64,000 bases of DNA, from the NCBI RefSeq assembly GCF_008360935.1, contig NZ_SRXO01000003.1, forward strand, positions 1 through 64,000, written 5' to 3'. The stretch comes from Siccirubricoccus phaeus. Lineage in GTDB: Bacteria > Pseudomonadota > Alphaproteobacteria > Acetobacterales > Acetobacteraceae. The position numbers and the translations under genes are program-made. Under the pieces are notes generated by a model. That model was not told the origin of the DNA. It worked only from the letters and a program-made list of their open reading frames with translations, and did not search any database. Positions 1 through 64,000 of the stretch are shown piece after piece. Position 1 is the first letter of the stretch. Each line of letters begins with the position of its first letter.

Positions 1-57
1 GGGCCGCGCCCCCAAACGCCCGCTGCAGAAGCTGGCGTCCTTGCGCAGGGCCTCGTT
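1..57. other. Window edge, no gene recognised
   Basis: These bases lie 3' of the hydratase gene. Neither strand gives a recognisable coding fragment in so short a stretch. Confidence 0.3.
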
Positions 58-822
58 TCAGGTGAAGCGCAGCCGCGCCGTCCCCAGCCCTTCGAACCGC
101 GCTTCCACCGCGCAGGGCCCGTCCAGCCAGATCGGCGGCGTCACCGAGCCCAGCCACACCACCTGCCCGGCTTTCAGCCCGCCGAACACCTCTGCCGCGC
201 CGGACCCGGCCAGCCAGGCCAGCGCCGCCATCGGGTGACCCAGCAGGTCCCGCCCATGCCCGGCCCCCACCACCTTCCCGCCGACATGGAATTCCCCGCG
301 CACCGCGCCGAGATCCATCTCCCGCCACCCCGCGCAGGGCGCGCCGATGACCCCGGAGGCGTGGAACACCTGGTCGGCGATCAGCGTCGGCGCGTGCAGC
401 CTGCCCATATCGCCATAGCGCTTCTCGACGATCTCGATAGCGGGAAATACCTCCGCCACCGCCGCGGTCGCCGCCTCGGGCGAGCAGGGCCCGGGCGGCA
501 GGTCGCGCCCCAGCCGTACCCCGATCTCGCACTCCACCCCCGGCTGGCGGAAACCGGCGAAGCGGAATTCCGTGCCATCCGGGTTCACGCTGCCGGCCGG
601 CACGAAGCCCGCCGCCGGGCCGGTCAGCCCCAGGATCTTCTGCATCTGCTGCGTGGTGGCGCCGATCTTGAAGCCCGCCGGCGGCACCGCACCCAGCGCC
701 TTCGCCACCTCCCATTGCAGGGCGTAGCCGGATTCCGGCGTCGCCGGCGCCAGATCGCCTGGCAAAGCGAGGTCGGCCTTGGCCCGGCGCGCGGCAAGGA
801 TGGTGTCGAGGGCAGCGGACAT
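58..822 (-). CDS. 2-keto-4-pentenoate hydratase family protein
   Basis: This is a 254-residue protein of the fumarylacetoacetate-hydrolase fold, closest by eye to MhpD-type hydratases that add water to 2-hydroxypenta-2,4-dienoates in meta-cleavage pathways. Visible family blocks are GFKIGATT (about residues 50-57), VECEIGVRL (96-104, with the acidic metal-ligand region) and PAIEIVEKRY (127-136). Length matches MhpD (about 260). It has a clear ATG start and stands alone in the window, with rlmB 20 bp upstream on the same strand. No other aromatic-degradation gene is adjacent, so the true substrate is open; a decarboxylase of the same fold (HpcG/DmpH-like) is an alternative. Confidence 0.8.
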   Translation of the reverse strand: MSAALDTILAARRAKADLALPGDLAPATPESGYALQWEVAKALGAVPPAGFKIGATTQQMQKILGLTGPAAGFVPAGSVNPDGTEFRFAGFRQPGVECEIGVRLGRDLPPGPCSPEAATAAVAEVFPAIEIVEKRYGDMGRLHAPTLIADQVFHASGVIGAPCAGWREMDLGAVRGEFHVGGKVVGAGHGRDLLGHPMAALAWLAGSGAAEVFGGLKAGQVVWLGSVTPPIWLDGPCAVEARFEGLGTARLRFT

Positions 823-842
823 GGCTTTTTTCCTCCCCGGGG

Positions 843-1772
843 TCAGCCCCGATTCAATTCATAGAGGGCGACGGCGGCGGCGGCGCTGACATTCAGGCTT
901 TCCATCTCCGGCGCGATGGGCAGCCGGGCCAGCTCGTCGCAATGCTCCCGGGTCAGGCGGCGCATGCCCTCGCCCTCCGCGCCCAGCACCAGCGCCACCC
1001 GGCGGCCGCCCAGGCCGGCCTGGGCCAGGGTGACGGGCGCCGCCCCCTCCAGCCCCACCACCCAGAGGCCGGCCTGCTTCAGCGCCTCGATAGCGCGGGC
1101 CAGGTTCACCTCCCGCACCACCGGCACCAGCTCCAGCGCGCCGGAGGCGGCGCGGGCCAGGGCGCCGGTCTCGGGCGGGGCGTGGCGGTCCTGCATCACC
1201 AGCGCGGCGGCGCCGAAGGCGGCGGCGGAGCGCAGGATGGCGCCGATATTGCGGGGGTCCGTCACCTGGTCCAGCACCAGCACCGGGCCGTCGCGATGCG
1301 CCAGGGCCTTCTCCAGCGGCGGGTTGGGCAGCTTCTCCACCAGCAGGGCGGCGCCCTGATGCACCGCATCCTCCGGCAGGAAGGTGGCGAAGCGGGCGCG
1401 CTCCGCCCGTTCCGGCGCGATGCGCCAGGGCGGCGGCAGACGGGCGGCGAGGGCCTGCTCCGCCTCCGCCGTCAGCAGCAGGCGGCGCAGGCGGCGGGCA
1501 GGGTTGGCGAGGGCGGCGGCGACCGGGTGCAGCCCGTGCAGCCAGACGCCGCCTTCCTTCGGTGCGGACTCGCCCCTGGCTTCTCCCCTGGGTTCTCCCC
1601 TGGGTTCTCCTCTGGCTTCTCCCCTGGGTTCTCCCCTGGGTTCTCCTCTGGCCTCTCCCCTGACTTCTCCCCTGGGGCCTCCCCTTTGGCCACCCATGGG
1701 GGGGCCGCCCGAGGGGGCGGCGCGATCCGGGGCCGGGGGGCGCGCGGGACGGCGCGGCGGGGAAGGGCGCAT
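843..1772 (-). CDS. rlmB: 23S rRNA 2'-O-ribose methyltransferase, TrmH/SPOUT family (RlmB-like)
   Basis: The C-terminal 200 residues show the three SpoU motifs: DQVTDPRNIGAILRSAAAFG, VALVLGAEGEGM and the MESLNVSAAAAVALYE end, which build the trefoil SAM site. A preceding substrate-binding domain (WLHGLHPVAAAL) is typical of RlmB, which methylates G2251 of 23S rRNA in E. coli. The N-terminus is unusual: a Pro-rich leader is followed by tetrapeptides RGE(A/P) encoded by a 12-bp tandem repeat. The start is uncertain. ATG at 1772 gives 309 residues and ATG at 1697 gives 284; neither has a good ribosome binding site. The open frame continues upstream across two tRNA genes, so starts beyond 2010 are rejected. 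A paralogous TrmH-type rRNA or tRNA methylase cannot be excluded. Confidence 0.85.
   Translation of the reverse strand: MRPSPPRRPARPPAPDRAAPSGGPPMGGQRGGPRGEVRGEARGEPRGEPRGEARGEPRGEPRGEARGESAPKEGGVWLHGLHPVAAALANPARRLRRLLLTAEAEQALAARLPPPWRIAPERAERARFATFLPEDAVHQGAALLVEKLPNPPLEKALAHRDGPVLVLDQVTDPRNIGAILRSAAAFGAAALVMQDRHAPPETGALARAASGALELVPVVREVNLARAIEALKQAGLWVVGLEGAAPVTLAQAGLGGRRVALVLGAEGEGMRRLTREHCDELARLPIAPEMESLNVSAAAAVALYELNRG
1571..1690. repeat. Ten-unit 12-bp tandem repeat inside rlmB
   Basis: Ten consecutive 12-base units of the form CTCCCCTGGGTT (plus strand) encode RGE(A/P) tetrapeptides on the minus strand. A 36-bp higher-order period is visible: 1583-1618 and 1619-1654 differ at a single base. 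The unit length is a multiple of three, so copy-number change would keep the frame. Confidence 0.9.
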
Positions 1773-1950
1773 GCGGCGGAGATTGCCCGTCGCCGCCCGG
1801 CGGCGCCAGAGGGGCGCAGAAAGGGGCGCAGAAAGGGGAGGGAAGGCGGCATGCAGGGTGGAGACGGCAGCGGCGCCTTCCGCCCGGGCGGAGCAGGGCG
1901 GCCGGCCCCGGGGATCGGCGCCGGCGCGGCGCGATTCCGCCGCGGCCACA

Positions 1951-1979
1951 TTGACATCCCACCGCCGACCCGGTACGCG
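1951..1979 (+). promoter_or_regulatory. Candidate sigma-70 promoter for tRNA-Tyr/tRNA-Gly/tuf
   Basis: A perfect -35 hexamer TTGACA (1951-1956) is followed after 17 bases by a weak -10, TACGCG (1974-1979). The tRNA-Tyr 5' end is 32 bases downstream, a reasonable distance for a stable-RNA promoter. Confidence 0.45.
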
Positions 1980-2010
1980 CCCCCCCACTCGCCGGCCCGA
2001 CCTGGCCCGC

Positions 2011-2093
2011 GGAGGGGTGCCCGAGTGGCTAAAGGGGACGGACTGTAAATCCGTTGGCTCGCGCCTACGTTGGTTCGAATCCAACCCCCTCCA
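2011..2093 (+). tRNA. tRNA-Tyr(GUA)
   Basis: An 83-base class II tRNA with acceptor arms GGAGGGG/CCCCTCC, anticodon GTA, a long variable arm and a T arm GTTGG-TTCGAAT-CCAAC (2069-2085). The 3' CCA is not encoded. It heads the tRNA-tRNA-tuf arrangement known from the tufB locus of other proteobacteria. Confidence 0.97.
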
Positions 2094-2141
2094 TATCTCC
2101 GGCCCGGGATGTCTTCCCTTGGGGCGGCGGTGCTGGCGCGG

Positions 2142-2215
2142 GCGGGTGTAGCTCAATGGTAGAGCCCCAGCCTTCCAAGCTGGTTGTGCGGGTTCGATTC
2201 CCGTCACCCGCTCCA
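2142..2215 (+). tRNA. tRNA-Gly(UCC)
   Basis: Acceptor arms GCGGGTG/CACCCGC, anticodon loop CTTCCAA with anticodon TCC, and T loop TTCGATT. The 3' CCA is encoded (2213-2215), unlike the tRNA-Tyr just upstream. It lies 99 bp before tuf copy 1 and is probably co-transcribed with it. Confidence 0.97.
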
Positions 2216-2313
2216 GCCGGCGGGCCGCCCGGGCCGCGCAGCCGGGGGCAAGGCCGGGGTTGGCCTGCGCGGGCTCGGTGCAACGGGTATGCGGGCAACG
2301 GGGTAGCGGACAG

Positions 2314-3501
<1,188 letters not shown>

Positions 3502-3528
3502 GGCCAACGATTTCGGGTTGCCGGCAGG

Positions 3529-3560
3529 GGGCGGGCCGCCGCAAGGTGGCCCGCCCTTTT
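3529..3560 (+). terminator. Rho-independent terminator of tuf copy 1
   Basis: A perfect 9-bp stem GGGCGGGCC (3529-3537) / GGCCCGCCC (3548-3556) with a 10-base loop is followed directly by TTTT (3557-3560). Confidence 0.85.
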
Positions 3561-3589
3561 GCCGTTCCGCCTCTTGCGGTCCCGGGGCG

Positions 3590-3811
3590 CTAGTGTCCTG
3601 CCCGCGACGTTCGCTGGATTTCCAGCGAACGCAGCGGACAAGCAGGCCACTGAAAGCCAGGCCAGTGGCCCGAGAATGAAGTCCACAGGCCTTCGGAATC
3701 GGGACACTGGAGCGGTTTCCTCGCCTGCGCTCGGCAAACCCGCTCCAGCCCTTCGTTTGGTCGCATTTTCCGAGTCGTCCGGCGATTCCGCCGGAATTGA
3801 GAATGCTCTAG
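3590..3811. repeat. Family 1 palindromic repeat, copy A
   Basis: A 222-bp intergenic element is built of nested hairpins. The outer arms are CTAGTGTCC (3590-3598) and GGACACTGG (3702-3710). Then follow CTGGAGCGG (3707-3715) with CCGCTCCAG (3740-3748), and a stem GCATTTTC...GAGAATGC closing at the final CTAG (to 3811), with GTCCGGCG/CGCCGGAC-type inner pairing. It is related throughout to 36203-36430 and identical over 3762-3795. No open frame in it looks coding. It ends 13 bp before the RDD gene start. Confidence 0.85.
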
Positions 3812-3824
3812 TCGGGAGTGCCGC

Positions 3825-4310
3825 ATGCAGAGCTATGGGACGCGCCCGGTGGACTCGCCCGGGATGGTGCTGGCGGGGTTCTGGCGCCGGGTGCTGGCGC
3901 AATTCATCGATGTGCTCTGGACCCTGCCGCTCTCCCTGGCGATGGGGCTGCTGGGCAGCCTGCTGCGCGGCGGCGGCGAGGCGCCGCTGCTGTCCGAGCT
4001 GCTGCAGAACGTCATCATCGGCCTGGTGGTGCTGATCTTCTGGGCCGGACGGCAGGCGACGCCGGGGAAATGGGTGCTGGGCCTGCGCATCGTCGCCGCC
4101 GAGGATGGCGGGCATGTGCCGATCGGCCGGCTGGTGGCGCGCTATCTCGGCTACATCGTCTCGGCGCTGCCGCTCTGCCTTGGCTTTCTCTGGATGCTGT
4201 GGGATTCCCGCCGGCAGGGCTGGCACGACAAGCTGGCGCGCACCCTGGTGGTGCGGGACCTGGCGCCGGGCGAGGCGCCGCCCGGCCCCTCGACAGCCCT
4301 GTTCCGCTGA
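3825..4310 (+). CDS. RDD family membrane protein
   Basis: A 161-residue inner-membrane protein of the RDD family (named for conserved Arg and two Asp). R21/R22 and D29 lie at the start of the first membrane segment (about 26-47). Further segments are at about 58-76 and 107-126. The block GKWVLGLRIV (81-90) and the closing QGWHDKLARTLVV (131-143) are typical. The ATG at 3825 has GGGAG about seven bases upstream. Family members have been linked to ion exchange and compatible-solute transport, but no function is assigned here. It interrupts the usual tuf to tRNA-Trp to secE order, and its upstream region is taken up by repeat copy A. Confidence 0.85.
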   Translation: MQSYGTRPVDSPGMVLAGFWRRVLAQFIDVLWTLPLSLAMGLLGSLLRGGGEAPLLSELLQNVIIGLVVLIFWAGRQATPGKWVLGLRIVAAEDGGHVPIGRLVARYLGYIVSALPLCLGFLWMLWDSRRQGWHDKLARTLVVRDLAPGEAPPGPSTALFR

Positions 4311-4318
4311 CCTATAGG
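4290..4318 (+). promoter_or_regulatory. Candidate promoter of tRNA-Trp
   Basis: TCGACA (4290-4295), 17-base spacer, TATAGG (4313-4318). It overlaps the last codons and the stop of the RDD gene. The tRNA 5' end is 23 bases beyond the -10. Confidence 0.5.
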
Positions 4319-4341
4319 GCCGCTCTGCGCGCCCGCGCCGC

Positions 4342-4418
4342 AGGGGCATAGCTCAATTGGCTAGAGCGCCGGTCTCCAAAACCGGAGGTTGGGGGTTCGA
4401 GACCCTCTGCCCCTGCCA
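4342..4418 (+). tRNA. tRNA-Trp(CCA)
   Basis: Acceptor arms AGGGGCA/TGCCCCT, anticodon stem CCGGT/ACCGG with anticodon CCA, T loop TTCGAGA, encoded 3' CCA (4416-4418). The order tRNA-Trp, secE, nusG is widespread in bacteria. The 284 bp between this tRNA and secE contain no gene that I can support. Confidence 0.97.
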
Positions 4419-4702
4419 TTCCGCCGGTCCGCCGGTTCGGGATGCTGCGTGGTGGCGCCGCGGGAGCTTTGCGGCGGGCCGCCGGGCTTTCGGCCAGGAC
4501 ATAGCTCGCCGGCCATGGCCCCTTGGCATGGCCCCCCGGGCACGCCCCCTGCACGCCCCCTGGGGCCTGCGCGGCGGCCGGCCGGTCCGGCGCCTGGGCT
4601 TCCCTTGGCCTGCCGGGGCGTGTAGTGGCGCGTAATATGGGGCGGCGGCCATGGGGCCGGCCGCCCGCTGGATGATTCACCCGAGCCTGAGGATCGACCG
4701 AG

Positions 4703-4897
4703 TTGGCCAAGCTTGATCCCGCGCAGTATGTCCGGGACGTGCGGTCGGAGGTGGCCAAGGTCACCTGGCCGACCCGCAAGGAGACCCTGATCACCACCGG
4801 CCTGGTGCTGGCCATGTCGGCGCTGGCGGCGGTCTTCTTCCTGGTGGTCGATCAGCTCATCGCCCTGGCGATGCGCGGCGTGTTCGGGCTGGGCTGA
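4703..4897 (+). CDS. secE: Preprotein translocase subunit SecE
   Basis: A 64-residue single-span SecE, the essential small subunit that clamps SecY. The cytosolic amphipathic helix contains the conserved KVTWPTRKE (about residues 19-27), followed by one membrane segment at about 30-55. The start is a TTG at 4703: the N-terminus [10 protein letters not shown] fits the family, and TGAGGA (4688-4693) sits nine bases upstream. It is the single-span form, not the three-span enterobacterial form. nusG follows after 13 bp. Confidence 0.97.
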
Positions 4898-4910
4898 GGA
4901 GGACGGGATC

Positions 4911-5447
4911 ATGGCCGAGAAGCGCTGGTACGTGGTGCACGTCTATTCGGGCTTCGAGAAGAAGATCGCCCAGCAGATCAAGGAACAGGCCGCCCAGAAG
5001 GGCCTGGCCGAGTCCTTCGACGAGATCCTCGTCCCCTCCGAGGAGGTGACCGAGGTGCGGCGCGGCCAGAAGGTGAATGCCGAGCGCAAATTCTTCCCCG
5101 GCTATGTGCTGGTGAAGATGGAGATGTCGGACGACGCCTGGCACCTGGTGAAGGACACGCCGAAGGTCACCGGCTTCCTCGGCAACAAGAACAAGCCGAC
5201 GCCGATCCCGGAAAGCGAGGCGATGCGCCTCATCAACCAGCTCAAGGAAGGCGTGGACAAGCCGCGCAAGCCGGCGGTGGTGTTCGAGGTGGGCGAGCAG
5301 GTGCGCGTCGCCGACGGGCCCTTCACCAGCTTCAACGGCACGGTGGAGGAGGTGGATGAGGAGCGCGGCCGGGTGAAGGTCAGCGTCTCCATCTTCGGCC
5401 GCTCCACCCCGGTGGAGCTGGAATACAACCAGGTCGAGAAGGTCTAG
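4911..5447 (+). CDS. nusG: Transcription termination/antitermination factor NusG
   Basis: NusG (178 residues) binds the RNA polymerase clamp and links it to Rho or ribosomal S10. The N-terminal NGN domain starts with [12 protein letters not shown], and a C-terminal KOW domain ([19 protein letters not shown]) is present. A strong ribosome binding site (GAGGAGGA) precedes the ATG and the gene is tightly linked to secE. In many bacteria rplK follows directly; here about 1.7 kb with a repeat and two small genes has been inserted. Confidence 0.98.
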
Positions 5448-5470
5448 CACCGGCCCGGCCTGCCCGTCCC

Positions 5471-5608
5471 CGAAGTCCGCAGGACTTCGGAATCGGGACG
5501 CTAGAGCATTCTCCATGCACCAAGGGGGATCGAGAATGCTCTAGTTCTTTGTTCAGGCGAGCAAATTACCCCAATCAGGTGATTCCACCTAGTCGGAGCT
5601 TGCTCTAG
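5471..5608. repeat. Family 1 palindromic repeat, copy C
   Basis: The intergenic region after nusG holds several perfect palindromes: CGAAGTCC-GCA-GGACTTCG (5471-5489), CTAGAGCATTCTC (5501-5513) with GAGAATGCTCTAG (5532-5544), and AATCA-GG-TGATT (5573-5584) inside a larger GAGCAA...TTGCTC pair closing at CTAG (about 5608). The first hairpin recurs exactly at 36294-36312. Confidence 0.85.
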
Positions 5609-5693
5609 CTCACCGACGGGCCGCGCCGGGCGGGTCCTGCTGCCGGCTCCGTCGCGTTCTCAGGCCAGCCGATGATCAGGCCGCCCCGGCAGG

Positions 5694-6413
5694 TCAGCGG
5701 CCGGGAGGCGGATCGCCACCCGCGAGCCGCGCCAGGATGTCGCCGATGCCGCCGGTGCCGAGCTCTTCCTCCCGCGCCGGCACCTGGCCGCCAGGGGTCA
5801 TCCGGTCCACCATCTCCGGCAGCATCCGGCTCAGCTCCTGCAGCAGGGTGCCGCTATCGGTCCCCGCCTGCTGCGCTGCATTCTCCACCGCCTCCGGGTC
5901 CAGCTCCTGGCGCAGCGCCTCCGGGCTCACCGGCTCGTTCGGGCCGGGCGCCACCCAGGAATCCACCTGCTGCCCGAGGCCGTGGCCGCGCATGCTGCCG
6001 AGCAGCCCACCCAGCCCGCCCAGCAGCCCACCCGCCGCGGCGCCGCCGCCGAGCAACCCGCCCAGGATGTCGCCGAGCCCGCCGCCGGCGGAGGGCCCGC
6101 CCGGCACCCCGCGCCCTGCGCCGCCGCCGCCCAGCAGCCCGCCCAGCACGTCGCCGAGCCCGCCGCCGCCGGCGGACGGCCCGCCCGGCCCCGCGCGCCC
6201 CGCGCCGCCGCCCAGCAGCCCGCCGAGGACGTCGCCGAGCCCGCCGCCGGTGCCAGCGCCGCCGGCCGGCGCTTCCGCCTGGCCCGCCCCGGCCTCGCCG
6301 GACCGGGCATGCTTCATCAACTGGTGCACCAGCAGCGCGATGGCCGCGAGCTTCACCCCACCCGAAAGCCCCCCGGCCACCCCGCCGGAGCGACCGAACA
6401 GTGATCCGCTCAT
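5694..6413 (-). CDS. YidB/DUF937 family protein with Gly-rich tandem repeats
   Basis: A 239-residue protein. The start at 6413 is chosen for its GGGAGGA ribosome binding site; in-frame starts further upstream run into the divergent gene's leader. The C-terminal half (QVDSWV..GPNEPVSPEALRQ, then helices ending GGIGDILARLA) matches the DUF937/YidB domain, a helical bundle of unknown function. The N-terminal half contains three 27-residue repeats of GGLGDVLGGLLGGG followed by Gly/Pro linkers, encoded by an 81-bp DNA repeat. The gene is divergent from the GlsB-like gene, and both sit between nusG and rplK. No enzymatic role is proposed. Confidence 0.75.
   Translation of the reverse strand: MSGSLFGRSGGVAGGLSGGVKLAAIALLVHQLMKHARSGEAGAGQAEAPAGGAGTGGGLGDVLGGLLGGGAGRAGPGGPSAGGGGLGDVLGGLLGGGGAGRGVPGGPSAGGGLGDILGGLLGGGAAAGGLLGGLGGLLGSMRGHGLGQQVDSWVAPGPNEPVSPEALRQELDPEAVENAAQQAGTDSGTLLQELSRMLPEMVDRMTPGGQVPAREEELGTGGIGDILARLAGGDPPPGR
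6030..6250. repeat. 81-bp tandem repeat within the YidB-like gene
   Basis: The string TCGCCGAGCC recurs at 6070, 6151 and 6232, an exact 81-bp spacing. Each unit encodes 27 residues containing GGLGD(V/I)LGGLLGGG. The boundaries given are approximate. Confidence 0.75.
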
Positions 6414-6555
6414 GCTCCATTCCTCCCTTGCTGCCTGCCTCATGGAACGCCGCGGCGGCGCCTTCGTGCCACCGGCGCTGGAACCGGGCCGGGCGTCGCC
6501 GCCTTGTCCGGGATGGGCCCGGGCATCGGCGCCGGGGCCCCGGAGGGGCTTTGGC

Positions 6556-6825
6556 ATGGGCATCATCGGTACGATCATCATCGGCTTCCTGGCGGGGCTG
6601 GTAGCGCGTTTCCTGCACCCGGGGCGGGACCCGGGCGGCTTCATCATCACCACCCTGCTCGGCATCGTCGGCGCGGTGGTGGCCACCTATCTGGGCCAGG
6701 CCATAGGCTGGTACCGCGCCGGGGAGGGCGCGGGCTTCATCGGCGCGGTGGTGGGCGCCGTCATCGTGCTGGCCCTCTACAACATGCTGGCGCGGCGGTC
6801 CGGCAACAACGTGGCGCGGCAATAG
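6556..6825 (+). CDS. GlsB/YeaQ/YmgE family small membrane protein
   Basis: An 89-residue protein with three hydrophobic segments. It starts MGIIGTIIIGFLAGLVARF and contains the Gly-rich GGFIITTLLGIVGAVV and FIGAVVGAVIVLALYNM segments of the transglycosylase-associated (GlsB/YeaQ) family, often induced by stress. The ATG at 6556 has GGAGG upstream; the open frame extends further 5' but only as antisense to the YidB-like gene. Its biochemical role is unknown. Confidence 0.88.
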   Translation: MGIIGTIIIGFLAGLVARFLHPGRDPGGFIITTLLGIVGAVVATYLGQAIGWYRAGEGAGFIGAVVGAVIVLALYNMLARRSGNNVARQ

Positions 6826-7127
6826 GCCAATCCCGGGGCAGCGAGGCGCCCGGGCGCGCCGGAGCATCCCCGGATCCGAAACTCCCACCGGGGTCCGGGG
6901 AGGGTCCCCTCTACGGCGGGGACCGAGCGCATGCGTTCGATGGGGGCAGCGCCCCTGCTCAGGGTGCCGGGGGCGAGCCCCCGGCGGCACGATTCCGCTT
7001 GACAGCCGTGCCGCGCGCGCCCATACGCCGCGCCTCACTTCATCCGGGACGCGGGAGGTGGCGGGGCGGCTATCGCCCCGTTGCCGCAGGCACCGCGCCT
7101 CCCTGACAGCAGGGACCAGGAGCCGTC
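6826..7127 (+). promoter_or_regulatory. rplK upstream region with candidate promoter at 6999-7027
   Basis: This 302-bp gap holds no gene. It contains GC-rich inverted repeats (for example GGGGGC-GA-GCCCCC near 6968-6981) followed by a perfect -35 TTGACA (6999-7004), a 17-base spacer and CATACG (7022-7027). This places the likely start of the rplKAJL-rpoBC transcript about 95 bases before rplK. Confidence 0.5.
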
Positions 7128-7562
7128 ATGGCGAAGAAGATCACCGGCTACATCAAGCTGCAGATTCCGGCGGGCAAGGCCAACCCCTCCCCGCCCGTGG
7201 GCCCGGCGCTCGGCCAGCGCGGCCTGAACATTATGCAATTCGTCAAGGAATTCAACGCGGCGACGCAGCAGATGGAGCCGGGCACGCCGACGCCCGTCGT
7301 CATCACCGCCTATTCCGACCGCACCTTCTCCTTCATCACCAAGACCCCGCCCAACACCTACTTCCTGCTGAAGGCGGCGAAGATCGACAAGGGCAGCCAG
7401 ACCCCCGGCAAGGGCGGCTCGGTCGGCCGGGTGACCAAGGCCCAGCTCCGCGAGATCGCGGCGATCAAGATGAAGGACATGAACGCCAACGATGAGGAGG
7501 CGGCGGTGCGCATGCTGGCGGGCTCGGCCCGGGCCATGGGCCTGACCGTGGTGGAGGGCTGA
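7128..7562 (+). CDS. rplK: 50S ribosomal protein L11
   Basis: L11 (144 residues) forms the base of the GTPase-associated stalk on 23S rRNA. The conserved [17 protein letters not shown] stretch, target region of thiostrepton-class drugs, is intact, as is the C-terminal rRNA-binding domain ([13 protein letters not shown] ... GSARAMGL). AGGAG lies six bases before the ATG. rplA starts 3 bp after the stop. Confidence 0.99.
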
Positions 7563-7565
7563 GCC

Positions 7566-8267
7566 ATGGCGAAGCAGGGCAAGCGGCTGAAGGCGGTCTA
7601 TGCCGGCCTCGACCGGGAGGCGGTGGTGCCGCTGGAGCAGGCGATCAGCCTGGTGAAGGCGAATGCCAAGGCGAAATTCGACGAGACCATCGAGATTTCG
7701 ATGAATCTCGGCATCGACCCGCGCCATGCCGACCAGATGGTGCGCGGCGTGGTCGGGCTGCCGAACGGCACCGGCAAGACGGTGCGCGTGGGCGTCTTCG
7801 CCCGCGGCCCGAAGGCCGAGGAGGCGCTGGCCGCCGGTGCCGACGTGGTGGGCGCGGACGACCTGGCCGCGGCCGTGCAGGAAGGCCGGATCGAGTTCGA
7901 CCGCTGCATCGCGACGCCCGACATGATGGGCATCGTCGGCCGCCTCGGTAAGATCCTCGGCCCGCGCGGGCTGATGCCGAACCCGCGCCTCGGTACGGTG
8001 ACGATGGATGTGAAGGGCGCCGTCACCGCCGCCAAGGCCGGCCAGGTGGAGTTCCGCGCCGAGAAGGCCGGCATCGTCCATGCCGGCATCGGCAAGGCGA
8101 GCTTCGACGACGCCAAGCTGCTGGAGAATGCGCGGGCCTTCGTGGACGCCATCCAGAAGGCCAAGCCGACCGGTGCCAAGGGTACCTATGTGAAGAAGGT
8201 CGCCGTCAGCTCCACCATGGGGCCGGGCGTGAAGGTCGACATCGCCTCGCTCAGCGCGACGGCGTAA
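7566..8267 (+). CDS. rplA: 50S ribosomal protein L1
   Basis: L1 (233 residues) builds the mobile L1 stalk at the E site and in E. coli represses its own operon. Signature stretches include [20 protein letters not shown] and the C-terminal [19 protein letters not shown]. It is coupled to rplK by a 3-bp gap. In the 298 bp after it a hairpin and the L10 leader separate it from rplJ. Confidence 0.99.
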
Positions 8268-8565
8268 CCAGATACGCCGCCCCGTATGGGGTGGCGGGCA
8301 GGCGGGGCTTTGGCCCCGCCGAAACCTGTCGGAGACCGCGGGTGGCCTTCGGGCCCTAAGGGGGTGCGCCCCGCCAGCGATAGACGGGAAGCCGAGAAAG
8401 ACGCGCCGCCCGGGGTCTTGCCCCGGCGGTTCTGATGGCTTGGCGGTCCGGCTCAGACAGGCGAACCGGGGTTCCGGGTGATGGGGAATGGTCCCCGGCC
8501 CGGCACCCCCGTGTGAACCGGCCGGCGCCCCTCCACCAGGCGCTGGCCACCGACGGAGACGGGAT
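8268..8565 (+). promoter_or_regulatory. rplA-rplJ intergenic region, probable L10 leader
   Basis: This 298-base region opens with a perfect hairpin GGCGGGGC (8301-8308) / GCCCCGCC (8313-8320) with no T tract, and continues with further GC-rich stems up to the TTG start of rplJ. In many bacteria the rplJL leader RNA binds the L10-L12 complex for autoregulation. The position and length fit, but I did not establish the consensus kink-turn, so this is inferred from context. Confidence 0.5.
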
Positions 8566-9084
8566 TTGGACCGCACGGAAAAGCGCGAGTTCATCGCCCA
8601 CCTCGCCGCGGTGTTCGCCGATACCTCCTTCGTGCTCGTCGCCCAGAACAAGGGTCTGACGGTCGCGGATGTGAGCGATCTGCGGCGCCGCATGCGGGGC
8701 GCGGGGGCGACGTACAAGGTCGCGAAGAACCGGCTGGCCATGCTCGCCCTCGACGGCACCCGCTTCCAGGGCGTCAAGCCGCTGCTGAAGGGCCCGACCG
8801 CGCTTGCGTGGTCGAAGGACCCGGTGGCGGTGGCGAAGACCGCCACGGAGTTCGCCAGGGGTAACGACAAGTTCGTCATCCTGGGCGGGGCACTCGGGAC
8901 CCAGACGCTGAACCCCGACGGGGTGAAGGCGCTGGCCGAACTGCCCTCGCTCGAAACGCTGCGGGCGCAGCTGCTGGGTCTGCTCCAGACCCCGGCGACG
9001 CGCATCGCGGGCGTCCTGCAGGCCCCTGGCTCGCAGCTGGCACGGGTGTTCAGCGCCTTCGCAAAGAAGGACGAGGCGGCATAG
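8566..9084 (+). CDS. rplJ: 50S ribosomal protein L10
   Basis: L10 (172 residues) anchors the L7/L12 dimers on the stalk. The start is taken as TTG at 8566, giving LDRTEKREFIAHL as N-terminus, with GGAG (8555-8558) seven bases upstream. A GTG at 8488 would add 26 residues of low-complexity leader. Conserved stretches are VVAQNKGLTVAD-type (here FVLVAQNKGLTVADV) and YKVAKNRLAMLAL. The C-terminal helix that binds L7/L12 is present. rplL follows after 112 bp. Confidence 0.97.
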   Translation: MDRTEKREFIAHLAAVFADTSFVLVAQNKGLTVADVSDLRRRMRGAGATYKVAKNRLAMLALDGTRFQGVKPLLKGPTALAWSKDPVAVAKTATEFARGNDKFVILGGALGTQTLNPDGVKALAELPSLETLRAQLLGLLQTPATRIAGVLQAPGSQLARVFSAFAKKDEAA

Positions 9085-9196
9085 CCGAACGGACCGGACA
9101 AGGAACGGGATGGCCCGGCCCCGGCAATTGCCGGATGGGCCACCCCGGGGTGTTGCAAAAGTCAAGCCAAGCCATTAGATCGAAGGACACACAGAC

Positions 9197-9583
9197 ATGG
9201 CCGATCTCGCAAAGCTGGTCGAGGAGCTCTCCAGCCTGACCGTTCTGGAAGCCGCTGAGCTTTCGAAACTGCTGGAGGAAAAATGGGGCGTCTCTGCCGC
9301 GGCTCCGGTCGCGGTGGCGGCGGCGCCGGCGGCTGGCGGCGGTGCCGCGGCGGCCGCCCCGGCCGAGGAGCAGACGGAGTTCACCGTCATCCTGGCCGCG
9401 GCCGGCGACAAGAAGATCAACATCATCAAGGAAATCCGCACCATCACCGGCCTGGGCCTGAAGGAGGCCAAGGACCTGGTCGAGGGCGCGCCGAAGACCG
9501 TGAAGGAGGCTGTCTCGAAGGACGAGGCCGCCAAGATCAAGAAGGTGCTCGAGGACAACGGGGCGACCGTAGAGGTTAAGTAA
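9197..9583 (+). CDS. rplL: 50S ribosomal protein L7/L12
   Basis: The 128-residue stalk protein recruits translational GTPases. It shows the N-terminal dimerisation helix pair ([20 protein letters not shown]), an Ala/Gly-rich hinge at about residues 35-60, and a C-terminal domain with the factor-binding helix [16 protein letters not shown]. The ATG has a GAAGGA-type ribosome binding site upstream. A strong hairpin separates it from rpoB. Confidence 0.99.
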
Positions 9584-9659
9584 GGGGCCCGGCCAGGTCA
9601 GGCCTCGTCGCCTCGCCGGTCCCGGGCGTCCGTCGCCGGGGCCGGTACAGTTTGGGTCA

Positions 9660-9696
9660 GGTACGGGCGGGAACCCCCTGGGTTGCCGCCCGTACC
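9660..9696 (+). terminator. rplL-rpoB intergenic hairpin, candidate attenuator or processing site
   Basis: GGTACGGGCGG (9660-9670) pairs perfectly with CCGCCCGTACC (9686-9696). Inside, AACCC/GGGTT extends the stem to a 3-base loop. The following CCGTTTCTT is only weakly T-rich, so partial termination or endonuclease cleavage is as likely as full termination. E. coli has an attenuator and an RNase III site in the same interval. Confidence 0.65.
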
Positions 9697-9806
9697 GCCG
9701 TTTCTTCGCCCCGCCGGGTTGTTCCGGCCGGACGGGAAAGGGTTGGCGGACGACAGTTCGGAAGACGCCGGGCGGTTAGCCGGGGCGAGAGGGACACGGG
9801 ACAGGC

Positions 9807-13985
<4,179 letters not shown>

Positions 13986-14007
13986 GGCGGCTGCCGCCCC
14001 TGTTTGA

Positions 14008-18222
<4,215 letters not shown>

Positions 18223-18245
18223 GCCGCCTGATGCCGCAATGAAGC

Positions 18246-18277
18246 AGGCCGGGCTCCGCAAGGGGCCCGGCCTTTTT
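18246..18277 (+). terminator. Rho-independent terminator of rpoBC
   Basis: AGGCCGGGC (18246-18254) pairs perfectly with GCCCGGCCT (18265-18273), followed by a T run to 18277. Confidence 0.88.
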
Positions 18278-18554
18278 CATGCATTGCGGGGAAAGCGCGG
18301 GCGGGGGGGCTCGGCGCGCTTGACTCCCGGTGGGGGCACGCGTAGTAAGCCCGCCCTTGGCAAGGCCGGGCGCAATGCGCGGGCCGTGCCGGGATTTGGT
18401 CCTACAACGCTGCGCAGCCGGCGCCGCGGCCCCGCTTCCGGGGTTTGCTGAGGCCGGCAGCGGGTCGGGGCGCCTGCAGGGGAGCGTGAAGCTCGCCTTG
18501 CGGGCATTCGGCTTTTGGCGTCCCGGGGCCGGGGAAGTTTTGCGAAGGGGCGTC
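18278..18554 (+). promoter_or_regulatory. rpsL upstream region with candidate promoter at 18320-18348
   Basis: TTGACT (18320-18325), 17-base spacer, TAGTAA (18343-18348). This would leave a leader of about 200 bases before rpsL. The region has no supported gene; its GC-rich stems were not matched to a known leader family. Confidence 0.38.
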
Positions 18555-18926
18555 ATGCCGACGATCAACCAGCTCATCGCCCAGGGGCGCGAGCCGAACG
18601 CGAAGCGGAACAAGGTGCCCGCGCTGCAGGGCTGCCCGCAGAAGCGCGGCGTCTGCACCCGCGTCTACACCACCACGCCGAAGAAGCCGAACTCGGCGCT
18701 CCGCAAGGTCGCCAAGGTGCGGCTGACCAATGGCTACGAGGTGGTGAGCTACATCCCGGGTGAAGGCCACAACCTGCAGGAACACTCCGTGGTGCTGATC
18801 CGCGGCGGCCGCGTGAAGGACCTGCCGGGCGTGCGCTACCACATTCTCCGTGGCGTGCTCGACACCCAGGGCATCGCCAAGCGCCGTCAGCGCCGTTCGC
18901 TCTACGGCGCGAAGCGGCCGAAGTAA
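18555..18926 (+). CDS. rpsL: 30S ribosomal protein S12
   Basis: S12 (123 residues) lines the decoding centre. The accuracy loop [10 protein letters not shown] has Lys43, and RVKDLPG has Lys88 and Asp89, all in the streptomycin-sensitive form. The ATG at 18555 gives the universal MPTINQLI start with AGGGG upstream; the frame is open further 5' without support. rpsG follows after 12 bp. Confidence 0.99.
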
Positions 18927-18938
18927 GGAGAGGACGAG

Positions 18939-19415
18939 ATGTCCCGCCGCCATAGCGCGCAGAAGCGCGAGGTCCTGCCGGATCCGAAATTCGGCGATAT
19001 CGTGCTCAGCCGTTTCATGAACGTGCTGATGTATGACGGCAAGAAGAGCACCGCCGAGCGGATCGTCTATGCCGCCATGGATGCGCTGAAGCGCCGCGTC
19101 GGCCCGAATGGCGACCCGCTGCGCCTGTTCCATGAGGCGATGGATAATGTGAAGCCGGCCGTGGAGGTGCGCAGCCGCCGTGTCGGCGGCGCCACCTACC
19201 AGGTGCCGGTGGAAGTGCGGCCGGAGCGGCGCCAGGCCCTGGCGATCCGCTGGCTGATCGAGAGCGCGCGCAAGCGCGGCGAGAATACGATGGAAGAGCG
19301 CCTTTCCGGCGAGCTGCAGGACGCGGCGAACAACCGCGGCGCCGCCGTGAAGAAGCGCGAGGACACGCACCGGATGGCGGAGGCGAACAAGGCCTTCAGC
19401 CATTATCGTTGGTAA
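18939..19415 (+). CDS. rpsG: 30S ribosomal protein S7
   Basis: S7 (158 residues) nucleates the 30S head. It begins [20 protein letters not shown] and contains [20 protein letters not shown]. In most proteobacteria fusA (EF-G) comes next; here tuf starts only 25 bp after the rpsG stop and fusA is absent. The sequence otherwise matches the family. Confidence 0.99.
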
Positions 19416-19440
19416 CGCTAGCCGATCGGGAACGACGACA

Positions 19441-20628
<1,188 letters not shown>

Positions 20629-20646
20629 GGCGCGGACCCGCACACC

Positions 20647-20955
20647 ATGGACAGCCAGAATATCCGGATCCGCCTCAAGGCGTTCGATCACCGCGTGCTC
20701 GATGGCAGCACGCGGGAGATCGTCAACACCGCGAAGCGGACCGGCGCACGGGTGCGCGGGCCGATCCCGCTGCCGACCGAGATCGAGCGGTTCACCGTGA
20801 ACCGCTCCCCGCATGTCGATAAGAAGAGCCGCGAGCAGTTCGAGATCCGGACGCATCGCCGGCTGCTGGATATCGTCGATCCCACGCCGCAGACCGTGGA
20901 CGCGCTGATGAAGCTCGACCTGGCCGCGGGTGTGGACGTCGAGATCAAGCTCTGA
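20647..20955 (+). CDS. rpsJ: 30S ribosomal protein S10
   Basis: S10 (102 residues) sits in the 30S head and also binds the NusG KOW domain and NusB. The sequence [19 protein letters not shown] and the loop [22 protein letters not shown] (start only quoted in part: [13 protein letters not shown]) are diagnostic. It heads the S10 operon here and follows tuf closely. Confidence 0.99.
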
Positions 20956-20977
20956 TCGCCCGCAGGAGTAGCGTATC

Positions 20978-21697
20978 ATGTCGGCCAAGACCGGGCGCAC
21001 CGGGCTGATCGCCAAGAAGCTGGGGATGACCCGCCTCTTCAACGAGGATGGCAGCACCGTGCCTGTCACCGTGCTCCACCTGGATGAGGTGCGGGTGATC
21101 GCGCGCCGCAGCGCGGAGAAGGATGGCTATGACGCCGTCCAGCTCGGCATCGGCCGCGCCAAGCCGAAGAACGTCACCAAGGCCAATCGCGGCCACTTCG
21201 CCAAGGCCGGCGTCGAGGCGCCGAAGAAGCTGGTGGAATTCCGCGTCGGCGCCGATGCCGCGCTCGATCCGGGCGCGAAGCTCTCGGCCACGCATTTCGT
21301 GAAGGGCCAGAAGGTGGACGTCACCGGCGTCACCCAGGGCAAGGGCTTCGCGGGCGCGATGAAGCGCTGGAACTTCGCTGGTCTCGAGGCCTCGCACGGC
21401 GTCTCGATCAGCCACCGTTCGCACGGCTCCACCGGCAACCGCCAGGATCCGGGCAAGACCTTCAAGAACAAGAAGATGGCCGGCCACCTGGGTGTGGAGC
21501 GCGTCACCACGCAGAATCTCGAGATCGCCGGTTACGATCTCGACAAGGGGCTGCTGCTGGTGAAGGGCGCAGTGCCTGGGGCCAAGGGAGCTTACGTGTT
21601 GGTGCGCGACGCCATCAAGCGCGCGCGCCATGCCGATGCGCCTTTCCCGGCCGGCCTCTCTTCTGACGCGCCGGCTGCGCCGGCCGCGGACGCCTAA
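20978..21697 (+). CDS. rplC: 50S ribosomal protein L3
   Basis: L3 (239 residues) is an early assembly protein reaching to the peptidyl transferase centre. It contains the [18 protein letters not shown] region, whose Gln is methylated in E. coli L3, and [17 protein letters not shown]. Compared with the E. coli protein (209 residues) it has an Ala/Pro-rich C-terminal tail ([12 protein letters not shown]). GCAGGAG precedes the ATG. Confidence 0.99.
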
Positions 21698-21709
21698 GGA
21701 CCAATGACG

Positions 21710-22330
21710 ATGCAGGTTCCGGTCATCACGCTGGATAACGGCTCGGCTGGTGAGATCGAGCTGCCGGAGGCGCTGTTCGCGGCGCAGCCGCGCGCCGATA
21801 TCATGGCGCGCGTCGTGCACTGGCAGCTCGCCAAGCGGCGGGCGGGCACCCACAAGGTGAAGGGGATGGGCGAAGTCTCCGGCACCACCAAGAAGCCATA
21901 CCGGCAGAAGGGCACGGGCAATGCCCGTCAGGGCTCGCTGCGGGCGCCGCAATTCCGCACGGGCGGCGCGGTGCATGGCCCGGTGGTGCGCGACCATGGC
22001 TATTCGCTGAACAAGAAGGTGCGGCGGCTCGGCCTCATCAGCGCGCTCAGCCAGAAGGCGGCCGAGGGCAAGCTGGTGGTGCTGGAGGCGGCGACGGCCG
22101 GCGGGACGGCGAAGACCTCGGCGGTGGCGAAGCAGCTCAAGGCGCTTGGCTGGAGCAGCGCGCTGGTGGTGGATGCCGCGGTGGAGGAAGGCTTCGGCCG
22201 CGCCATCGGCAACCTGCCGCATATGCACGTGCTGCCGACCATCGGCGCCAATGTCTACGACATCCTGAACCATGACGTGCTGGCCGTGACCCGCGCCGGC
22301 CTCGAGGCGCTGAAGGAGCGGCTGGCATGA
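21710..22330 (+). CDS. rplD: 50S ribosomal protein L4
   Basis: L4 (206 residues) lines the exit tunnel. The extended loop [19 protein letters not shown] is intact. The start at 21710 is preferred: AGGA (21697-21700) is nine bases away, versus three for the ATG at 21704 that would add Met-Thr. The stop overlaps the rplW start by 4 bp (ATGA). Confidence 0.98.
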
Positions 22331-22650
22331 GCGCGACGACCGCACGGCCGCTGCTCTCCAAGGAGCAGCAGTACCAGACCATCCTTGCGCCGCTGGTGAC
22401 GGAGAAGGCGACCGCGCTTTCCGAGAAGAACCAGGTGGTCTTCCGCGTGCCGCTCTCGGCCTCCAAGCCGGAGATCAAGGCGGCGGTCGAAGGCCTGTTC
22501 GGCGTGAAGGTGCTGGCGGTGAACACGCTGGTGGTGAAGGGCAAGACCAAGCGCTTCAAGGGCCGGCCTGGCCAGCGTTCGGACTGGAAGAAGGCGATGG
22601 TGCAGCTGGCCGAAGGCCAGAGCATCGACCTGACCACGGGGCTTGCGTGA
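22327..22650 (+). CDS. rplW: 50S ribosomal protein L23
   Basis: L23 (107 residues) is at the tunnel exit and docks trigger factor and SRP. It shows the pattern [13 protein letters not shown], then [21 protein letters not shown] 4-bp overlap with rplD and a 4-bp gap to rplB indicate translational coupling. GAAGGAG lies inside the end of rplD. Confidence 0.98.
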
Positions 22651-22654
22651 CGCC

Positions 22655-23491
22655 ATGGCACTGAAGAGCTTCAATCCCGTCACGCCGAGCCTGCGCGGCA
22701 CCATCCTGGTGAAGCGCAACGAGCTGTGGAAGGGCGCGCCAGTCAAGGGCCTGACGGAGGGCAAGCATTCCTCCGGCGGGCGCAACAACCATGGCCGCAC
22801 CACGGTCCGGTTCCGCGGCGGCGGACACAAGCAGACCTACCGCATCGTGGACTTCAAGCGCCGCGCGAAGTTCAACGTGCCGGCGGTGGTCGAGCGGCTG
22901 GAGTATGACCCGAACCGTACCGCCTGGATCGCGCTCCTGAAGTACCAGGATGGCGAGCTGGCCTATATCCTCGCGCCGCAGCGGCTGAAGGCCGGCGACG
23001 CGGTGATCGCCGGCGACCGTGCCGACATCAAGCCGGGCAATGCGATGCCGCTGGGCGCGATTCCGGTCGGGACGATCGTCCATAACGTCGAGCTGAAGCC
23101 CGGTGCGGGCGGCAAGATCGCGCGCGCGGCGGGCACCTATGTGCAGCTCGTCGGCAAGGATGCCGGCTATGCGCAGATCAAGCTGATGTCCGGCGAGCTG
23201 CGGACGGTGCGGGCCGAGTGCATGGCGACCGTCGGCGCGGTCTCCAACCCGGACAATTCCAACCAGCAGATCGGCAAAGCCGGTCGTTCCCGCTGGCTGG
23301 GCCGCCGCCCGCACAACCGCGGCGTGGTGATGAACCCGGTCGACCACCCGCATGGCGGTGGTGAGGGGCGCACCAGCGGCGGCCGTCATCCGGTCACGCC
23401 CTGGGGCAAGCCGACCAAGGGCGCGAAGACGCGCAACAACAAGCGGACCGACCGGCTCATCGTCCGGCGCCGCCACGCGACGAAGGGCTGA
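22655..23491 (+). CDS. rplB: 50S ribosomal protein L2
   Basis: L2 (278 residues) is required for subunit joining and peptidyl transferase. Conserved features are [15 protein letters not shown] at the N-terminus, the Gly-rich RNA-binding stretches and the C-terminal [13 protein letters not shown] with its functionally important His. An in-frame TTG at 22643 could add four residues, but MALK is the conserved start. Confidence 0.99.
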
Positions 23492-23496
23492 GCGCG

Positions 23497-23775
23497 ATGC
23501 CGCGGAGCGTATGGAAGGGGCCGTTCGTGGACGGCTACCTGCTGAACAAGGCGGAGGCCGCACGGGCTTCGACGCGGAACGAGATCATCAAGATCTGGTC
23601 GCGCCGCAGCACCATCCTGCCGCAGTTCGTCGGCCTGACCTTTGGCGTCTACAACGGGAAGAAGTTCATCCCGGTGCAGGTGAACGAGAACATGGTCGGC
23701 CACAAATTCGGTGAGTTCTCGCCGACGCGGACCTTCACCGGACATTCGTCCGACAAGAAGGCGAAGCGGGGCTGA
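23497..23775 (+). CDS. rpsS: 30S ribosomal protein S19
   Basis: S19 (92 residues) binds S13 in the 30S head near the A-site tRNA. It begins [20 protein letters not shown] and ends with the typical basic [16 protein letters not shown] region. It sits 5 bp after rplB and 1 bp before rplV. Confidence 0.99.
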
Positions 23776-23776
23776 G

Positions 23777-24178
23777 ATGAGCAAGCCGAAGCATGAGCGC
23801 AGCCTCGCCGAAACCGAGGCCCAGGCGGTGACGCGGAACATCCGCGTGTCTCCGCGCAAGCTGAACTTGGCGGCCGGCCTTATCCGCGGCCGCCGGGCGC
23901 AGGACGCGATCGCGACGCTGGCCTTCAGCAAGCGCCGCATCGCCCAGACGGTGAAGAAGACGCTGGAAAGCGCCATCGCCAACGCCGAGAACAACCACCA
24001 GCTCGATGTTGATCAGCTCGTGGTCTCGCGCGTGGAGGTGGGGCGCAGCCAGGTGATGAAGCGCTTCATGGCGCGGGGCCGTGGCCGCGCCGCCCGGGTG
24101 GAGAAGTGGTTCAGCCACCTCACTATCGTGGTGGCGGAGCAGCAGGCCGCGCCGGCGGCAGAGCGGGAGGCCGCGTAA
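23777..24178 (+). CDS. rplV: 50S ribosomal protein L22
   Basis: L22 (133 residues) extends a hairpin into the exit tunnel. The [19 protein letters not shown] block and the basic hairpin [20 protein letters not shown] are present. An N-terminal extension of about 15 residues and an Ala/Glu-rich tail make it longer than the 110-residue E. coli protein. The ATG at 23777 overlaps no upstream coding; longer starts would run into rpsS. Confidence 0.98.
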
Positions 24179-24179
24179 C

Positions 24180-24857
24180 ATGGGTCACAAGGTCAATCCG
24201 GTCGGCTTCCGGCTCGGCATCAACCGCACCTGGGACAGCCGCTGGTTCGCCGATGGCGACTACTCGAAGCTGCTGCACGAGGACCTGAAGCTGCGCGACA
24301 CGCTGCGCACCCGGCTGAAGGGTGCGGGTGTCAGCCGCGTGGTGATCGAGCGTCCGGCGAAGAAGCCGCGGGTGACGATCCATGCCGCGCGTCCTGGCGT
24401 CGTCATCGGCAAGAAGGGCGCCGATATCGAGAATCTGCGCAAGGACATGGCCAAGCTGGCCGGTGCCGAAGTGGCGCTGAACATCGTGGAGATCCGGAAG
24501 CCCGAGATCGACGCGACGCTGGTGGCCGAGAACATCGCGCAGCAGCTCGAGCGCCGCGTGGCTTTCCGTCGCGCGATGAAGCGCGCCGTGCAATCCGCCA
24601 TGCGGCTGGGTGCCGGCGGGATCCGAATCAATTGCTCTGGCCGGCTGGGCGGGGCGGAGATCGCGCGGATGGAGTGGTACCGCGAGGGGCGGGTGCCGCT
24701 GCACACGCTGCGCGCAGATATCGATTTCGGCGTGGCGACGGCGAAGACGACTTACGGCACCTGCGGCGTGAAGGTCTGGATCTTCAAGGGTGAGATTCTG
24801 GCGCATGACCCGCTGGCGCAGGACAAGCGCGCCGCCGAGCAGGCGCCGCAGCGCTGA
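24180..24857 (+). CDS. rpsC: 30S ribosomal protein S3
   Basis: S3 (225 residues) lines the mRNA entry channel. It starts [14 protein letters not shown]. The KH domain motif is visible as [18 protein letters not shown], and the C-terminal domain as [20 protein letters not shown]. The ATG at 24180 lies one base after the rplV stop. Confidence 0.99.
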
Positions 24858-24869
24858 GGAATTGGGATC

Positions 24870-25289
24870 ATGCTGCAGCCTAAGCGCACGAAATTTCGCA
24901 AGGCCCATAAGGGCCGCATCAAGGGCCTGGCCAAGGGCGGCTTCTCGCTGTCCTTCGGTGGCTTCGGCCTGAAGGCGCTGGAGCCGGAGCGCGTCACGGC
25001 GCGGCAGATCGAGGCGGCGCGCCGCGCGATCACCCGCGCCATGAAGCGCCAGGGCCGCGTCTGGATCCGCATCTTCCCGGATGTGCCGGTCTCGACCAAG
25101 CCGGCCGAGGTCCGCATGGGCTCCGGCAAGGGCGCGCCGGAATACTGGGTGGCGCGGATCAAGCCGGGCCGCGTCATGTTCGAGATCGACGGCGTCTCCA
25201 CCGAGACGGCGCGGGAAGCGCTGACCCTCGGCGCGGCCAAGCTGCCGATCCGCACCAAGATCGTCGCCCGCCTCGGCGGGGAGGCCTGA
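24870..25289 (+). CDS. rplP: 50S ribosomal protein L16
   Basis: L16 (139 residues) sits near the A-site tRNA elbow. Diagnostic stretches are [19 protein letters not shown] and [20 protein letters not shown]. Length is as expected (E. coli 136). It lies 12 bp after rpsC. Confidence 0.99.
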
Positions 25290-25294
25290 AGGTT

Positions 25295-25510
25295 ATGACC
25301 AAGATCGTCGATATCCGCGCGAAGACGCCGGACGAGCTGCAGACGCAGCTTCTCGACCTGCGGAAGGAGCAGTTCAACCTGCGCTTCCAGCGGGCGACCG
25401 GCCAACTCGAGGCGACGGGCCGCATCAAGGCGGTGCGGCGCGACATCGCCCGCATCAAATTCGTCCTGCACGAGCGGAAGCGCTCGGCAGCTTCTCAACC
25501 CAAGGCTTAA
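25295..25510 (+). CDS. rpmC: 50S ribosomal protein L29
   Basis: L29 (71 residues) is a two-helix protein at the tunnel exit next to L23. It has the [20 protein letters not shown] helix and the [14 protein letters not shown] helix. The tail is slightly Ala/Ser extended. Confidence 0.97.
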
Positions 25511-25526
25511 GGGGAGACCGGCGGCA

Positions 25527-25799
25527 ATGCCGAAGCGCGTCCTCACGGGCCGGGTGGTCAGCGACAAGATGGACAAGACGGTCACCGTCCTTGTCGAGCG
25601 TCGCGTGATGCATCCGCTCTACAAGAAGTTCATCAAGCGCTCGAAGAAGTATGCGGCGCATGACGAGGCCAACCTGTGCAAGGAAGGCGATGTCGTGCAG
25701 ATCGAGGAATGCCCGCCGATCTCGAAGCGCAAGGCCTGGACCGTGGTCCAGCGGAACGGTGCGCCGGTCGCCGCGCCGGCTGAGGCGGTGGCGTCGTGA
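25527..25799 (+). CDS. rpsQ: 30S ribosomal protein S17
   Basis: S17 (90 residues) is an OB-fold primary binder of 16S rRNA. Diagnostic blocks are [20 protein letters not shown] and [14 protein letters not shown]. Its TGA overlaps the GTG start of rplN (GTGA at 25796-25799). Confidence 0.98.
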
Positions 25800-26164
25800 T
25801 CGGGGTCGAAGCCAATCTGGACGTCGCCGACAATTCCGGCGCGCGTCGCGTGCAGTGCATCAAGGTGCTCGGCGGCTCGAAGCGGAAGACGGCTTCGGTC
25901 GGCGATGTCATCGTCGTTTCCGTGAAGGAGGCGATTCCGCGTGCCAAGGTGAAGAAGGGCGAGGTGCATCGCGCCGTCATCGTCCGCACCGCCTACCCGG
26001 TGCGGCGCATCGATGGCACGGCGATCCGCTTCGACAACAACGCCGCCGTGCTGATCAACAAGCAGGGCGAGCCGATCGGCACCCGCATCTTCGGCCCGGT
26101 GGTGCGCGAGCTGCGGGCGCGGAAGTACATGAAGATCATCTCGCTGGCGCCGGAGGTCCTGTAG
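25796..26164 (+). CDS. rplN: 50S ribosomal protein L14
   Basis: L14 (122 residues) binds at the subunit interface and contacts RsfS. It starts with GTG (25796) overlapping the rpsQ stop. Conserved blocks are [20 protein letters not shown] and [13 protein letters not shown]. Length equals the usual 122. Confidence 0.99.
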
Positions 26165-26167
26165 GCC

Positions 26168-26488
26168 ATGGCCGCGAAGATCAAGAAGGGCGACACGGTC
26201 GAGGTGCTGACCGGTCGCGACAAGGGCAAGCGTGGGGAAGTGCTGGCGGTGCGCCCGGATGAGACGCGCGCGCTGGTGCAGGGCGTGAACATCGTGAAGC
26301 GCCACCAGAAGCCGACCGGCATGAACCAGCCGGGCGGGATCGTGGAGAAGGAGGCGGCGATCCACCTCTCTAACCTGGCGCTGATCGATCCGAAGACCGG
26401 CAAGGCCACCCGCGTCGGCTTCCGCATCCTGGAGGATGGCCGGAAGGTGCGCGTGGCGAAGCCCTCCGGCGAGGTGCTTGACGCATGA
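26168..26488 (+). CDS. rplX: 50S ribosomal protein L24
   Basis: L24 (106 residues) initiates 50S assembly. An N-terminal KOW motif is visible ([19 protein letters not shown]), then [20 protein letters not shown]. Its stop overlaps the rplE start (ATGA at 26485-26488). Confidence 0.99.
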
Positions 26489-27159
26489 GCGATTCGAAGA
26501 AGGGCGGGCCGAAGGGCGCCGCCAAGAAGCCCGCCGAGAGCGGGCGCGAGGAAGGCCGCAGCGGCGGCACGCAGATCGCGGCGGCGGCCGGCAAGGCTGC
26601 GGCGTCGCCGGGCGAGAAGCCGCGCCTGGCCGCCTACTATGCCGAGGTGGTGCGGGCCGAGCTGGTGAAGGAATTCGGGTACAAGAACCCGATGGAAGTG
26701 CCGAAGCTCGAGAAGATCGTCATCAACATGGGTGTCGGCGAGGCGGCGGGCGACCAGAAGAAGCTCGACGCCGCGGTGGCGGATCTGACGGCGATCTCCG
26801 GCCAGAAGCCGGTGCGGACCAAGGCGAAGAAGGCGATCGCCGGCTTCAAGATCCGCGCCGGCCAGCAGATCGGCTGCAAGGTGACGCTGCGCAAGGCGCG
26901 GATGTACGAGTTCCTCGACCGGCTCGTCACCATCGCCCTGCCGCGGGTGCGGGACTTCCGCGGCATCCCGGGCAACCGGGGCTTCGATGGCCGTGGCAAC
27001 TACGCCATGGGGCTGAAGGAGCAGATCGTCTTCCCCGAGATCAACTACGACCGGGTGGACACGGTGCGCGGGATGGACATCCAGTTCGTCACCACGGCGA
27101 AGACCGACAAGGAAGCGAAGGCGCTGCTCAAGGCGTTCCAGCTTCCCTTCCAGAATTGA
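26485..27159 (+). CDS. rplE: 50S ribosomal protein L5 with N-terminal extension
   Basis: L5 (224 residues) binds 5S rRNA and P-site tRNA. The family core starts near residue 46 ([20 protein letters not shown]). The preceding 45 or so residues are Lys/Ala/Gly-rich and absent from the 179-residue E. coli L5. The ATG overlaps the rplX stop by 4 bp, and there is no good internal start before the core, so the extension is probably real. Core blocks ([34 protein letters not shown]) are normal. Confidence 0.96.
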
Positions 27160-27209
27160 TCTTGGAAAACCGCCCGGCCTGCCGGGCAGGTTCCGGAGGA
27201 TAGAATCGC

Positions 27210-27515
27210 ATGGCCAAGACTTCGGCAGTGGAGAAGAACAAGCGGCGCGAGCAGCTCTCCAAGCTGCATGGCGACAAGCGCGCTGCGCTGAAGGCGGTGG
27301 TGATGGATCGCAGCCTGCCGGTCGAGGACCGGTTCGAGGCGACGCTGAAACTCGCCCAGCTTCCGCGCAACGGCGCCAAGGTGCGCGTCCGTCTGCGCTG
27401 CGAGCTGACCGGCCGCCCGCGTGGCAATTACCGCAAGTTCAAGCTCAGCCGGAACATGCTGCGGGACCTGGCCAATAATGGCCAGATCCCCGGCGTGACC
27501 AAGGCAAGCTGGTAA
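27210..27515 (+). CDS. rpsN: 30S ribosomal protein S14 (zinc-free form)
   Basis: S14 (101 residues) is the long form without the Cys4 zinc motif, found in most proteobacteria. Characteristic are [38 protein letters not shown] and the terminal [19 protein letters not shown] is found upstream of the ATG. Confidence 0.99.
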
Positions 27516-27530
27516 GGGAGCGCGCGCAGC

Positions 27531-27929
27531 ATGTCGCTGTCCGATCCGCTCGGGGATCTCCTCACCCGCATCCGCAACGCCCAGGCGGCGCGGCAGAGCC
27601 GTTGCGTGGCGCCCGCCTCGCGGCTCCGCACCGACGTCCTCGAGGTGCTGAAGCGGGAGGGCTATATCCGCGCCTGGCGCGTGGAGGAGCTGCGCCCCGG
27701 CATCCGCAATATCGAGATCGAGCTGAAGTACTCGGAAGGCGAGCCGGCCATCAAGGAGATCACCCGCGTCTCCAAGCCCGGCCGCCGCGTGTACAGCAAG
27801 ATCAAGGAGCTGCCGAAGTTCTACAACGGCCTCGGCATCTCCATCCTCTCCACGCCCCGTGGCGTGATGAGCGACAATGAGGCCCGCGCTGCCAATGTCG
27901 GCGGCGAGGTCCTCTGCCGCGTGTTCTGA
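27531..27929 (+). CDS. rpsH: 30S ribosomal protein S8
   Basis: S8 (132 residues) binds the central domain of 16S rRNA and in E. coli represses the spc operon. It starts [20 protein letters not shown] and contains [20 protein letters not shown]. The gap to rplF is 14 bp. Confidence 0.99.
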
Positions 27930-27943
27930 GGGAGGGAGAGAGC

Positions 27944-28477
27944 ATGTCGCGCGTCGGCAAATATCCCGTCCCGGTGCCCGCCGGCGTCCAGGTGGCGCTG
28001 CAGGGCCGGACCGTGGTGGCCAAGGGCAAGTTGGGCGAGCTGAAGCTCGATCTGACGGATGAGGTGGATGTGGAGATCGCGGACAACCAGGTGGCGGTGA
28101 AGCCGCGCCGGGATGATCGCCGGTCCCGCACCATGTGGGGTACCACCCGCAGCCTCATCAACGGCATGTGCATCGGCGTCTCCTCGGGCTTCACCAAGTC
28201 CATGGAGATCACCGGCACGGGCTACCGCGCCGCGGTGCAGGGCAAGGAGCTGGTGCTCAATCTCGGCTACAGCCACGAGATCCGCTATCCGATCCCGGCC
28301 GGCATCACCATCGTCTGCGAGCGGCCGACGGCGGTGAAGGTCAGCGGGGCGGACAAGCAGGTGGTCGGCCAGGTGGCCGCCGAGATCCGCGCCTATCGCG
28401 GCCCCGAACCCTACAAGGGCAAGGGCGTCCGCTACGACAACGAGCAGATCCTCCGGAAGGAGGGTAAGAAGAAGTAA
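27944..28477 (+). CDS. rplF: 50S ribosomal protein L6
   Basis: L6 (177 residues) lies near the sarcin-ricin loop. It begins [17 protein letters not shown] and contains the C-terminal RNA-binding block [28 protein letters not shown] precedes the start. The stop shares one base with the rplR start (TAATG). Confidence 0.99.
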
Positions 28478-28839
28478 TGGCGAAGAAGCTCGATTTGCAG
28501 ACGCGCCGGCGCTCCCGGCTGCGCTACCAGCTTCGGCAGAAATCGGGGGGCCGGCCGCGGCTCTCCATTTTCCGCTCCGGCAAGCATATCTATGCGCAGA
28601 TCATCGACGATGCGCAGGGCCGCACCCTGGCCGCCGCCTCCTCCCTCGAGAAGGAGCTGCGGGAGAGCCTGAAGACCGGCGCGGACAAGGACGCGGCGAG
28701 CGTGGTCGGCAAGCGGGTGGCGGAACGCGCCCTCGCCGCCGGCATCACCCTCGTGGTGTTCGACCGCGGGCCCTATCTCTACCACGGCCGGGTGAAAGCC
28801 CTGGCGGACGCCGCCCGTGAGGGCGGCCTGTCCTTCTGA
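28477..28839 (+). CDS. rplR: 50S ribosomal protein L18
   Basis: L18 (120 residues) binds 5S rRNA with L5 and L25. Conserved blocks are [20 protein letters not shown] and [20 protein letters not shown]. Coupled to rplF by a one-base overlap. Confidence 0.99.
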
Positions 28840-28850
28840 GGATCGCACAG

Positions 28851-29495
28851 ATGGCACGTACCCCCCATGGCGGTGGCGGCGAGCATGGCGGCGACGGCGA
28901 GCGTCGTGGCCGTGGGCGCCGTGGTGACCGCGAGCGCGAGAACCGCCAGGAGCGGCAGGAAGGCGATGAGCTGAAGGACAAGCTCGTCACCATCAACCGC
29001 GTCGCAAAGGTGGTGAAGGGCGGCCGTCGCTTCAGCTTCGCGGCCCTGGTCGTCGTCGGCGACCAGAAGGGCCGCGTCGGCTGGGGCGCGGGCAAGGCGC
29101 GCGAAGTGCCGGAAGCCATCCGCAAGGCGACCGAACAGGCCAAGCGCACCATGATCCGCGTTCCGATGCGGGAAGGCCGCACCCTGCACCATGACGTCAT
29201 CGGCGAGTTCGGCGCCGGGCAGGTGACGCTGCGCGCGGCGCCGGCCGGCACCGGCATCATCGCCGGCGGCCCGATGCGCGCGGTGTTCGAGACGCTGGGC
29301 ATGGGCGATGTCGTCGCCAAATGCACCGGCTCGACCAACCCGCACAACATGATCAAGGCGACCTTCGCGGCGCTGCAGCGCAGCACCTCCCCCCGGGCGG
29401 TGGCGGCGCGGCGCGGCAAGAAGGTCTCCGACCTGCTCGGCCCGCGCAAGGACCAGGCGCCCGAGGCTCCGGCGGCGGAGGCGACCAATGTCTGA
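28851..29495 (+). CDS. rpsE: 30S ribosomal protein S5 with Arg/Gly-rich extension
   Basis: S5 (214 residues) contributes to accuracy and mRNA unwinding. The core from about residue 40 ([20 protein letters not shown]) carries the double-stranded RNA binding domain, and [15 protein letters not shown] follows. The first 38 or so residues are rich in Gly, Arg, Glu and His, and a C-terminal tail is Ala/Pro-rich. The E. coli protein has 167 residues. It overlaps rpmD by 8 bp. Confidence 0.98.
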
Positions 29496-29676
29496 GCAGA
29501 AGCCCACCGTGAAGGTCACGCAGATCGGCTCCCCCATCGGGCGCAAGCCCGGCCAGCGGGAGACGCTGATCGGCCTCGGCCTGAACAAGCTGCACCGGTC
29601 GCGGGAGTTGGAGGATACTCCGGCGGTCCGCGGCATGATCCGCAAGGTCGCCCATCTGGTGAAGGTGGGGGACTAG
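29488..29676 (+). CDS. rpmD: 50S ribosomal protein L30
   Basis: L30 (62 residues) is a small peripheral 50S protein. The family pattern is [19 protein letters not shown] followed by [14 protein letters not shown]. It begins inside the end of rpsE (8-bp overlap). Confidence 0.97.
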
Positions 29677-29745
29677 CCGTCCGATCGCCGGAGGGCCGCA
29701 AGGCCCGGAGGCGGGAATCGGCCGGCTTGCCACGGAAGCAAAGCC

Positions 29746-30240
29746 ATGAAACTGAATGAGATCCGCGACAATCCGGGCGCGCGCTACAAGGCCAAGCGCC
29801 TGGGCCGGGGCATCGGCTCCGGCAAGGGCAAGACCTCCGGCAAGGGCGTGAAGGGCCAGAAGGCCCGTGAAGGCGTGGCGCTGAACGGGTTCGAGGGCGG
29901 TCAGCTCCCGATCTATCGCCGCCTGCCGAAGCGGGGCTTCGTCAACCCGTTCCGCAAGGAATATGCCCCGCTCAATCTCGGCACGCTGGAGAAGGCGATC
30001 GAGAGCGGCAAGCTGGAAGCCGGCGCGGCGCTGGACGAGGCGGCGCTGCAGGCGGCCGGGCTGGTGCGCAGCAGCGCCAAGCTGGCGGGCGTGCGGCTGC
30101 TGGCCAAGGGCAGCCTGTCCAAGCCGCTGACCCTCACCGTCTCCGGTGCCTCCGCCGCCGCCATCGCCGCGGTGCAGGCGGCGGGCGGCAGCGTCACCGT
30201 CACCGCCGCCCCGGCGGCCGAGCCGGCCGCAGAGGCATAA
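29746..30240 (+). CDS. rplO: 50S ribosomal protein L15
   Basis: L15 (164 residues) has the Gly/Lys-rich N-terminal arm ([20 protein letters not shown]) that threads through 23S rRNA, then [15 protein letters not shown]. The C-terminus ends in an Ala-rich tail. It follows rpmD by 69 bp and precedes secY by 144 bp. Confidence 0.98.
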
Positions 30241-30384
30241 GATCCCGCGCGTAAAGCCCGGGGCGGAAAGCTTGCCGCCCGGCAGGGCGGCAGCTACCTA
30301 AGCAGCGTGCGTGGCAGCGGCGCCACGGCCGGGGGCTTTTCCCTCGGACGGTGGCGCCGCTTCCGTGAGGAGGGTTTCGGGTCC

Positions 30385-31743
30385 ATGGCCTCCGCCGCCG
30401 AACAGCTTGCGGCCAATCTCAACCTCGGCGTCCTGTCCAAGGCCACCGAGCTCAAGAAGCGCATCTGGTTCACCCTCGGCGCGCTCATCGTCTACCGCAT
30501 CGGCACCTATGTGCCGGTGCCGGGCATCGATGCCGCGGTGATGGGCGAGCTGCTGGCGCAGCATGGCGGCGGCATCCTCGGCATGTTCGACATGTTCACC
30601 GGCGGCGCCCTGGGGCGCATGACGGTGTTCGCGCTGAACATCATGCCCTACATCTCCGCCTCCATCATCGTCCAGTTGATGACGGCGGCGGTGCCGAGCC
30701 TCGAGGCCCTGAAGAAGGAGGGCGAGGCCGGGCGGAAGAAGCTGAACCAGTACACCCGCTATCTCACCGTCCTCATCGCCGTCTTCCAGGCCTGGGGCAT
30801 CGCCGTGGGGCTAGAGGGGATGCGGGGCAGTTTCGGCCCCGCGGTGCATGACCCGGGATGGTTCTTCCGCCTCTCCTGCGTCATCACCCTGGTCGGCGGG
30901 ACCATGTTCCTGATGTGGCTAGGCGAGCAGATCACCGCCCGCGGCGTCGGCAACGGCATCTCCCTCATCATCTTCGCCGGCATCGTGGCCAACCTGCCGC
31001 ATGCGCTGGTGGCGACGCTGGAGCTGGGCCGCACCGGCGCCCTCTCCACCATCTTCATCATCGTCTTCCTGGCGATCGCGCTCGGCGTCATTGCGCTGGT
31101 GGTGTTCATCGAGCGCGCCCAGCGCCGCATCCCGGTGCAATACCCGAAGCGCCAGGTGGGCAACCGCATGTTCGGCGGCGAGAGCACCCATCTGCCGCTG
31201 AAGCTGAACACCGCCGGCGTCATCCCGCCGATCTTCGCCTCTTCCCTGCTGCTGCTGCCGGCGACCATCGCCGGCTTCTCCGGCGACCCGAATGCCGAGG
31301 GCTGGCTGACCTCGGTCACCAACCTGCTGGCGCATGGCCAGCCGCTCTACATGGCGCTCTATGTGGCGCTGATCATCTTCTTCGCCTTCTTCTACACCGC
31401 GGTGGTGTTCAACCCGGTGGAGACGGCGGACAACCTCAAGAAGTATGGCGGCTTCGTCCCCGGCATCCGGCCCGGCCAGAACACCGCCGATTACTTCGAC
31501 CGGGTGCTGACGCGGCTGACCGCCATCGGCGCCCTCTATCTCTGCCTGGTCTGCCTGCTGCCTGAGCTGCTGATCAGCCATTACGGCGTACCCTTTTATT
31601 TCGGCGGCACTTCGCTGCTCATCATCGTCTCGGTTACGATGGATACAGTGGCGCAGGTGCAGTCGCACCTCTTCGCCCATCAATATGAGGGGCTGATCCG
31701 GAAATCGCGTCTCGGCGGCCGCGGCGCGCCGCGGCCCCGGTAA
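30385..31743 (+). CDS. secY: Preprotein translocase subunit SecY
   Basis: SecY (452 residues) is the ten-span protein-conducting channel of the inner membrane, partner of the SecE at 4703-4897. The start MASAAEQLAANLNLG has a strong GAGGAGGG upstream; the frame is open for 26 more residues 5' without a better site. Signature stretches are GMFDMFTGGALGRMTVFALN, the C4-loop QRRIPVQYPKRQVG and the C5-loop GGFVPGIRPGQNTADY. Confidence 0.99.
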   Translation: MASAAEQLAANLNLGVLSKATELKKRIWFTLGALIVYRIGTYVPVPGIDAAVMGELLAQHGGGILGMFDMFTGGALGRMTVFALNIMPYISASIIVQLMTAAVPSLEALKKEGEAGRKKLNQYTRYLTVLIAVFQAWGIAVGLEGMRGSFGPAVHDPGWFFRLSCVITLVGGTMFLMWLGEQITARGVGNGISLIIFAGIVANLPHALVATLELGRTGALSTIFIIVFLAIALGVIALVVFIERAQRRIPVQYPKRQVGNRMFGGESTHLPLKLNTAGVIPPIFASSLLLLPATIAGFSGDPNAEGWLTSVTNLLAHGQPLYMALYVALIIFFAFFYTAVVFNPVETADNLKKYGGFVPGIRPGQNTADYFDRVLTRLTAIGALYLCLVCLLPELLISHYGVPFYFGGTSLLIIVSVTMDTVAQVQSHLFAHQYEGLIRKSRLGGRGAPRPR

Positions 31744-31764
31744 CGGCCGCGAGGAGAGAGACGC

Positions 31765-32427
31765 ATGAAGCTGATCCTGCTGGGCCCGCCCGGGGCCGGG
31801 AAGGGAACCCAGGCCAAGCGGCTGGAAGAGCGCTACGGGCTGAAGCAGATCTCGACCGGCGACATGCTGCGGGCCGAGGTGAAGTCCGGCAGCGAGATCG
31901 GCCAGCAGGCCCGGGCGATCATGGAGCGCGGTGAGCTGGTGCCGGACGCCATCATCATCGCCATGCTGGGCGCCCGGGTGGCGCAGCCGGATGTGGCGCA
32001 GGGCTTCATCCTGGACGGCTTCCCCCGCACCGTGCCGCAGGCCGAGGCGCTGGACCTGATGCTGCGGGAGAAATCCATGCCGCTCGACCACGTGATCGAG
32101 CTGCAGGTGGATGACGCTGCCCTGGTGGAGCGGATTTCCGGCCGCTTCACCTGCGCCAGATGCGGCGAGGGCTACCACGACCGCTTCAAGCAGCCGGCCA
32201 AGCCGGGGGTCTGCGACGTCTGCGGCAGCACGGAATTCACCCGCCGCGCCGATGACAAGGCGGAGACGGTGGCAGCGCGGCTGGAGGCCTATCACCGCCA
32301 GACCGCTCCGCTGCTGCCCTATTACGCCGCCAAGGGCATCCTCCGCGTCGTGGACGGCATGGCGGAGATGGGGGAGGTGGGGAAGCAGATCGCCGCCATC
32401 CTCGGCCCGCCGCCGGGAAAGGGCTGA
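31765..32427 (+). CDS. adk: Adenylate kinase with zinc-type LID
   Basis: Adk (220 residues) interconverts ATP, AMP and ADP in the cytosol. The P-loop GPPGAGKGT is at 7-15, the AMP-binding [13 protein letters not shown] follows, and the LID has four cysteines (Cys130, Cys133, Cys150, Cys153) in a CxxC-CxxC arrangement expected to bind zinc. E. coli Adk lacks these. The secY-adk pairing is common. After its stop the S13-RpoA operon promoter begins. Confidence 0.98.
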
Positions 32428-32777
32428 ACCCCATGTTTCCGGGCTTGACGCAAGGGGTTCCGCCGGTATAGTCCGCGCCTCCCGCGGACCGGGCGCTCGT
32501 CATCGGGCGGCCCGTTCGCGCGTGCAGCCGTTTCAAAGCTGGCTCCGTCACGTCGCTCCCCGCGGCGGTACGGCCGCCCAGCGGCCCGGAAGGGTTGGGC
32601 CTGAAGGCCTGGGGGCCGGGCCAGGGACCCCGGGACCGGGGAGAGTGGGGCCGCAAGGCGCCGGCAGCAGGGCCGGGGCAGGGTGGTCCAGGGTTTCGTC
32701 AGGACGCTTTCCGGGCCGCGGCTTCAGGGCCGCTCCGGGGGGGCGAAAGCAGGGGCCGGGGCCCCAGGAGCTGAGCA
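32428..32777 (+). promoter_or_regulatory. Promoter (32445-32472) and long leader of rpsM-rpsK-rpoA-rplQ
   Basis: TTGACG (32445-32450), 16-base spacer, TATAGT (32467-32472), the best promoter match in the window, 17 bp after the adk stop. A start near 32479 would leave a leader of about 300 bases with many GC-rich stems before rpsM. No gene is seen. In E. coli the alpha operon leader binds S4; no rpsD lies here, so a regulator is not named. Confidence 0.65.
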
Positions 32778-33155
32778 GTGGCGCGCATCGCCGGTGTCAA
32801 CATTCCCACGAACAAGCGGGTTCCGATCTCGCTGCGGTACATCTACGGCATCGGGCCGAAGAACGCGGTCGATATCTGCAAGGCGCTGAACATCCCGGAG
32901 GAACGCCGGGTCAACCAGCTCACCGATGAGGAGATCCTCCGCATCCGTGAGCTGATCGACCGCGAATACCGCGTGGAAGGCGACCTCCGCCGCGAAGTGG
33001 CGATGAACATCAAGCGGCTGATGGACATGGCCTGCTACCGCGGCCTGCGCCACCGCCGCGGCCTGCCCGTGCGCGGCCAGCGCACCCACACCAATGCCCG
33101 CACCCGCAAGGGCAAGGCGGTGGCGATTGCCGGCAAGAAGAAGGTGACGAAGTAA
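32778..33155 (+). CDS. rpsM: 30S ribosomal protein S13
   Basis: S13 (125 residues) contacts the P-site tRNA and bridges to the 50S. The start is GTG (32778) with AGGAG (32766-32770) seven bases upstream, giving the standard [18 protein letters not shown]. The C-terminal [14 protein letters not shown] is typical. Confidence 0.99.
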
Positions 33156-33156
33156 G

Positions 33157-33558
33157 ATGGCCCGCGAACCCCGCGGCGGCGCCCGCGCCCCCCGCAAGAA
33201 GGAACGGAAGAACATCTCTTCCGGCGTGGCGCATGTCCTCGCCTCCTTCAACAACACCATCGTCACCATCACGGATGCCCAGGGCAACGCCATTGCCTGG
33301 TCCTCCTCCGGCAGCCAGGGCTTCAAGGGCAGCCGGAAATCCACCCCCTACGCCGCCCAGGTCGCCGCGGAAGACGCCGGCCGCAAGGCCCGCGAGCACG
33401 GGATGGAGACGCTCGAGATCATGGTGAGCGGTCCCGGCTCGGGTCGTGAATCGGCGCTGCGCGCGCTGCAGGCGGTGGGCTTCTACGTCACCGCCATCCG
33501 CGACGTGACGCCCATCCCCCACAATGGCTGCCGCCCCCGGAAGCGCCGCCGCGTCTGA
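33157..33558 (+). CDS. rpsK: 30S ribosomal protein S11
   Basis: S11 (133 residues) binds near the Shine-Dalgarno helix. Core blocks are [20 protein letters not shown] and the terminal [18 protein letters not shown]. It starts one base after the rpsM stop. Confidence 0.99.
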
Positions 33559-33656
33559 GACGTGCGAGCGCGGCCGCGCCTGAGATGCGGCCGCATTGCG
33601 CCGGCAACAGCACAGCTCAGGGTCGGCGCAGCTTCGGGGCGATGAGGAGACAGGAC

Positions 33657-34673
33657 GTGATCGAGAGGAATTGGCGGTCGCTGATTCGCCCGGAGAAGCT
33701 GGGCGTGGAGGTCGGGTCGGACCCCGAGCGCGTGGCGACCATCGTGGCCGAGCCGCTGGAGCGTGGCTTCGGCATGACGCTCGGCAATGCGCTGCGCCGC
33801 GTGCTGCTGTCCTCCCTGCAGGGCGCGGCGGTGACCGCCATCCGCATCGATGGCGTGCTGCATGAATTCAGCAGCATCCAGGGCGTGCGGGAGGATGTGA
33901 CCGACCTCGTCCTCAATGTGAAGCAGCTCGCCATCCGGATGCAGGGGGAGGGGCCGAAGCGCCTCGCCCTCACCGCCACCGGCCCGGGCGAGGTGACCGC
34001 CGGCCAGATCCAGACCACCGGCGATATCGAGATCGCCAACCCCGATCTCGTCATCTGCACCCTGGATGACGGCGCGAAGCTCTCCATGGAGCTGACGGTC
34101 GGCACTGGCAAGGGCTACGTCCCCGCGGCGATGAACCGGCCGGAGGATGCGCCGATCGGCCTCATCCCGGTGGACGCCATCTACTCCCCGGTGCGCCGCG
34201 TGGCCTACCGGGTGGAGCCGACCCGCGTCGGCCAGGTGACCGACTACGACAAGCTGGTCATCAACCTCGAGACCGACGGTACCGTGGCGCCGGAGGATGC
34301 GGTGGCGCTCGCCGCCCGCATCCTGCAGGACCAGCTCCAGCTCTTCATCAATTTCGACGAGCCGCGCGAGCGCAAGGTGGAGGAGGAGCGGGACGACCTG
34401 CCCTTCAACCGCAACCTGCTGCGCAAGGTGGACGAGCTCGAACTCTCGGTCCGCAGCGCCAATTGCCTGAAGAACGACAACATCGTCTATATCGGCGACC
34501 TGGTGCAGAAGACCGAGCAGGAGATGCTCCGCACCCCGAATTTCGGCCGCAAATCGCTGAACGAGATCAAGGAGGTCCTCGCCTCCATGGGTCTCGGCCT
34601 CGGCATGACGGTCACCGGCTGGCCGCCGGAGAACATCGAAGACCTGGCGAAGAAGCTGGAAGAGCCTTTCTGA
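33657..34673 (+). CDS. rpoA: DNA-directed RNA polymerase subunit alpha
   Basis: RpoA (338 residues) dimerises to start polymerase assembly; its C-terminal domain binds UP elements and activators. The GTG at 33657 is chosen: it gives [12 protein letters not shown], matching alphaproteobacterial RpoA N-termini, and GAGGAG (33644-33649) lies seven bases upstream. An ATG at 33642 would overlap that ribosome binding site. The block [20 protein letters not shown] and the C-terminal [18 protein letters not shown] are intact. Confidence 0.98.
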
Positions 34674-34699
34674 GCACGGCACCCTAGGGACAGAGAACA

Positions 34700-35131
34700 A
34701 TGCGTCACGGAATTGCCGGCCGGAAGCTCGGCGTCACCTCCACCCATCGGCTCGCCATGTTCCGCAACATGGCGACCAGCCTGCTGAAGCACGAGCAGAT
34801 CACCACCACCCTGCCCAAGGCGAAGGAGCTGCGCCCCTATGTGGAGCGCATCATCACCCTCGGGAAGCGCGGCGGCCTGCATGCGCGGCGCCAGGCCTAC
34901 GCCCAGCTCATGGATGAGAAGGTGGTGGACAAGCTCTTCACCACCATCGCCGAGCGCTACAAGGCGCGGCCGGGCGGCTATACCCGCGTGCTGAAGGCCG
35001 GCATCCGCTATGGCGACGCCGCCGACATGGCGGTGATCGAGCTGGTCGAGCGTGACGTCTCCGCCAAGGGCCAGGATAGCGGCCCGAAGCCGGAAGCGGC
35101 GGCGGAAGAGGACGAGCAGCCGCAGGGCTGA
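34700..35131 (+). CDS. rplQ: 50S ribosomal protein L17
   Basis: L17 (143 residues) is at the tunnel exit. The block [20 protein letters not shown] and [20 protein letters not shown] are diagnostic; the C-terminus has an acidic tail. It closes the alpha operon; a hairpin terminator follows at 35248-35276. Confidence 0.99.
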
Positions 35132-35247
35132 CCCCCGCCGGCCCGGCTTGCCCGGGCGCCGGGGCCGAGGAGGCTGTCCGCGCCAGGGCTGCCGAGGCGC
35201 GTCGGGGCCGCGGGGCTGCACGCCGTGGCCAGGATCGGGAAGCGTGG

Positions 35248-35276
35248 AAGGGCGGCGGGGTGACCGGCCGCCCTTT
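35248..35276 (+). terminator. Terminator of the rplQ operon
   Basis: AAGGGCGGC (35248-35256) pairs with GCCGCCCTT (35267-35275) around a 10-base loop and runs into TTT. It may also serve the convergent gene at 35299-36159 from the other side. Confidence 0.75.
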
Positions 35277-35298
35277 GTCGTTCGCGGCCGGCGCCGCC

Positions 35299-36159
35299 TC
35301 AGCCGCCGGCCGCCGGCGGCAGGGCGCGGGCGATCACCACCTCGCCATGCGGCAGGGCGGGCAGAGCGTCGCGCGCCACCGGCTCCAGCCGTGCCTCCGC
35401 CCCCAGCCACCAGAAGCCGAAGCCCAATTCGGCCAGCCAGCCGATCATCCCGCCCAGGTCGCTGCGCACCGCCATCATCGGCGCCGACCATTCGGTGACG
35501 ATGACGAGGTCCGGGCTTTCCCGCAGCAGCGCGGCGGCGCCGCGCAGCACCTGGGGCTCCGTTCCCTCCGCATCCATCCGCAGCAGGTCGAAGGGGCCGG
35601 CCCTGGCCAAAGCGGCATCCAGCGTCACCGCCTGCACGCTGACGCGGCGGGAGTAATTCGCCGCCTCCCCGGGTACCGCCAGATGGCCGCTGCCGATATG
35701 CGCGGGGTCGGAGGTGAACTCCACCACCCCCTCCGCCTCCAGCGCCGCCTCCGGATGCACCGTCACCCGGGTGGCCAGGCCGTTCACCGCCAGGGTGGCG
35801 CGCAGCAGGGGCAGCACGGCCGGATTCGCCTCGAAGGCATGGACATGGCCGGCGGCGCCCACCGCCTCCGCCATGGCCAGGGTGTGGTAGCCCATATTGG
35901 CGCCCACCTCGGCCGCCCGGGCCCCCGGCCGCAGCAGCCGGCCGAGCAGCAGCTCCACCTCCCGCTCCCACACCCCGTCGAGCGCGATATGCGGCGTCAT
36001 GCCGATGTCGTTGGTGTCGAGGAAGATCTTGTGGCCGCGATGGGTGACGGTCAGCGCCCGGTGGTCGCCGAGATAGCAATAGGTCTCCCGCCTGCGGGCG
36101 GGGAGAGGCGGCACCGGGGACTCGGCACGGCCGAGCCAGCGCAGCATGGGATTGGTCAT
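35299..36159 (-). CDS. FkbM family methyltransferase
   Basis: A 286-residue SAM-dependent methyltransferase of the FkbM type. The glycine-rich motif AEVGANMGYHTLAMAEAVG, the acidic loop HAFEANPAVLPLLR and the later DLLRMDAEGTEPQVLRGA are characteristic. FkbM enzymes methylate hydroxyls of polyketides or sugars; many members are uncharacterised and the substrate here is unknown. The start at 36159 avoids the longer frame that would extend into repeat copy B. It is convergent with rplQ. Confidence 0.82.
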   Translation of the reverse strand: MTNPMLRWLGRAESPVPPLPARRRETYCYLGDHRALTVTHRGHKIFLDTNDIGMTPHIALDGVWEREVELLLGRLLRPGARAAEVGANMGYHTLAMAEAVGAAGHVHAFEANPAVLPLLRATLAVNGLATRVTVHPEAALEAEGVVEFTSDPAHIGSGHLAVPGEAANYSRRVSVQAVTLDAALARAGPFDLLRMDAEGTEPQVLRGAAALLRESPDLVIVTEWSAPMMAVRSDLGGMIGWLAELGFGFWWLGAEARLEPVARDALPALPHGEVVIARALPPAAGG

Positions 36160-36202
36160 GGCGGGAGTTTTTCCCGTCTCCGTCAGGGGGTGGCAATCCC
36201 GG

Positions 36203-36430
36203 CCGGTGTCCTGCCCGCCCCCTTCGCCGGGTTCCCCAGCGAACGGGGCGGGCAGGCAGGCCGCTGAAAAGAAAATAGCTGGTGGCCCGGGAACGAAGTC
36301 CGCAGGACTTCGGAATCGGGACACTAGAGCGGTTTCACCTCGCCTGCGCTCGGCGAAGCCGCTCCAGCCCTTTGTTTGCTCGCATTTTCCGAGTCGTCCG
36401 GCGATTCCGCCGGACTTGAAAATGCTCTAG
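36203..36430. repeat. Family 1 palindromic repeat, copy B
   Basis: A 228-bp relative of 3590-3811 in the 461-bp gap between the FkbM gene and the cyclase gene. Parts are CCGGTGTCC (36203-36211) with GGACACTAG (36319-36327), the hairpin CGAAGTCC-GCA-GGACTTCG (36294-36312) shared with 5471-5489, CTAGAGCGG (36324-36332) with CCGCTCCAG (36359-36367), and GCATTTTC (36382-36389) with GAAAATGC (36418-36425), ending GCTCTAG. Positions 36381-36414 equal 3762-3795. Confidence 0.87.
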
Positions 36431-36620
36431 CGGGAAAGCCTTCACGAAGGGTTAGGCACGGGAATGGCTATGCCCACGGGACGTGCGGGCGCCGGAAGGG
36501 CCCGGGCCGGCAGCGCCCAGCCTCTGCCGCCGGGCGCCGCGGCCGGGACGGGTTGCCGGCCCCGGCGGGGCGCCGCACACTCGCCGGCGACGTCCAGGCA
36601 CAAGAAGAAGGGCCTTCCCC

Positions 36621-37598
36621 ATGCCGCCGCGCTATGCCGAGCTGCCTCGCCCCGAGGATGGATCCGGCCTGCCCCTCGCCTGGGGCGTCTGGGGCCCGGA
36701 GGATGAGGTCGGCACGCTGAACCGCATCACCCCGGAGACGGTGGCCGCCGCCGCCGGCGAGATCCGCGAGGGCCGCCGCTTCAACCTGAACCTGCCGCTG
36801 GACGAGCCCTTCGGCGTGGCGCTGGAGACCCCGCATCGCCGCCGCACCGCCCCGAGCCCGACGCTGATCGCCGATGAGCAGCCCGGCCGGCTGATCCGCG
36901 ACGACAAGCTGGACAGCTTCTGGCTGCAGGGCAGCACGCAATGGGACGGGCTCTCGCATTTCGCGGACCCCTATCACGGCTTCTACAACCACGCCCCGCT
37001 GGCGGCGATCACCCATGGGAAGGAGAGCCGCAACGGCATCGACAAGGCGCTGCGCCACGGCATTGCCGGGCGCTGCGTGCTGGCCGATCTGGCGCGGTTC
37101 TTCGCCGCCACGGGGCGCGACTGGGGCCCCCTGGGGGGCCGACCCGCCAGCGCCGAGGAGCTGGCGTCCTGCCTCGCCCAGCAGGGCGTGGCGCTGCGCC
37201 CGGGCGATATCCTGCTGGTCCGCACCGGCTGGCTGGAGGCCTTCCGCGCCGCGCCGGATGCTGCCGCCCGTCACCACCTGCTGCGCGGAACGAATAACGG
37301 CCAGGACTATAGCGGGCTGTCCGGCGGGGAGGATATGTGGGGCTTCCTCTGGGACCAGGGGGTGGCCGCCACCTGCGCCGACAACCCGACGGTGGAGGTC
37401 TGGCCCTATTTCCCCTGGAAGCCGACCTTGCACTGGGCGATCGCCCGGCTCGGCCTGGTCATCGGCGAGTTCTTCGATTTCGAGGCCCTGGCCGCCGACA
37501 GCGCCGCCAGCGGCCGCTACACCGGGTTCTTCACCGCCGCGCCGCTGCATCTCCGCGGCGGCGTCGGCTCCCCCGGCAACGCCCTGGCCATCCGGTAA
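36621..37598 (+). CDS. Cyclase family protein (kynurenine-formamidase-like fold)
   Basis: A 325-residue protein of the cyclase superfamily (COG1878). The metal-binding region reads STQWDGLSHFADPYHGFYNH (about residues 104-123), a variant of the HxGTHxDxPxH motif seen in long members of this family. GVALRPGDILLVRTGW and the Trp/Phe-rich NPTVEVWPYFPWKPTLHW are also typical. Such enzymes hydrolyse or cyclise amide or carboxyl substrates; the substrate is not known here. The ATG at 36621 has AGAAGGG upstream; longer starts have no support. Convergent with the OmpA-family gene. Confidence 0.8.
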   Translation: MPPRYAELPRPEDGSGLPLAWGVWGPEDEVGTLNRITPETVAAAAGEIREGRRFNLNLPLDEPFGVALETPHRRRTAPSPTLIADEQPGRLIRDDKLDSFWLQGSTQWDGLSHFADPYHGFYNHAPLAAITHGKESRNGIDKALRHGIAGRCVLADLARFFAATGRDWGPLGGRPASAEELASCLAQQGVALRPGDILLVRTGWLEAFRAAPDAAARHHLLRGTNNGQDYSGLSGGEDMWGFLWDQGVAATCADNPTVEVWPYFPWKPTLHWAIARLGLVIGEFFDFEALAADSAASGRYTGFFTAAPLHLRGGVGSPGNALAIR

Positions 37599-37641
37599 CG
37601 CCGCGCCGGCCAGCCAGCCCGGCGTCGGGCGCCCGGCCTCT

Positions 37642-37681
37642 GCCCGTTGTCCCGCCGCGGCTCTGCCGCGGCGGGCTGTGC
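37642..37681 (-). repeat. Family 2 stop-codon-linked palindrome, copy 1
   Basis: Read on the minus strand: GCACAG, stem CCCGCCGCGGC, loop AGA, stem GCCGCGGCGGG, then ACAACGGGC. It lies 46 bp downstream of the OmpA-family stop (37728) in sense orientation, between convergent genes. The intervening bases start TCCCCA as in the other copies. The stem differs from copies 2 and 3 by one compensated base pair. Confidence 0.85.
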
Positions 37682-37727
37682 AAGGTGCCGGTCGTGAGCG
37701 ACTCCAGGCCCGGCGGCGCCGTGGGGA

Positions 37728-38807
37728 TCAGCGCAGGACGATCTCGACGCGGCGGTTCTGCGGCTCGCGCACGCCATCGGCCGTCGGGACCAGCGGGCGG
37801 GTCTCGCCATAGGCGCTGACGGCGATCAGGTCGCGGGCGATCCCCCGCCGCACCAGCTCGGCCGCCACCGCATCGGCGCGGCGCTGCGACAGGCGTTGGT
37901 TGTATTGCGGCGTGCCGGAGCGGTCGGCATGGCCCGCCACCTCGATCCGGGTGGTCTGCACCTGCGGCGCCGCGGCCGCCGCCTCGGCGATGATCTGCCG
38001 GGCGCGATCGGTCAGGTCGGCGCGATCCCAGTCGAAGAAGACCAGGTAGGTCCGGGCGGTGGCGGGCGGGGGCGGCGGCTCCACCACGGCCGGCGCCGGC
38101 CGCGGCGTGTTGAAGACGTAGCGCAGGCCGAACAGCACGCTGTGGTTCTCGGTGGCCAGCTTCACCTTGCCCGGCACGGTGGCCAGGCCCGGCCCGGCGG
38201 TGCGGGTGACGTCGTGGCTGCTGTCCAGCGCGCCGACATAGCGGTACTCGGTGGTGAAGGAGAGGCCCGGGACCATGCCGCCGAGGCCCCAGGAAATGCC
38301 GGCGATCGCCTGGTAGCCGAAGCTGCCGGCAGTGTCCTCGATGCGGTAGGAGGAGGTGCCGCCGCTGAATTTGGCGCTGCTGATCTCGCGCCACAGATAG
38401 CCGACGCCGCCGCCGAGATAGGGCATCATGCCGTTCGGCGCGATGCCGAAGCTCGACAGGTCGAAGTCGAACAGCACATTCGCCATGGCGCCGTATTGCC
38501 GGACATAGCCGCTGCTGCCGCGGAACCCGGCACCGGAGACGGTGTCGATGTCGCTATAGCGGTAATTGCCCTCCAGCTCGGCGCGGAAGCCGTTGCCGAA
38601 GCCGTAGCCGACATTCACCAGCCCGACATAGCCCACATCCTCGTCATGCACCCGGAGGCCGCGGCTGGACTGGTCGTGCCAGAAATTGATGCCGGCCCCG
38701 GCGCCGATATAGGGGCCGCTCACGGTCTGGGCCGCGGCCTGGCCTGGGCCGAGGAGCAAGGGCAGCGCCAGGCAGGTGGTGGCAAGGAGACCAAGGCGAA
38801 GCGACAT
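37728..38807 (-). CDS. OmpA-family outer-membrane protein
   Basis: A 359-residue exported protein. The signal peptide spans about 1-27 (MSLRLGLLATTCLALPLLLG, ending AAAQ). An eight-strand beta-barrel follows (YIGAGAGINFWHD ... VLFGLRYVF at about 28-240), then a Pro-rich linker (VVEPPPPPA) and a C-terminal OmpA peptidoglycan-binding domain with VAGHADRSGTPQYNQRLSQR. The N-terminal half resembles the opacity/OmpW-type barrels of alphaproteobacteria. GGAG precedes the ATG. The 270 bp upstream hold no other gene. Confidence 0.9.
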   Translation of the reverse strand: MSLRLGLLATTCLALPLLLGPGQAAAQTVSGPYIGAGAGINFWHDQSSRGLRVHDEDVGYVGLVNVGYGFGNGFRAELEGNYRYSDIDTVSGAGFRGSSGYVRQYGAMANVLFDFDLSSFGIAPNGMMPYLGGGVGYLWREISSAKFSGGTSSYRIEDTAGSFGYQAIAGISWGLGGMVPGLSFTTEYRYVGALDSSHDVTRTAGPGLATVPGKVKLATENHSVLFGLRYVFNTPRPAPAVVEPPPPPATARTYLVFFDWDRADLTDRARQIIAEAAAAAPQVQTTRIEVAGHADRSGTPQYNQRLSQRRADAVAAELVRRGIARDLIAVSAYGETRPLVPTADGVREPQNRRVEIVLR

Positions 38808-39077
38808 GCGGGATTCTCCGGCGAGCCAAAGGGAATGTCGATCGGGCAACCTTCCGGGGAAGGCTGTTACGCGTGACCTGGGCGTGAAGGCGAGCCTGCG
38901 ACAGCCCCATTCACTCCCCGGAAGAAAGCGCGCCCGGGAAATTCCCGCGAGGCAATGTCTCACTTCAAGCCTTCAAATTGCTGCGAGTCCGGCAGCAACC
39001 GGAACGCTTGCACAAGCGATCCTTCGGCGAAGCCAGGCCGAGGCATGCCGTGCGAAGACGACTCTCCCGTGGCGACC

Positions 39078-39860
39078 TCAGCGGGCCGGGGCGACGGCCA
39101 GGCCCTGCGGCGCCAGCAGCCGGGCGGCCAGGGCCTCCACATCCCTGGCCGCTTCGCAGGCGGGGTGGCGGGTCAGCAGCGGGGTCTGGCGGCGGATCGC
39201 CTCCTTCACCCTGGCGTCGCGGCGCACCACCCCGGCCAGGGGCACGCCGGCCCCGAGGAAGCCGCGGCAGGCCCGGTCCAGCGCCTGCCATGTGCGCTCG
39301 CCGGCGGCAGCATCGGCCGCCTGGTTCACCACCACTGCCGCCGCCCCGCCCGGCCGGTCCCGCCGATGCAGCTTCAGCACGGCATAGGCGTCGGTCAGGC
39401 TGGTCGGCTCCTCCGTCGCCAGCACCAGCAGCAGGTCGGCGGCGGCGGCCAGGTGCCGCACCCCCTGATCCAGCCCGGCGCCGAGATCCAGCACCACCTC
39501 CTGCCATGCACCCCGCGCCCCCTGCAGCGCCGTGGCCAGCCGGGCGAAGCCGGTGGCGCCGACCGTGGCGAAGGCGCCGGAGCCGGAGCGGCCGGGCAGC
39601 AGGTCGAATCCCGCCGCATGGCGCTGCACCGCAGCCGCCAGCACCTGCCCGCCGGCGAGCACCGCGCCGACATCCCGGCCGGGGTCGAGGCCGAGCTGCA
39701 CATCGACATTGGCGAGGCCCAGATCGGCATCCGCCAGCAGCACGCGCCGCCCGGCCCGGGCCAGGGCCTGCGCCAGGGTGATGGACAGCCAGGTCTTGCC
39801 CACCCCGCCCTTGCCGGAGGCGATGGCGATCAGGCGGCCGGCCGGGGGGGAGGCGCTCAT
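39078..39860 (-). CDS. flhG: Flagellar number regulator FlhG/FleN (MinD-like ATPase)
   Basis: A 260-residue ParA/MinD-family ATPase. The deviant Walker A is SGKGGVGKT (about 15-23), the Walker A prime region LLADADLGLANVDVQLGL and the switch DLGAGLDQGV are intact. FlhG/FleN restricts flagellar number and acts on FlhF. It overlaps flhF by 4 bp, which supports this assignment over chromosome-partition ParA. It lacks the N-terminal FliM-like DQA motif seen in some FlhG proteins. Confidence 0.88.
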   Translation of the reverse strand: MSASPPAGRLIAIASGKGGVGKTWLSITLAQALARAGRRVLLADADLGLANVDVQLGLDPGRDVGAVLAGGQVLAAAVQRHAAGFDLLPGRSGSGAFATVGATGFARLATALQGARGAWQEVVLDLGAGLDQGVRHLAAAADLLLVLATEEPTSLTDAYAVLKLHRRDRPGGAAAVVVNQAADAAAGERTWQALDRACRGFLGAGVPLAGVVRRDARVKEAIRRQTPLLTRHPACEAARDVEALAARLLAPQGLAVAPAR

Positions 39861-40861
39861 GCGGAAGGCTCCGGGGCAGCGGCGCTGGCGGGCGGTGGCC
39901 AGGCGCCGAGCCGCGCCGCGAGCCAGGCGGGATCGAGGGGGGTGAGCCCCGCCGCCGCACCCGGCCCGGTGCCGGCTTCGGTGAGGAGAAGGCCGGCGGC
40001 GGCCGCCGCCAGCACCCCGCCCAGGCGGCGGGCGGTGTCCAGCCGGGTCGGCAGCAGATGCCGGGCGCCGAGGGCGGCATAGGCGCGGGCGATCTCGCTG
40101 GCCTCATCGGCATCGAGGCCGGCGGGCAGCACCAGCACCATGGCGGCCTCCGCGGCGCGGGCGAGGGCGGCCAGCTCCGCTGCGGCGGCGGGGTCGAAGG
40201 GGTCGCAGCCGGCGGTGTCGATCAGCACCGCCTGGCCCGACAGGCGCCGGGCCAGGGCCTTCACCAGCGTGGCCGGGGCAGGGGCGACGGCCAGGGTCAG
40301 GCCGAGCAGCCGGGTGAAGGCGGCGAGCTGCTCCGTGGCGCCGGCCCGGGCGCCATCCGTCGTCACCACCAAAGGCGGCTGGCCGGCGAGCACGGCGCGG
40401 GCGGCCAGCTTGGCGCAGGTGAGGGTCTTGCCGGAACCGGCCGGGCCGGCCAGCAGCAGCGGGCGGGCGGCGCCGTCCGGCAGTGGGCCGAAGCCCAGCG
40501 CCGCTTCCAGCCGCGCCGCCAGCGGTACCTCCTGCTGCGCCGTCGGCGGTACCTCTGGTCGCGCCGCAAGCGGCGACGCCGCCTTGGGCGGGGCTGGGCC
40601 AGGCAGTAGCCGGGCGGCCAGGGCGGCCGGCAGGTTGTGCCGGGCCAGGGCGGGCGGCAGGGCCAAGGGGGCGGCGGAGGCCGGGGCTGGCGCCTCGGCC
40701 GGGAGGATGAAGAGCGGCTCGGCCGGCTCCACCGCCGCCGTCACCTCCACGCCGTTTCCGGTGCGGCGGGTTTCGAGGATCACCGCCTCCTCGCCCAGCT
40801 CCGCCCGCACCAGGGCCATGGCCTCGGCCATCCGGCTCGCCTGGAACAGCTTCAGCCGCAT
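39857..40861 (-). CDS. flhF: Flagellar biosynthesis protein FlhF (SRP-type GTPase)
   Basis: A 334-residue protein. It starts MRLKLFQASRMAEAMALVRA, typical of the FlhF B domain, then an Ala/Pro-rich linker and the NG GTPase domain. The P-loop GPAGSGKTLT is intact. Other motifs are altered: the I-box reads TDGARAGATEQL (usually TDTYRIGAVEQL), G3 reads DTAGC instead of DTAGR, and G4 reads TRLD instead of TKLD. FlhF sets the site of polar flagella. Overlap of 4 bp with flhG; flhA lies 16 bp upstream. Confidence 0.88.
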   Translation of the reverse strand: MRLKLFQASRMAEAMALVRAELGEEAVILETRRTGNGVEVTAAVEPAEPLFILPAEAPAPASAAPLALPPALARHNLPAALAARLLPGPAPPKAASPLAARPEVPPTAQQEVPLAARLEAALGFGPLPDGAARPLLLAGPAGSGKTLTCAKLAARAVLAGQPPLVVTTDGARAGATEQLAAFTRLLGLTLAVAPAPATLVKALARRLSGQAVLIDTAGCDPFDPAAAAELAALARAAEAAMVLVLPAGLDADEASEIARAYAALGARHLLPTRLDTARRLGGVLAAAAAGLLLTEAGTGPGAAAGLTPLDPAWLAARLGAWPPPASAAAPEPSA

Positions 40862-40877
40862 GCGGGCAGCCCGGGCA

Positions 40878-42944
40878 TCAGATGCTGCCCACCGTGCGGA
40901 TGCGGGCGCGGGGATGGATCTCCTGCTGGCTCATCACCGTGGTGGCGGGGCGGAAGCGCTCGACGATGGCGCGGACATGGAAGCGGATGGCGCCGGAACA
41001 GACCAGCACCGGATTCTCCCCGGCATTGGCCGCGGCGTCGAAGGCCTCCTTCAGCCGCAGCATGAATTCCTGCAGCCGCGCCGGCGCCATGGCGAGCTGG
41101 CGGTCCTCCGGCGGGCCGGTCAGCGCCTCGGCGAAGGCCATTTCCCAATCGGCGGAGAGGGCGATGAGCGGCACATAGCCCTGCGGCCCGCGCGCCGCGT
41201 CGGAAAGCTGCCGCGCCAGCCGTACCCGCACCGCGGCAAGAATCGCCGGCACGCTGCGCTGGCCGGAGGCGGCGGCTTCCTGGATGCCCTCCAGGATGGT
41301 CGGCAGGTCGCGGATCGAGACCCGCTCCGCCAGCAGCGCCTGCAGCACCCTTTGCAGCCCGCCGATGCCGATCTGCGCCGGGATGATGTCGGCGACCAGC
41401 TTCTGGTGCTCCTTCGGCAGCTCGTCCAGCAGCTTCTGCGTTTCGCTGAAGGAGAGCAGCTCCGGCATGTTGTCGCGCACCGTCTCGGTCAGATGCGTCG
41501 CCAGCACGCCGGCGCAATCCACCACGGTGCAGCCGCGCGCCAGGGCATCCTCGCGCAGCGATTCCTCGATCCAGAGGGCGGGCAGGCCGAAGGTGGGTTC
41601 GGTGGTGCGCTCGCCCGGCAGGTTCGGCACCTGGCCGGAGGGGTCGATGGCCAGGTGCAGCGGTGGCCGCAGCCGGCCGCGCCCGGCCTCGATCTCCTTC
41701 ACCCGCAGCACATAGGTGTCCGGCGGCAATTCCAGATTGTCCTGGATGCGGACGCTGGGCAGGACGAAGCCCATCTCCTGCGCCATGGAGCGGCGGAGCA
41801 GGCGGATCTGCTCGGTCAGCCGCGGCGCCTCCCCGGCCGCCAGGGCCAGCAACCCGTAGCCGAGTTCGAGGCGCAGCAGGTCCAGCCGCAGCGCCTCGGC
41901 CACCGGCGGCTCGCCGGGCGGCGGCGGCGGCGGGGGCGGGGCCTCGGCGGCCTTGCGCTCCGCCTCCCGCTTGCTCCAGGCGGTGGCGCCGGCGGCGCCG
42001 GCCAGCGCCAGGAAGGGCAGCAGCGGCATGCCCGGCAGCAGGCCGAGAATGCCCGCCGCGCCGCCCGCCAAAGCCATCGGCTTCCAGCCGGCGCCGAGCT
42101 GACGGCCCATCACCTCATCGGCCCGCTCGTCCCCGGAGCCTTTGGTGACGACGATGCCGGCAGCGACGGAGATCAGCAGCGCCGGAATCTGGCTGACCAG
42201 GCCGTCGCCGACCGTCAGCATGGAGTAGGTGGTCGCCGCCTCCGCCACGCCCAGATTGTGCCGCACCACGCCGATGGCGAGGCCGCCGATCAGGTTGATG
42301 ACGGTGATGATGAGGCCGGCCACGGCATCGCCGCGAACGAATTTGGCAGCGCCGTCCATGGCGCCGTGGAAGGCGCTTTCCTGCTCCAGCTCGCTGCGGC
42401 GGCGGCGCGCCTCCGCCTCGTTGATCAGACCCGCGGAGAGGTCGGCGTCGATCGCCATCTGCTTGCCCGGCATGGCGTCCAGGCTGAACCGCGCCGAGAC
42501 CTCGGCAATGCGGCCGGAGCCCTTGGTGACCACCATGAAATTCACCACCAGCAGGATGGCAAAGACGATGAGGCCGACCACCACGTCGCCGCCCATCAGG
42601 AAGCCGCCGAAGGCCGCCACCACATGGCCGGCGGCCTGCGGTCCTTCGTAGCCGTGGGTGAGGATGATGCGGGTGGTGGCGACGTTCAGCGCCAGGCGGA
42701 ACAGGGTGGAGAGCAGCAGCACCTGCGGGAAGGCGGTGAAGTCCAGCGGCCGCTGCAGGAACAGCGCGACCATCAGGATCAGCACCGAAAGCGTGATGGA
42801 GAGCGCCAGCGCCGCATCCAGCAGCAAGGTCGGCAGCGGGATAACGAGGACGGCGAGCAGCAGCGCCACGCCGAGGGCGAGCATGACATCGCCGCCCGGC
42901 CGGGCCAGGCGGAGCCAATTCGGCAGGGTCAGCGTGCCGAGCAT
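40878..42944 (-). CDS. flhA: Flagellar export gate protein FlhA
   Basis: FlhA (688 residues) has about eight N-terminal membrane segments and a large cytosolic domain that receives export substrates. The FHIPEP signature region is visible as RFSLDAMPGKQMAIDADLSA, and the cytosolic domain includes LPDLPTILEGI-like RVSIRDLPTILEGIQEAA. Start ATG at 42944 with a weak ribosome binding site. The 246 bp upstream contain no gene, so flhA-flhF-flhG may be a separate unit from the fliF operon. Confidence 0.97.
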   Translation of the reverse strand: MLGTLTLPNWLRLARPGGDVMLALGVALLLAVLVIPLPTLLLDAALALSITLSVLILMVALFLQRPLDFTAFPQVLLLSTLFRLALNVATTRIILTHGYEGPQAAGHVVAAFGGFLMGGDVVVGLIVFAILLVVNFMVVTKGSGRIAEVSARFSLDAMPGKQMAIDADLSAGLINEAEARRRRSELEQESAFHGAMDGAAKFVRGDAVAGLIITVINLIGGLAIGVVRHNLGVAEAATTYSMLTVGDGLVSQIPALLISVAAGIVVTKGSGDERADEVMGRQLGAGWKPMALAGGAAGILGLLPGMPLLPFLALAGAAGATAWSKREAERKAAEAPPPPPPPPGEPPVAEALRLDLLRLELGYGLLALAAGEAPRLTEQIRLLRRSMAQEMGFVLPSVRIQDNLELPPDTYVLRVKEIEAGRGRLRPPLHLAIDPSGQVPNLPGERTTEPTFGLPALWIEESLREDALARGCTVVDCAGVLATHLTETVRDNMPELLSFSETQKLLDELPKEHQKLVADIIPAQIGIGGLQRVLQALLAERVSIRDLPTILEGIQEAAASGQRSVPAILAAVRVRLARQLSDAARGPQGYVPLIALSADWEMAFAEALTGPPEDRQLAMAPARLQEFMLRLKEAFDAAANAGENPVLVCSGAIRFHVRAIVERFRPATTVMSQQEIHPRARIRTVGSI

Positions 42945-43190
42945 GACTCATTCCCGATGACGGCGCTGGGCGCCGCCGTGGTGAGTCCGGAATTCGTCCC
43001 GATCGGCGCCTCGCCCGGCCTGGCGCGGCGAAGCGGGGCCAGGGCGCCGGGCAGCGACCGGGAGAATTGCATCCCTATGGCCTTGTGGCAGGGCGGCCCG
43101 GGCGCGTCGGCGGCTCTCCCAGGCAGCTCCTCGCAGGGCCGGGCGCGGCGGTGCCGCGCCAGGGCAACCGGCGGCGTCGGGCGGGCGTGA
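42945..43190. other. flbD-flhA intergenic region
   Basis: This 246-bp stretch lies between flbD and flhA, both on the minus strand. I see no gene and no convincing sigma-70 or sigma-54 promoter or terminator. Confidence 0.4.
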
Positions 43191-44594
43191 TCAGCCATCC
43201 GCGCTCCAGGCGCCGGCGGGCAGCAAAGCGGGCTGGCCGGTGGGCACCTGCACGCCCTGAGCGCGGTATTCATGCAGCTTGTTGCGCAGGGTGCGGATGG
43301 AGATGCCGAGGATCTCCGCCGCCCGCGTCCGGTTGCCGAGGCAGTGGGTGAGGGTCTCCAGGATCAGGTCGCGCTCCACCTCCTCCATCCGGCGGCCGAC
43401 CAGGGCGCTGACGCCGCGCTGCGGCGGGGCACCGGCGGGCGGCGCGCCCGGGGGAGGGGCCGACGCTGCAGCAGCGGACGCCGCCTCGGCCGGCGCCAGC
43501 GGCGTCAGCTCGATCGCCTCGGCGCCGATGTTGGGGCCGGCGGCCAGCAGCACGGCGCGGTGCAGGGTGTTCTCCAGCTCCCGCACATTGCCGGGCCAGG
43601 GATGCGCCAGCAGCAGCGCCTCCGCCTCGGCCGAAAGGCCCCGCCGCGGCAAGCCGTTGGCGGCGGCGAAGCGGCGGGCGAAATGGTCTGCGAGTGCCAG
43701 GATGTCGCCGGGCCGTTCGCGCAGCGGCGGGATGCGCAGGGTCACGACGTTCAGGCGGAAGTAAAGGTCCTCGCGGAACCGCCCCGCCCGCACCTCGGCG
43801 GAAAGGTCGCGGTTGGTGGCGGCCAGCAGCCGCACATCCACCTTCACCGGCGCGCTGCCGCCCAGCCGGTCCACCTCCCTTTCCTGGATCACCCGCAGCA
43901 GCTTGGCTTGCAGCCGCGGGTCCATCTCGCCGATCTCGTCCAGCAGCAGGGTGCCGCCATCGGCCTGCTCGAATTTCCCCTTGCGGGCGGCGACGGCGCC
44001 GGAGAAGGCGCCCTTCTCATGGCCGAACAGCTCGCTCTCCAGCAGCGTCTCCGGCAGGGCGGCGCAGTTCAGTGCGACGAAGGGGCCGCGGGCGCGGCGG
44101 CTTTCGGCATGGAGGAAGCGCGCCAGCACCTCCTTGCCCGTGCCGCTCTCCCCGGTGATCAGCAGGCTGGCGTTGGAGACCGCCAATTGCCGTGCCCGTT
44201 CCAGCAGCGCGCCCATCACCGGGTCGCGGTGGATCGGTCCTTCCGCCTCGCCGCTCACCGCCTGCAGCATGGCGGCGATCAGCTCCGCCTCCGGCGGCAG
44301 GGGGAGGAATTCCTTGGCGCCGGCCCGGATGGCGCGGACCGCCGCCGCGGCATCGGCATTGCGGCCGCAGGCGATCACCGGGCAGGCGATGCGCTCCTCG
44401 GCAAGCTGCGCCACCAGCCAGCCGATATCATGCGTCAGCTCGCAGAGCACGAGGTCGGCGCCCTCGCCGCGCAGCCGGGCGAGCGCCGCCGCCACCCCCT
44501 CCGCCTGGGCCAGCCTGGCGCCACGGGCGGCGGCGATGCGAGCCGCCTGGCCCAGCTCCCCCTCCAGCGCGCCGATGATGAGCAGCCGGATCAT
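43191..44594 (-). CDS. flbD: Sigma-54-dependent flagellar regulator, FlbD type
   Basis: A 467-residue NtrC-family activator. The N-terminal domain is receiver-like but has Cys-Glu-Leu (LVLCELTHD) where a phospho-acceptor Asp is expected, as in degenerate FlbD/FleQ receivers. The AAA+ domain has Walker A GESGTGKE, Walker B DEIGEM and a sigma-54 loop reading GAFSGA instead of the usual GAFTGA. The C-terminal Fis-type helix-turn-helix is NRTRAAEILGISIRTLRNKL. It overlaps fliN by 4 bp in the order fliN-flbD, as in Caulobacter. Confidence 0.92.
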   Translation of the reverse strand: MIRLLIIGALEGELGQAARIAAARGARLAQAEGVAAALARLRGEGADLVLCELTHDIGWLVAQLAEERIACPVIACGRNADAAAAVRAIRAGAKEFLPLPPEAELIAAMLQAVSGEAEGPIHRDPVMGALLERARQLAVSNASLLITGESGTGKEVLARFLHAESRRARGPFVALNCAALPETLLESELFGHEKGAFSGAVAARKGKFEQADGGTLLLDEIGEMDPRLQAKLLRVIQEREVDRLGGSAPVKVDVRLLAATNRDLSAEVRAGRFREDLYFRLNVVTLRIPPLRERPGDILALADHFARRFAAANGLPRRGLSAEAEALLLAHPWPGNVRELENTLHRAVLLAAGPNIGAEAIELTPLAPAEAASAAAASAPPPGAPPAGAPPQRGVSALVGRRMEEVERDLILETLTHCLGNRTRAAEILGISIRTLRNKLHEYRAQGVQVPTGQPALLPAGAWSADG

Positions 44595-44914
44595 CCCTGG
44601 CGGTCCGCCTTGACGATTTCCGTCATGGTCACGCCGAGGCGGTTCTCATCCACCATCACCACCTCGCCGCGCGCCACCAGGCGGTTGTTGACGTAGATAT
44701 CCACCGCCTCGCCCAGCTTGCGGTCGAGTTCGACCACCGCACCGCGGCCGAGCTTCAGGAGCTGCGAGACCTGCATGGTCGCGCGGCCGAGCACGGCGCT
44801 GACCTGCACCGGGATGTCGTACACCGCCTCCAGGTCCCGAGCGGAGGCGGCGGCGCCGCCGCGGCCGCCGGTCTCTGCCGCATTCATCGCCTCGAAGGCG
44901 CTCGGTTCCGGCAT
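44591..44914 (-). CDS. fliN: Flagellar motor switch protein FliN
   Basis: FliN (107 residues) is a C-ring component. The SpoA/FliN domain covers the C-terminal 80 residues: YDIPVQVSAVLGRATMQVSQ, then LLKLGRGAVVELDRKLGE and VNNRLVARGEVVMVDENRLG. GAGGAG precedes the ATG, 3 bp after the fliH stop. Confidence 0.97.
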   Translation of the reverse strand: MPEPSAFEAMNAAETGGRGGAAASARDLEAVYDIPVQVSAVLGRATMQVSQLLKLGRGAVVELDRKLGEAVDIYVNNRLVARGEVVMVDENRLGVTMTEIVKADRQG

Positions 44915-44917
44915 GGC

Positions 44918-45757
44918 TCAGCACTCCTCGGTGGTGGGGGTCAGGCCGAAGCTGGCCAGCAGCGCCGTCACGGCCTGGCGGCGGGCGGCCAGCGAGAGGG
45001 TCGCGCCGCCGCCGCGCCATTCCGCCCGGGCATCGCCCAGGGCCAGGGCGGCGTCCTCAGCCAGGCCGAGGCGCGGATCGGCGAGCCGCGCCGCCACCGC
45101 CTCCGCCTGGCCGGGCGGGACGAAGAGGGTCACCGCCTTGCCCTCCGCCAGCAGCGGCGCCAGCACGGTGGCGAGGCGGGCGGCGCAATCCGGCGCCAGC
45201 CGCGCCGCGGCTTCCGGCAGGGCGGCGTCCAGCGCGCCCAGCAGCAGCTCCGCCAGGGCCTGGGCGCTGGCCTCGGCGGCGGCGACCAGCGCCGCCTCCT
45301 GCGCCGCCAGGGCGGCGGCGATGGCTTCCAGCGCGCGGGTGCTGCGCTCCGCCTGGTCGGCGGCGGCGGCGGCGAGGCCGGCCGCCTCGCCCGCCGCATG
45401 GCCGGCCCGGCGAGCCGCTTCCAGCCGCGCGGCGGCCTCCGCCGCGGCGGCGGCAGCGGCGGCTTCCGCCTCGGCCGCCGCGGCCGCGGCCAGGGCGATG
45501 GCGGGATCGGGCTCCGGCGGCGCGTCGAAATCCGGCAGGCGGATGCCGGGCTGGGACGCGGGCCGGGGCGGCGGCGCCAGGCCGGTGCGCGGCGGCAGGA
45601 AGGGCTCGAAGCCCGGGCTTGCCCTCGGAGCCTGTCTCAAGGGGGCCTGCGGCGTGTCCCGGCGGGTCTTTTCCGCCCTGGCGGCATCCGCGTCCTGGCC
45701 GGGACGCAAAATCCCTCCTCGGTCCATCGCCGGGGTCCCTTCGAGACAGGCTCTCAC
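44918..45757 (-). CDS. fliH: Flagellar assembly protein FliH (FlbE-like)
   Basis: A 279-residue, extremely Ala/Glu-rich helical protein at the fliH position between fliG and fliN. The start is GTG at 45757: it overlaps the fliG stop (GTGA) and follows GAGGAG. The middle (about 85-160) is a long Ala-rich helix, and the C-terminus ([20 protein letters not shown] ... [10 protein letters not shown]) resembles the V-ATPase-subunit-E-like FliH domain that regulates FliI. The sequence is weakly conserved, so the call rests mainly on context. Confidence 0.8.
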
Positions 45758-46758
45758 TGCACCATCTCCTCCTCACGCCCATCCTGCAGCGCGATCTGGC
45801 CCTGGGCGGCGAGGTCCTTGGCGGTGGCGACGATGATCGCCTGCGCCTCGTCCACGTCGCGCAGCCGGACCGGGCCAAGCGCGGCGATGTCGTCGCGCAG
45901 CAGCTTCGCCGCGCGTTCGGTCAGGTTGCGGAAGAACAGGTCGCGCAGCTCGTCCGAGGCACCCTTGAGGGCCAGGGCGAGCTTGTCCTTCTCCACCCCC
46001 CGCAGCAGCACCTGCAGCCCCGCGCCATCCACCCGCCGCAGATCCTCGAAGGTGAACATCAGCGTGCGGATGCGCTCGGCAGCGTCGCGGTTGCGCTCCT
46101 CCAGCGCGCCGAGGATCCGGCTTTCCGACTGGCGGTCGAGGTTGTTGAAGATCTCCGCCATCAGCTCATGCGCGTCGCGGCGCTGGCTGCGGGCGAGGTT
46201 GGACATGAACTCCGCCTTGAGGGTGCGCTCCACGCCTTCCAGCGCTTCCTTCTGCACCGTCTCCATGCGCAGCATGCGCATGACGACCTCCATGGCGAAG
46301 CCCTCCGGCAGCAGGGAGAGGACGCGGGCGGCATGGTCCGGCCGCACCTTGGTCAGCACCACGGCGACGGTCTGCGGGTATTCGTTCTTCAGGTAATTGG
46401 CCAGCACGCCTTCGTTCACATTGCCCAGCTTGTCCCACATGGTGCGGCCGGCGGGGCCGCGGATCTCCTCCATGATCTGGGCGACGCGGTCGGCCGGCAG
46501 GCTCTTCATCAGCAGCCGCTCGGTGCTTTCGAAGGAGCCGGTGAGCGCGCCGGTGCGGCCGAGCTGCTCGCCGAATTCGCGGCAGAGCTGCTCGATCTGC
46601 TCGGCGGTGATGGTGCCGAGCATGGCCATGGCCTGGGAGAGATCGCGGATCTCGTCCTGATGCATCTTGGCGAAGAGGCGGGAGGCGTAGTCATCGCCGA
46701 TCGCCAGCATGATGGCGGCGGCCTTCTGCGGCCCGCTCAGGGTGCGGGTATAGCTCAC
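45754..46758 (-). CDS. fliG: Flagellar motor switch protein FliG
   Basis: FliG (334 residues) couples stator torque to the rotor and docks on FliF. Conserved blocks are [20 protein letters not shown] at the N-terminus, the middle-domain motif [11 protein letters not shown] (EHPQ in enterobacteria, here EYPQ) and the C-terminal [20 protein letters not shown] with charged torque-helix residues. It overlaps both fliF and fliH by 4 bp. Confidence 0.97.
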
Positions 46759-48449
46759 GAGGCATCCTCCGGGTTCAGCCAGCGGCGCAGCACGGAAACC
46801 GCCTCATCGGGATGCGCGTCGATCAGGTCGGTCAGCGCCTTGATGGCGGAGGCGCGCATCTGCCCCTGCACATTCTGCACCTGCACCATCGCCTCCGCAT
46901 CGCCATTGGCGACGGCGGCCAGCGTCGCGGCGACGGTCGCGGCATCGGCGCCGGGCGGCAGGGCGGCCAGCGCGGCAAGGGCCGCCGGGTTGCCGGCCAG
47001 CGCCGCCTCCGCCGCCGCGCCTTCCGCCAGCGCGCCCTCCGCCCCGGCCGCGGCCAGGGCCGGCTGCGGCAGCAGCGTGGCGGCGAGGCGCACGACCATC
47101 GGCTTGCCGATCAGCAGGATGGCGGCGAGCGCCACCAGCGCCAGCAGCACGCTTTCCAGCAGCCGGGTGCCGAGCACCGGGGCGATCGGCAGGCCAAGGA
47201 AGGCCTCCGGCGCCGGCGGGGCCAGCCCGTCCTCGGCGAAGCGCATGGAGACCACCTCCACCCGATCGCCGCGCCGCTCATCGAAGCCGACGGCGCTGCG
47301 GACCAGGGTGGCGATGCGCGCCAGCTCCTCCGGCGTGCGTTCGCGCCAGCGCGGCGCGCCGCCCTCCTGCGGCTCCATCACCCCGTCCACCAGCACGGCG
47401 ACGGAGAGCCGCTTCACCACCGGCCCTTCCCGCAAGGTGGTGCGGTTGGTGCGGCCGATCTCGAAATTCGTGGTCTCCTCGGTGCGGCTTTCCGAGGTGC
47501 CGCCGGCCGCCGCCTGCTCGGCCCCCGGGATGTTGCCGGCGACGGAGGTGGGCTGCGGCTCGCTGTTGCGGCTCTGCTCGGCGGAGCTCTGCTGGCTGCG
47601 CGGCACCTGGTTGTCCGGGTCGAAGCGCTCCTCGCGCGTCTCGACCCGGTCGAAATCCAGCTCTACCGTGGTTTCCGCCCGCACCCGGCCGGGGCCGAGG
47701 CTGCGTTCCAGCAGCTCCTCCACCGCCCGTCCCAGGCGCATTTCCTGGGCGCGGCGCAATTCCTCCTGGGTCAGGGATTGGGTGGCGGCGGCCAGCGCCT
47801 GGCCGCCGCGCGCCAGCAGCTCGCCCCGGCTGTCCACGATGGAGATGTTCTGCGGCCGGAGGCCGGGCACCGCGGTGGCGACCAGGTGCAGCACCGCCTG
47901 CACGCCTTCGCGGTCCAGCCGCTGGCTGCCCTGCATGGCCAGGACGACGGAGGCCTGCGCCTCGCCCCGCTCGCGCGAGAAGGCTTCCCGCCGCGGCAGC
48001 ACCAGATGTACCCGGGCGGCGCGGACGCCGGCGAGGCCGCGGATGGTCCGCCCCAGCTCGCCTTCCATGGCGCGCAGCCGGTTCATGTCCTGCTGGAAGG
48101 GGCTGGTGGTCAGGCTTTCGTTGCGGTCGAAGATCTCCCACCCTACCCCGCCGCCGGCCGGCAGGCCTTCCCGCGCCAGCATCAGGCGGAGGCGGGGGAT
48201 CTGGTCCACCGGCGCCAGCACCTGGGTGCCGTTGCCGGCGATGCGGTAGGGCACGCGCTGGCGGTCCAGCGCTGCCACCACCGCCGCCGCGTCGCGGCTT
48301 TCCATCTCCCCGAACAGCGCCGCCATGGGCGGCTCCCCGGCGCGGAAGGCGAGTACCGCGAGCAGCACCAGCAGCCCGATGCCGACGGCGGCCAGCGCCG
48401 CCAGCCGCCTGGGACCCAGGGCCTGCAGCCCGGCCAGGAGTCCGGCCAT
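46755..48449 (-). CDS. fliF: Flagellar MS-ring protein FliF
   Basis: FliF (564 residues) builds the inner-membrane MS ring. Two membrane spans are visible at about residues 16-36 and near 420-440 ([20 protein letters not shown]), flanking periplasmic ring-building domains ([39 protein letters not shown]). The C-terminal [21 protein letters not shown] region contains the FliG-binding helix. ATG at 48449 follows a perfect AGGAGGT. It heads the fliFGH-fliN-flbD unit. Confidence 0.96.
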
Positions 48450-49023
48450 CACGCCACCTCCTGTGGCCCAGCGCGTCCTGGCATGTGCTGCCTGCCTCGC
48501 CTTTCCCGCTGCCCGCTGCCGGTCCAGCACCGGCCGGCAGAAAATGCCGCAGGCCGGTTGCAGCCGGGTTAACCGGCCTGGGTAGAGATGCCGGCGGTCC
48601 CGGCTCCGGTCAGCGAGGCGGAAAGTCGGCCGAAGTCAACGGATTGACCGGGTTCACCCGGCGCGGCCTGTTGGTTGGGCCTGCCGGCCCCGGGGCGGAG
48701 TCGAGGGAAGCGCTGCCGGCTGTGCCGGCAACTCCCCCAGCGAGGGTGCAGGGGCAGAGTCGCCGGCCGGGGCGGCGGCGCGGAGCCCCATGCCCCCACC
48801 GCATGCGGCCGATGCACCCGCCGGGCCCGCCGATGATTTACACTGTTCCGTCACCTTGATATGTCCCCGCCCGCAGGCCCCCAGGCCGCTTCCTCCGCCA
48901 GCCCGCCCCGTTTCCCCGCCGGGGCGGCCGACCCTGGCTTGAACGTGAACCCAGATGCCCGGGGCCGGGGTGACGGATCCCGGGGCTTGGCTTTAGGCGT
49001 CCCGCCCGGATGAGGCTCCCTGC
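48450..49023. other. Divergent fliF-prs intergenic region
   Basis: This 574-bp gap must hold the promoters of the fliF operon (minus) and prs (plus). It is GC-rich with several short inverted repeats. I could not place a GG-N10-GC sigma-54 element or a good sigma-70 promoter with confidence, and no open frame in it resembles a gene. Confidence 0.5.
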
Positions 49024-49956
49024 ATGAAGATCGTCGCCTGCAACAGCAACCGCCCGCTCGCCGAAGCCGTGGCGGCTGCGCTCGGCCTGCCGCTGACCAG
49101 CGCCTCCATCCGCCGCTTCGCCGACATGGAGGTGTTCGTCGAGATCAACGAGAATGTCCGCGGCGAGGATGTCTTCATCGTCCAGTCCACCAGCTACCCG
49201 GCCAACGACAACCTGATGGAGCTGCTGATCACCCTGGACGCGCTGCGCCGCGCCAGCGCCCGGCGGGTGACCGCGGTGATCCCCTATTTCGGCTATGCCA
49301 GGCAGGACCGGAAATCCGGCTCCCGCACCCCCATCTCCGCCAAGCTGGTGGCGAACCTCATCACCGCCGCCGGCGCCAACCGGGTGCTGACCATGGATCT
49401 GCATGCGGCGCAGATCCAGGGCTTCTTCGACATCCCGGTGGACAACCTCTTCGCCGCGCCGCTGTTCAGCCGCGACATCCAGGAGCGCTACAAGGGCCGC
49501 GACCTGATGGTGGTCTCCCCCGATGTCGGCGGCGTGGTGCGGGCCCGGGCACTCGCCTCGCGCATCCACACCGACCTCGCCATCATCGACAAGCGTCGCC
49601 CGCGCGCCGGCGTCTCCGAGGTGATGAACGTGATCGGCGAGGTCGAAGGCCGGCACTGCATCCTGGTGGACGACATCGTCGACTCCGGCGGCACCCTCTG
49701 CAACGCCGCCGAGGCGCTGATCAAGAACGGCGCCACCGGCGTTTCCGTCTATGTCACCCATGGCGTCTTCTCGGGCGGCGCGGTGGCGCGGGTCGGCGCC
49801 TCGCCCATCGAGCAGATGGTGGTGACGGACAGCATCCTGGCGACCGAGGCGGTGCGCGTCTCCTCCAATATCCGCCAGCTCACCATCGCCCCGCTGCTGG
49901 CCGAGGCGATGCGGCGCATTTCCGAGGAAAGCTCGGTCTCCTCCCTCTTCAACTGA
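49024..49956 (+). CDS. prs: Ribose-phosphate pyrophosphokinase
   Basis: Prs (310 residues) makes PRPP from ribose 5-phosphate and ATP for nucleotide, His and Trp synthesis. Signature stretches are the catalytic flexible-loop region [17 protein letters not shown], the ATP-side [19 protein letters not shown] and the PRPP-binding loop [15 protein letters not shown]. Length is normal. In many alphaproteobacteria prs is close to rplY-pth-ychF, as here but with insertions. Confidence 0.99.
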
Positions 49957-50079
49957 GGGCGCCGGCACCGCCGGGCGGCGGCACGGCTCCCCCCGCCCCC
50001 TGACCCGCATTTAGCCGGTTGCGCGAAAGCCCGGCCTCGGGGAGGCTGCGCCGGCCCGCTGTTGAGGGGAGGCATTCCA

Positions 50080-50697
50080 ATGAAGCTGTACTACGCGCCC
50101 GGCGCCTGCTCGGTCGGCATCCATGTGCTGCTCGAGGAGATCGGCAAGCCCTATGAGGCGGAGGCGGTGAATCTGCGCGAGGGCGCGCAATTCAAGCCGG
50201 ACTTCACCGCCATCAACCCGAAATCCAAGGTGCCGACCCTGGTGAAGGATGACGGCGCCGTCATCACCGAATTCCCCGCCATCGCCACCTGGCTGGCCAG
50301 CAGCTTCCCGGAGGCGAAGCTGCTGCCGCAGGGCGCCGACAAGCTGGCCAAGGCGCTGGAATACGTGGATTACGCGGTGGCGACGCTGCATATGCAGGGC
50401 TTCTCCCGCATCTTCCGCCCGTCCAATTACGCGCCCAACGAGGCCGACCATGAGGCGGTGAAGGCGAAGGGGGAGGAGATCTTCTCCAAGGGCCTGGCGA
50501 TCTTCGACAAGGCGCTGGAGGGCAAGGACTACCTGCTGGGCGAATTCTCCTTCGCCGATGCGGCGCTGTTCTATGTCTCCTTCTGGTGGAAGGGGCGGCT
50601 GGGCAAGGAGCTGCCGCCGAATGTCGCGGCGCATTACGCCCGCATGCTGGCCCGGCCGGCGGTGCAGCGCACGCTGCAGGCCGAGGGGCTGGCATAG
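50080..50697 (+). CDS. Glutathione S-transferase family protein
   Basis: A 205-residue cytosolic GST. The thioredoxin-like N-terminal domain starts MKLYYAPGACSVGIHVLLEE with a candidate active Ser/Cys at residues 10-11, and the glutathione-binding cis-Pro block is SKVPTLVKDDGAVITEFPAI. The C-terminal helical domain includes [25 protein letters not shown] is seven bases before the ATG at 50080. The substrate is unknown. A perfect hairpin starts three bases after the stop. Confidence 0.9.
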   Translation: MKLYYAPGACSVGIHVLLEEIGKPYEAEAVNLREGAQFKPDFTAINPKSKVPTLVKDDGAVITEFPAIATWLASSFPEAKLLPQGADKLAKALEYVDYAVATLHMQGFSRIFRPSNYAPNEADHEAVKAKGEEIFSKGLAIFDKALEGKDYLLGEFSFADAALFYVSFWWKGRLGKELPPNVAAHYARMLARPAVQRTLQAEGLA

Positions 50698-50700
50698 CTT

Positions 50701-50760
50701 CCCATGACGTTGCTGGCGCAACGTCATGGGGGCCCGGAGGCGCCCGGTGATCGGCGCCTC
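50701..50760 (+). terminator. Paired hairpins after the GST gene (family 2 front part)
   Basis: CCCATGACGTTG (50701-50712) pairs with CAACGTCATGGG (50719-50730). A second stem GAGGCGCC/GGCGCCTC follows before 50760. No T tract is present. This is the front part of the composite element ending at 50800. Confidence 0.7.
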
Positions 50761-50800
50761 GCACAGCCTGCCGCGGCGAAGCCGCGGCAGGACAACGGGC
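50761..50800 (+). repeat. Family 2 stop-codon-linked palindrome, copy 2
   Basis: GCACAG, stem CCTGCCGCGGC, loop GAA, stem GCCGCGGCAGG, ACAACGGGC. It is in sense orientation 63 bp after the GST stop and is preceded by two hairpins that start three bases after that stop. Confidence 0.87.
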
Positions 50801-50881
50801 AGGGGGTGGGCGGCGTGCCGCCCATGGCCCGGCTGCGGGGCCGCCATCCCCGGCCCGCTCACTGACAAGGAAGGCTGATTC

Positions 50882-51463
50882 ATGGTGGCGCTCAATCCGA
50901 CCGGGTTCTGGTTCCTGCGGCATGGCGAGACCGATTGGAACGCGCAGGGACTCTCCCAGGGCACCACCGACATCCCGCTGAACAGCGTCGGCCTGCTGCA
51001 GGCGGAGCGGGCGGCGAAGACGCTGCTGGGCCTTGGCCCCATCGCCACCATCGTCAGCTCGCCGCTCGGCCGGGCCAGGGTCACGGCGGAGATCGCCGGC
51101 CGGGCGCTGGGCCTGCCCGTCGCCATCGACCCCGATCTGCGGGAGGTCGAGTTCGGCGAGCAGGAAGGCCAGCCGATGGGCGATTGGTATGATGACTGGA
51201 TCGCCGGCACCTACACGCCCGCCGGTGCCGAGACCTTCGCCGCCCTGCACGACCGCGCGGTCGGCGCCATCAACCGTGCCACGGCCCGGCCCGGCCCGGT
51301 GCTGGTGGTGGCGCATGGGGCGCTGATGCGCGCCCTGCGCCTGGCCTTCGGGCATGAGCCGAATGTCCGCACCCCGAACGCCCTGCCGATCTGGTGCGCC
51401 CCGCCGAAGGATGGCGGCCGGGTGTGGGAGGTGACGCCGGCGGCGCTGACGCCGGACGCTTAG
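50882..51463 (+). CDS. Histidine phosphatase family protein
   Basis: A 193-residue member of the phosphoglycerate mutase-like branch. The catalytic RHG is in FLRHGETDWNAQG (about 12-24), the acidic donor region is DLREVEFGEQEG, and the second His is in VLVVAHGALMRAL. It could be a phosphatase or a cofactor-dependent mutase (broad-specificity GpmB type). Its TAG stop forms part of the first inverted repeat of the following repeat cluster. Confidence 0.88.
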   Translation: MVALNPTGFWFLRHGETDWNAQGLSQGTTDIPLNSVGLLQAERAAKTLLGLGPIATIVSSPLGRARVTAEIAGRALGLPVAIDPDLREVEFGEQEGQPMGDWYDDWIAGTYTPAGAETFAALHDRAVGAINRATARPGPVLVVAHGALMRALRLAFGHEPNVRTPNALPIWCAPPKDGGRVWEVTPAALTPDA

Positions 51464-51511
51464 AGCAGATCGCCGGAGGGCGGCATCGCGCGGAGGCGTG
51501 AATCTGCTCTA
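51461..51511. repeat. Inverted repeat beginning in the phosphatase stop codon (family 1-like)
   Basis: TAGAGCAGAT (51461-51470) pairs with ATCTGCTCTA (51502-51511) around a 31-base loop. The first three bases are the stop codon of the upstream gene. Confidence 0.8.
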
Positions 51512-51522
51512 CAATCCATAAG

Positions 51523-51566
51523 CTAGAGCGGTTTCGCGCTGCACAGTCAGCGTGAAGCCGCTCTAG
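51523..51566. repeat. Family 1 hairpin, single unit
   Basis: CTAGAGCGG (51523-51531) pairs perfectly with CCGCTCTAG (51558-51566). The stem continues imperfectly inward through TTTCGCGCTG and CAGCGTGAAG to a 6-base loop. The outer arm equals that of copy B. Confidence 0.88.
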
Positions 51567-51711
51567 CAGGCTGCTGAAAAAGGAAAATCGGAGGGCACCG
51601 GCGCAACCTTGCTTCGCGTCGCGCCGATGCGCGCGGTTGATTCGCGACGCGCCGTCCCTCGACTCTTTATCGGACTCCGTTGCGATGCCGGGGGACTTTT
51701 TCAGCAGCCTG
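51567..51711. mobile_element. MITE-like element with perfect 16-bp terminal inverted repeats
   Basis: CAGGCTGCTGAAAAAG (51567-51582) is repeated exactly in inverted form at 51696-51711. The 145-bp element encodes no protein; its interior is partly self-complementary, so it could fold as one long hairpin. It directly abuts the family 1 hairpin on its left. No transposase is nearby and no clear target duplication was identified. Confidence 0.75.
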
Positions 51712-51715
51712 TCAG

Positions 51716-51812
51716 AGCGTGATCGGTTGAGGCCAAATCGGCGAAACCATGGATCACGCCACCAGACAATGAACCGGAGCGGGACGGTGAGCGAGGCTCA
51801 ACCGATCCCGCT
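51716..51812. repeat. Inverted repeat upstream of the DUF2339 gene end
   Basis: AGCGTGATCGGTTGAG (51716-51731) pairs with CTCAACCGATCCCGCT (51797-51812) at 15 of 16 positions. It ends 18 bp from the DUF2339 stop on the opposite strand and fills the rest of the 366-bp gap. Confidence 0.75.
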
Positions 51813-51829
51813 TCAGCGCCCCGCCTGGC

Positions 51830-54478
51830 TCAGCCCGGCCCGGCCGGCACGGGCGGCGGCGCCGGGCTGACCACGAAGCGCCGATAGACCCAGCCCAGCG
51901 CGATCAGCGCCAGCCCCAGCCCGAGGAAGCTCAGCACCCGCCACAGCCCGGTCAGCTCCGCCATATCCACCAGGAAGGCCTTGCCGATGGTCAGGCCGAT
52001 CACCGCGAGCGCCGCCAGCCGCAGCGCCTTGGCCCCGGTCCTGATCCCCAGCGCCAGCAGCGCCCCACCGAAGGCCAGCCAGGCACCGCTATAGGCCCAG
52101 AGCTCGGCGGCCGGGACCTCCTCGAAATCCAGCGCCATCTCCACCGGGTGGAAGCGGTGCCGCACCGTCAGCGTCACCCAGGCGAAGGCGCCGAGCAGCG
52201 CCTGCACCGCCAGCACCCGCGCCAGCCAGGGCGCCGCCGCCCGCCGCGCCGCGAAGCCGGCCAGCACGGCCGGCACCAGGAAAGCCAGGCTCAGCTCGTT
52301 GAAGACCGGCCAGGGCCAGAGCGTCTCGCCCGGGGTGAAGGCCGGGTTCTCCGCCAGCAGCACCAGGGAGAACCCGGCCAGCCCCAGGAAGAGCAGCCGC
52401 CACCCCCAGCCCAGCACCTCCCGCCCGCCGAGCCGCCGATCCAGCCCTCGCGCCAGGCTGGCGAGCACGGCGAGCGCCGTCGCCTGCAGCGCCATTTCGC
52501 GGAAGCCGATCGCCGCCTCCGGCAGCAGCGCGCCGCTGCCCATGGCGTGGCGGATTTCCAGCAGCACGAGGGCGGTGAGGAGGGCGAGCGCCCCACCCTC
52601 CAGCACCCCCACCACCGCATCCTCCCGCCGTCGGGCGAAGACCCAGGCGGCCAGGGCGAAGCCGGCGGCCGGCGCGGCATAGGCCGGCAGCAGCCCGTTC
52701 AGCAGCGGCGTGGTGCCGAGTGCATACTCGGCGACGTTCCAGTTCAGCAGCAGCCGCGCCAGCACCACCAGCGCCACCGCCAGGGCGACCCAGCGCAGGG
52801 CGGGCAGCCCGGCCCGCCCCTCGATCCAGGCGAGCGGCGGCAGCAGCAGGGCGATGGCGAGGGTCAGCCACTGGTCGCTGAGCAGCATGGCGGCGCCGAG
52901 CGCCAGCGCCGCCACCGCCCCGGCCGCATGCGCGCCCGCCCGCGCCGTCGCGCCCTGCCGGGCGGCGCGCGCCGCCCAGCCCGTCAGCGCCGCCGCCAGG
53001 GCCAGCGCCGCCAGCGCCCAGCGCGCATCCAGGGCGAAGCCCCGCACCCGCGCATAGGCGGCGAGCAACGCCAGCACCGGCACCGCCGCCGGCAGCGCCG
53101 CCCAGGCCAGGGGCCGTGCGCTCCGCCCCTCCTGCCAGGCCCCCGCCAGGGCGTGCAGCAGCGCCAGCGCCAGGGCGGCGCCGAGGAAGGGCCGCAGCGC
53201 CTCCGGCAGCCAGGGATGGATCGGCAGCATGGCCTGCGCCACCCCGGCGACCGTCACCGCCTCCTCCGCCGGCAGCCAGCCCGGCACCCGCCAGAGCAGC
53301 AGCATCAGCAGCCCGGCCAGGGCGGAGAGCCAGGGCAGGGCGGCGAGCCTGTCCTCCCGCCAGGCCCGGGCGATCGCCACCGGGCCAAAGGCCAGCATGC
53401 CGATCGCCGGCCAGGGGCTCTCCGCCCCCGGCACCAGCAGCAGCGCCGCCGCCGCCAGCAGCACGAAGGGCAGGAAGGCGAGCCGCCGCCCGATGCCCGA
53501 GTCCAGCGCCGCCCCCGGCAGCAGGAAGAGGTGCAGCGCCGCCGCTGCCGGGGCGAAGAGGGCAGGGGCCCAGAGCGCCTCCCCGCTGCCGGCCACCATG
53601 CCGCCCGCCAGCACCCAGAGCGCCGCCGCGGCGCTGGCCGCCCAGCCGAGCCACGCCGCCGCCACCTGCCGCAGCACCACCAGCGCCGCCGCGGTGACGG
53701 CCAGCAGATAGGCGTAGAGGCCGGGCAGGAAGGGGTCCGCCGTCTGCACCAGGGCCGGCGTCAGATAGGCGCCGGCGATGCCGATGGCGGCGACCAGCGG
53801 GCCGAAGAGCAGCGCCAGGGCGACGCCCGCCAGCGCCGCCGCCGCCAGCAGGGCGAAGGCGAGCAGCGGCGGCACCAGGCCGTAGAGCGGGCCGGCGGCA
53901 TAGGCCGCGCCGAACAGCAGCGCCACGCCGCCCGCCGCCAGCGCCGCCGGCGCCTGGTCCGGCCAGGGAAGGTTCGGCCGCGCCGCCTGCGGCAGCCGCC
54001 GCAGCCACAGCGCCCCGGCGACCATGGCCAGCCCCAGCAGCGCCGCCAGCACGCAGCGCGGGCCGGGGCCGAGCCAGCCTTCCTCCACCGCCGTCCGCAC
54101 CAGGAAGATGCCGGCCAGCAGCAACGCCGCGGCGCCCAGCCAGACGCCCCAGCGGAGGGTCAGCGCCTCCTCCAGCCCCGGGCGGGGCGGCGGCGGGGCG
54201 ACGGCCTCGGCCGGGGCCGGCCTCGGCTCCGCCGGCGCGGCGGCCGGTTCCGGCCTCGGCGGCGCCGCCCAGGGGGAAGGGACGGACGTGGCAGCCGCCG
54301 CCCCGGGCGCGACGGCTGCCGCCGGCGTGCCCTCGGCCATGCCCCGGGCCGCCAGGCGCTGCTCCAGCACCGCAACCCGTTGCTCCAGTCGCCCCGCCTT
54401 CAGCCAGCCGGCGATGCCGAGGCCCCAGCCGAGGAAGAAGCCGCCCACCAGCAGCAGGCCGAAAACGATGAAATCCAT
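51830..54478 (-). CDS. DUF2339 family polytopic membrane protein
   Basis: A large (882-residue) membrane protein. An N-terminal anchor (FIVFGLLLVGGFFLGWGLGI) is followed by a short coiled coil (RLEQRVAVLEQRLAARGM), a Pro/Ala-rich linker and then roughly two dozen hydrophobic segments to the C-terminus. The TLRWGVWLGAAALLLAGIFL and ARWALAALALAAAL stretches and the overall layout fit DUF2339 (COG5373), whose function is unknown. It is convergent with the phosphatase gene, across a cluster of inverted repeats. Confidence 0.85.
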   Translation of the reverse strand: MDFIVFGLLLVGGFFLGWGLGIAGWLKAGRLEQRVAVLEQRLAARGMAEGTPAAAVAPGAAAATSVPSPWAAPPRPEPAAAPAEPRPAPAEAVAPPPPRPGLEEALTLRWGVWLGAAALLLAGIFLVRTAVEEGWLGPGPRCVLAALLGLAMVAGALWLRRLPQAARPNLPWPDQAPAALAAGGVALLFGAAYAAGPLYGLVPPLLAFALLAAAALAGVALALLFGPLVAAIGIAGAYLTPALVQTADPFLPGLYAYLLAVTAAALVVLRQVAAAWLGWAASAAAALWVLAGGMVAGSGEALWAPALFAPAAAALHLFLLPGAALDSGIGRRLAFLPFVLLAAAALLLVPGAESPWPAIGMLAFGPVAIARAWREDRLAALPWLSALAGLLMLLLWRVPGWLPAEEAVTVAGVAQAMLPIHPWLPEALRPFLGAALALALLHALAGAWQEGRSARPLAWAALPAAVPVLALLAAYARVRGFALDARWALAALALAAALTGWAARAARQGATARAGAHAAGAVAALALGAAMLLSDQWLTLAIALLLPPLAWIEGRAGLPALRWVALAVALVVLARLLLNWNVAEYALGTTPLLNGLLPAYAAPAAGFALAAWVFARRREDAVVGVLEGGALALLTALVLLEIRHAMGSGALLPEAAIGFREMALQATALAVLASLARGLDRRLGGREVLGWGWRLLFLGLAGFSLVLLAENPAFTPGETLWPWPVFNELSLAFLVPAVLAGFAARRAAAPWLARVLAVQALLGAFAWVTLTVRHRFHPVEMALDFEEVPAAELWAYSGAWLAFGGALLALGIRTGAKALRLAALAVIGLTIGKAFLVDMAELTGLWRVLSFLGLGLALIALGWVYRRFVVSPAPPPVPAGPG

Positions 54479-54699
54479 GCCGCGACGCTAGATCAGGATC
54501 GCCCTGGCACGAAACGCTCCGTGATGGTACCGGCCTGGGGAGGGCCGTCCGGCCGCCCGTCAAGCCCTTTCGCCGTTGCGCCGGCCGCCCCGATCCGCTA
54601 AGGGCCGCGCCGCGCCGGCACCCCTGGAGGCCGGCGTACCTGTTTCCGGGCCCTATCGGCGCGGGCCAGGTCCATACCCATACCAAGCGGAGCACGACC
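54479..54699. other. DUF2339-rplY divergent intergenic region
   Basis: Upstream region (221 bp) shared by the DUF2339 gene and rplY. No gene or clear promoter hexamers were found. GGAG before 54700 supports the rplY start. Confidence 0.4.
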
Positions 54700-55356
54700 A
54701 TGGTCCAGACGATTCGGATCGAGGCCGAGGCGCGCGGGCGGGCCGGTAAGGGGGCGGCACGTGCGACCCGGCGGCAGGGACTCGTCCCTGCGGTGATCTA
54801 CGGCGCGAAGCAGGAGGCGACGCTCATCGCCCTCGACCCGCGCGACGTGATGAAGGAGCTGCAGAAGGGCGGCTGGCAGTCCCACCTCTATGAGGTGGCG
54901 GTGAAGGATGGCACGACCGTGCGCACCCTGATGCGCGACGTGCAGTTCCACCCGGTCACGGACCGCCCGATCCATGTGGATTTCCAGCGCCTGGCGGTGG
55001 GCCAGCGCATCCGCGTGCGGGTGCCGGTGCATTTCCTGAACGAGGCGACCTGCCCGGGCATCAAGGCCGGCGGCGTGCTGAACGTGGTGCGGCGCGAGCT
55101 GGAAGTGCTGGCCGACCCGGATGCGGTGCCGGAGGGCTTCGAGATCGACCTGGCTGAGGCCGGCATCGGCGACAGCCTGCGCTGGTCCGCGGTGAAGGAC
55201 CATTTCGGCACGAAGTCGGTGATCGACCGCGACTTCGTGGTGGCGACCATCGCCGCGCCGACGGTGCAGGAGGAGGCGCCCGCCCCCGCCGCCGCGCCGG
55301 CCGCGCCGGACGCCACCAAGCAGAAGGCCCCTGCCGCCGCGGCCAAGAAGAAGTAA
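54700..55356 (+). CDS. rplY: 50S ribosomal protein L25/general stress protein Ctc
   Basis: L25 of the long CTC type (218 residues). The N-terminal domain (IRIEAEARGRAGKGAARATR, VPAVIYGAK) binds 5S rRNA; the C-terminal beta domain follows (PVTDRPIHVDFQRLAVGQRI, then FLNEATCPGIKAGGVLN). It ends in an Ala/Pro/Lys-rich tail. pth starts 9 bp downstream, a pairing common in alphaproteobacteria. Confidence 0.97.
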   Translation: MVQTIRIEAEARGRAGKGAARATRRQGLVPAVIYGAKQEATLIALDPRDVMKELQKGGWQSHLYEVAVKDGTTVRTLMRDVQFHPVTDRPIHVDFQRLAVGQRIRVRVPVHFLNEATCPGIKAGGVLNVVRRELEVLADPDAVPEGFEIDLAEAGIGDSLRWSAVKDHFGTKSVIDRDFVVATIAAPTVQEEAPAPAAAPAAPDATKQKAPAAAAKKK

Positions 55357-55365
55357 GGCGGCGGG

Positions 55366-56007
55366 ATGGCGCGCCCCGGTCCTGCGACGGGGACCGCCCT
55401 CCCTTCCGGCGGCCCGCTGCCCAAGGGGCCCCTGTTGTGGGTCGGGCTCGGCAACCCCGAGCCCTCCCAGGCGCGGCACCGCCACAATATCGGCTTCATG
55501 GCACTGGACGAGATCGCCCGGCGCCATGGCTTCTCCCCCTGGCGGCAGCGCTTCAAGGGGCTGGTGGCGGAAGGCGGCATCGGCGGCGTGAAGATCATCG
55601 CGCTGAAGCCGCTCACCTACATGAACGGCTCCGGCGAGGCGGTGCAGCCCGCCGCGGCCTTCCACAAGATTCCGCCCGATTGCATCGCCGCCTTCCATGA
55701 CGAGCTGGACCTGGTGCCGGGCAAGGTGCGGGTGAAGAAGGGCGGCGGCGCGGCCGGGCATAACGGCTTGCGGGACATGCAGCGGGCGCTGGGGTCGCCG
55801 GAATTCTGGCGGGTGCGGCTCGGCATCGGCCATCCCGGGCACAAGGACCGGGTGACGGGCCATGTGCTGGGCAATTTCGCCAAGGTGGATGAGGCTTGGC
55901 TGGCCCGGCTGCTGGAGGCGGTGGCCGAGGCGGCGCCCCTGCTGGCGACCGGAAAGCCGGAGGAGTTCATGACGCGCGTCGCGCTGCTGACGCAGGAGGC
56001 TGGCTGA
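55366..56007 (+). CDS. pth: Peptidyl-tRNA hydrolase
   Basis: Pth (213 residues) recycles peptidyl-tRNA. Catalytic and binding residues are visible in GLGNPEPSQARHRHNIGFMAL (in part: GLGNPE and RHRHNIGF with the catalytic His), FHDELDL and GGGAAGHNGLRDM. The N-terminus has about 20 residues before the conserved LLWVGLGNPE, so a later start is possible. The TGA stop shares one base with the ATG of the next gene. Confidence 0.97.
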   Translation: MARPGPATGTALPSGGPLPKGPLLWVGLGNPEPSQARHRHNIGFMALDEIARRHGFSPWRQRFKGLVAEGGIGGVKIIALKPLTYMNGSGEAVQPAAAFHKIPPDCIAAFHDELDLVPGKVRVKKGGGAAGHNGLRDMQRALGSPEFWRVRLGIGHPGHKDRVTGHVLGNFAKVDEAWLARLLEAVAEAAPLLATGKPEEFMTRVALLTQEAG

Positions 56008-56474
56008 TGGATATGGGCGAGGACGGCGAGTTCGGCCACGGCTTCGGCGGCCCGGGCGCCGAGGATTTCGCCAACGCCGCCGCGGCGCTGGCGGCGGCGC
56101 TGGTGCGCGAGGCAGGGGCGCTCGCTGGCGTCGCGGCCTCGCTGCGGCAGGTGGCGGCGGTGCAGGTGGGCGACCATAGCGGCGGGCCGCTGGCGGATGT
56201 GCGGCGGCAGCGCGCGGTGCTGGCGACGGTGGGGGATGCGGCGCTGACGGCCTCCCTGCTGGTGGAGGCGGCGGCCATCATCGGCCCGGGCGGCACGCCG
56301 ACGGAACAGGCGATGCGCATTGCCACGGCGGCGCGGCGCGCCGGCGCGCTGCCGGCGAGCCTGGTGCCGCCGCTGCGGGCCGCGGCGCTGGCGCTGGGGA
56401 CGGATGACGGGGCGGCGCGGATTGCGGCGGCGTCCATTGCGGAGGCTTTGGCGGCGGCCCTGGCGGTGGCTTGA
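56007..56474 (+). CDS. Ala-rich hypothetical protein coupled to pth
   Basis: A 155-residue protein I do not recognise. It starts [20 protein letters not shown] and is otherwise almost entirely Ala-rich helix with scattered Arg and Asp; no signal peptide, Cys or membrane span is apparent. The ATG overlaps the pth stop by one base (TGATG), which argues for real translation. The compositional bias matches high-GC coding, so a non-coding open frame cannot be excluded. Confidence 0.55.
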
Positions 56475-56665
56475 GGGGAGCTCTGGTTGCGGCAGTGCCG
56501 CAACCCCTCAAACTCTCCCTCGCCAAGGGCCGAAGGGCCCTTGGAACCCTTGAGTTTCGCGGTTGGGTCGTCGGGTTTCAAATTCATGGTTTCCAAAGGC
56601 CTTTCGGCCTTTGGCGGGGTGAGCCCGAGAGGGGCAGAGCCCCTCTCGGATGCGGGGCGAAGACA
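56475..56665. repeat. Four-hairpin array upstream of ychF
   Basis: Four perfect hairpins lie in 163 bp: GGTTGCGGC/GCCGCAACC (56485-56505), CCAAGGGCC/GGCCCTTGG (56523-56544), CCAAAGGCC/GGCCTTTGG (56593-56614) and GAGAGGGGC/GCCCCTCTC (56627-56647). No gene is seen between them. The ychF start is 18 bp past the last. Confidence 0.85.
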
Positions 56666-57760
56666 ATGGGTTTCAACTGCGGCATCGTGGGCCTGCCCAA
56701 TGTGGGCAAATCCACCCTGTTCAACGCGCTGACCGAGACCGCCGCGGCGCAGGCGGCCAACTATCCCTTCTGCACCATCGAGCCGAATGTCGGCCGCGTC
56801 GGCGTGCCCGATCCGCGGCTGCAGGTGCTGGCGAGGATCGGCAAGAGCCAGAAGGTGGTCCCCACCAGCCTGGAATTCGTCGATATCGCCGGCCTGGTCC
56901 GCGGCGCCTCCAAGGGCGAGGGGCTGGGCAACCAATTCCTGGCGAACATCCGGGAGGTGGACGCCATCGTCCATGTCCTCCGCTGCTTCGAGGATTCCGA
57001 CGTCACCCATGTGGAGGGCAGCGTCGATCCGGTGCGGGATGCGGAGACAGTGGAGACCGAGCTGATGCTCGCCGATCTTGAGGGGCTGGAGAAGCGCGCC
57101 ATCGGCCTGCAGAAGCGCGCCCGCGGCGGCGACAAGGAGAGCCAGGCGCAGCTGGCGTTGATCGAGCCCATCGTCAAGGCGCTGCAGGAGGGCAAGCCGG
57201 CGCGCACCGCCGTCCCCAAGGGCGAAGAGGAAGCGGCGAAGCGTCTGCAATTACTGACGACGAAGCCGGTGCTCTACGTCTGCAACGTGGAGGAAGCCAG
57301 CGCCGCCTCCGGCAATGCGCACTCGGAAAAGGTCTTCGCCATGGCCGCGGCGCAGGGCGCCCGCGCCGTGGTGGTCTCCGCCGCCATCGAGGCGGAGATC
57401 AGCCAGATGCCGCAGGAGGATCGCGGCGAGTTCCTCGGCTCCCTCGGCCTAGAGGACAGTGGCCTGGATCGCGTCATCCGCGCCGGCTACGCGCTGCTCG
57501 GCCTGATCACCTACTTCACCGTGGGGCCGAAGGAAACGCGCGCCTGGACCATCACCAAGGGTACTAAGGCGCCGCAGGCGGCCGGCGTGATCCATGGCGA
57601 TTTCGAAAGGGGCTTCATCGCCGCCGAGACCATTGCCTATGACGACTACGTCGCCCTGGGCGGCGAGGCCGGCGCCAAGGACGCCGGCAAGATGCGCGTG
57701 GAAGGCAAGGAATACGTGGTGAAGGACGGCGACGTCCTGCTCTTCCGCTTCAACGTCTGA
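56666..57760 (+). CDS. ychF: Redox-regulated ribosome-associated ATPase YchF/OLA1
   Basis: YchF (364 residues) is an Obg-related P-loop NTPase that prefers ATP and binds ribosomes. The G1 loop is GLPNVGKST (9-17), G3 [17 protein letters not shown], and the C-terminal TGS domain holds [10 protein letters not shown]-type [15 protein letters not shown] and [11 protein letters not shown]. The start [14 protein letters not shown] is the family N-terminus; the frame extends 65 codons upstream through the hairpin array without support. Confidence 0.98.
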
Positions 57761-57765
57761 TTCCT

Positions 57766-57790
57766 CCCTCCCCCGCTCTGCGGGGGAGGG
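57766..57790 (+). terminator. Hairpin after ychF
   Basis: CCCTCCCCCGC (57766-57776) pairs perfectly with GCGGGGGAGGG (57780-57790) around a TCT loop, five bases after the ychF stop. There is no T tract. Very similar GC hairpins are common 3' of genes in alphaproteobacteria. Confidence 0.6.
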
Positions 57791-57923
57791 TTGGGGTGGG
57801 GGTGCTGCCGCGCCAGGTGTAGGTGCCGCAGCCGCGTCCCGCTTGACCATCGCCGCCCGGGCCCGCACCCTCCCCGCCCGGGAATACGCCAGGCACGCCG
57901 CAGCCACGCCGCGGGAGTGCCTC

Positions 57924-59540
57924 ATGATCATCAGAACCTTACGCCGCGTCCTGCTGGGCGCGCTGCTGCTGGCCGCGCCGGCGGGTGCGCTGCTGCCGGC
58001 TGCGCCCGCTTCGGCGGAAACCCTGCGCTGGGCCTATCAGAGCGACGCCCTCTCGCTCGACCCGCATGCGAACAACGAGACGATGACATTGCGCTTCCTG
58101 AGCAATGTCTACGACCCGCTGGTGACGCGCAGCCGCGACCACAGCATCGAACCGGCGCTGGCGGTGAGCTGGACGACGGAGGCGCCGGACCGCTGGCGCT
58201 TCGTGCTGCGCCAGGGCGTGACATTCCAGGGCGGCGAGAGCTTCGACGCCGACGACGTGGTGTTCAGCCTGGCGCGCGCCGCCTCGCCCAGCTCCAACGT
58301 GCAATCCCACACCTCCGGCATCCTGCGCGTCGAGAAGGTGGACAGCCACACCGTCGACATCGTCACCAAGGGCCCGCGCGCCACGCTGCTGAACGAGCTG
58401 GCCAATATCCTGATCCTGGACGAGGGCTGGTCGCGGGCGAACAATGCGGTGGAGGTGGCGAACAACAACCAGGGCCGCACCGGCTTCACCACGCTGAACG
58501 CCAATGGCAGCGGCGCCTATCGCGTGCAGTCCCGCGCGCCGGACCAGCGCACCGTGCTGCTGCGCAATACCGGCTGGTGGGGGAAGAACGAGGGCAATGT
58601 CGATACCGTGGTATTCACCCCGGTGCGCTCCGACCCGACGCGCATGGCGGCGCTGATCTCCGGCGAGCTGGATCTGGTGCATCCGGTGCCGACCCAGGAC
58701 ATCGCCCGGCTGCGCGCGGTGCCGGGCGTGCAGGTGCTGGAGGTGCCGGAGATCCGCACCCTGTATTTCGGCGTCAACCACTCCGGCGAGACGCTGCTGA
58801 ACGGCCAGCCCAACCCGCTGCGCGACCTGCGGGTGCGGGAGGCGATCTATCGCGCCATCGACATCGAGGCGGTGCGCCGCACCGTGATGCGCGGCGCGGC
58901 ACGGCCGACCGGGCTGCTGGTGGGGCCCGGCGTCGAGGGCTACAGCCAGGCTGAGGACCGGCGCCTGCCCTACGACCCGGATGGCGCCCGGCGGCTGCTG
59001 CGGGAGGCGGGCTATCCGGAGGGATTCGCGCTGCAGCTCCGCTGCCCCAACGACCGCTACGTGAATGACGAGGCGATCTGCGTCGCGGTCAGCGCCATGC
59101 TGGCGCGCGTGGGCATCCGTGCCACGCTGCTGTCGCAGACCAAGTCGGTCTATTTCCAGCGCCTGCTGGCCGAGCGGCCGGACATGTACCTGCAGGGCTG
59201 GACGCCCAATTCCTTCGATGCGCTGGAGGCCTTCTTCTACAACCTCGCCACCCGCCAGGACGACAATCCGACGGTGGCGATCGGCGAGGGCCAGGGCACC
59301 TTCAATGCCGGCCGCTACCGCAACCCGGACGTGGACGCGCTGCTGAAGCGCATCGGCCAGAGCATCGACCGCGACGAGCGGCGCAAGCTGATCAATGAGG
59401 TCCATACCATCTTCCGCCGGGACATCGCCTATGTCCCGCTGCACCAGCAGGTCATCGTCTGGGCGGCGCGGCGCGGCGTGACGGCGACGCCGCTGGCGGA
59501 TGACACGGTCAATCTGCGTTGGATCACGGTGACGAAGTAG
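57924..59540 (+). CDS. ABC transporter substrate-binding protein, family 5 (peptide type)
   Basis: A 538-residue periplasmic binding protein. The signal peptide spans about 1-32 (MIIRTLRRVLLGALLLAAP, ending ASA before ETLRWA). The mature part has the SBP_bac_5 pattern LRWAYQSDALSLDPHANNE, SFDADDVVFSLARA and the terminal DIAYVPLHQQVIVWA. Such proteins feed oligopeptide, nickel, glutathione or opine permeases; no permease or ATPase gene lies next to it here, so the ligand is unknown. GGGAG precedes the ATG at 57924. Confidence 0.92.
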   Translation: MIIRTLRRVLLGALLLAAPAGALLPAAPASAETLRWAYQSDALSLDPHANNETMTLRFLSNVYDPLVTRSRDHSIEPALAVSWTTEAPDRWRFVLRQGVTFQGGESFDADDVVFSLARAASPSSNVQSHTSGILRVEKVDSHTVDIVTKGPRATLLNELANILILDEGWSRANNAVEVANNNQGRTGFTTLNANGSGAYRVQSRAPDQRTVLLRNTGWWGKNEGNVDTVVFTPVRSDPTRMAALISGELDLVHPVPTQDIARLRAVPGVQVLEVPEIRTLYFGVNHSGETLLNGQPNPLRDLRVREAIYRAIDIEAVRRTVMRGAARPTGLLVGPGVEGYSQAEDRRLPYDPDGARRLLREAGYPEGFALQLRCPNDRYVNDEAICVAVSAMLARVGIRATLLSQTKSVYFQRLLAERPDMYLQGWTPNSFDALEAFFYNLATRQDDNPTVAIGEGQGTFNAGRYRNPDVDALLKRIGQSIDRDERRKLINEVHTIFRRDIAYVPLHQQVIVWAARRGVTATPLADDTVNLRWITVTK

Positions 59541-59554
59541 GGGAGGAGGAGGCG

Positions 59555-60232
59555 ATGCTGGTCATCGACGGACACGAAGTCTTCACCGAGATGCATGAGC
59601 TGGTGGATCCGGCGCATACCGCGGTGGTGGTGATCGATCCACAGAATGATTTCTGCTCGGAGGGCGGGGTCTTCGCCCGCGGGGGCAAGGACATGTCCGC
59701 CTTCCCCGCCGCCATCGCCGCGGCGGCGAAGCTGGTGGACCGCGCCCGGGCGGCGGGGTGCAAGGTGATCTTCATCCAGAACCAGAAGCTGCCGGATGGG
59801 AAATCCACCTCCCCCGGCTGGCTGCGCTTCATGGCGCTGCACAACAAGCTGGACCCGAACGACGCAGAAATGTGCCTGGTGGGAAGCTGGGGCGCGGAAT
59901 TCGTGCCCGGGCTGCAGCCGGAGCCTCCCGACATCATCGTGCAGAAGTGGCGCAGCAGCGCCTTTGTCGGCACCAACCTGGACATGATCCTGCGCGTCCA
60001 CCGCATCCGTACCGTGGTATGCTGCGGCTTCGTGACCCAAGGCTGCGTCGAGAGCACCGCGCGCGATGCCGGCTTCTACGACTACTACCCGGTGGTGGTG
60101 GAGGATGCGATCGCCACCCATGACCAGAAGCTGCACGAGGCATCATTGACCGTGCAGCGCACCCGCTACGATGTGGTGCCGAGCGAAGTGGTGTTGGCCG
60201 AGTGGGAGAAGAAGACGCCGCAACTGGCCTAG
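59555..60232 (+). CDS. Isochorismatase-family cysteine hydrolase
   Basis: A 225-residue cytosolic amidase-type hydrolase. The catalytic Asp is in VVVIDPQNDF, Lys in VQKWRSSAF, and Cys in GFVTQGCVESTARDA preceded by the expected cis-peptide region. Relatives include N-carbamoylsarcosine amidase, biuret hydrolase and nicotinamidase; the substrate is not assigned. A strong GGGAGGAGGAGG precedes the ATG. It lies 14 bp after the binding-protein gene and is probably co-transcribed, suggesting uptake followed by amide hydrolysis. Confidence 0.9.
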   Translation: MLVIDGHEVFTEMHELVDPAHTAVVVIDPQNDFCSEGGVFARGGKDMSAFPAAIAAAAKLVDRARAAGCKVIFIQNQKLPDGKSTSPGWLRFMALHNKLDPNDAEMCLVGSWGAEFVPGLQPEPPDIIVQKWRSSAFVGTNLDMILRVHRIRTVVCCGFVTQGCVESTARDAGFYDYYPVVVEDAIATHDQKLHEASLTVQRTRYDVVPSEVVLAEWEKKTPQLA

Positions 60233-60296
60233 CTCCCCACGAAGTCGCTGCGCGCCTTCGCGGGGGCCCCGAGGCGGCTCTCAGGGCTGCCATCCG

Positions 60297-60336
60297 GCAC
60301 AGCCTGCCGCGGCAAAGCCGCGGCAGGTCAACGGGC
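60297..60336 (+). repeat. Family 2 stop-codon-linked palindrome, copy 3
   Basis: GCACAG, stem CCTGCCGCGGC, loop AAA, stem GCCGCGGCAGG, TCAACGGGC. It lies in sense orientation 64 bp after the isochorismatase stop, between convergent genes. An imperfect stem CCCCACGAAG/CTTCGCGGGG occupies the interval just after the stop. Confidence 0.87.
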
Positions 60337-60397
60337 GGGCCGCTTCATCGGCGCGCGGCGGAGGCCCGGCCACGGTGGACGCAAATCTGCGGCGGCG

Positions 60398-61288
60398 TCA
60401 GCGGCTGAATTCGAAGTCCCACCCGATCCACTCGGCGATCCCGCGCCCCATCACCCATTCCAGATCCTCTCCCTTCAGCCAGGGCAGTTCCTCCGTGAAC
60501 ATCGTCACGCATTGCCGGTAGCTGCACGGCATGCGGGTGATGTCGGTGCCCCAGAAGAAGCGCTTCGGCCCGTAGGCGTCGAAGGTCCGGTGCAGCGCGT
60601 CATGCACGTTGCGGAAGGGGTAGGGCTGCGTCGAGTAGCCCGGCGCCCCGGTGGCCTTCACCGCCACGTTGGGCAGCTTCGCCAGCGCCACCAGGTCATC
60701 CAGCGTCACGAAGGCCGCCTCGTCCATCGCCTCCCGCATCAGCCCGCAATGGTCGATGATGAGGCGCAGCTTCGGATGCGCCTCGGCGATGCGGCGGAAG
60801 CTCGGCAGGAAGCGTCCGGCCAGCAGCGCCACCGGCAGCCCCTCCGCTTCGGCGACGGGCCACAGCCATTCCATGGTGCCGTCGCTGTGCCAGTCCCGCT
60901 GTTCCTTGCGCACCAGCGGGAAGCGCAGCCCCTTCTGGCCCGGCCGGTTGCGCCAGCCCCGCAGCGTCTTCCGGCTTTCCTCCGGCGTCGTCAGATCGAC
61001 CTGGCCCAGCACCGCGAAGCGGTCCGGGTACTTCGCCGCCGCCGCCTCGGCGATGTCGTTGGCGCCCGGGTCCCAGGACATCGGCGGGTGGATCACCGCC
61101 GCATCCACCCCGGCCTCGTCCATCTCCCGCAGCAGCTCTTCCGCTGTGAAGACCGGCGTCTTGCGATGCAGGCCGGAGGGCTCGCCGCTGCCCCAGATAT
61201 GCACCTGCGCGTCGATGATCCTAAACGGCCCGCGCGGCCGATTCAGACCTCCGCGCCCTGCGGCGCTCCGGTCATCGGACGCGCTCAT
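60398..61288 (-). CDS. Amidohydrolase family protein (Amidohydro_2)
   Basis: A 296-residue TIM-barrel hydrolase. The N-terminal metal-binding motif reads IIDAQVHIWG, with Gln where the first His of DAHVH is usual. Later conserved elements are LRLIIDHCGL and FFWGTDITRMPCSY near the C-terminus. Amidohydro_2 members act on lactones, decarboxylate or hydrolyse amides; the substrate is unknown. ATG at 61288 overlaps the LLM gene stop by 4 bp, so the two are coupled. Confidence 0.85.
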   Translation of the reverse strand: MSASDDRSAAGRGGLNRPRGPFRIIDAQVHIWGSGEPSGLHRKTPVFTAEELLREMDEAGVDAAVIHPPMSWDPGANDIAEAAAAKYPDRFAVLGQVDLTTPEESRKTLRGWRNRPGQKGLRFPLVRKEQRDWHSDGTMEWLWPVAEAEGLPVALLAGRFLPSFRRIAEAHPKLRLIIDHCGLMREAMDEAAFVTLDDLVALAKLPNVAVKATGAPGYSTQPYPFRNVHDALHRTFDAYGPKRFFWGTDITRMPCSYRQCVTMFTEELPWLKGEDLEWVMGRGIAEWIGWDFEFSR

Positions 61289-62349
61289 GCCGCCGCCCCC
61301 AGATTCAGCCTGGCCGCCTCGGCCATCACCTCGATCGCCTCCGGCTGGCGGGAGCGCACGGTCAGCGCATCCGCCCCGCTTTCCTCCCAGGCCCTGAAGC
61401 GTTCCTTGATCCGCGCCGGCGGGCCGACCAGGGACTTCATGTCCACCCACTCATCCGGGACGGCGGCGTTCGCCTCCTCCTTGCGCCCGGCCAGGTACAG
61501 CTCCTGGATGCGCGCGGCGGCGTCGCCGAAGCCGCGGCGGATCATCATGTCCTTATGGAAATTCTTGTCCTTGTGGCCCATCCCGCCGACGTACAGCGCC
61601 ACCTCCGGCTTCAGCCGCGCCAGCGCCGCCTTCACGTCCTCATCGACGATGACGTGGCAGGAGGCCTGGATGGTGAAGTCGGCGCGGGTCTTCTTCTTGC
61701 CCGTCGCCTTCTCGTAGCGGCGGAAGCCTTCCTCCAGCATCGGCATGTGGTGGGAGAGCGAGCCGGGGACGAAGCCCAGCGCCAGCCAGCCATCGGCGAT
61801 CTCGCCGGTCAAGCGGACCATCGCATCCGTCTCGGTGCCGAGATAGATCGGGATGTCCGGGTTCATGTGCAGGATGGATTTCAGCGGCTTGCCGACGCCG
61901 AGCGCGCCTTCGCCGGTATAGGGCAGGCTGATCTCCGTCCCCGCATGCGTCAGCGGTTCTTCCCGCTTCCAGATCTTGCGCATGATGGCGGCATAGTCCT
62001 TGACCCGGTAATAGGGCCGCCCCCAGGGCTCGCCATACCAGCCCTCCACGATCTGCGGCCCGGACACGCCAAGCCCCGCGATGAACCGCCCGCCGCCCGC
62101 CAGCGCATCCACCGTGCCGGCGCACATCGCCGCATTGGCGGGCGAGCGCGCGGCGAGCTGCATCACCGCGGTGCCCAGCTTGATGCGCTTCGTGACGGCC
62201 GCGAGATAGGCCAGCGGCGTGACGGCATCCGTGCCATAGGCCTCGGCCGTCCACACCGTGTCGTAGCCCAGCTCCTCCGCCCGCTGCACCAGCTTCACCG
62301 GCAAATCGAGCTGCGCCTTCGAATAGCCGATCGACAGGCCGAGCTTCAT
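61285..62349 (-). CDS. LLM class flavin-dependent oxidoreductase
   Basis: A 354-residue luciferase-like TIM-barrel protein. Typical stretches are MKLGLSIGYSKAQLDLPVKL, LGYDTVWTAEAYGTDAVTPL, IKLGTAVMQLAARSPANAAM and GRFIAGLGVSGPQIVEGWYG. It may use FMN or F420; the sequence does not decide. It is coupled to the downstream amidohydrolase, which suggests a small catabolic unit. Confidence 0.9.
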   Translation of the reverse strand: MKLGLSIGYSKAQLDLPVKLVQRAEELGYDTVWTAEAYGTDAVTPLAYLAAVTKRIKLGTAVMQLAARSPANAAMCAGTVDALAGGGRFIAGLGVSGPQIVEGWYGEPWGRPYYRVKDYAAIMRKIWKREEPLTHAGTEISLPYTGEGALGVGKPLKSILHMNPDIPIYLGTETDAMVRLTGEIADGWLALGFVPGSLSHHMPMLEEGFRRYEKATGKKKTRADFTIQASCHVIVDEDVKAALARLKPEVALYVGGMGHKDKNFHKDMMIRRGFGDAAARIQELYLAGRKEEANAAVPDEWVDMKSLVGPPARIKERFRAWEESGADALTVRSRQPEAIEVMAEAARLNLGAAA

Positions 62350-62415
62350 CGGCGTCCCCTCCCATATCCGGGCGCAGCCTGCCGCAAGCGCCGGGGGATG
62401 TCACGCCGGCCAATG

Positions 62416-64000
62416 TCAGGCTGGGGTGAAGAGCGCCTCGATATCCGCCTCGGTCAGCGCCAGGGCGCCGCCCGCCTCCGCCGCCAGCACCGCATCCACC
62501 AAGGCGCGCTTGCGCTCCTTCAGCACCGCCATCTTCTCCTCGACGGTGCCGAGGGCGACCAGGCGATGCACGAACACCGCCTTGTCCTGGCCGATGCGGT
62601 GCGCCCGGTCCGTCGCCTGCTCCTCCACCGCCGGGTTCCACCAGGGATCGTAATGGATGACGGTGTCCGCCGCCGTCAGCGTCAGCCCCACCCCGCCGGC
62701 CTTCAGGCTGATAAGGAAGACCGGCACCTCTCCGGCCTGGAAGCGGCGCACCGGCGTGGCGCGGTCCTGCGTCTCGCCGGTCAGCAGCAGGTGGTGGATG
62801 CCGCCCTCGCGCAGCCGCGCCTCGATCAGCGCCAGCATGGAGGTGAATTGCGAGAAGACCAGCACCCGCCGGCCCTCGGCCAGCAGCACCGGCAGCAGCT
62901 CCATCAGCCGGTCCAGCTTGGCGGAGCCGGTGCGGCCGGCCCTGGCGGAGGCCATCGGCAGCAGGCGCGGATCGCAGCAGGCCTGGCGCAGCTTCAGCAG
63001 CGCATCCAGGATGACGATGCCGGAGCGCGCCAGGCCGCGCTCGGCGATCGCCGCCTGCACCTTGGCATGCATGGAAAGGCGGATGCCCTCATAGATCGCG
63101 CGCTGCGCCTCGCCCAGCTCCACCGGCTCGGTGATCTCGGTCTTGGGCGGCAGCTCGGCCGCCACCTCCTCCTTGGTCCGGCGCAGCAGGAAAGGGCGCA
63201 CCCGGCGGTGCAGCACCGCCTGGCGCCCGGCATCGCCATGCTTCTCGATCGGCGTGCGGTAGCGGCTGCGGAAGGCGCGCGCATCGCCGAGGAAGCCAGG
63301 GGCGAGGAAATTGAACAGCGACCACAATTCGCCCAGATGGTTCTGCAAGGGCGTGCCGGACAGGCCGATGCGCTGCCGCGCCCGCAGCGCCCGCGCCCGG
63401 CGCGTCGTCTCCGCCTCCGGGTTGCGAATGGCCTGCGCCTCGTCCAGCACCACCACATGCCATTCCTGCGCCGTCAGCACCGCGTGGTCGCGGGCCAGCA
63501 GCGGGTAGGTGGTCAGCACCAGGTCATGCGCGCCGATCTCGGCGAAGCGCGCCTTGCGCCCGGCGCCGTGCAGCGGCAGCACGCGCAGCATCGGCGCGAA
63601 GCGCGCTGCCTCCATCAGCCAATTGGGGATCAGGCTGGTGGGGCAGACGATCAGCGCCGGCCGGTCCAGCCGCCCCGCCGCCTGCTCCACGGCCAGATGC
63701 GCCAGGGTCTGCACCGTCTTGCCCAGGCCCATATCGTCGGCCAGCACGCCGCCGAAGCCGGCCTCCCGCAGGAATTGCAGCCAGGCGACGCCCTGCGCCT
63801 GGTAGGGCCGCAGCGCCCCGGCGAAGCCCGGCGGCAGCGCCACCGGCGGGATGGCGCCGCCCGCCACCCGCAACTGCCGGCCGAGGGCGCGGAGCTGCTC
63901 CCCGCCCTGCCAGGCAAGGCCGGAGCCCTCCTCCAGCGCCGCCAGCGCCGCGGCATCCTGCCTGCCGAAGCGGAAGCGCCCATCCTCCGCCGCCCCGCCG
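62416..64000 (-). CDS. SNF2-family DEAD/DEAH helicase, 5' end outside window
   Basis: The C-terminal 527 or so residues of a SNF2 (HepA/RapA-like) ATPase. Visible motifs are LRPYQAQGVAWLQFL, Walker A DDMGLGKT, the DEAQ box VVLDEAQAIRN, LSGTPLQNHLGELWSLFNFL, and in the second RecA domain VLVFSQFTSML, GGVGLTLTAADTVIHYDPWW and QATDRAHRIGQ. The frame is open to the window edge, so the N-terminus, which often holds a SWIM zinc finger in this group, is missing. It translocates on double-stranded DNA; its partner is unknown. Confidence 0.93.
   Translation of the reverse strand, partial: GGAAEDGRFRFGRQDAAALAALEEGSGLAWQGGEQLRALGRQLRVAGGAIPPVALPPGFAGALRPYQAQGVAWLQFLREAGFGGVLADDMGLGKTVQTLAHLAVEQAAGRLDRPALIVCPTSLIPNWLMEAARFAPMLRVLPLHGAGRKARFAEIGAHDLVLTTYPLLARDHAVLTAQEWHVVVLDEAQAIRNPEAETTRRARALRARQRIGLSGTPLQNHLGELWSLFNFLAPGFLGDARAFRSRYRTPIEKHGDAGRQAVLHRRVRPFLLRRTKEEVAAELPPKTEITEPVELGEAQRAIYEGIRLSMHAKVQAAIAERGLARSGIVILDALLKLRQACCDPRLLPMASARAGRTGSAKLDRLMELLPVLLAEGRRVLVFSQFTSMLALIEARLREGGIHHLLLTGETQDRATPVRRFQAGEVPVFLISLKAGGVGLTLTAADTVIHYDPWWNPAVEEQATDRAHRIGQDKAVFVHRLVALGTVEEKMAVLKERKRALVDAVLAAEAGGALALTEADIEALFTPA

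Follow-up and report, generated by a model that had tools for sequence, protein, structure and literature searches.

High-GC bacteria often lack terminators with a U-tract, which raises the question of how their mRNAs end. A Term-seq study of Methylosinus sporium, an alphaproteobacterium, reports 602 of 772 structured 3′ ends without a U-tract (PMC12403871), and another study proposes clusters of hairpins near stop codons as terminators (PMC8355165). As these papers describe them, I-shaped and hairpin-cluster terminators are stable U-less hairpins near stops in high-GC genomes, and they are defined by structure and RNA ends. REP and BIME elements of E. coli and other bacteria are short, GC-rich extragenic palindromes, often composite, that occur in hundreds of copies and frequently lie near stop codons. 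In the alphaproteobacterium Bradyrhizobium, Br-REP1 and Br-REP2 are multi-palindrome repeats of 3′-UTRs that turn over fast between relatives, of which Br-REP1 occupies about 200 sites; the passages on them give an example between convergent genes and describe no stop-spacing rule (PMC5082802). Two further sources state that CGTC repeats are missing in Acetobacteraceae (PMC3733652) and that many REPs are predicted in Lichenicola cladoniae (PMC12306157), which belongs to the same order as the host studied here.

A 64,000-nt stretch of the genome of the soil bacterium Siccirubricoccus phaeus (contig NZ_SRXO01000003.1, positions 1–64,000; the window) contains three copies of a 40-nt repeat that are parts of a larger unit of ~105 nt. 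This cassette consists of a hairpin A, a spacer of ~25 nt, and a hairpin C. It resembles REP/BIME elements in being a multi-copy extragenic palindrome but differs in that it is nearly always in sense to the upstream gene, with a fixed A-spacer-C order anchored at the stop codon. The REP tag GTAG/CGTC is absent, by inspection of 76 copies, from the consensus ends TCCCCAYGA and RCAACGGGC; integron attC core sites read GTTRRRY and RYYYAAC. The Y1_Tnp (RAYT) domain PF01797 was found in none of four genomes searched (the host G000, G001, G002, and G026; control positive in 5 of 14), ruling out a Y1_Tnp-linked REP. The Br-REP sequences are unrelated to the cassette by eye. The cassette places stable U-less hairpins close past the stop, as I-shaped and hairpin-cluster terminators do; unlike these, it is a single homologous sequence family whose unpaired flanks are conserved. 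The comparison with Rfam 15 proposed in the original prediction gave no match to the element: at gathering score, the window returned only 3 tRNAs, and among seven element loci searched at E ≤ 5, the sole match below E 1 (L012:2568–2649) lies far from the element, which rules out a known Rfam family. Literature searches, with most subscription journals outside their coverage, found no earlier description of the cassette family among the titles and abstract openings listed.

The original prediction described each 40-nt copy as GCACAG, an 11-bp perfect stem, and CAACGGGC, with loops AGA, GAA, and AAA and with C-G as the third stem pair of copy 1 but T-A in the other two. These details, the coordinates, and the strands all hold, as does the post-stop placement, with GCACAG lying 46, 63, and 64 nt past the stops TGA, TAG, and TAG, respectively. 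A segment beginning (T/C)CCCA, noted near each stop as a conserved start, is indeed present but is more than that: it is the left arm of hairpin A, which had been overlooked and which covaries separately from hairpin C. The features of the window are listed below, with E-values from a hairpin C model (R1), in which the hairpin C cores of all three elements are included, and a hairpin A model (R2).

37642–37681, minus strand: hairpin C core of element 1 (R1 match, E 9e-10)
37682–37727, minus strand: degenerate hairpin A (TCCCCACGGCG...) and spacer of element 1
37728–37730, minus strand: stop codon TGA of ORF 37728–38963, upstream of element 1
43001–43064, plus strand: degenerate C copy, an exception not in sense to its neighbours (upstream −, downstream −; R1 match, E 0.0034)
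43121–43184, plus strand: degenerate C copy, an exception not in sense to its neighbours (upstream −, downstream −; R1 match, E 0.00099)
50695–50697, plus strand: stop codon TAG of the gene of element 2 (ORF 50062–50697), anchor of element 2
50701–50730, plus strand: hairpin A of element 2, CCCATGACGTTGC-TGGC-GCAACGTCATGGG (R2 match 50699–50739, E 1.3e-7)
50737–50760, plus strand: A-to-C spacer of element 2, with perfect GAGGCGCC...GGCGCCTC arms when this copy is viewed alone
50761–50800, plus strand: hairpin C core of element 2, the reported 40-nt repeat (R1 match 50749–50812, E 7e-12)
60230–60232, plus strand: stop codon TAG of ORF 59519–60232, upstream of element 3
60235–60265, plus strand: hairpin A of element 3 (R2 match 60234–60273, E 1.2e-9; this copy is in the R2 model)
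60297–60336, plus strand: hairpin C core of element 3 (R1 match, E 4.1e-11)

The hairpin A of element 1 gave no R2 match up to E 0.1; the gene ahead of it encodes what we take, by eye, to be an OmpA-like protein. The pattern GCACAG-N22-34-CAACGGGC occurs 3 times in the window versus 0.02 expected from shuffles. In the whole genome (6.55 Mb), GCACAG-N20-40-CAACGGGC gave 44 matches versus 0 for a reversed control, although at least two of the 44 (C15:60781 and C52:248618) are stemless by eye. Together, the shuffle comparison and the reversed control rule out a chance inverted repeat.

The family is large, which the original prediction had named as a sign in its favour: a genome-wide covariance-model search returned at least 150 matches, 150 being the number of candidates scored. 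In a 1.24-Mb host sample (contigs C1 and C12 and the first 164 kb of C23), 53 covariance-model copies were retained from 63 C-model matches, after 9 opposite-strand partial palindrome matches and one full match at E 0.49 had been dropped. The sample covers 19% of the genome, so the resulting figure of ~280 copies per host genome is an extrapolation. Aligning 76 single-A copies from the host and Siccirubricoccus soli yielded a consensus in which hairpin A (14 bp, with an apical GCTGCGC) is followed by GCCCC, the ~25-nt spacer, GCACAG, hairpin C, and RCAACGGGC. Specifically, hairpin A reads TCCCCAYGA-stem-GCTGCGC-stem-TCRYGGGGGCCCC and starts 0–6 nt past the stop in most copies; hairpin C reads GCACAG-11 bp-loop-RCAACGGGC, with a loop that is mostly AAA or GAA (RAA). 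RNAalifold omitted the outer part of A, and the 14-bp helix is counted with a manually defined structure. A third hairpin in the spacer was considered and rejected: its covariation score was reached by 107 of 500 shuffles, so the pairing of the GAGGCGCC...GGCGCCTC arms seen in element 2 is unsupported across the 76 copies, and the region is treated as a spacer.

The two hairpins usually occur together. Of 52 A-model matches in the 1.24-Mb sample at E ≤ 0.01, 48 have a same-strand C within 200 nt downstream; among the remaining 4, the one at C1:217685 is clearly an A that lacks C, and two are opposite-strand readings of a counted A. Conversely, an A match precedes 42 of the 53 C matches. Longer elements carry extra A-type modules of ~42–44 nt each ahead of C, with four A-type units discernible by eye at C1:350726.

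Nearly all copies lie just 3′ of genes in the sense orientation (48 of 53 covariance-model copies), with genes called by a codon-usage caller built for this analysis rather than a standard program. The sense copies precede a co-oriented gene in 29 cases and a convergent gene in 19; of the 5 exceptions, 4 follow an antisense neighbour and 1 is a weak match inside a gene. The covariance-model copies are thus neither scattered at random positions nor divided between both orientations, and they match no known REP, any of which would have spoken against the original prediction. Uniform intergenic placement would put 47% of copies in sense, but only 2.6% both in sense and no more than 10 nt from a stop. 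A motif search gave the same picture, with 64 of 67 host copies in sense after a gene and 3 antisense (two overlapping loci, L015 and L016, are counted twice in this set) and 56 of 61 in sense in S. soli, where the other 5 lie at contig edges. A rougher BLAST count covering both strands put 60 of 72 long matches in sense and 12 in antisense.

The cassette is anchored at the stop codon. The A start motif lies 0–6 nt past the stop in 111 of 117 junctions, a count that leaves out 3 of 120 sense copies beyond 220 nt. The distance from stop to GCACAG falls at 55–77 nt in 26 of 48 copies, at 98–114 nt in 10, and elsewhere in 12; for the 36 anchored copies, these hairpin C distance classes stand as a proxy for the A start. 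Where an element is present, tandem gaps are still wide once 105 nt has been subtracted (median ~116 nt versus 43 nt without an element), and convergent gaps are not shorter without an element (medians 173 and 166 nt). Genes next to an element end in TAG more often (18 of 39) than genes overall (229 of 1041; p = 6e-4). In some orthologous pairs, the gene with the element has a TAG stop and its element-free counterpart a TGA stop. At three host loci (L014, L020, and L028), the predicted stop lies inside the A hairpin or an A-like piece (CCCCATGA or CCCCATAA), so that the element would itself supply the stop codon.

Both hairpins preserve pairing while their sequences change. Across 32 tested pairs, 86.5% of cells pair, versus 38–50% in slid controls, and 173 cells are double-changed versus 60.5 in shuffles, bearing out the expectation of significant covariation. 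Double changes affect 8 of 14 pairs in helix A and 7 of 11 in helix C. The original prediction took kept pairing as a sign of a conserved 3′-UTR RNA structure; the pairing is real, but compensatory change alone does not prove an RNA structure. Covariation by itself can mislead, as these palindromes covary strongly yet lack the preference for G.U that an RNA helix should show, and arm-templated repair of imperfect palindromes could yield such double changes. On the sense strand, non-Watson-Crick pairs pooled over A and C, leaving aside columns 13–36 and 16–33, comprise 28 G.U and 36 A.C. Hairpin C contributes 12 G.U and 9 A.C, and hairpin A 16 and 27, or 18 and 96 when the two columns, in which A opposite C or T is the rule, are included. 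As a control, 12 tRNAs of the same DNA, with pairs chosen by ARAGORN, gave 13 G.U and 0 A.C. Because A opposite C is mismatched in sense but becomes G.U in antisense, the antisense strand gives the more stable hairpin A in 62 of 76 copies when RNA parameters are used and in 66 of 76 with DNA parameters; hairpin C shows no strand preference in folding stability. The inverted repeat is therefore maintained, and selection on a sense RNA helix is not established by these data; since G.U does not exceed A.C, maintenance of the palindrome at the DNA level is a serious rival.

Comparison with S. soli (G001) shows that copies persist at their sites. Among 64 reciprocal-best gene pairs, classified by threshold in the fetched parts of both genomes, the element is missing from both members in 47 and present in both in 9; S. 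soli alone has it in 5, and the host alone in 3. By eye, the host-only pair L020 has the element in both species, and the S. soli-only pair L028 retains A and C remnants in the host. Over 10 orthologous element pairs, the final 60 coding bases are 0.90 identical, A 0.78, the spacer 0.69, C 0.92, and the downstream flank 0.71, versus 0.61, 0.68, 0.60, 0.86, and 0.63 for non-orthologous pairs. Orthologous copies are thus kept while their flanks drift, so that the cassette, and C in particular, is constrained or homogenised. A stems often differ by whole pairs between orthologous copies. Turnover is also seen in the window: S. soli carries element 2, which G002 and G026 lack, and no copy of element 3 was seen at the S. 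soli orthologue of its gene, which ends in TGA rather than TAG.

The cassette extends beyond the host in a patchy manner. NCBI places Siccirubricoccus and Roseicella in the Roseomonadaceae, Acetobacterales; under GTDB, their family would be the Acetobacteraceae. When named genomes were scanned for the pattern, 16 loci came up: 13 in S. soli KC 17139, 2 in Roseicella frigidaeris, and 1 in Roseicella sp. DB1501, in a collection from which the window's own records may be missing. By the coordinates of their hits, G026 corresponds to Roseicella sp. DB1501 and G137 to R. frigidaeris DB1506. The C model matched in 4 of 60 relatives, none of these 4 being among the 24 genomes of other families, and in 7 of 200 genomes of the host's family, searches over 40 genomes having stricter filters. 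A 31-nt A pattern was found in 9 of 120 family genomes and 6 of 102 genera, and a stricter 36-nt pattern in 25 of 299 genomes and 7 of 65 genera, all listed genomes of the latter sample being from the host's family; reversed controls gave 0 in both cases. Within this one family, A-pattern matches per genome vary from 1 to >100. Of 32 loci fetched from G002, G026, G070, G120, G017, G131, and G062, 30 have a readable A pattern, which starts in sense 0–10 nt past the stop in 26. Before C, the host and S. soli have GCACAG, Roseicella often has TCACAG, and G002, another Siccirubricoccus, often has GGCACG; a GC stem with an AAA/GAA-type loop usually follows in other genomes, by eye. A search of 72,556 plasmid records in distant mode found no match to element 2 at E 1e-3, and a plasmid-borne element was set aside.

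Within the limits of our scan (stem ≥7 bp, loop 3–9, 5 T in 8 nt), the host has almost no U-tract terminators. Of the element-free gene ends with gaps of at least 90 nt, 0 of 217 convergent and 5 of 285 tandem ones have a hairpin followed by a U-tract; at least two of the gene ends examined look like canonical terminators by eye. Nor does the cassette have the L-shaped intrinsic design of hairpin then U-tract, which is seen at 0 of 40 element gene ends with gaps ≥90 nt (16 convergent, 24 tandem). Hairpins of at least 9 bp are present at 123 of 217 convergent and 105 of 285 tandem element-free ends, with 13 and 20 in gene-interior controls. Among gene ends with a hairpin of at least 10 bp, it starts 0–9 nt past the stop in 57 of 164 element-free ends and 24 of 31 element ends.

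A role at transcript 3′ ends is indicated by the position, orientation, and constraint of the cassettes, together with the scarcity of U-tract terminators. With modest confidence, we favour a dispersed family of stop-codon-anchored, U-less hairpin-cluster 3′-end cassettes that serve as a terminator and/or 3′-exonuclease barrier. In the mRNA, one or more A hairpins directly past the stop, the near-fixed-length spacer, and C would fold into a cluster of very stable U-less hairpins. This cluster most likely ends transcripts as an I-shaped or hairpin-cluster terminator; alternatively, it may mark where Rho-terminated transcripts are trimmed. It would also shield the upstream coding sequence from 3′–5′ exonucleases. 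Because A lies within a few nucleotides of the stop, a terminating ribosome would hold it partly open, and A would fold completely only upon ribosome release. The sequences directly show anatomy, copy number in a sample, position, orientation, covariation, presence at orthologous loci, and distribution; transcript ending or protection and the ribosome coupling are inferred. Several observations do not sit easily with this reading. Selection on sense RNA should favour G.U over A.C, as it does in tRNAs; 5 of 53 copies are off-sense; convergent gaps are no shorter without an element; and a pure terminator role does not explain the TAG enrichment. The suggestion of a terminator or exonuclease block in the original prediction thus has context and covariation behind it, but not the G.U excess of RNA-level selection.

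A new type of REP/BIME-like miniature mobile element with no needed function is a possible but rather unlikely explanation. Its palindromes would be kept through mobilisation of folded single-stranded DNA or arm-templated repair, and its insertion after stops would be targeted or merely least harmful. Such an element would account for presence/absence turnover at orthologous genes, including elements 2 and 3, for the uneven numbers of A-pattern matches across one family, for the similar frequencies of G.U and A.C in hairpin C, for the better folding of A on the bottom strand with DNA parameters, and for the enriched TAG stops. Exchanges of an entire pair, for example CG to AU (45 and 23 at one pair), cannot pass via G.U and also fit. 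Near-perfect sense orientation and fixed stop spacing are harder to reconcile with it, as are the same arrangement in other genera, the much higher conservation of C than of the flank at orthologous sites, and the lack of Y1_Tnp in the four genomes. A less probable scheme has exchangeable mobile tail cassettes, in which unrelated hairpin families compete for the post-stop slot and are placed in sense, supplying part of the stop (TGA to TAG). The position of the A start motif, 0–6 nt past the stop in nearly all junctions, fits translational control, with hairpin A stalling the ribosome at or near termination and lowering output or triggering trans-translation; ribosome stalling and lower translation have been reported for E. 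coli REPs that lie up to 15 nt from a stop (as cited in PMC12306157 and PMC5082802). This leaves unexplained both the better conservation of hairpin C and the avoidance of short operonic gaps, and we regard it as distinctly improbable. Slightly less probable again is a site acting at the DNA level, such as one for gyrase or a nucleoid protein, for which palindromes able to form cruciforms would be required between transcription units: roughly equal tolerance of G.U and A.C in hairpin C suits a strand-neutral DNA hairpin, for which gene-sense orientation and stop anchoring are unexpected. Hundreds of homologous copies, natural presence/absence at orthologous genes, and natural variants in module number provide a comparison set for the function of post-stop hairpins.

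Other repeats share the post-stop position. Of 610 post-stop windows, 338 have at least 35 nt in common with another, and the four largest clusters have 92, 68, 44, and 40 members, the 44-member cluster being the cassette family. The common stretch starts no more than 10 nt past the stop in 60 of 92, 55 of 68, and 40 of 44 members of the three largest. These repeated clusters make the A-C cassette one member of a wider set of hairpin cassettes. In the 1.24-Mb sample, the 92-member hairpin family reads GGGGGCTTCGCCCCC ... CAGGGGGCGCTGCCCCCTG ... CCGCCGGGG, and the 68-member hairpin family reads GGGGCTCTGCCCC ... CCAAAGGCCGAAGGGCCTTTGGAAACC. The two larger families are less strictly sense than the cassette: both-strand BLAST gave 62 sense, 25 antisense, and 2 inside genes out of 89 for the former, and 28 sense, 18 antisense, and 1 at an edge out of 47 for the latter.

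The window contains additional repeats. A 147-bp dispersed repeat at 56504–56650 has 23 copies in the 1.24-Mb sample, 18 of which follow a sense gene at 13–61 nt, and dozens of matches on both strands in S. soli. A palindromic repeat family with CACTAGAGCGG ... GCTCTAG ends, at 3665–3811 and 36282–36430, lies at variable distances from genes. Finally, a 300-nt stretch is present with 100% identity at 2314–2613 and 19441–19740, 17 kb apart, with identical pieces up to 2755/19882; the duplicate stretch presumably belongs to duplicate elongation factor genes.
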